DNA from: a virus
Length of the DNA: 26,906 nt
Virus record (IMG/VR): IMGVR_UViG_3300027901_000028
Location: 1-26,906 of that record
Strand: one strand, 5' to 3'
Position 1 is the first letter of the stretch, and each line of letters begins with the position of its first letter. Shown in pieces: positions 1 through 26,906 of this stretch. Made by a program: the position numbers and the translations under genes. The notes under the pieces are model-generated. The model did not search any database and was not told where the DNA came from. It was given only the letters and a program-made list of their open reading frames with translations.

Positions 1-363
1 ATTAAAATTCTTAACAATATCATTTTCAGTTAAAGTTCCACTGGCTTGAATTTCAAATTCAACTGATGGAGCATGATTTACATATACTATTCGTTCTGTA
101 TTAGCTTCTCTATATGTAATGTTTTCATAATCATGATTTTTTTCAAATCCAACTACAATTCCTCTTAATACATCATCAGCAGCAGCTTTAACTACAACTG
201 GAATACCATTAATAGAGGTTCCATTTGTTTTTACAAAATCATTTCTAAATAAATCTACAGAATCTGTTGCGGGAATAATATATTTAAATGAATTAGGATT
301 AAAATCCGCATTTTGAATAGCCCCTCTTATTCTAGCTCCAGCAGGATTATTTATATTTGTCAT
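1..363 (-). CDS. Head-fiber paralog, N-terminal part (runs off window edge)
   Basis: An open frame begins at an ATG at 363 and stays open to position 1, giving 121 residues with no stop, so the gene is truncated by the window. The start is preceded by an AGGAG-type ribosome site. The protein is nearly identical to residues 1-121 of the gene just upstream in transcription (375-2312). The DNA of 1-363 aligns without gaps to 1950-2312 at an offset of 1949, which makes it a recent tandem duplicate. By homology this part is the capsid-binding, decoration-like domain (compare 15392-15961). What follows beyond the edge, presumably a fiber shaft and tip, cannot be seen. It lies 12 bases after the previous gene's stop and is probably co-transcribed. 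Confidence 0.8.
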   Translation of the reverse strand, partial: MTNINNPAGARIRGAIQNADFNPNSFKYIIPATDSVDLFRNDFVKTNGTSINGIPVVVKAAADDVLRGIVVGFEKNHDYENITYREANTERIVYVNHAPSVEFEIQASGTLTENDIVKNFN

Positions 364-374
364 TTTTATTTCTC

Positions 375-2312
375 CTATATTTTATATTCATAATAGACTT
401 CAAATACTTCTCCTATTATTAAATCAGTATGATTAAATGTTAAAGTTGTACCACTAATAGTAAAATCTTTTGGAGATGTACCATAATATTGTTTTATTCC
501 ATTTCTATATAAACGACTTTCTCCGGGAATAAGTGGAATAGTTGATATAGTAAATGATGTTTCTCCTCCGCTAATAATTTGTGATGATAAATCATCATAT
601 TTAAGAACAGTAGCTCCAGGATGATCATCTACAAATTTTTTATCTACTAATTGTTCATCAGCAGAAAAAGTTGGATGAGAATAATAAGAAGCAATTCCTC
701 GAAAATTTAATGTGTTAGTTGAAAAATCACCACCAATTAATGGAGTAGTAGTATTAGAATTATCAATAAATAATTTATTACTATCTGTAGATTGTGATCC
801 AGCTTGATGACCTATATGTATATTGCCAGTTTCTGTAGTTAAAGCTATCCCTGTTTGATATCCACATAAAGTATTATTTCCACCACTTGTTAAAACTTTA
901 GCACTTTCATAACCTATTATTGTATTATTATTACTTGTTGCTACTGTTCCGGCTTCTTTACCAATATAAATATTACCAGTTCCAGTAATAGTATTTCTTG
1001 CAGCATAATACCCAATAGCTATTAAATGATCAGCATTATTTATTCTACCTGCATCTCTACCAATTGCAATTACTCCCGAAGCCGTTGTTGTTTGTACTGC
1101 AGCTGTTGCACCTACAAATACATTATAACCACCACTTGTAATAGCTGCACCAGCTTGGTTTCCAATTGCAGTATTATTAGAAGCATTTGTAATAGCAGTT
1201 AAAGTTTTATATCCTAACCCTAAATTATATTGAGCAGTGGTTCCAGTTTTACCACTTTCAAAACCTACATAACAATTAAAAGAACCAGTTGTAGTATTAG
1301 CTCCAGCATTATAACCAGCAAATAAATTATCTTGTCCTGTAGTTAAAGAACCATCAGAACCTTCACCAATACAAGTATTATGGGTTCCTTTAGTAGATAA
1401 AACATCAACTTTATTAATTTGATATGCAGTATTAGTATTTACTCTATCATTTATATCTTTATGAGGATTTAATCTATAATCACTACCACTAATAAGTTCT
1501 CTATCCCATAAATTTTCTTGACTATCAGTTAATATTTGTTCCCAAATAGCAGCTCCTGTAGAAGCATCTGCACAAAAATAACCAAAATCAGTATTAGTAT
1601 CTAACCATAAATCACCAGGTCTATAACCTTGTGTATTATCATCGTTTACAGTTGGAGGAATAATTGCATTAGTTGTTCCTCTTTGAAATCCAGTTTTACC
1701 AAGACCATGACCAGCAACATCAAAAGCTAAATTTAATAAAGTATTATGAGGTAATGTTCCAGGAGTTGAAGTAGGTGCTAATTCATGTTCTAAAATCATA
1801 GCTCTAACTTTAGTATATGCTCCCAATTCATTAATTGGATTTTCTATTATACTTATAAGTTTTAATTGAGCTGTAAGAGAAGTTGCAGTAGAAGTATCTA
1901 ATTGAGTACCAGATAATCCAGTAATTTTATTACCACCATTTACTAAAATGTTAAAATTCTTACCAACATCAGCTTCAATTAAAATTCCACTAGCTTGAAT
2001 CTCAAATTCAACTGATGGAGCATGATTTACATATACTATTCGTTCTGTATTAGCTTCTCTATATGTAATGTTTTCATAATCATGACTTCTATCAAAATCA
2101 ATAACTATTCCTCTTAATACATCACCAGCAGCAGCTTTAACAACTACTGGAATGCCATTAATAGAGGTTCCATTTGTTTTTACAAAATCATTTATAAATA
2201 AATCTACAGAATCTGTACTCGGTATAATATATCTTGCTCTATTAGGATTAAATTCTGCATTTTGAATAGCTCCTATTATTTTAGCCCCTATAGGATTATT
2301 TATATTTGTCAT
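375..2312 (-). CDS. Putative head fiber: decoration-like N-terminus fused to adhesin-type repeat shaft
   Basis: This 645-residue protein starts at an ATG behind AGGAAAA. Residues 1-180 align along their length with the decoration-like protein encoded beside the capsid gene (15392-15961). Shared features are PxGAK near the start, DSxxLF.DFVK, PVVxxAA, YRxA...R.VYV, F.IQ..G....DVG.N, TGLS and a closing EHE. Residues about 229-260 carry a GDLWLDT...AAIWEQ motif seen in many phage fibers. Residues about 308-512 are repeats of the form N-x-x-IG-x-x-AG, resembling YadA-type adhesin head repeats. The last 80 residues (LYRNGIKQYYGT...) resemble fiber C-terminal beta modules. The inferred role is a fiber attached to the capsid surface by its N-terminal domain and binding the host or environment distally. 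A tail location is the alternative. Confidence 0.75.
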   Translation of the reverse strand: MTNINNPIGAKIIGAIQNAEFNPNRARYIIPSTDSVDLFINDFVKTNGTSINGIPVVVKAAAGDVLRGIVIDFDRSHDYENITYREANTERIVYVNHAPSVEFEIQASGILIEADVGKNFNILVNGGNKITGLSGTQLDTSTATSLTAQLKLISIIENPINELGAYTKVRAMILEHELAPTSTPGTLPHNTLLNLAFDVAGHGLGKTGFQRGTTNAIIPPTVNDDNTQGYRPGDLWLDTNTDFGYFCADASTGAAIWEQILTDSQENLWDRELISGSDYRLNPHKDINDRVNTNTAYQINKVDVLSTKGTHNTCIGEGSDGSLTTGQDNLFAGYNAGANTTTGSFNCYVGFESGKTGTTAQYNLGLGYKTLTAITNASNNTAIGNQAGAAITSGGYNVFVGATAAVQTTTASGVIAIGRDAGRINNADHLIAIGYYAARNTITGTGNIYIGKEAGTVATSNNNTIIGYESAKVLTSGGNNTLCGYQTGIALTTETGNIHIGHQAGSQSTDSNKLFIDNSNTTTPLIGGDFSTNTLNFRGIASYYSHPTFSADEQLVDKKFVDDHPGATVLKYDDLSSQIISGGETSFTISTIPLIPGESRLYRNGIKQYYGTSPKDFTISGTTLTFNHTDLIIGEVFEVYYEYKI

Positions 2313-2333
2313 TTTATTTTTCCTATTTTTTTC

Positions 2334-4055
2334 TTAATTTACATTAAGATTTTCAATCCAACCTTTTAATCCAATGTAATAATCAATTACTGTTCCAGTA
2401 GGAACATAAACATAAGATTTTATTTGTTGTGAATCATCAGATTTAACTAATGTTTCACCAGCTCCTTGAGAAGGCAATGAACTTATAAGTGGAGCATTAT
2501 TATTTGCTGTAATATCTGGATTCATAACTGATATAATACTAGCTGCTGTTTGAGGTCCAGATACAAAAATCATTTCACCAGAAATTCGTGCTAAAACTTC
2601 TATATCACTTGGTAATTCAGCAATTGTATCTGTATAAGTATGTGTTCCAGAACCTATACTTGTATGTGTAACAGGCCGTTTAAATGGATTATATGAAAAT
2701 TCTCTAAAGTCACCAAAATCAGTTGCTATAAATGCATCTATTTTTAAATCAGCTTTTACATAAATACTGCCAACTCTTCTATAAACAGAATAATCAGAAG
2801 CATCAGTTAATAAATTACTTGCATCTAATTCTTCATCAAAACCAGCATCTACAGTTCCATTTGCTTTAGCAATAATAAATAAATGATATATTTGATTTTG
2901 TCTAGTTAAACCAGATGGAAAGCCCCCTTGATTATCTCCTTCGACCCAATTAGCATCTATTCTTTTTGTAATAGATGAAGAAAGAACCATATTTAATGTA
3001 TCAGCATAATCTCTAGCTTCGCCAACATTAAATTTAATATCGTAATCTAAATCTCCACTATCTGATTCCACTATAATTCCATTAATATATCCTCTAGGAA
3101 GTCCTCCAGCCGCTGCACCTTCATATTCATTTTCAACGTACCAATTTAATCCATCTGTAATTAATGTCACAGCTTCATATTGAATTAATAATTTAAAATC
3201 TGAATCTCCATCAATGGTTTCAGCACCAGCAGTATCGATAATAATAGGATTAGTACTACTATCAACTTTTTTAATTTTAATTCGCCAACCACGACCACAT
3301 GCTGATAATACTGGTAAAGTTAAAGTTATTGATCCTCCCGAAGCATTTGCTAAAACTAATTTTATATTATCATCAAGAATTAAAGAACGAGTAGAACTTT
3401 CAATAATCGCAGTTCCACGAATTTGAGAAGCTATAATGTGCCAATTAGAGCCATCAGATTGTAATCTAATCGTATCATTATAATCATATAAAATATAAGT
3501 TGATCTTCCATCAATAGTTTCACTACCCGCTGGATCGATAGTTACTGTATTAGTAGAAGTATCAACTTTTTTAATATTTATTCTAAATTTATTTCCTGCA
3601 CTAACTGCAGTAGGTAAATTAATAGTAAATGAACTTGAAGTAGCATCTGCTAAAATTGTTTTATTTCTATCATCAATAGCCACTGTATAAGTAGTATTTT
3701 TAGATAAAGCTGTAGTAATTGTAGAATTTAAATCAGCAATAGTAGCTAATAAACCAGTCCAATCTCTTTGATCATATTCATTAATATTATCAATTGTTCC
3801 ACCTGGAACAATATTATCATTTGAATCTGTAATAACTAATTTATAAGATCCTCTAATCCAAATACCATTTTGGCCAATAGAAACACGACCTTCATTATCT
3901 AAAATAATTGGATTAGGTGCTGGTGAACTTTCTGCTTGATCTATCCATGTATCTTTTTTAGTAGTGGTACCAGCTATATACCAATTTAATTTTCCACCAG
4001 CTAACGGATTACCATTTTCATCAAAAAATTGTACAATTTGAAATAATGTTGCCAT
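2334..4055 (-). CDS. Tail fiber/spike-type protein with P22-like head-binding N-terminus
   Basis: This is a 573-residue protein. Residues 1-95 (PLAGGKLNWYIAGTTT, then a PNPIILDNEGR segment and a TIDNI end) match the N-terminal adaptor common in podoviral tail spikes and fibers, which attaches the fiber to the tail machine. Residues about 122-208 and 222-308 are a tandem pair of beta-rich modules sharing INIKKVD/IKIKKVD, TIDPAG/IIDTAG and SETIDG/AETIDG at a 100-residue period. The C-terminal half is beta-rich with no catalytic motif I can identify. The start ATG overlaps the preceding stop (TAATG) behind GGAGG, so translation is probably coupled. Receptor binding is inferred; an enzymatic spike is possible but not shown. 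Confidence 0.78.
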   Translation of the reverse strand: MATLFQIVQFFDENGNPLAGGKLNWYIAGTTTKKDTWIDQAESSPAPNPIILDNEGRVSIGQNGIWIRGSYKLVITDSNDNIVPGGTIDNINEYDQRDWTGLLATIADLNSTITTALSKNTTYTVAIDDRNKTILADATSSSFTINLPTAVSAGNKFRINIKKVDTSTNTVTIDPAGSETIDGRSTYILYDYNDTIRLQSDGSNWHIIASQIRGTAIIESSTRSLILDDNIKLVLANASGGSITLTLPVLSACGRGWRIKIKKVDSSTNPIIIDTAGAETIDGDSDFKLLIQYEAVTLITDGLNWYVENEYEGAAAGGLPRGYINGIIVESDSGDLDYDIKFNVGEARDYADTLNMVLSSSITKRIDANWVEGDNQGGFPSGLTRQNQIYHLFIIAKANGTVDAGFDEELDASNLLTDASDYSVYRRVGSIYVKADLKIDAFIATDFGDFREFSYNPFKRPVTHTSIGSGTHTYTDTIAELPSDIEVLARISGEMIFVSGPQTAASIISVMNPDITANNNAPLISSLPSQGAGETLVKSDDSQQIKSYVYVPTGTVIDYYIGLKGWIENLNVN

Positions 4056-6556
4056 TAAGATTGTCCTCCACTTGTTAATTGTGTCGCAGTACCTCCTGGT
4101 TGCAAAGCACTTAATATAGGAGCTGATTGTAAAGCCATTTTTTTCATTTGCTGTATTTGGTGCATTCCAAGATAAGCTTTTAAATTATTAATTAAATGTT
4201 CAATAACTCCTGGTGATTTTTTAGCAACTTGCATAAAATAAGTATCTTGGCCACCTAATAATAAATTAGCTTTAACCCATCGCATATCATTTATATGTTC
4301 AAGCATTGTACTTAATAATTTAATAGGACTATGTAACATTAAACCCATTCGTGTTTCTGGATCACCTATCATTCCTATAATACCACCAGCCATTCTATGT
4401 AATGCATTGGCAGCTTTAGTACGCGTCGCTACACTAGGAGCTTGATTTTGCCAATAATCCATAACTTTTATTAATTTATTAAATTTATCAGCTAATTCAT
4501 CATTTCCTAATATCTTTCTTAAAGAAGATTGCCCCATATTTTTAACATTTTTAACTAATGCTTGATAAGATAATTGAGGAAGACCATTTTTATGAATTGT
4601 TGAATCATTAATTAATTTATTAAATGCATTTGTTTTTAAATCTTCCCATAATTGAGCATTTTTATTGAACTGAGGTTCTATATTATTTGTATATATTTCT
4701 TGTAAATCGCCAAAAGAAGTATCTGGATTTAATTTTTTTGCCTCAGTTATCCATTTATCAGCTGGAATTCTATATTGTAAAGCTTTTTCAATTTTATTAA
4801 GATTTGTAATATTTTCTCTAGTACCAAAAATTCTACCAGCAACATGTTCTGGAGCAATATAATTTGTAGTACTTCCTTTTTTTCTTGTTAATAAACCAAC
4901 AATATCTTGTTGATCATAAATATCACCTAATTCTTTTCTAAAATGTCTTGCTAAATTAAATAATGTTCTAGAAGGATTAGTAACATCATCAGCTAACCTA
5001 TCAATTGAATCCATTACTTTTGATTTTAATATATTTAAAGCAGCACGTGTATCAGGCAAAGCTGTATTACGATAAGCTTTATTAATTGATTGAATTAGTT
5101 TATTAGCTGTTAATATATTATAAGGATTAGCATAATTGTCTTTAATTTTTGTTCCCAATCCGTCTAAAGCATTATTTATTGCTGGACTAAGTTTTAAATC
5201 AACAAAATCTTGTTTTAAATTTTCAAAAGTATTTAAAATATCTCCACGTTCTAAAGAATTTTGTGCTCCAGGAGCTTCTGCCGCTGCTTCATACATTTTT
5301 GAAATACTATTTCTAGCTAATCGTTGTGTATCTTGTAAAGCTGATTGAAGTTCACCTCCTAATACTTCATTAGCCATTTGCTTACCACCTATAGCATCAG
5401 TCATTTTTTGTCCAACATTATAAATTTGATTGCTAATTTCTTGATGTTTTTCTCTAAATAAATCAGCCGCGGCACCTTTTTGTTTTAATATGCGTTGTTC
5501 TATAGTTTGAATAAGTGGTTCTCTAGTAGCAGCTCCTGCTGTTAATTGATCAATGCCTAATTCTTTTGCTTCTTTTACTCTATTTGCAGCTGTTTCTAAA
5601 ACTGCTGGATCATCTATTAAAGTTGGTTTTTTAAATAACCATTTTAATGTTCCTTTAGCTCCATAATAACCACCAGGAATGGCTGCTCCAATTAATGCAC
5701 CAAACATGGCTCTACTAGTTCTATTTTGACCGCTAGGATCATATTCTAAACCACCTATAGTCCCACCAATCATCGAATTGGTAGCTACTTCACGCATTAG
5801 CTGACTACCAAATAAATTTGTTAAATCTACAGCTTCACCTCCTATTGCTCCCATTGGTAAAGTTGCTACTATATTTCCTAATAATCTACCAACACCAGCA
5901 CTAAGTGAATGATGTTCCGTATCTTCTTCATATTGAGCTATTTCTGCATTAACTTTTGCCCGATATGCTTCACTATTTCCTGGAGCTTGAGGAGTTATAA
6001 GACTTGAAGGTGTATAAGTTCCTAATGCTGTTAATAATGATTTACTTAATCCTTCTGCCATTTCTTTAGTTGCTTCTGGAGCTGTAACTATTGGTTCTTT
6101 AGGTTTTACAATACTATTTATTTCCGGATAATTTTCACCAAATTGAATTGTTAATTGTTTTAATCCTTGTCCAATATCTTTTACTCCACGTTCCAATCCT
6201 TTACCAAAACTTGCAAACATTCCACTTGATGGATAAGTTAAACTCTGTTTAATTTGAGTCTGTCTCATATTATTAAATTTATCTATTTTATTATCGCTTC
6301 TTATAGTTGGATCTTGACCACTAGCAATAGCTGGAGCAATTTTTTGATCATAAATATTAGAAATTGTATCGAAATCTACATTTGGATTTAATCTTTGCGC
6401 TTCTGTTACCCATTTTTGTTTAGCAGTTTCAAAAGTAGAAAAACTATTTGGATTTTGCATTATTGGTTGGGTGGGATTTTGAATAGCATTTAATTTATTA
6501 TTAAAATCCGCAAATTCTTGATCAGCTAATTGTTCTGGGGTGTGATAACCATACAT
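4055..6556 (-). CDS. Large DNA-ejection / internal virion protein (P22 gp16-position)
   Basis: This is an 833-residue protein. I place the start at the ATG at 6556, just after the previous stop (6558), because GGAG lies about 10 bases upstream; a longer frame from 6619 has no ribosome site. The N-terminal third is polar, followed by Gly/Ala-rich hydrophobic stretches (around LLGNIVATLPMGAIGG, SMIGGTIGG and AMFGALIGAAIPGG) suited to membrane insertion. The remainder is helical and charged. A 29-residue motif, W-(V/I)-TEA-x-x-LNP...IY...I-x-P, occurs near residues 49-77 and again near the middle of the gene (about 4655-4757). Gene order (after two smaller ejection-type proteins and before the fiber) matches P22 gp16. 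The role is inferred: it would leave the virion with the DNA and help form the ejection channel. Confidence 0.65.
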   Translation of the reverse strand: MYGYHTPEQLADQEFADFNNKLNAIQNPTQPIMQNPNSFSTFETAKQKWVTEAQRLNPNVDFDTISNIYDQKIAPAIASGQDPTIRSDNKIDKFNNMRQTQIKQSLTYPSSGMFASFGKGLERGVKDIGQGLKQLTIQFGENYPEINSIVKPKEPIVTAPEATKEMAEGLSKSLLTALGTYTPSSLITPQAPGNSEAYRAKVNAEIAQYEEDTEHHSLSAGVGRLLGNIVATLPMGAIGGEAVDLTNLFGSQLMREVATNSMIGGTIGGLEYDPSGQNRTSRAMFGALIGAAIPGGYYGAKGTLKWLFKKPTLIDDPAVLETAANRVKEAKELGIDQLTAGAATREPLIQTIEQRILKQKGAAADLFREKHQEISNQIYNVGQKMTDAIGGKQMANEVLGGELQSALQDTQRLARNSISKMYEAAAEAPGAQNSLERGDILNTFENLKQDFVDLKLSPAINNALDGLGTKIKDNYANPYNILTANKLIQSINKAYRNTALPDTRAALNILKSKVMDSIDRLADDVTNPSRTLFNLARHFRKELGDIYDQQDIVGLLTRKKGSTTNYIAPEHVAGRIFGTRENITNLNKIEKALQYRIPADKWITEAKKLNPDTSFGDLQEIYTNNIEPQFNKNAQLWEDLKTNAFNKLINDSTIHKNGLPQLSYQALVKNVKNMGQSSLRKILGNDELADKFNKLIKVMDYWQNQAPSVATRTKAANALHRMAGGIIGMIGDPETRMGLMLHSPIKLLSTMLEHINDMRWVKANLLLGGQDTYFMQVAKKSPGVIEHLINNLKAYLGMHQIQQMKKMALQSAPILSALQPGGTATQLTSGGQS

Positions 6557-6557
6557 A

Positions 6558-8141
6558 TTATTTGGTCTCCGAAGATCCAGGTCTAATAAAACCTTTTGGT
6601 TCAACAACTGGACGTTCATATTGTGCTCTTAAAGCAACAGGACTTAAATATTGTTGCCAATTACCTATATTTTGTTGATTTACTGAACCATCATCATTAA
6701 TAACAGGATTTTCTTCCATAAATTTACTCCAAATTGCTTGAACTTCTCCTACATTACGAATTCCAACATTTGTAGCAGCAGTTAAAAACTTTTGATATTC
6801 TATACTTCGTTGAGCTACAGCTTTTAATTCTGCGCTTAATTGTCTAATTGCATTCGGATTCATATGAACATTGAGTGTTGAACTACTTACAATTGCCATT
6901 TCTTTATTAGTTACTCTACCAAATTTTTGCAGAGCTAATTGTCCTAAAGCTAATCTACTTTGAGCTTTTAATGCTAATTGTCCTTCAGAACTAAAACGAG
7001 CTAAATATCCCATTGCAGGACCAGTACCTGTTGGAATATCTGGAGTAGCTCTATCAAAAAGATCAATATCTCCAAGTATTCCACTAGCACGTTGAGCTTG
7101 GTCTACAGCTGTTACTTGTTCTTTAGAATATGCTTGCCCCGCTGCTGTTTCATAAGCTTTTTCAGTATCAGCAGTAGGAGAAATGGTTATTCCTCCTGTA
7201 TATTTTGGATAATATGGTTGTATTGGTTGTGGTGCTGGTTCGCCAACTGCTGGTTGTGGTGGAGTTACTGGAGCAGTTGGAGTTACTGGAGCAGTTGGAG
7301 TTACTGGAGCAGCTGGAGTTACTGGAGCAGCTGGAGATGGGATGGCTCCTGGAACAGGAGGTAATGCTGCTTGAGCTGGTGCAGCCCCTGGCGCTGCTCC
7401 CATTGGAGGAACAGGAGGTAATGCTGCTTGAGCTGGTGCAACTCCTGGCGCTGCAGCTGGTAATGCTCCAGGGGCAGCTCCAGGAGCTGCAGTTGGAACT
7501 TGACCTGAAGGTTCCATAGGAGTAATAATTTGTCCACCAACTACTCTAGCCCCAGGTGGTAAAGTAGTACCAGCTGTGGGGCTAGTTTTAGCCATAGCAG
7601 CTCTTACTTGAGCTAATCCTCTAAATTTTTCTAATTGTAATTGTTGTAAAAATTTTCTTTCATTTTCTGCTCGTGGAGTCTGTTGTATAGCATTTTGCCC
7701 CATTGCTATTACATCTTTACCATATTTAGCAGGTAATTCATCAGGTCTAGCACCTAAATTACTCATTTCATTTCTAATTCTTTGATATTCTGCTGAACGT
7801 AATTCAGGAGGTAATTGCATCATATCTGCTAATCTAGTATTTAAATAAACATGTTTAGATTGTTGTTCACTTAATTGAGCAGTTGCTAATTGATGAGCAA
7901 GAATTTGTCTATTTTGTTGTGCTTGAGCTTGTTGAGCTTGAAATGCTTGTGGAGCTTCACGTAATTGTTCTTGGGCTGCTTGTAGTTGTAAAGCTCCCAT
8001 TGCAGTAGCTTGTTGAGCTTGTTGACGTTGTTGTTGTAGAGCTTGTAATGTTTGATATGTACTTAATGCACTTTGAGCACCAGCTGCTAATGGACTAACA
8101 AGAGGTGTTCTTGCATATGCTAAAAAATCTGGAACTGCCAT
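6558..8141 (-). CDS. Ejection-type virion protein with Gln/Ala-rich N-terminus and Pro/Ala repeat linker
   Basis: This is a 527-residue protein with an ATG behind AGGA. Residues 1-130 are rich in Gln, Ala and Leu (QQQRQQAQQATAMGALQLQA and similar), predicting a long amphipathic helix. A middle region of about 100 residues is a Pro/Ala/Val/Thr low-complexity linker built from repeated units (features at 7261 and 7351). The C-terminal third is a helical folded domain (DRATPDIPTGTGPAMGYLARF...). By position between a gp7-like and a gp16-like protein it corresponds to P22 gp20, a DNA-ejection protein. No motif proves this; composition and gene order are the evidence. Confidence 0.6.
   Translation of the reverse strand: MAVPDFLAYARTPLVSPLAAGAQSALSTYQTLQALQQQRQQAQQATAMGALQLQAAQEQLREAPQAFQAQQAQAQQNRQILAHQLATAQLSEQQSKHVYLNTRLADMMQLPPELRSAEYQRIRNEMSNLGARPDELPAKYGKDVIAMGQNAIQQTPRAENERKFLQQLQLEKFRGLAQVRAAMAKTSPTAGTTLPPGARVVGGQIITPMEPSGQVPTAAPGAAPGALPAAAPGVAPAQAALPPVPPMGAAPGAAPAQAALPPVPGAIPSPAAPVTPAAPVTPTAPVTPTAPVTPPQPAVGEPAPQPIQPYYPKYTGGITISPTADTEKAYETAAGQAYSKEQVTAVDQAQRASGILGDIDLFDRATPDIPTGTGPAMGYLARFSSEGQLALKAQSRLALGQLALQKFGRVTNKEMAIVSSSTLNVHMNPNAIRQLSAELKAVAQRSIEYQKFLTAATNVGIRNVGEVQAIWSKFMEENPVINDDGSVNQQNIGNWQQYLSPVALRAQYERPVVEPKGFIRPGSSETK
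7261..7332 (-). repeat. Four tandem 18-bp units in a Pro-rich linker
   Basis: Four consecutive copies of GGAGTTACTGGAGCAG(T/C)T occur on the plus strand. In the minus-strand gene they encode PAPVT(A/T)-type hexapeptide repeats. The repeat keeps the reading frame, so copy number can change without breaking the protein. Confidence 0.85.
7351..7440 (-). repeat. Direct 33-bp repeat at a 57-bp period
   Basis: A 33-base block at 7351-7383 recurs exactly at 7408-7440. In the protein it encodes the repeated APAQAALPPVP segment of the same Pro/Ala linker. Confidence 0.8.
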
Positions 8142-8153
8142 AATTTATATTCC

Positions 8154-8900
8154 TCATAATCCAAAAAATGATGCCAAACCACCTAATATTGAACCAATAC
8201 CAGCACCTTGTTGAGCTTGAGCTTGTTGTTGAGCTTGAGCTTGAGCCATTAAGGCTTCTGCTTGAGCTTGTCCCATAGTGCCATATAATTGAGCAATTTG
8301 ACCGCCATAACCTAATCCTAATTGTGCTGCTTGTTCTGCTGCTGTTTGACCCATACCTGCTAAGCCACCTAATCTTTGTTGATATTGACCATATTCTTGA
8401 GAAGCTAAACCTTGACCAATTCTTTGTAATTCGGCTTGTTCTGCACCAGAACCAGCTAAACCTCTAGCAGCTGCTCCAGCTTGTGCGCCACGTAAACCTT
8501 GTTGTAATGCAAATTGATAACCAGGTGATCTTTGAAAAGATTGTAATGCAGTTTGTCTAGCCTCAGGCCCCCCCAGCCCCAAACTTCCTAAATAAGCTTG
8601 CAAACCAGTAGCACCAGCTTCTCTATATGGGGCTCCATAAGCTATACCAGCTTGTTCACGTTGTTGTAAAGCCTGTAAAGCTCTTTGTAAATATTGCTGA
8701 TAAATTTGTGATGATTGCCCTATTGTTCCACCAGCATCTCCTCCTCCAAATAAACTACCAATCCCAGCTCCTAGAGTTGCTATACCTGGAACAGCTCTTC
8801 GCCAATCAAAACTAGGAGTTAAACCAGTTGTTACATCATACCCAGGAGTAGTATTAGTTACTGGAGGTTGTGTATAAGTTGTTGGATAATTATTCATCAT
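8154..8900 (-). CDS. DNA transfer/ejection protein, P22 gp7-like
   Basis: This is a 248-residue protein rich in Gly, Ala and Gln. It contains the family hallmark seen in many podoviral 'DNA transfer proteins': SPGYQFALQQGL, then AAARGLAGSG, then GLASQEYGQYQQRLGGLAGM. The N-terminal region has a Gly-rich hydrophobic patch (AVPGIATLGAGIGSLFGG) and the C-terminus has another (IGSILGGLASFFGL), both compatible with membrane association. The start is the first of two adjacent ATGs behind AAGGAA. It is the first of three consecutive ejection-type genes and stops 12 bases before the next start. The known role of the family is delivery into the host envelope with the DNA; its exact partner is unknown. 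Confidence 0.72.
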   Translation of the reverse strand: MMNNYPTTYTQPPVTNTTPGYDVTTGLTPSFDWRRAVPGIATLGAGIGSLFGGGDAGGTIGQSSQIYQQYLQRALQALQQREQAGIAYGAPYREAGATGLQAYLGSLGLGGPEARQTALQSFQRSPGYQFALQQGLRGAQAGAAARGLAGSGAEQAELQRIGQGLASQEYGQYQQRLGGLAGMGQTAAEQAAQLGLGYGGQIAQLYGTMGQAQAEALMAQAQAQQQAQAQQGAGIGSILGGLASFFGL

Positions 8901-8910
8901 AAGTTATTCC

Positions 8911-9765
8911 TTAATTATTAAACCATTTAACTATTAACCCTTTTTGTACTATATCATCAGTTGCAGAACCTTGACCGGTACAATAAATATTAATATCAGT
9001 ATCTAAATTACCAGTGCCATCCACATAATTAGCACTATCAATAATTAATGCATTATCAGAAATAATTTGTGAAATACATTGTTGAGTATTAATACTTGTT
9101 CTAATTATTGTAGATTTTATTGACCAGCTTCCACTATTAGCTGCAACTGATCCTGTATCTAATAAAAGATCAGAACCAAAATATAATTTTATTTGTTTAT
9201 TATTAGCATTTGCTGCTAAAGTTCCCCAAGCTTTAATTTCTATAAATTCTTGATTATTGTATAAACTATCTGCTAATACTTGATAAATTATTAAATTAGT
9301 TTCACCACTTCCAACATTTCCAGCTGGAGTAGTATTAACATTTAAAGTTCCATTTAATTTAACATTATTAGTTGTATCTCCAACGTTGATAGTAATATCA
9401 GAATTTGCAATAGTACTTGTTGTTATTGTACTTTGGACTATTTGATCATAATTCAATTGCGTATTATTTATTGTGCCACCAGTAATATTTACTGCATCTG
9501 CATCTTGTTTAGCTAATGTTCCTAAATCTGCTTTATTTTCTTTTAAATCTAATTGAGTTTGAACACTTTCATCAGTTCTAATTCCAATTAAACTATTTAA
9601 TTCATTAACTGAAGCCTTTAATCCCTTTAAATCTGGAATTTGACTTTCATAACCTCCTGTTCTTTTCCATATTTCATAAAGATGTTTATAAATTTCTTTA
9701 GTATCAAGATGCATTCCTGGTTGTGGAGGAGGTAAAACTACACTATGACGTTCTGGAGTGCTCAT
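8911..9765 (-). CDS. Virion protein with N-terminal coiled coil; tail needle/knob candidate
   Basis: This is a 284-residue protein whose ATG overlaps the end of the gp10-like gene by four bases (ATGA), so it is translationally coupled. Residues 1-95 contain HLDTKEIYKHLYEIWKRTGG and a heptad-like helix (LKGLKASVNELNSLIG, then LDLKENKADLGTLAKQDADA) predicting a trimeric coiled coil. The rest is beta-rich (TINNTQLNYDQIVQ, and a C-terminal jelly-roll-like region). The position right after the gp10-like gene matches the P22 tail needle gp26, but sequence similarity to gp26 is not evident. A small tail fiber is the alternative. Confidence 0.5.
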   Translation of the reverse strand: MSTPERHSVVLPPPQPGMHLDTKEIYKHLYEIWKRTGGYESQIPDLKGLKASVNELNSLIGIRTDESVQTQLDLKENKADLGTLAKQDADAVNITGGTINNTQLNYDQIVQSTITTSTIANSDITINVGDTTNNVKLNGTLNVNTTPAGNVGSGETNLIIYQVLADSLYNNQEFIEIKAWGTLAANANNKQIKLYFGSDLLLDTGSVAANSGSWSIKSTIIRTSINTQQCISQIISDNALIIDSANYVDGTGNLDTDINIYCTGQGSATDDIVQKGLIVKWFNN

Positions 9766-11525
9766 TGTTCTAGTTCCTCCACTTCAATAACAGCACCTAA
9801 AATTACATTATAAACTGGATTAGTACTTCTAATTTTAAAAGTAAAAGAATCAGAAGTTCCTAATTGATTCCATTTTATTCTTTGTTTATATTTGCCAGTC
9901 TTTCCAATAGATTTCCATTTTTCATTACCCCAACTAATACCATCATCTTTTGATATTTGTAACATTACTTTTGGATCATAACCATAATCACTTTCTTGAG
10001 TTAATCCTACTCCTTTTTGCATATCTAATTGAAAAGAATAAAGCGATAATAAATGTAAATTTTTATTTAGATGTTGAGTGGCTCGTTCGTACCAAATTAA
10101 ATTACCATTTTCTGTATAAACAGAATCCGATAATTTATAAATTTTTCCACTTTCAAAATCTCCTACTAAACATTTATCATTATAGAAAACAAAATTATTA
10201 GCTCTCCATCTGCCTTGCTTAGTTGGAGAAATATTAGGTTGTGGATTAGTTAAAGTTGATCTTTTTTCATGCCAACTTTTAGTTGTTAAATCATAAATCC
10301 AAGTTTTATCTTCTGAGGGAAAAATTAAGCAATAAAAAATATGGCCATTCCATTGATAAGTAAATCCTATTGCATCATCTATTACATCATATTTTGCTAA
10401 TTCATAATTAAGTGGTTCTGTAGAAATAATTTGAGGTTCATAATTAACCATCATTATAACTACTCTACCGCCTTCTTCATTATTTCCTAATAGTAATAAT
10501 ATATTATTATGAGCAACAGCTACTGAATAAGGAGCTACTGTTCCGTATTTAATAACTAAATTTGTTCTCCGTTCAAAAGGAAATTGAGCTATACCAACAT
10601 CATACCAAATTTCAGTTGTAGTTCTACAAATTAACCATACTTCTTCTCTAATAGATATAGCTACTACTAAATTATCTGGCCAAACATTTGCTTGAGCATA
10701 ATCTAAAGCATTTACTCTACTAAAATCTTCAGATTCTGAAATATACCATCTTCTAGATACTTGTTTAGCATAAATACCATAAGTATCTTGATAAGTAGGA
10801 ATAATTGGTACATAAAATGCTGTATCAGAAGTGGCTGTAAAATCCCATCTATCAGTAGCAGTATGACCAGTAGCATAATCAAAAGTTATTTGAACACCAT
10901 CATTTAAAGTTTGTGTTTGTGTAGTTATTTGTACATTTTCTTCATTCCAAGTATCGCCAGCAGAATCTGACCATCTAAATGTATCTATGGTTCCTGGAGT
11001 TTGAATTTCTACACGATAATTTTTTTGTACTGTAGCTGTATAAGCACCACCAGTAGTCATATCATTTAAACCACTACCAGTAAAAGTAGGATCTCCTATA
11101 ATAGAACTTGCTGCTTCAATAACAAAAAAATCTCCTGCTTCATGAGTTGTGGAATCAACTAATTGATAAACATAACCATATTTAGTATCAGTTAAAAACA
11201 ATTGAGTATCATTAGCAGTAAAGCGAACATTTCCAATTGATGTTTTTAAAGTGCCAATATGTTTTTCATTACCATTATTATCAAAAATATAAAATTTATC
11301 ATCTATTACACCATATAAAATTCCATTTAATTCAAATAAGCCTCTAACACTTTTGCCCCCACTAACTTCTGCCCATGTTTCCAAACCAGGATCTGGTAAT
11401 AAAACTGATGGAAATTTCCCAGTTGGATCAGCGCTTAAATACCAATTAATACAAGTTTGAGCATCCAATTGAAGTGTTGGCATTTTATAAGCTTGACCCA
11501 CGATTGGTATTGTTATTTTTGGCAT
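9762..11525 (-). CDS. Packaged-DNA stabilization protein, P22 gp10-like tail hub
   Basis: This is a 587-residue protein. The N-terminus (PIVGQAYKMPTLQLDAQTCINWYL, then LLPDPGLETWAEV and RGLFELNGILYGVI) is typical of P22 gp10-family proteins, which form the hexameric hub closing the head after packaging and carry the spikes and needle. The rest consists of short beta-strand repeats, consistent with a beta-propeller-like body. Length is slightly above P22 gp10 (about 470 aa). The start overlaps the stop of the gp4-like gene (TAATG), so the two completion proteins are translationally coupled. Confidence 0.8.
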   Translation of the reverse strand: MPKITIPIVGQAYKMPTLQLDAQTCINWYLSADPTGKFPSVLLPDPGLETWAEVSGGKSVRGLFELNGILYGVIDDKFYIFDNNGNEKHIGTLKTSIGNVRFTANDTQLFLTDTKYGYVYQLVDSTTHEAGDFFVIEAASSIIGDPTFTGSGLNDMTTGGAYTATVQKNYRVEIQTPGTIDTFRWSDSAGDTWNEENVQITTQTQTLNDGVQITFDYATGHTATDRWDFTATSDTAFYVPIIPTYQDTYGIYAKQVSRRWYISESEDFSRVNALDYAQANVWPDNLVVAISIREEVWLICRTTTEIWYDVGIAQFPFERRTNLVIKYGTVAPYSVAVAHNNILLLLGNNEEGGRVVIMMVNYEPQIISTEPLNYELAKYDVIDDAIGFTYQWNGHIFYCLIFPSEDKTWIYDLTTKSWHEKRSTLTNPQPNISPTKQGRWRANNFVFYNDKCLVGDFESGKIYKLSDSVYTENGNLIWYERATQHLNKNLHLLSLYSFQLDMQKGVGLTQESDYGYDPKVMLQISKDDGISWGNEKWKSIGKTGKYKQRIKWNQLGTSDSFTFKIRSTNPVYNVILGAVIEVEELEQ

Positions 11526-12469
11526 TATCTATAAAAATCCGGTTGTAAATAAAGTGAACCTTGTTCGCTGTCAAATGATGAAGCTAATTTTAGATCATCG
11601 TTAGCTTGTAATTGTAATAATTGAAAATTTCTATCATTTGCTTTCCCATATGCTGGAGCAACTCTAATCGCTAAATTGGAAACCAAAGCTTGTTCCCATT
11701 CTTGAGGCCAATCTGGAGTATTAGCAACACTATCAAAATCTTCTATTTTTTTGCTAATAGTAATTTTCATACGATATTTTACATCTATAGGTACTGGCCA
11801 AATTACAATTCTGCCCGTATTTAATTGTCGATCATAATTATAATTAATAGGAGTGGCTTCTATAGTTTTATTTGGCAATTGAAAATAATCTTCATAACTT
11901 AAATAAAACATAGGAACATCAAGATCATCTTCGCTTTGTCTAACAGCTGAATAAACATTAAATGGTTGAACTAATTTAGTTGTATAAATATAAACAGCAT
12001 TATCTTTTGAAGCAGCACTAGGTAAAGAACCAGTCAAATCTACTGTATTTAAATCAACAATATTCGCAATTGTGTCCCAATATAAAGTATTAGCATCTAA
12101 AACAATTCCAATATAATCACCAACATTAACATTAACATTATCATTAAAACTAATTTGACTAACCCCTAAAGCATAATCAGCATCTAAACTAGTTGCAGTA
12201 TAAGATAAAGTAGCATGATCAGAACTCGTAGCATTTAAAAGATATTCTGCTTGGCCGGCTTGTAAAAAAATAGTAGCGGTACTTTTTGTCCATAAATAAA
12301 AATCTTGTGCTTGCCAATGTTTGATCATTCTATTTAACATACGATGACAATATGAATAATCACTAGCATCTAAAGCTTCATCACCTCGAATAACATTTAA
12401 AGATCTTAATGCATCTTCTATTATATTATTTTCTGTAGATCTAAAATCAGTTGAACCTGAAGTGGTCAT
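11525..12469 (-). CDS. Head-to-tail adaptor, P22 gp4-like
   Basis: This is a 314-residue protein. The N-terminal helical segment (IIEDALRSLNVIRGDEALDASD, then CHRMLNRMIKHWQAQDFYLWT) matches the P22 gp4 / tail accessory factor family, which forms the ring directly under the portal. The middle part is beta-rich. The segment DSVANTPDWPQEWEQALVSN followed by LAIRVAPAYG is another conserved feature of this family. GGAG lies seven bases before the ATG. Residues C-terminal to about 270 are likely flexible. Confidence 0.8.
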   Translation of the reverse strand: MTTSGSTDFRSTENNIIEDALRSLNVIRGDEALDASDYSYCHRMLNRMIKHWQAQDFYLWTKSTATIFLQAGQAEYLLNATSSDHATLSYTATSLDADYALGVSQISFNDNVNVNVGDYIGIVLDANTLYWDTIANIVDLNTVDLTGSLPSAASKDNAVYIYTTKLVQPFNVYSAVRQSEDDLDVPMFYLSYEDYFQLPNKTIEATPINYNYDRQLNTGRIVIWPVPIDVKYRMKITISKKIEDFDSVANTPDWPQEWEQALVSNLAIRVAPAYGKANDRNFQLLQLQANDDLKLASSFDSEQGSLYLQPDFYR

Positions 12470-12477
12470 TTTAACTC

Positions 12478-12726
12478 CTATAAATCATCAGGAGTGACCT
12501 GATTTGTAGTTAAAAAAGTTAACGTTGGACGAGGACGTGCTATTGGTACTTGTTGATCATCTACTAAACCACGAACAAAATCTTGTGGTTGACGAGGTTC
12601 CCAACAAGTTGGGCAAACAAAGAGATTATCCCATTCTAATTGACATTCACTTGCTTTATATTTGTGACCACAACGATCACATAAAACATTATAATCATTA
12701 ATTTTATAATAATCTCGTTTGCCCAT
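12478..12726 (-). CDS. Small zinc-ribbon phage protein
   Basis: This is an 82-residue protein with two CxxC pairs, C16-DR-C19 and C38-PT-C41, around a 18-residue loop, and the trailing motif EPRQPQDFVRG..DDQ.VP.ARP. Small zinc-ribbon proteins with this tail are common between the capsid and gp4-like genes of podoviruses. Their function is not established. A structural or assembly role is inferred from position only. Confidence 0.75.
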   Translation of the reverse strand: MGKRDYYKINDYNVLCDRCGHKYKASECQLEWDNLFVCPTCWEPRQPQDFVRGLVDDQQVPIARPRPTLTFLTTNQVTPDDL

Positions 12727-12735
12727 TTAAATCTC

Positions 12736-13035
12736 TCATTTTTTACGTCCAACTTTTCTCCATTTTCTCATAGTTTTAGCTAAATTTAGCCGTTTAAATA
12801 ATGTAAGCTCCATTGGTGAAAGTTTTTTAGGTCCTGCAGCTTTCTTTTTTAAAGTTGCTAATCTTTTATTAATAGTTGCTAGTGGTATTGGTGCTTTTAC
12901 AATGCCACCACGTGGTCCTTTTTTAGTTTTAGCACCTAATTGTGCCCGTAAAGCTCCTTTTTTTATTGGAATAGTAGCTCCTATTCGCGAAAGTTTTATC
13001 ATTTGAATTTTTGGTTTTTTAATTTTAGTAGCCAT
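12736..13035 (-). CDS. Small strongly basic protein
   Basis: This is a 99-residue protein with about a quarter Lys/Arg spread along the chain and few acidic residues, ending in KTMRKWRKVGRKK. The ATG is preceded by TAGGAAA. The charge suggests nucleic-acid binding or packing against DNA inside the head, but no domain is recognisable. It is separated by only nine bases from both neighbours, so it is part of the late operon. Confidence 0.7.
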   Translation of the reverse strand: MATKIKKPKIQMIKLSRIGATIPIKKGALRAQLGAKTKKGPRGGIVKAPIPLATINKRLATLKKKAAGPKKLSPMELTLFKRLNLAKTMRKWRKVGRKK

Positions 13036-13043
13036 CTTATTTC

Positions 13044-13454
13044 CTATTTTATAACTGGAACTTCTCTTTGATTAATATAAAAAATTATATATCCATCTTT
13101 AGATGAAGAAGCTAATCCAGTGGTTGTTAATAAAATATCTCCAGTTCTTCCTGCACCAGCGTTATCAATTAATCCACCAGTATCTGTGAAATCCATATCT
13201 TCAGAGATATCTTGATCTATACTAATAAGTGAAATATTTAAAGTTGCGTCCCAGAATAATTCTCCACTAAAACCATTTAAACAATATTGAATTCTGTCTA
13301 ATTTAGGTTTTGTTGAACCAGCAGTATAAGCTGAAGCATCATAAATAACATAATTTGATAATTCTCCAGAAGAACCATCTCCTTTAATAGTAACTTTAAT
13401 AATAGTATGTTTTGATCCATCTACTAAAACCTGAGTATTTACTGTATGTGCCAT
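13044..13454 (-). CDS. Small virion-structural-type protein, function unknown
   Basis: This is a 136-residue beta-rich protein (VDGSKHTIIKVTIKGDGSSG, later GELFWDATLN and YIIFYINQREVPVIK). Proteins of this shape sit between capsid and adaptor genes in many podoviruses and are usually listed as structural or unknown. The ATG lies behind TGAGGAA. It is the first gene after the hairpin at 13475-13501, so its expression may depend on read-through or processing there. Confidence 0.65.
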   Translation of the reverse strand: MAHTVNTQVLVDGSKHTIIKVTIKGDGSSGELSNYVIYDASAYTAGSTKPKLDRIQYCLNGFSGELFWDATLNISLISIDQDISEDMDFTDTGGLIDNAGAGRTGDILLTTTGLASSSKDGYIIFYINQREVPVIK

Positions 13455-13474
13455 AATATTTCCTCAATTAAAAT

Positions 13475-13501
13475 CATAAGAGAGGAAAATCCTCTCTTAT
13501 G
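13475..13501 (-). terminator. Hairpin terminator after the beta-helix gene
   Basis: A perfect 12-bp stem (CATAAGAGAGGA with TCCTCTCTTATG) around a 3-base loop lies four bases after the stop of the 13506-14414 gene. On the minus strand it is followed by ATTTTAATT. It is the strongest terminator-like structure in the late region and probably reduces transcription after the capsid block, or protects the 3' end of the capsid mRNA. Confidence 0.75.
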
Positions 13502-13505
13502 AAAA

Positions 13506-14414
13506 TTAAGTTTCAACAACTGGATTAAGTCGTGCGTTCTTATCAACAGAACTTACAGAATAACATTCAAAGCATTTCAATGAACCAGGATCAAAAGCAG
13601 TTGCAAAAGCATCAGCATATAAGAAATTACGCGCAGCAATTCCAGTACATGCAGAAACTAATTCAATAGCATGATCACCAGTTTGAAGATTGCTTAATAT
13701 ACAATCCTTAATTGTTAAATTAGTTAAAACTTTACCAGTTGGATTGTGAATAGCAGCATCAGCAAAATCACCAAATGCTTCACAATTACTAATAATTATA
13801 CTATCAGCAACTTCACCTAATTCAATTGCTGCATTTGCTCCAGCAGTTGGGGCATTAAAAGTACAATGATCAACTTTAATGCCATCGCACGCATTTGCTC
13901 CCCCACCATTTATATCAATAAAAGTTAAGCCCTGAGCTGTACCTTCAGTAAAATAACAATTATCGATAATAGTTCGCTTAGCATTACAATCTAACATTGT
14001 GACTTGACTAGCAATATTACAAGTAAACATCATATTACTAATACGAACATCATTAGCGGAAATTACTACAGAGGCTGCAGTATCGGTGGCGAATGTTATA
14101 TGTGGACGATTTACTTCATTTCCTTGTCCTATAATGGAAATTCCTGCAATATCAGCAACCATCCCAGTAGCAGCTATAATAGTTTCAGCATGTCCTGGTG
14201 CTACAAAGATAATATCTCCTTGATTTGCTGTGCATCTGCCAATTGCATAATCAATTGTTGCAAAAGGATATTTTTCAGTTCCACTATTTCCATTAGAACC
14301 ATGAATAGAATCAACCCAATATACATTAGCTCTAGGATTTCTAGTATAAATAATAGGCATACCTTGAATAGCTACGCCATGTGCAAATCCATGAGGATAA
14401 CTCGTAATAGGCAT
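13506..14414 (-). CDS. Parallel beta-helix protein of the capsid block
   Basis: This is a 302-residue protein starting MPITSYPHGF. I chose the ATG at 14414 because TTGGAG lies eight bases upstream; the longer frame reaching 14465 has no ribosome site and overlaps the capsid stop. Residues about 30-60 (VYWVDSIHGSNGNSGTEKYP then FATIDYAIG) resemble the entry of pectate-lyase/NosD-like right-handed beta-helices. The following rungs show repeated hydrophobic-N/D-x-x patterns (ISNMMF, IDNCYF, VDHCTF, ISNCEA, IKDCIL). No catalytic residues are identifiable. Its place next to the capsid gene suggests a virion surface role, possibly an additional decoration. Confidence 0.65.
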   Translation of the reverse strand: MPITSYPHGFAHGVAIQGMPIIYTRNPRANVYWVDSIHGSNGNSGTEKYPFATIDYAIGRCTANQGDIIFVAPGHAETIIAATGMVADIAGISIIGQGNEVNRPHITFATDTAASVVISANDVRISNMMFTCNIASQVTMLDCNAKRTIIDNCYFTEGTAQGLTFIDINGGGANACDGIKVDHCTFNAPTAGANAAIELGEVADSIIISNCEAFGDFADAAIHNPTGKVLTNLTIKDCILSNLQTGDHAIELVSACTGIAARNFLYADAFATAFDPGSLKCFECYSVSSVDKNARLNPVVET

Positions 14415-14464
14415 TTTTAATTCTCCAAATAAATAATAAACAAGAGCCCAAGGACTTAATAACA

Positions 14465-15376
14465 TTAAGCTCCTGGACTACCATAAATTCCACGCCAGTC
14501 AGTAAATCCAAAACTATATCTTTCATAACCAGAAAATAATGCATTCTTGGTTGTAAAATCATTATCAGATTCAAAAACTGGAGCTGATCTTTCAAAATAT
14601 TTTAAAGAACTTGGACAATCAGTAAGCACAAACCATGCATCAGTATCTGTTAAATAATTATTAACAGTATAACCTTGTGGTAATACACCCAAAGTGTACA
14701 TAGCATTGATATCACGATCAGCAGTAGCTGGACGTTGTGGATTCTTTAAAATACGAGCGGCATCAAATCTCAAAGATGGTGGAACTAATAATTTTAATGC
14801 TTTAACTTCGATATGATTATTTCGATTATCTCTAAATTGATCAATATCTATTATAGCTTGTTCTAAAGCTGCTTCTGATAAATCAGCAGCAACTGTTAAA
14901 GTATTAGATAAAGTACCACCTTCAGTAGGATGTAAAGCGTTTACTAAACTAACACCATCACCACCAGCATAAGAATTATTAAAAGCTCTATTGAAAATAT
15001 TTGCAGCAACATTTTCTTTAGTTTGATGCATTGAATAAGCAACATTTTTTGCACGTTGGGCTCCAAATTGCTTATATAAATTATCTGCAATTTCCTCACG
15101 GGTAATTACAAAACCAATAGAATAAGCAACATTGGTATAACGCGTAATAAATGATTGTTTCATTGTATCATATGAAAGAGCTTCTCCTTCGACTTTAACT
15201 GGGGCTAAACCCATTCCAGTTAAGCCAACATCTTCTTCATAATTCTTATCTGAATAATTAATTTCAAAAAGTTCCCGCCATTGAGGGATTTTTTCTTTAT
15301 AAGCTAACCCCCAAATTTCATCTAATCCTGGCCACAATAGCTTCGGAGTAGAACCAGTAGAAATTATTCCTGACAT
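14465..15376 (-). CDS. Major capsid protein
   Basis: This is a 303-residue protein with a very strong ribosome site (GGAGG, seven bases before ATG). Segments typical of this HK97-fold head-protein family are LLWPGLDEIWG near the start, YTNVAYSIGFVITREEIADN, NIFNRAFNN, LLVPPSLRFDAARIL and a C-terminal FSGYERYSFGFTDWRGIYGS. It follows the decoration-like gene by 15 bases. It should form the icosahedral shell with the scaffold-like protein at 16863-17816. Confidence 0.85.
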   Translation of the reverse strand: MSGIISTGSTPKLLWPGLDEIWGLAYKEKIPQWRELFEINYSDKNYEEDVGLTGMGLAPVKVEGEALSYDTMKQSFITRYTNVAYSIGFVITREEIADNLYKQFGAQRAKNVAYSMHQTKENVAANIFNRAFNNSYAGGDGVSLVNALHPTEGGTLSNTLTVAADLSEAALEQAIIDIDQFRDNRNNHIEVKALKLLVPPSLRFDAARILKNPQRPATADRDINAMYTLGVLPQGYTVNNYLTDTDAWFVLTDCPSSLKYFERSAPVFESDNDFTTKNALFSGYERYSFGFTDWRGIYGSPGA

Positions 15377-15391
15377 TTTTATATCCTCCTA

Positions 15392-15961
15392 TTAAACACC
15401 AGTAGTGGCTTTATATTCATGTTCATTGATAAAACAAATCCAATCAACATAATCACCAACTGTATTATCTGCACGACGTACTATATCTGTAATACGTAAT
15501 TGAGCACTGTCTGAAGTTAAAGTTGTTTGATCAATTTCCATTGCAGATAAACCAGTAACAGTACTACCAGTTCCAACTACAATATCAGCATTTTGTCCAA
15601 CATCTCCTACAGCACCAGTACCATTTGTTTGAATCGAAAATCTAACATATGGATCATCCATTACATAAACAGTACGTAATGTACTTGCAGTTCTATAAAT
15701 TTGATTTAAATAAGTAGAATTTGGTTTAAATCCAACTACAAAACCAACTAATGCATTAGTTGCAGCAGCTTGAGTCACAACAGGATGATATTCACCATCA
15801 TCACCTAATCCTAATGTACCTGTCAGCTTTACAAAATCACCCATAAAGAGTGCAGTACTATCAGCTGCTAAAACGGTATAAGCATGAATTTGTCCATTAG
15901 CCATTGCTTGACTAAAACTACCAACTAATTTTGCACCAGATGGAGTATCAGCATTTGCCAT
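15392..15961 (-). CDS. Head decoration-like protein
   Basis: This is a 189-residue protein starting MANADTPSGAKLVG. The ATG at 15961 has GGAG seven bases upstream; the ATG six bases earlier is too close to that site. It is beta-rich (FVVGFKP, VRFSIQTNGTGAVGDVGQN, ITDIVRRADNTVGDYVD) and sits directly before the major capsid gene, as head-stabilising decoration proteins often do. Its whole length is homologous to residues 1-180 of the head-fiber gene at 375-2312 and to the partial gene at 1-363, which supports a capsid-binding role for the fold. A different minor head role is possible. Confidence 0.65.
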   Translation of the reverse strand: MANADTPSGAKLVGSFSQAMANGQIHAYTVLAADSTALFMGDFVKLTGTLGLGDDGEYHPVVTQAAATNALVGFVVGFKPNSTYLNQIYRTASTLRTVYVMDDPYVRFSIQTNGTGAVGDVGQNADIVVGTGSTVTGLSAMEIDQTTLTSDSAQLRITDIVRRADNTVGDYVDWICFINEHEYKATTGV

Positions 15962-16078
15962 AATCATTCTCCAAATAATTAATAAAAATTATATTTAAAA
16001 TAAAAATATTAAAATTATCCTAAATAGGAATTTTCTTAAGGCTCTATTTGAATAAATAGATGGAATAAGTATTTGAAA

Positions 16079-16096
16079 TTAAAGTGAATACTTTAA
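16079..16096 (-). terminator. Weak hairpin after gene 16099-16590
   Basis: Seven-base arms TTAAAGT and ACTTTAA around a 4-base loop lie two bases after the stop codon, with TTTC following on the minus strand. The stem is AT-rich, so termination would be partial. The 137 bases between genes hold a second weak stem (CCTA/TAGG near 16020) and no clear promoter. Confidence 0.3.
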
Positions 16097-16098
16097 CT

Positions 16099-16590
16099 TT
16101 ATTTTTCTAGAGGTCCTCGTTTTATTTCGATAGTTCCTCTTCTAATGCGTGGATCTAATTTATCTAATCCAATTGCACGTTCCCGTTCATCGAGTTCTGC
16201 TTGTTTCCTAGCATCATCTTCATCTTTCCATTCTTGTGGGACATCTAAATAATATCCCATGATTCCAGCACCAACTTGTTGACAAGCAATTTTCCCAGAT
16301 TGTGTTAGATCCTTTGAAGCTGTATTGCCTTCTTTAACTACATCTTCACGAAATGAATATCCCGCTTGTAAAAAATTTGCAATACGATCTCCAACATCAT
16401 TTACTAATCTAGTATAATACCCCTTTTTTGCTCTCACACCAATTTTTTTTTGTTGTTTTAATGGAACTCTTTGTTTTTTATTAGATAATTTATATTTTTT
16501 TCTAAGTGTTTCAGCTTTTTTTTGCGCATCTCGCAAATGAACTGGAATATTTTCTTCTAAAAATTCATTTTTATTAATAATTTCAGTCAT
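16099..16590 (-). CDS. Unknown phage protein of the scaffold-capsid interval
   Basis: This is a 163-residue charged protein. The start is the ATG at 16590 with GGAG seven bases upstream. The Lys-rich N-terminus (residues 20-60) is followed by RLVNDVGDRIANFLQAGYSF and a C-terminal acidic/basic helix (YYLDVPQEWKDEDDARKQAE). Proteins with a VNDVGDRI...AGY segment and an ending of this type are found next to scaffold genes in many podoviruses; no function is established. Its N-terminal 45 codons and leader are duplicated in the remnant at 16620-16847. Confidence 0.65.
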   Translation of the reverse strand: MTEIINKNEFLEENIPVHLRDAQKKAETLRKKYKLSNKKQRVPLKQQKKIGVRAKKGYYTRLVNDVGDRIANFLQAGYSFREDVVKEGNTASKDLTQSGKIACQQVGAGIMGYYLDVPQEWKDEDDARKQAELDERERAIGLDKLDPRIRRGTIEIKRGPLEK

Positions 16591-16880
16591 ATTTAACTCC
16601 AATAATTAATTTTCTAATCTTATAGCACTACATTTATCAATAATTTCTTTTTCACAAATCCTCCTTCAATTTTTTCTTCATCAAGGGTAACTAATTCAAT
16701 TAAAACTCTTTCACCACATGAAATTCTTTGTTTTTTATTAGGTAATTTATATTGTTTTCTAAGTGTTTTAGCTTTTTTTTGCGCATCTCGCAAATGAACT
16801 GGAATGTCTTCTTTTAAAAATTCATCTTTATTAATAGTTTCAGTCATATTTAACTCCAATAATTAACTTTCTAATCTTAT
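16469..16880 (-). repeat. Imperfect direct repeat spanning scaffold 3' end and the next gene's start
   Basis: Bases 16469-16623 match 16726-16880 at a constant offset of 257, with scattered substitutions. The repeat covers the last codons of the preceding gene, the shared leader (ATTGGAGTTAAAT) and about 40 codons of the following gene. It is the footprint of a tandem duplication. Confidence 0.85.
16620..16847 (-). pseudogene. Chimeric remnant: unknown-protein N-terminus + GroES piece + scaffold tail
   Basis: This is a 75-codon frame from an ATG at 16847 with the same GGAG leader as gene 16099-16590. Codons 1-45 copy the N-terminus of that gene. The next part (ISCGERVLIELVTLDEEKIE then GGF) copies the GroES gene: bases 16682-16718 match 18066-18102 at all but one of 37 positions. 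The last part derives from the scaffold 3' end: 16632-16651 is identical to 16949-16968, read in another frame. It cannot make a working GroES because everything after the Gly-Gly of the mobile loop is missing. It has a good ribosome site, so a short fusion peptide may still be translated. Confidence 0.8.
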
Positions 16881-17816
16881 TGCGCCACTTTTGATAAGTT
16901 TTTTTACATAATCATCTTTACTCATTTTTGTGCTTTTACCATCACAAAATTTATCAATAATTTCTTTTATATAAGGAGGCATATCTGCATATACTAAACT
17001 TGTATGTTTTATTGAATGACTTTTACTTTCTACTTGTGGAGGTCGATTACGATTAGTATTTTCAAATCTATGTGGAAAAGTTTTTTTGATTTTCTCTTCT
17101 ACTTGTTGTAAACGCTTTTCTTCTGTCCAATCTGGAAAATGCTGCATAAATTTTGTATCTACTAAAACAGCAAAATCTTTCATATCTTGATTTTCAGTTG
17201 TGGTATCATTAAACCAATCTTTATTACGTTCTATAAAAGATAACACTTCAGGTGTAGGACTTGGTGCAGTATTTTCAGGTGATGAAAACTCTTTTTGTAA
17301 ATCATAATATTGTTTTTCATAAGTTTCTGCTAAATTTACATCTTGATTTTCAATAGCTTCTCTTTTTAAGCGTAAAATTTGATCAGCTTCATTTTTTATT
17401 TTACTTGTTTCTTGTTTTTCTAATAATTTAGTTAATTTAAGATTAAGATTTTCTAATTTTTCTAATTTTTTATTTTGAAAATTCATTTTTTCTTTAAAAT
17501 CTTCTCGAAATAAAAATTCTTTAGCATTTACCCAATTTTCTTCTTTTCCATCAAATTTATTTTTAGGTTGCCAGCCTTTTTTTAAAGCTTTTTCTTCTAA
17601 TTCACTAAATTTTTCTTCGGAAACAGTAATATTTTTATCATCATTTTCATATCCTTTTTCATTAATAGAATTTTTTTCTCCAATATTATTCAATGCAGCA
17701 AGTAAAGTATCACGAGAGGGGAATTTGGCTAATGCTTTTTCTTCAGAATCACGATTTTTTTGTTTAATATTTTCTAGAGATTTTAATTCATCATTATTTT
17801 CAATTTGATTAATCAT
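16863..17816 (-). CDS. Scaffold-like capsid assembly protein
   Basis: This is a 317-residue, very charged, mostly helical protein. A coiled coil is predicted around residues 105-185 (KKLEKLENLNLKLTKLLEKQ, then LRLKREAIENQD). The segment EEKALKKGWQPKNKFDGKEE, then NWVNAKEFLFREDF, is typical of a group of phage scaffold-like proteins. The basic C-terminus (DDYVKKLIKSGAIRLES) could bind the coat protein, as in P22 gp8. Gene order (portal, scaffold, coat) matches P22. The start overlaps the GroES stop by eight bases, with GGAG eleven bases upstream. Role inferred from position and composition. Confidence 0.68.
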   Translation of the reverse strand: MINQIENNDELKSLENIKQKNRDSEEKALAKFPSRDTLLAALNNIGEKNSINEKGYENDDKNITVSEEKFSELEEKALKKGWQPKNKFDGKEENWVNAKEFLFREDFKEKMNFQNKKLEKLENLNLKLTKLLEKQETSKIKNEADQILRLKREAIENQDVNLAETYEKQYYDLQKEFSSPENTAPSPTPEVLSFIERNKDWFNDTTTENQDMKDFAVLVDTKFMQHFPDWTEEKRLQQVEEKIKKTFPHRFENTNRNRPPQVESKSHSIKHTSLVYADMPPYIKEIIDKFCDGKSTKMSKDDYVKKLIKSGAIRLES

Positions 17817-18162
17817 TTATGATAGCTCCAATGAAAATTTCATCATCATTAATAACTTGATATTCTTTTTCATTAATAGTTAATGTAATACCAGCATATT
17901 TCAAAAAATGCACTAAAGTTCCTACTTTAGGAATATCTTCTTCATTTGTTACCATATCTAGAAATGCTGTGGGGCCTATAGCTCTTATAATTCCAGTTGT
18001 TTGTTGACGTCGTTCTCGTTCTCTATGTTCATCAGGTAGAACAATTCCTCCTTTAGTTTTTTCTTCAAGGGTAACTAATTCAATTAAAACTTTTTCACCA
18101 CAAGGTTTATAATTTTTTATCTTTAAAGATTTTATTATATTTTGTAATTCTTCATTATTCAT
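17809..18162 (-). CDS. Phage-encoded GroES/Cpn10 co-chaperonin
   Basis: This is a 117-residue protein. After a 17-residue leader it shows the Cpn10 pattern: PCGEKVLIELV (first strand), KTKGGIVLPDE (mobile loop, with the Ile-Val-Leu at residues 40-42 that docks into GroEL), TTGIIRAIGP, GTLVHFLKYAG, and a final DDEIFIGAI. Family knowledge: GroES caps GroEL during folding, and T4 gp31 is a phage substitute needed for coat folding. Its place between portal and scaffold genes suggests folding of this phage's coat protein with host GroEL. No GroEL gene is present in the window. The ATG follows GAGGA. Confidence 0.85.
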   Translation of the reverse strand: MNNEELQNIIKSLKIKNYKPCGEKVLIELVTLEEKTKGGIVLPDEHRERERRQQTTGIIRAIGPTAFLDMVTNEEDIPKVGTLVHFLKYAGITLTINEKEYQVINDDEIFIGAIIND

Positions 18163-18166
18163 AAAT

Positions 18167-18427
18167 TTAATCCTCAGTAATTCCTGGAGTTTCTTCAGTT
18201 ATATTATCTAAATCTTCATATTCAATAGTTAAAAAATCATTATAGGCATTAATACGACCTATCATATGACCAATTTGCAATAAAACATTGGCATCATTGT
18301 TATAATTTGTAGTAATTCCTTCTAAAAGAGATTGTAGATAATATTCTTTTGAACTCGCCAAACATTTAAAAATTTCTATTGTACATTTATTTTTTTGCCA
18401 TTCTCGAAAATCGTTTTTAGTTATCAT
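18167..18427 (-). CDS. Small unknown protein after the portal gene
   Basis: This is an 86-residue, acidic, helical protein (DFREWQKNKCTIEIFKCLAS, then an IGRINAYNDFLTIEYEDLD segment). Small proteins with a W...T..IF..L start and a G.I.A...FL.I..EDL end often follow portal genes in podoviruses; their role is unknown. It is four bases from GroES and 18 bases after the portal stop, so it is co-transcribed. Confidence 0.6.
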   Translation of the reverse strand: MITKNDFREWQKNKCTIEIFKCLASSKEYYLQSLLEGITTNYNNDANVLLQIGHMIGRINAYNDFLTIEYEDLDNITEETPGITED

Positions 18428-18445
18428 ATTTTTCTCATTTATTTA

Positions 18446-20620
18446 TTAAGAAGTTTCATTAGCTTGATTAGGCATTTCAGAAGGAGGACTAGGTGGTCCA
18501 AATGGGGAAGATGGAGAGCTTATGTTTGCGTTTGTAGAAGCCCCACTTCCAGAATCCATACTTTCTGTACCTATTGAACCACCTAAAGTTTTTTGCATTA
18601 TTTGTTCCAATTGATTCAATCGTTTTTTAATATCTTGATATTCAATTGGAATAGCAGCAGTTTCAACTCCAAATTGTTTTTCTGCTAATTCAACTTCTTG
18701 TTTTCCAACTTCTGCATCTGTAAGAGCTAATTTACTAATAGCATTAATCTTATCTGAAGTAGCATCCACACCAGCTTTAGTAGCATCTAATTCTAGTCTT
18801 CGTTCTTCAATATTTAATCTTAAAGCCTCTAATTCACGACGCATTAAAATATCTGCTGCTTGCATATTAGTATATTTTATTTCACTTTGAGTTAATTCAT
18901 CTGCCGGCGTTGGTCCTTGTGGTTGAGGAGCTGGTAAAAGTTTATCAATATTATCAATTTTTAATCCTTCAAAATATCTTCTTAAAATTTCTCTATCATC
19001 TACTAATGGATTGCCAAGAAATTGTAATAAAGCTTGAATTTTTGCTAATCGCATTGCTTCAGATGATAAACTTGGATCAGCTACGGGAAAAATTCCATAA
19101 GAAGATTCTCGATAATCAGCTAATGTAATTTCACCACTTTTTGTAGCATACTGATAACTTTCATAATCCTCTAAATAAACTTTATTTAATTCATATAATT
19201 TTTCAAATTCTTTTTTAAAGGAATAATATAAACGATTAAGCATTGAACTATAAATTTTAGTTCCTTGTTCAACTATTGCCATTACTGTAGTTGCAGGAGT
19301 ATTAGGTGCAGGAGGTTGTCCTAACATTATATCGCTAATACTTGCAATTTCTTTTCCACTTTGAATAAGAATAGATAATAAATTAAATAAAGTTTGTGAT
19401 GGTTCTCTTACAGGCATTGGATAAATATTTTGTGCTAATGTCATTCCAGTAGGAACATTAAGTTGTATATATTCACCTAATTTAAATTTAATATTTTCTT
19501 TACGAATTCGTAAAGATTTAGAAATAAATCCCCCTCCCCGATTAGCTAAAGTACCAGCATCTAATAATTGATTAAGAGTACTATTAATTACATCATTTAT
19601 TGGATATAAAATTTGACCATATCCTAAACTATGGAATGTTCCATCTGGGGCTGGAATAAAATGATAATCAGTAAAATATAAAATAGGATTAATTTTAACA
19701 AAATCCTTTTTATTATTGGCAAATACAAAACTATCTTCATTAAATCTAGCAACTATACGTAATACTTTTTGGGTTTTTGCATGAACAGTAATAATATAAG
19801 GTTCCGCATATCCATCATCATCTAAATCTAAAAAAGTATGTTGTTCAAAAATATCATGAAAACCTTCTATAACACTACTTTGTGCCACTCCAGTTTCAGT
19901 AATAGCTTCATATGAAGTAGTTTCTTCTATATTTTCACTTTCTAATTCTTCTATAGGAATAGTTAAATATAAATCAGCTCGCATTCGTTCTAATAAATCA
20001 TTATTGGATAAATGTAAAATATGAGTAATTCGTGGAGCTTTTTCTAAAGATTCAATTTCATTATGAACAATAATATCTGATGGTAAACAAAAATCTATTT
20101 GAGGCCGTTTATTGATAGAATCAAAATAAGTTTTACGATAAACGACACCAACTAATGGTAAAGTCATTAATAATTTATCAGTATCACTTCGCCAATTTTC
20201 ACTTTGTCCTAATAATTGATAAGACATATGAGTACTTAATCGTTCTGTACGAGCAGCATCTGTAGCATCAGGTACAATTTTCATACTTGCTACATTAACA
20301 ACTTTATCTCCTTGAATAATTTCTGGATTAGTACGTGCATTGAATTGAATACATGCATTTAAAATTAATGGAAATTTGATATTAGCAGCATTTGGCCAAG
20401 GTGAATTTTTGGTTTCTATAATTTGAGTAGCTATTTTTAATGCTTCTTCATAATTTTTTTTCCAATTTGCTCTACTAGAATCATCTTTTTTTGCTTCTGT
20501 GATAACAGTTTCGCCAATTGAATTAAGTTTGTGTGAAGAAAGTTGTTCAGCAATATTATCAAGTTCCATATATTCACTTAATAGTGCTGGAATTTGATTT
20601 TTAGATTTTTTATTTACCAT
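18446..20620 (-). CDS. Portal protein, P22-like
   Basis: This is a 724-residue protein from the ATG at 20620 (MVNKKSKNQIPALL); P22 gp1 is 725 residues. A GTG at 20641 would add seven residues but lies inside DnaA boxes and lacks a ribosome site. Family-typical parts are KIATQIIETKNSPWPNAANI with KFPLI (early helix and strand), YGQILYPINDVINSTLNQLL (wing/stem), PVREPSQTLFNLL and MLGQPPAPNTPATTVMAI (crown side), then a long helical C-terminus with coiled-coil character and a Ser/Pro-rich tail. It forms the dodecameric DNA channel at one capsid vertex. Transcription probably starts at the promoter at 20655-20683. Confidence 0.85.
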   Translation of the reverse strand: MVNKKSKNQIPALLSEYMELDNIAEQLSSHKLNSIGETVITEAKKDDSSRANWKKNYEEALKIATQIIETKNSPWPNAANIKFPLILNACIQFNARTNPEIIQGDKVVNVASMKIVPDATDAARTERLSTHMSYQLLGQSENWRSDTDKLLMTLPLVGVVYRKTYFDSINKRPQIDFCLPSDIIVHNEIESLEKAPRITHILHLSNNDLLERMRADLYLTIPIEELESENIEETTSYEAITETGVAQSSVIEGFHDIFEQHTFLDLDDDGYAEPYIITVHAKTQKVLRIVARFNEDSFVFANNKKDFVKINPILYFTDYHFIPAPDGTFHSLGYGQILYPINDVINSTLNQLLDAGTLANRGGGFISKSLRIRKENIKFKLGEYIQLNVPTGMTLAQNIYPMPVREPSQTLFNLLSILIQSGKEIASISDIMLGQPPAPNTPATTVMAIVEQGTKIYSSMLNRLYYSFKKEFEKLYELNKVYLEDYESYQYATKSGEITLADYRESSYGIFPVADPSLSSEAMRLAKIQALLQFLGNPLVDDREILRRYFEGLKIDNIDKLLPAPQPQGPTPADELTQSEIKYTNMQAADILMRRELEALRLNIEERRLELDATKAGVDATSDKINAISKLALTDAEVGKQEVELAEKQFGVETAAIPIEYQDIKKRLNQLEQIMQKTLGGSIGTESMDSGSGASTNANISSPSSPFGPPSPPSEMPNQANETS

Positions 20621-20622
20621 AT

Positions 20623-20653
20623 CTATCCACAGGTTATCCACAGGTTATCCACA
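20623..20653 (+). promoter_or_regulatory. Three DnaA boxes in 11-bp phase
   Basis: CTATCCACA (20623), TTATCCACA (20634) and TTATCCACA (20645) lie head-to-tail exactly 11 bases apart. Two are perfect matches to the consensus DnaA box. They occupy the predicted transcription start and leader of the portal gene. Confidence 0.8.
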
Positions 20654-20654
20654 G

Positions 20655-20683
20655 ATAATATAATAAAAAAAATATATTTTCAA
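20655..20683 (-). promoter_or_regulatory. Sigma-70-type promoter for the portal/capsid operon
   Basis: On the minus strand, TTGAAA (20683-20678), a 17-base spacer and TATTAT (20660-20655) form a good sigma-70 pattern. The start site would fall near 20648, inside the DnaA box cluster and about 28 bases before the portal ATG. Confidence 0.55.
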
Positions 20684-21365
20684 AAAAATATCAAGTTATG
20701 ATCATTAATCACAAAACCAATAGCGATGTAGATATAACAGCAAGAACTTCATAATAGGAATTATAAAAAGAAATAAAACAGGCATACGGTAAGGGGGTAA
20801 GGTGGTGGACGTTGGTGGTAGGTTAACTAAGAGCTTGAATTAAAAAGAATTTTTTGGTAACCAATTTTTTTATTTTCTAGCTTATTTGCCACCTTTTTTA
20901 CGATAGTAATATCTGCTTTAGGTCAAAATAGACTGTTTTTGGTGTTATCAGCATGATATTTTGGCCATATTCCCTGCTTCAAAAAGATAAAAGATGTTGA
21001 TTTTAAATGGAAAATTGTCTATTGCATTTTTCATCTCTGATAAGTTCTGATAAGAAATCATGTGCGTTCTTCAAGGTCATAACGTTTTCCTAGCATATCC
21101 ATGGCTGCTTGCAAGAAAAAATATCGATTTTATCGTAGAATCATAGTGAAAACTACAGAAAGGTATGGCCAGAAGCGAGCAGCCTGAGGGAGATCTGAGG
21201 AAGAGTAGAGAATTATTGAGTATTATAAACCGTTAAGAGTAAGACATTTTTTTAACCAAAGAATAGATCAATGGGACCAACAATTAAACCATTGGCATGA
21301 TAACACCATATCTATGCAACGTGCAAGACTTTATTTTTCTATACATTATTTTTTTATGTGATAAG
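20684..21365. other. About 0.7 kb without an intact gene; richer in G+C, decayed coding look
   Basis: There is no frame of useful length on either strand. Bases 21061-21240 are close to 40% G+C, well above the surroundings. A G-rich run lies at 20788-20822 (GGGGG plus several GG pairs). Short open pieces look coding but are broken by stops: on the minus strand a piece including QAAMDMLGKRYDLEERT (about 21063-21113) and AIDNFPFKINIFYLFEAG (about 20970-21030); on the plus strand one including NQRIDQWDQQLNHWHDNT (about 21254-21310). I cannot assign them. A decayed transposase or host fragment is a guess. Confidence 0.35.
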
Positions 21366-21418
21366 TATAAAAAAATAAGCTTTGTTCCTTTTCCGTATAA
21401 ATGAAAAAAAACAAAGCT
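21366..21418 (-). terminator. Possible terminator of the terminase transcript
   Basis: Nine-base arms AGCTTTGTT (21378) and AACAAAGCT (21410) pair across a 23-base loop. Read on the minus strand the second arm is followed by TATTTTTTTATAC, a T-rich tail. The long loop weakens the call. It would separate terminase transcripts from the portal operon. Confidence 0.4.
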
Positions 21419-21535
21419 CAGTACCAGAGAATTGAACAATGAAAAAAAATGTACAACTTAAAAAATTTGCCACGATTAAAGTTGTAGATATAAACAATAT
21501 CACTCTATTGAAATAAAATCAAATTTTTTGTTTCC

Positions 21536-21715
21536 CTATCTATCTAAGCCTAATCTTAATATCCTCACCCCAATAGAAGGCTTGCTAGTACCAAAATATT
21601 TTGATAAAGCATGATAATCATCACCATATTTTTTATATTGTCGCTTAAATTCCTCTTCAGGCATAAGTAAACACGCAGCAAATTCATCTGCTTCCATTTC
21701 TTTTTGGTCACGTTT
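21536..21715 (-). pseudogene. C-terminal fragment of an ImmA/IrrE-family metallopeptidase
   Basis: This is a 59-codon frame ending at a TAG at 21536-21538. It begins KRDQKEMEADEFAACLLMPE and continues with an EEEFKRQYKKYGDD segment, then a HALSKYFGTSKPSIGVRILR segment. The E-x-x-A-D-x-F-A-x-x-L-L-M-P motif is the conserved third-zinc-ligand region of ImmA/IrrE (COG2856) proteases, which cleave repressors of mobile elements. The HExxH zinc-binding helix that should precede it is absent: upstream, in the same frame, are TAG, TTA and then the TAA stop of the large terminase. A start at the internal ATG (53 codons) has no convincing ribosome site. Confidence 0.75.
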
Positions 21716-21721
21716 CTATAA

Positions 21722-23263
21722 TTAATAGCCACTAATTTTACTTCGATAATTTTCATCATATTTTAAGTCATCTAAATCAATATCATCTTCATTATTGAAA
21801 TTAGCATAATATAAATCTGTATAATGCAAAGCTGCATATTGAAGACAATCATGAATATCACTATAAGGATGTGTTTTATTTGGAATATCTTGATATTTTT
21901 CTTCACCAATTATTCTCAAACGTCGGTAATTATATTTTCCTAAAAATCCTTGACGTAATTTTGGACATCCTTCACGTGAGATTATAAGACAAGCTTGTCC
22001 TTGATATAAAGTATTTAAAAGATCTCTAACGGCTCTAATTCTTGGATCTAATTTATTAGTTTTAGCTGCTTCTACAATTAAGCCACATTCTTCTAATGCT
22101 TCGCGACCATCATAAGTATCAGCAGGATCTCCAATAACTTCGATGGTAAATCCGCAACAATGTTGAGCCAAATATGGTTCAACTATATTTTGATAAAGTT
22201 CTTTACATGTCATATATTCACAAACAAATTCTTTTATACATAAAAGTCGCCCGTCTATAAATTGAGTAATTAAACAAGCTGGAGAAATAGTTCCATAATC
22301 CCAACTTAATAAAATAGGTGCTTGCATATTTGGTTCTATAGAATCTTGACTATGTAAATCATCATTATAATTGTTATAAACAAATTTTCCTTCAACAACA
22401 ACGCCATATTGACCCATCGCGTAAACTTTTATATATTCTTCAGATTGACCACTAATCATTTTCATATAATAAGTTTTACCATTTGGCATTAAATGTTCTA
22501 AATTATCTGCATTAGGATTTATTTCATAATATTCATCAGTTTTTAAAATTGCTGGGGGCTGATGAAAAAGTTTATGATCTTGAGGTTTTTTAATTTCAAA
22601 TAAATTATACATCCAATGATCAGTTGGAGGCGGATTGCTATCAGCAATTATTCCTGACCAATATGGTTGATTACAATCTCTTTTTGCTGGGAATCTATTC
22701 ACTCGCGCTTTAAAATGAGTTAAAGCTAAAGCTGGAATTTCACTAAGTTCATTTAAATAAACTCCAGTTAATTCCAAAGATTTTAATTTTCTAATATGAT
22801 CTGGCCGATCTAAAGCAATAAACATTAATTCTAATTCTATTGGCCCTTTTTCATCATTAAAAGTATGAATATATAATAATCTAGGAGATAATCTACGTTT
22901 TACTTGTCCTAATGATTCAGCCCATTCTAACCAAGTTTTTAGAGTAGTTGCTTCTAAATCTCCATAAGTATTTCTAACAAGTGCCCATCTTGATCTTCTT
23001 ACTCCATCAAAACATGGAGGCATGGCAATTGCTCGAAGAATTATTTCAGCAATACAAATAGTAGATTTTCCTGAAGCATAAGGCCCTAAAATTAATCTAA
23101 CAAAAGAATTATCTGCATGAAATTTGGCCCCAGTCTTATTAGGAATATAAGGCTGTAATTTATAATCATTTATTAAAAAAGAATTATTAACTATTTTAAT
23201 ATGGCATTCTTTTTCTAAAATAAGATTTTCTTCCAATTTTTTTAAACGATTATTCCAATGCAT
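21722..23263 (-). CDS. Terminase large subunit
   Basis: This is a 513-residue protein. The ATPase half has Walker A GPYASGKST (residues 60-68) and a Walker B-like GVYLNEL (residues 167-173, Asn in place of the usual Asp before the catalytic Glu). The nuclease half has the RNase-H-like acidic residues in SWDYG (D322), VIGDPAD (D379) and YSDIHDC (D472). This is the packaging motor and headful/end-cutting nuclease, working with the small subunit and portal. It starts 15 bases after the small-subunit stop. Its stop is directly followed, in frame, by the ImmA/IrrE fragment. Confidence 0.88.
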   Translation of the reverse strand: MHWNNRLKKLEENLILEKECHIKIVNNSFLINDYKLQPYIPNKTGAKFHADNSFVRLILGPYASGKSTICIAEIILRAIAMPPCFDGVRRSRWALVRNTYGDLEATTLKTWLEWAESLGQVKRRLSPRLLYIHTFNDEKGPIELELMFIALDRPDHIRKLKSLELTGVYLNELSEIPALALTHFKARVNRFPAKRDCNQPYWSGIIADSNPPPTDHWMYNLFEIKKPQDHKLFHQPPAILKTDEYYEINPNADNLEHLMPNGKTYYMKMISGQSEEYIKVYAMGQYGVVVEGKFVYNNYNDDLHSQDSIEPNMQAPILLSWDYGTISPACLITQFIDGRLLCIKEFVCEYMTCKELYQNIVEPYLAQHCCGFTIEVIGDPADTYDGREALEECGLIVEAAKTNKLDPRIRAVRDLLNTLYQGQACLIISREGCPKLRQGFLGKYNYRRLRIIGEEKYQDIPNKTHPYSDIHDCLQYAALHYTDLYYANFNNEDDIDLDDLKYDENYRSKISGY

Positions 23264-23277
23264 AATTAAATAGAAAA

Positions 23278-23991
23278 TTAAGATTTATTAAAAGCAACCC
23301 AAAGCTGATTATCATTACTAACATGAGAATTAATATTTTTAGAATTTTTAGCCTGTTCTTCCAAATTTTCAATTCGTTTTTCATAAGTAAGTCTCTCATT
23401 TATTTGAGCTTCATACATTAAACTATTCATTATCTGATTATGTTGATCAATACTGATTTTTCCCTTTTTTAGCATAATAGCAATAGCTTCTATTTTTTGT
23501 TGAATAGTTCCCTCGAAATTTTCAATTGGTATTTCTGGATAACGAGGTTTTTGCTCATGCCATCCAAAGCGATTTTTCATATTGAAGAAATAAAGTGAGC
23601 CATTAAAAGCTCGATTACCAAGATTTATGCGCCCTTGTTCAAGCCACCATCCTTTGCAAAGCATTTTTCCAAATTCATAAGCCCGTGAAAAACTTGGATT
23701 TTTTTCAATCCAACTATAAAAAAGCCCTTCCCAAATTCCTATTTTGCGACAAACTTCGATTTGAGATGCTCCATTTTCCATTTCTTTCAATAATAATTCT
23801 GCATATTCTTTTTTATATTCTTTTAGAGGAGCGCCCCGTTTTTTCTTTTTCTCATCAACAATATTTTCGCCTTTTTTTCTTCCGCTAGCAGATGGAATTT
23901 TTATAGAAACTAATTGTTTAGTTTTAATTTTTTGATCAGTAGGAGGCCTATGTCTAGCGTCACCAGTTTTTGGAATATTATTTTTTGGCAT
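23278..23991 (-). CDS. Terminase small subunit
   Basis: This is a 237-residue protein. After a basic, disordered N-terminus of about 50 residues comes a helix-turn-helix unit (GASQIEVCRKIGIWEGLFYS then WIEKNPSFSRAYEFGK) and a WWLEQGRINLGNR segment typical of phage small terminases. A coiled-coil C-terminus (YEKRIENLEEQAKNSKN) fits ring assembly. It recognises the packaging site and activates the large subunit. The ATG at 23991 has only a weak ribosome site (AAAGAAAAATAA). Transcription is probably from 24081-24107. Confidence 0.8.
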   Translation of the reverse strand: MPKNNIPKTGDARHRPPTDQKIKTKQLVSIKIPSASGRKKGENIVDEKKKKRGAPLKEYKKEYAELLLKEMENGASQIEVCRKIGIWEGLFYSWIEKNPSFSRAYEFGKMLCKGWWLEQGRINLGNRAFNGSLYFFNMKNRFGWHEQKPRYPEIPIENFEGTIQQKIEAIAIMLKKGKISIDQHNQIMNSLMYEAQINERLTYEKRIENLEEQAKNSKNINSHVSNDNQLWVAFNKS

Positions 23992-24080
23992 TTATTTTTC
24001 TTTAATTATTTCAAAAGTGGAGCTCTATATTATTTACATTTAAAAAAAATATTAGAACAAATTATGTTCCTTTTTAATTT

Positions 24081-24107
24081 ATCATATCTTAATAAACCTT
24101 TTGACAA
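24081..24107 (-). promoter_or_regulatory. Possible leftward promoter for the terminase genes
   Basis: On the minus strand TTGTCA (24107-24102) and TATGAT (24086-24081) are 15 bases apart, a little short. The -35 falls inside the 20-bp palindrome at 24099-24118. Confidence 0.35.
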
Positions 24108-24118
24108 ATTTATCAAAA
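24099..24118. promoter_or_regulatory. Operator-like palindrome
   Basis: TTTTGACAAATTTATCAAAA is palindromic at all but one base pair. It overlaps the -35 of the leftward promoter and ends 16 bases before the rightward -35, a typical place for a repressor site. Confidence 0.5.
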
Positions 24119-24133
24119 ATTAATATAGAGCTC

Positions 24134-24161
24134 TTGACATTATATATTTTATTGTTATAAT
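24134..24161 (+). promoter_or_regulatory. Consensus sigma-70 promoter for the small-gene operon
   Basis: TTGACA (24134-24139), a 16-base spacer and TATAAT (24156-24161) are both perfect hexamers. The start site would be near 24168, 27 bases before the ATG at 24195. It is the strongest promoter in the window. Confidence 0.8.
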
Positions 24162-24194
24162 TGTCTTGTATCAATCAGAAAAAGGAGATACATA

Positions 24195-24437
24195 ATGAAA
24201 AGTTCAATTTTTAAACATCATTATTTAAATCTTGTTAAAAAAGTAAATTATTTAAATAAATCAATTCAGTCTTTACTAATGGAAGAACCTTCATTAGATG
24301 ATACAAAGATTGATGATAAAATGATAGAAGATTATTATCGTAAACTTTGTAAATTATACGATCAAAAATTTACTTATAAAAAATTACAAAATTTTTTATT
24401 ATTATATTTTAGTAAAAATTTCAAACAGTCATCATAA
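24195..24437 (+). CDS. Small unknown protein, first gene of rightward operon
   Basis: This is an 80-residue protein rich in Lys, Leu and Tyr, predicted all-helical (HHYLNLVKKVNYLNKSIQSL, later an EDYYRKLCKLYDQKF segment). Ribosome site AAAGGAGA lies 6 bases before the ATG. No family is recognised. It is the only gene close behind the consensus promoter, so it is probably made strongly. The divergent position opposite the terminase genes would suit an early regulator, but no DNA-binding motif is visible. Confidence 0.6.
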   Translation: MKSSIFKHHYLNLVKKVNYLNKSIQSLLMEEPSLDDTKIDDKMIEDYYRKLCKLYDQKFTYKKLQNFLLLYFSKNFKQSS

Positions 24438-24441
24438 CCTC

Positions 24442-24510
24442 ACCCCTTTTAATGTGAAGTTAAGTAGGTTTTAGTAGTTTATTTCCTTCATAGTAACATT
24501 AAAAGGGGGT
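24442..24510 (+). promoter_or_regulatory. Large stem-loop between two small genes
   Basis: CCCCTTTTAATGT (24443-24455) pairs over 13 bases with ACATTAAAAGGGG (24496-24508) across a 40-base loop; GAAG and CTTC inside the loop can add an inner stem. TTTTAATT follows. It may be a partial terminator, an mRNA processing site, or a small structured RNA. Its right arm ends 26 bases before the next ATG. Confidence 0.5.
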
Positions 24511-24535
24511 TTTAATTAAAATGAAGGAGAAATAT

Positions 24536-24790
24536 ATGAACAATTTAAACCAAAATGAAATGAAAAAAAATCCAAAATTTCTTAAAGATTATTATGAAAC
24601 CATTGAGAGAAATGATTTGAAATATTTTATAGAAGAAGAAGAGGATCAAGAAGATAGATTTTTTTATAATGAATATAAGAAATTAAAAAGTAGTTCTAAA
24701 AAACAAGTTTTTGAATTTTTATTTAATATCAAAAGGTTAGATAAAAATTGTGAAGAAATTCTATTAAAAATGAAAAAAGCATTTCAATAG
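24536..24790 (+). CDS. Small acidic helical protein, unknown
   Basis: This is an 84-residue protein starting MNNLNQNEMKKNPKF. I prefer the ATG at 24536 because AAGGAG lies 7 bases upstream; the ATG at 24521 overlaps that site. It has an acidic centre (YFIEEEEDQEDRFF) and a Lys-rich C-terminus. No family is recognised. Confidence 0.6.
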   Translation: MNNLNQNEMKKNPKFLKDYYETIERNDLKYFIEEEEDQEDRFFYNEYKKLKSSSKKQVFEFLFNIKRLDKNCEEILLKMKKAFQ

Positions 24791-24820
24791 GAGCTATTAA
24801 TTAAGTTATGGAGAAAAATC

Positions 24821-25132
24821 ATGAAAAATAATAATACTATGAAAATTGATACTATGGATAAATTAGGATATTTAATTGAGGAATTATTCTCTTTATATAG
24901 AAGTACTTCTGATTGCTGTACTCATTGTGATCCTTGTACTTTCTGTAAATATAGTCAAGGTTTTGTTAAGAGTAGTCTATCATTATTGCAACGTAATAAT
25001 ATTATTTTTTTAGATAATATATTTGTTAAAGATTGTTTATTATTATTACAACCTCCTTTACAAAAAGAAGCGCAAAAACTAAAAGAAATACAAAAAAAGA
25101 AAAGGAAAAAAAATGACAAGTTAAAAAAGTAA
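24821..25132 (+). CDS. Small Cys-cluster protein, unknown
   Basis: This is a 103-residue protein with ATG after GGAG at 7 bases. Residues 32-42 are DCCTHCDPCTFC-like: cysteines at 32, 33, 36, 39 and 42, an unusual run of CxxC spacings that could hold zinc or an iron-sulfur cluster. Helical segments follow (SSLSLLQRNNIIFLDNIFVK) and a very Lys-rich C-terminus (KKKRKKNDKLKK) that could bind nucleic acid. Its end overlaps the convergent nuclease gene by 12 bases. No family is recognised. Confidence 0.6.
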   Translation: MKNNNTMKIDTMDKLGYLIEELFSLYRSTSDCCTHCDPCTFCKYSQGFVKSSLSLLQRNNIIFLDNIFVKDCLLLLQPPLQKEAQKLKEIQKKKRKKNDKLKK

Positions 25133-25501
25133 ATTAATTTTTATTTTATACAAGTCCTCAACAAATTTCTTTTTTAATTTAAAAGTTTTTGTTTGGAAAC
25201 CTTTAACATCTTCAATTTTAATTGAGTTATCTAATTCTACTATAAGAAAATCTGCTTTATAAATCACTCCTGAACCTATATCAAATATAGGTTGTCTTAT
25301 GAAGTATTTGATTTTATTGTTTTTTTTCAATAATAATAATTCTAGATATCTATTAGATTCTTTTTTAGAATCAAATTTATAATTATTGATAGTAATTTTT
25401 GTTGCATTAAATTTATTTTTTTTAGAAGTCAATTTTGAAGGCAATAAATTTTTAATTTTGGTTTGATATTTTTTAGAAAGATCTTTAAATTTTATTTTCA
25501 T
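25121..25501 (-). CDS. DUF1064-type phage nuclease
   Basis: This is a 126-residue protein starting MKIKFKDLSKKY. It contains YKFDSKKESNRYLELLLLKK, then a YKADFLI strand and IEDVKGFQTKTFKLKKK, the pattern of the DUF1064 family (PD-(D/E)xK-like, related by fold to T7 endonuclease I type enzymes). Likely active residues are E48, D84, E97/D98 and K100. Such genes are usually early phage genes involved in DNA branch processing. It is on the strand opposite its neighbours and converges on the Cys-cluster gene. Ribosome site is weak; a TTG at 25510 is a possible alternative start. Confidence 0.7.
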   Translation of the reverse strand: MKIKFKDLSKKYQTKIKNLLPSKLTSKKNKFNATKITINNYKFDSKKESNRYLELLLLKKNNKIKYFIRQPIFDIGSGVIYKADFLIVELDNSIKIEDVKGFQTKTFKLKKKFVEDLYKIKINLLF

Positions 25502-25811
25502 AATTACCAACTTTTTTGGCTTAATTTTAGAGCCACTATAAAGAGATTTTACCTTGACCTGTATGATTCTATCAAAAATCTATAAAAATTCAATCTTGAA
25601 TAAATTTGATAGCTTAGAAAAAGAATAGCCTCTAATTTCTTTCTCTTAAAATTAAAAATTAAACTTATAACAAAAATTTTGAGTAGAATCTCCCAGTAGA
25701 GATAACTACCTATGTTGCTATTATATTTATTATAATCTTGTATTTATACGCAAAAAAAAATCGCTTGTAAGCTATTGAATTAAAAAAAGAATTTCATCAT
25801 TTTTTGCAAAG

Positions 25812-25857
25812 TTACCGGTCATTTTTGACCGGTATTACCGGTCATTTTTGACCGGTA
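25812..25857. repeat. Two identical 23-bp hairpin units, abutting
   Basis: Each unit is a T followed by TACCGGTCA, four T's and TGACCGGTA, a perfect 9-bp stem. Unit 1 is 25812-25834 and unit 2 is 25835-25857, with no mismatch between them. This gives four TGACCGGTA half-sites in alternating orientation, and the GC-rich arms stand out in AT-rich DNA. Confidence 0.9.
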
Positions 25858-25866
25858 ATATAATGG

Positions 25867-25897
25867 TTATCCACAACTTACTAACAGGTTATCCACA
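25867..25897 (+). promoter_or_regulatory. Two perfect DnaA boxes 22 bp apart
   Basis: TTATCCACA at 25867-25875 and 25889-25897 are in the same orientation, two helical turns apart. A degenerate third copy (TTATTAACT) follows at about 25900. Confidence 0.8.
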
Positions 25898-25977
25898 GGT
25901 TATTAACTGATGTTTCCCGAATGTACATTTTTGTCTATTTAAATTATTGAATTAAGAATTGCTTAAAATAAATTCAT

Positions 25978-26006
25978 TTGATATAGTATATTTTGTTTCG
26001 TATCTT
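25978..26006 (+). promoter_or_regulatory. Promoter for the HTH/initiator genes
   Basis: TTGATA (25978-25983), a 17-base spacer and TATCTT (26001-26006) form a plausible sigma-70 promoter 28 bases before the ATG at 26034. Confidence 0.45.
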
Positions 26007-26033
26007 TTTATATTTTCACATAAGGTTAAGGTA

Positions 26034-26264
26034 ATGGATATTAATAATGGTAAAGTTTTAATAAAAAAAGATTTTATTGATCAATATTTATTGCCGGATG
26101 GCCGAATAAGTTTAAAAGGGACGGCAAAATTAATTGGGATAACACCAAAAACTTTACATAATATTAAAAAGAAAACTAATATACCGAAATATATAAAAAT
26201 CCGAGGTCGAATATATTTTTGGTTTAATGAGATTCTAGAATGGTTAGATTCTAATCAAATTTAA
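26034..26264 (+). CDS. Small helix-turn-helix protein (excisionase/AlpA-like)
   Basis: This is a 76-residue protein from the ATG at 26034, which has AAGG-AAGG ribosome sites 5-12 bases upstream; a longer frame to 25959 would span the promoter. The segment SLKGTAKLIGITPKTLHNIK is a helix-turn-helix of the MerR/excisionase type, and PKYIKIRGRIYFWFNEILEWL is the usual wing and final helix. Such proteins bind origin or attachment DNA or act as regulators. It sits between the origin and the initiator-like gene, so control of replication is a reasonable inference. Confidence 0.65.
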   Translation: MDINNGKVLIKKDFIDQYLLPDGRISLKGTAKLIGITPKTLHNIKKKTNIPKYIKIRGRIYFWFNEILEWLDSNQI

Positions 26265-26314
26265 CCATCTAGAATTTTATTTTAATTAATCAAATTTTAT
26301 CACTCGGATAAAAT

Positions 26315-26854
26315 ATGGAATTTATTTTTCCAACTTATTATACAATTTTACCAGCTTATATTCGATATAATAAATTACCTTCTAATTTTGAAAAAATATT
26401 ATTCTCAGAAATTATATTTTTATCTAAAAATCATAAATGCTATGCAAAAAATAATTATTTTGCGTCTCTTTATAATGTAAAAGAACAAACAGTTAGAAGA
26501 GCAATTGCTAATTTAGAAAAATTTAATCTTTTAAAAAGAATCAAATATAAACAAAGCCGTTATTTATTAATAAATATAAACAAAATGGAATTTATTTTTC
26601 CAACTTACTATACAATTTTGCCAGCTTATATTCGATATAATAAATTATTTTCTAATTTTGAAAAAATATTATTCTCAGAAATTATATTTTTATCTAAAAA
26701 TCATAAATGTCATGCAAAAAATAATTATTTTGCATCTCTTTATAATGTAAAAGAACAAACAGTTAGAAGAGTACTTGCTAATTTAGAAAAATTTAATCTT
26801 TTAAAAAGAATCAAATATAAACAAACTCGTTATTTATTAATATTACCAAATATT
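26315..26854 (+). repeat. In-frame 270-bp tandem duplication
   Basis: Bases 26315-26584 repeat at 26585-26854 at an offset of exactly 270. I count about 11 substitutions over the first ~255 bases of the unit; only the last 15 bases differ strongly. Confidence 0.9.
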
Positions 26855-26863
26855 TCTTCTTGA
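26315..26863 (+). CDS. Replication-initiator-type HTH protein made of two copies of one domain
   Basis: This is a 182-residue protein made of two copies of a 90-residue winged-helix domain. Each copy has YYTILPAYIRYNKL, ILFSEIIFLSKNHK, NNYFASLYNVKEQTVRR and LANLEKFNLLKRIKYK, the pattern of helix-turn-helix N-terminal domains found in phage and plasmid replication proteins. The second copy has its own in-frame ATG at 26585. Normally such a domain is followed by a larger C-terminal part, which is absent before the TGA at 26861-26863. Another frame stays open from there to the window edge, so a frameshift or a separate downstream gene is possible. The ribosome site is weak. It lies downstream of the probable origin and likely binds it. 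Confidence 0.65.
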   Translation: MEFIFPTYYTILPAYIRYNKLPSNFEKILFSEIIFLSKNHKCYAKNNYFASLYNVKEQTVRRAIANLEKFNLLKRIKYKQSRYLLININKMEFIFPTYYTILPAYIRYNKLFSNFEKILFSEIIFLSKNHKCHAKNNYFASLYNVKEQTVRRVLANLEKFNLLKRIKYKQTRYLLILPNISS

Positions 26864-26888
26864 CATTTTCTAAAAAAGAAACTAATCT
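26860..26888 (+). promoter_or_regulatory. Possible promoter at the right edge
   Basis: TTGACA (26860-26865), a 17-base spacer and TAATCT (26883-26888) overlap the stop of the initiator-like gene. The sequence ends before any gene it could drive. Confidence 0.35.
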
Positions 26889-26906
26889 AAAAACTGTATC
26901 AATTAC

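Follow-up and report, generated by a model that had tools for sequence, protein, structure and literature searches.

A putative phage head fiber based on a paralogue of a capsid decoration-like protein

Described head fibers and decoration proteins

Head fibers are known from few phages. In phi29, 55 trimers of gp8.5 protrude from the head through a base that contacts the capsid (PMC6542822), and in each the stem projects from a capsid-bound base of beta-tulip fold (PMC7602432; PMC6542822). Lambda gpD, TW1 gp56 and the gp8.5 base share one beta-tulip fold, of which MoeA is a cellular look-alike (review, PMC7602432), and the capsid-stabilising trimer of HFTV1 is related to the gp8.5 base, TW1 and Pam3 (PMC12494034). 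PhiCrAss001 carries the head fibers gp21 and gp29, whose N-terminal parts are short (38-58 residues), are not of decoration type and bind hexon centres (PMC10172136).

We analysed a linear viral record in its entirety (26,906 bases; hereafter the window), which is probably a fragment. One of its genes encodes a 645-residue fiber. Like phi29 gp8.5 (PDB 6QYY, 6QVK), this fiber is predicted to have an N-terminal decoration-type base followed by a long C-terminal part. In contrast to the helical supercoil of the phi29 stem, its shaft was modelled as beta-rich strands; it has no detectable sequence similarity to gp8.5 and no Pfam or PDB sequence match, and the window genome, unlike phi29, retains a stand-alone decoration protein of the family from which the base derives. 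The fiber may work like gp8.5, but because the two have different stems and no link in sequence we do not place it in the gp8.5 family. The predicted fold of its anchor and of the stand-alone protein is that of lambda gpD, P21 SHP, TW1 gp56 and HFTV1 CSP, which, unlike the fiber, have no shaft. Both window domains match phrog_37556, whereas long fusions lie outside that family. With gp21 and gp29 of PhiCrAss001 the fiber would share an N-terminal capsid-binding part and a variable outer part.

The fiber gene, its anchor and the decoration-like family

The original prediction, made without database searches, held that the N-terminal domain of the fiber is homologous to the decoration-like protein. 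BLASTP confirmed this, aligning fiber residues 1-182 with residues 3-189 of the decoration protein at 40% identity and 54% positives (E 2e-36), and the motifs first listed for the pair are present in the alignment. The profile comparison proposed at that time agreed: against a profile of 46 stand-alone relatives, from which window sequences were excluded, the fiber scored 161 bits (E 1e-51, residues 1 to 181 aligned) and the decoration protein 221 bits, while none of 200 shuffles scored. Fiber residues 1-178 also matched phrog_37556 (E 3e-10). Beyond the anchor, the small 'GYRPGDLW' module is common in phage fiber and virion proteins, and the repeat shaft is a probable beta-solenoid.

Table 1. 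Features of the window discussed in the text, with the evidence for each
Feature	Position	Strand	Evidence
Third copy of anchor domain, first part of another gene truncated by the contig end	1..363	minus	identity to fiber anchor; ATG and ribosome site
Fiber gene, 645 aa, with decoration-type anchor, linker, beta-rich repeat shaft and C-terminal tip	375..2312	minus	intact ORF, anchor homology, model
Repeat shaft, residues 312-517	762..1379	minus	mid-confidence regular strands; PHROG tail-spike and virion matches; fiber matches
'GYRPGDLW' module, residues 222-265	1518..1649	minus	tblastn matches to other phage fibers and viral contigs
Anchor domain (residues 1-183), paralogous to the stand-alone decoration protein	1764..2312	minus	BLASTP, profile, model
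Tail-appendage-like gene, adjoins fiber	2334..4055	minus	PHROG baseplate match; 38-50% identity to homologues
Major capsid protein	14465..15376	minus	Pfam PF10124, E 7.7e-7; PHROG major head protein, E 7e-15
Stand-alone decoration-like protein, source family of anchor	15392..15967	minus	phrog_37556, synteny, model
GroES-like	18162-17809	minus
Portal	20641-18446	minus
Terminase	23263-21722	minus
Head-completion and tail genes	among the structural genes of the window	minus

The only other frame of the window that scored with the 46-relative profile was the third copy at the contig end. Its protein is 83% identical to the fiber anchor over 121 residues (88% in DNA), and its ATG, with a ribosome site, lies 12 bases past the fiber stop codon. 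A dN/dS of 0.42 between these two window copies suggests that the anchor is under purifying selection. The third copy probably belongs to a second fiber.

The stand-alone ORF opens at 15967; because nearly all relatives begin 'MAN', the start at 15961 given in the original prediction is preferred. Its product (P0002) matched phrog_37556, a 187-position profile with no function assigned, over the profile length (E 7e-22), and in a first alignment all ten members matched this profile, window domains included. Relatives were gathered from phage records and viral contigs. Among 198 distinct stand-alone cases with room downstream, a major-capsid-family ORF followed directly on the same strand in 194, as it does in the window; in the remaining four it lay about 0.9-1 kb further on. 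The analysis as a whole suggests a capsid-decoration function for phrog_37556. The fiber gene is not beside the capsid gene, as expected of a duplicate. Annotated examples of the family are gp58 of Pelagibacter phage HTVC027P and the proteins of Alcaligenes phage QDWS535, Caulobacter phage RW, Roseobacter phage CRP-901 and phage DSL-LC04. Scans for close relatives using the window proteins alone gave no matches, and deeper profiles were required. A scan of genomes from bacteria and archaea returned no relatives and thus no prophage context. PDB sequence searches returned no match or chance-level matches only.

The structural genes of the window lie on the minus strand. The start of the ORF at 16620-16859 (minus) repeats the start of the adjacent protein at 16602-16099, and its end resembles part of the GroES-like gene, so that it appears as a hybrid partial duplication. 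The 182-residue ORF at 26315-26863 (plus) consists of two nearly identical halves of ~90 residues in tandem, possibly a DNA-binding unit. The protein at 6558-8141 (minus) has a long repeat region rich in Pro and Ala (APGAAPAQAALPPVP). The gene at 13506-14465 (minus), which immediately follows the capsid gene, has homologues in three related viral genomes, G013, G096 and G123; the homologous frame measures ~307 residues in G013 and 776 in G096, and this length-variable protein might be a further head appendage.

The stand-alone protein was modelled from a 45-row alignment with a mean pLDDT of 92.9. Foldseek found no PDB match to this model at E 0.001 or better; its leading rows were mostly capsid decoration chains. 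With a second aligner HFTV1 ranked at the top (Z 9.2, 126 aligned, 3.6 A), followed by FCWL1, T1, Sf11, Pam3, TW1 and BB1 and then by the phi29 gp8.5 base (Z 5.9). P21 SHP and lambda gpD appeared lower in the list, as did the phi29 tail appendage gp12, which matched by its C-terminal part (Z 5.2-5.3); MoeA was also present. The Z values are weak alone, and their weight comes from the agreement between a list dominated by capsid-surface proteins and the gene position.

In the fiber model residues 1-183 were of high confidence (pLDDT mostly above 85), residues 184-311 of low confidence and residues 312-517 formed regular strands of middling confidence; the C-terminus was poorly modelled. Matches of the shaft to GlmU and OatWY (Z 9-11) were set aside, as they had an rmsd above 10 A in a low-confidence region. 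The anchor model shared its strand order and leading structural matches with the stand-alone model. Its fold ranking held the same capsid proteins, with Z up to 9.4, and the gp8.5 base (6QYY) matched anchor residues 22-175 (Z 6.5, 113 residues). Both domains are thus predicted to have the same decoration-type fold, an assignment that the moderate Z values place at fold level only, and both fold lists were led by capsid decoration or stabilising proteins, with no match to a tail-binding adaptor. Neither of the outcomes named beforehand as refuting the idea, different folds or a match to tail-binding adaptors, was seen. In a viral structure library, long proteins with a segment that weakly resembles the fold of the anchor were also seen, among them a Colwellia phage 9A tail protein (855 residues) and a collagen-repeat protein (991 residues); these may be further fusions.

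Related viruses and the history of the fusion

Whole records were searched around the loci of the relatives, and most held one stand-alone copy only. Fusion proteins were found in G013 (1559 residues), G123 (about 1,100 residues), G096 (at least 740 residues, cut by the contig end) and the more distant virus G040 (826 residues). G013, G096 and G123 are collinear with the window. Capsid protein identity to that of the window is 54% in G013, 57% in G096 and 74% in G123, and portal identity is 44%, 45% and 53%, respectively. In all four the fusion gene comes after the homologue of the tail-appendage-like gene, directly or one ORF later.

The anchors of these four viruses form one clade (bootstrap 96, SH-aLRT 87), nested in a clade that holds the stand-alone proteins of the same viruses (98/91). 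The simplest reading is that the decoration gene was duplicated and fused once, before the four lineages split. The nested anchors, together with the synteny in three relatives, support the fusion of a decoration protein to a fiber shaft that had been put forward as an evolutionary route.

Past the anchor, no similarity was detected between the fiber of the window and the G013 protein. The G096 and G013 proteins have about 157 residues in common and then diverge, and G123 has shaft repeats in common with the window and linker modules in common with G013 and G096. Shafts differ or share pieces while the anchor stays, a pattern usually left by the exchange of shafts on a retained anchor.

In G040 the fusion gene lies upstream of the large-terminase gene, and a stand-alone copy adjoins the capsid gene. 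A beta-helix spike seen by eye in the C-terminal part of this fusion was confirmed by no profile, and a guess that the ORF upstream of it encodes a small terminase had no supporting match. Trees put the G040 fusion apart from the others; a single origin of all fusions was not rejected (AU p 0.05, 0.14 and 0.14), and we favour two origins on the tree topology.

Some family-invariant positions were changed in the fusion anchors. N181 and G190 differed in all complete anchors checked; lying at the C-terminal end, where the shaft leaves the domain, these changes could reflect the fusion itself. N5 was changed in the G013 and G040 fusions, which could indicate altered docking.

Head or tail attachment

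The history of duplication and fusion is independent of whether the fiber sits on the head or the tail. Taking the evidence together, we read the protein as a head fiber on a decoration-paralogue base that arose by duplication and fusion and whose shafts were later exchanged, with a probability of roughly three in four. Anchor homology to a family encoded beside the capsid gene points to the head, as do the fold matches of both proteins, which are dominated by capsid decoration proteins and include the phi29 head-fiber base. The shared position of the fusions in three collinear viruses, a single anchor clade, shafts that vary on a kept anchor and apparent purifying selection on the anchor are consistent with this reading, and gp8.5 offers a precedent by analogy.

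The main alternative is a tail fiber, in which the copy of the decoration domain was adapted for docking on the tail, the portal-vertex collar or another appendage and not on the capsid lattice. The fusion genes of the window and of three of the four other viruses sit among tail-appendage genes, the shafts have matches among proteins with tail-fiber or spike annotations, and the loss of some invariant anchor residues could mean a changed docking site; the structural Z values supporting the head are moderate (5.9-9.2), with no significant Foldseek match. Tail docking nevertheless appears unlikely given that the anchor is homologous over its whole length to a protein encoded next to the capsid gene, that capsid-surface proteins head its fold list and that the G040 fusion lies outside the tail genes. 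It is also improbable that the anchor sits on the capsid while the long part serves mainly as a stabiliser or as a general binder of carbohydrate or mucus with no role in host choice. Several known decoration proteins that bear additional domains are dispensable or bind to host and non-host surfaces alike (PMC7602432), but the fast replacement of shafts among close relatives is typical of receptor-binding proteins. The fiber join might be suspected of being an assembly artefact caused by repeated domains, since the end of the window cuts a near-repeat of the anchor that includes an exact match of 84 bases and every fusion genome is an uncultured contig. The anchor is just 40% identical to the stand-alone protein, and the join therefore cannot come from that pair; three other viruses have identically arranged open frames at this site, making such an artefact very improbable indeed.

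In the head-fiber reading, the decoration gene would have been duplicated and a copy fused to a fiber shaft in the ancestor of this virus clade, with shafts later swapped and the anchor retained. The anchor would serve as the base of a trimeric fiber and dock on the head at three-fold or quasi-three-fold sites, taking a minority of the sites otherwise capped by the abundant stand-alone protein; this minority status, through expression or affinity, is assumed. This would fit the original suggestion that the fiber occupies or competes for decoration sites. Linker, shaft and tip would point outward, and the fiber would act as an adhesin, binding host surface structures or polymers before the tail engages.

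An origin within the genome from a retained decoration gene, a tandem second copy and swapped shafts are new features, and a limited literature search found no description of them. The presumed source gene, its copy and the exchange of shafts after fusion can be traced across related genomes. Rather more tentatively, a duplicated decoration gene might be a recurring device, a head socket for swapped fiber or spike shafts that is sometimes present several times per genome and was possibly invented more than once, as G040 hints; plain caps and adhesins would then compete for the same sites on a mosaic head. If the head-fiber reading is true, some proteins annotated as tail fibers from their shafts sit on the head, and host binding would have to be read differently from genomes. 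The virus studied here probably carries arms for host binding on the head in addition to those on the tail.
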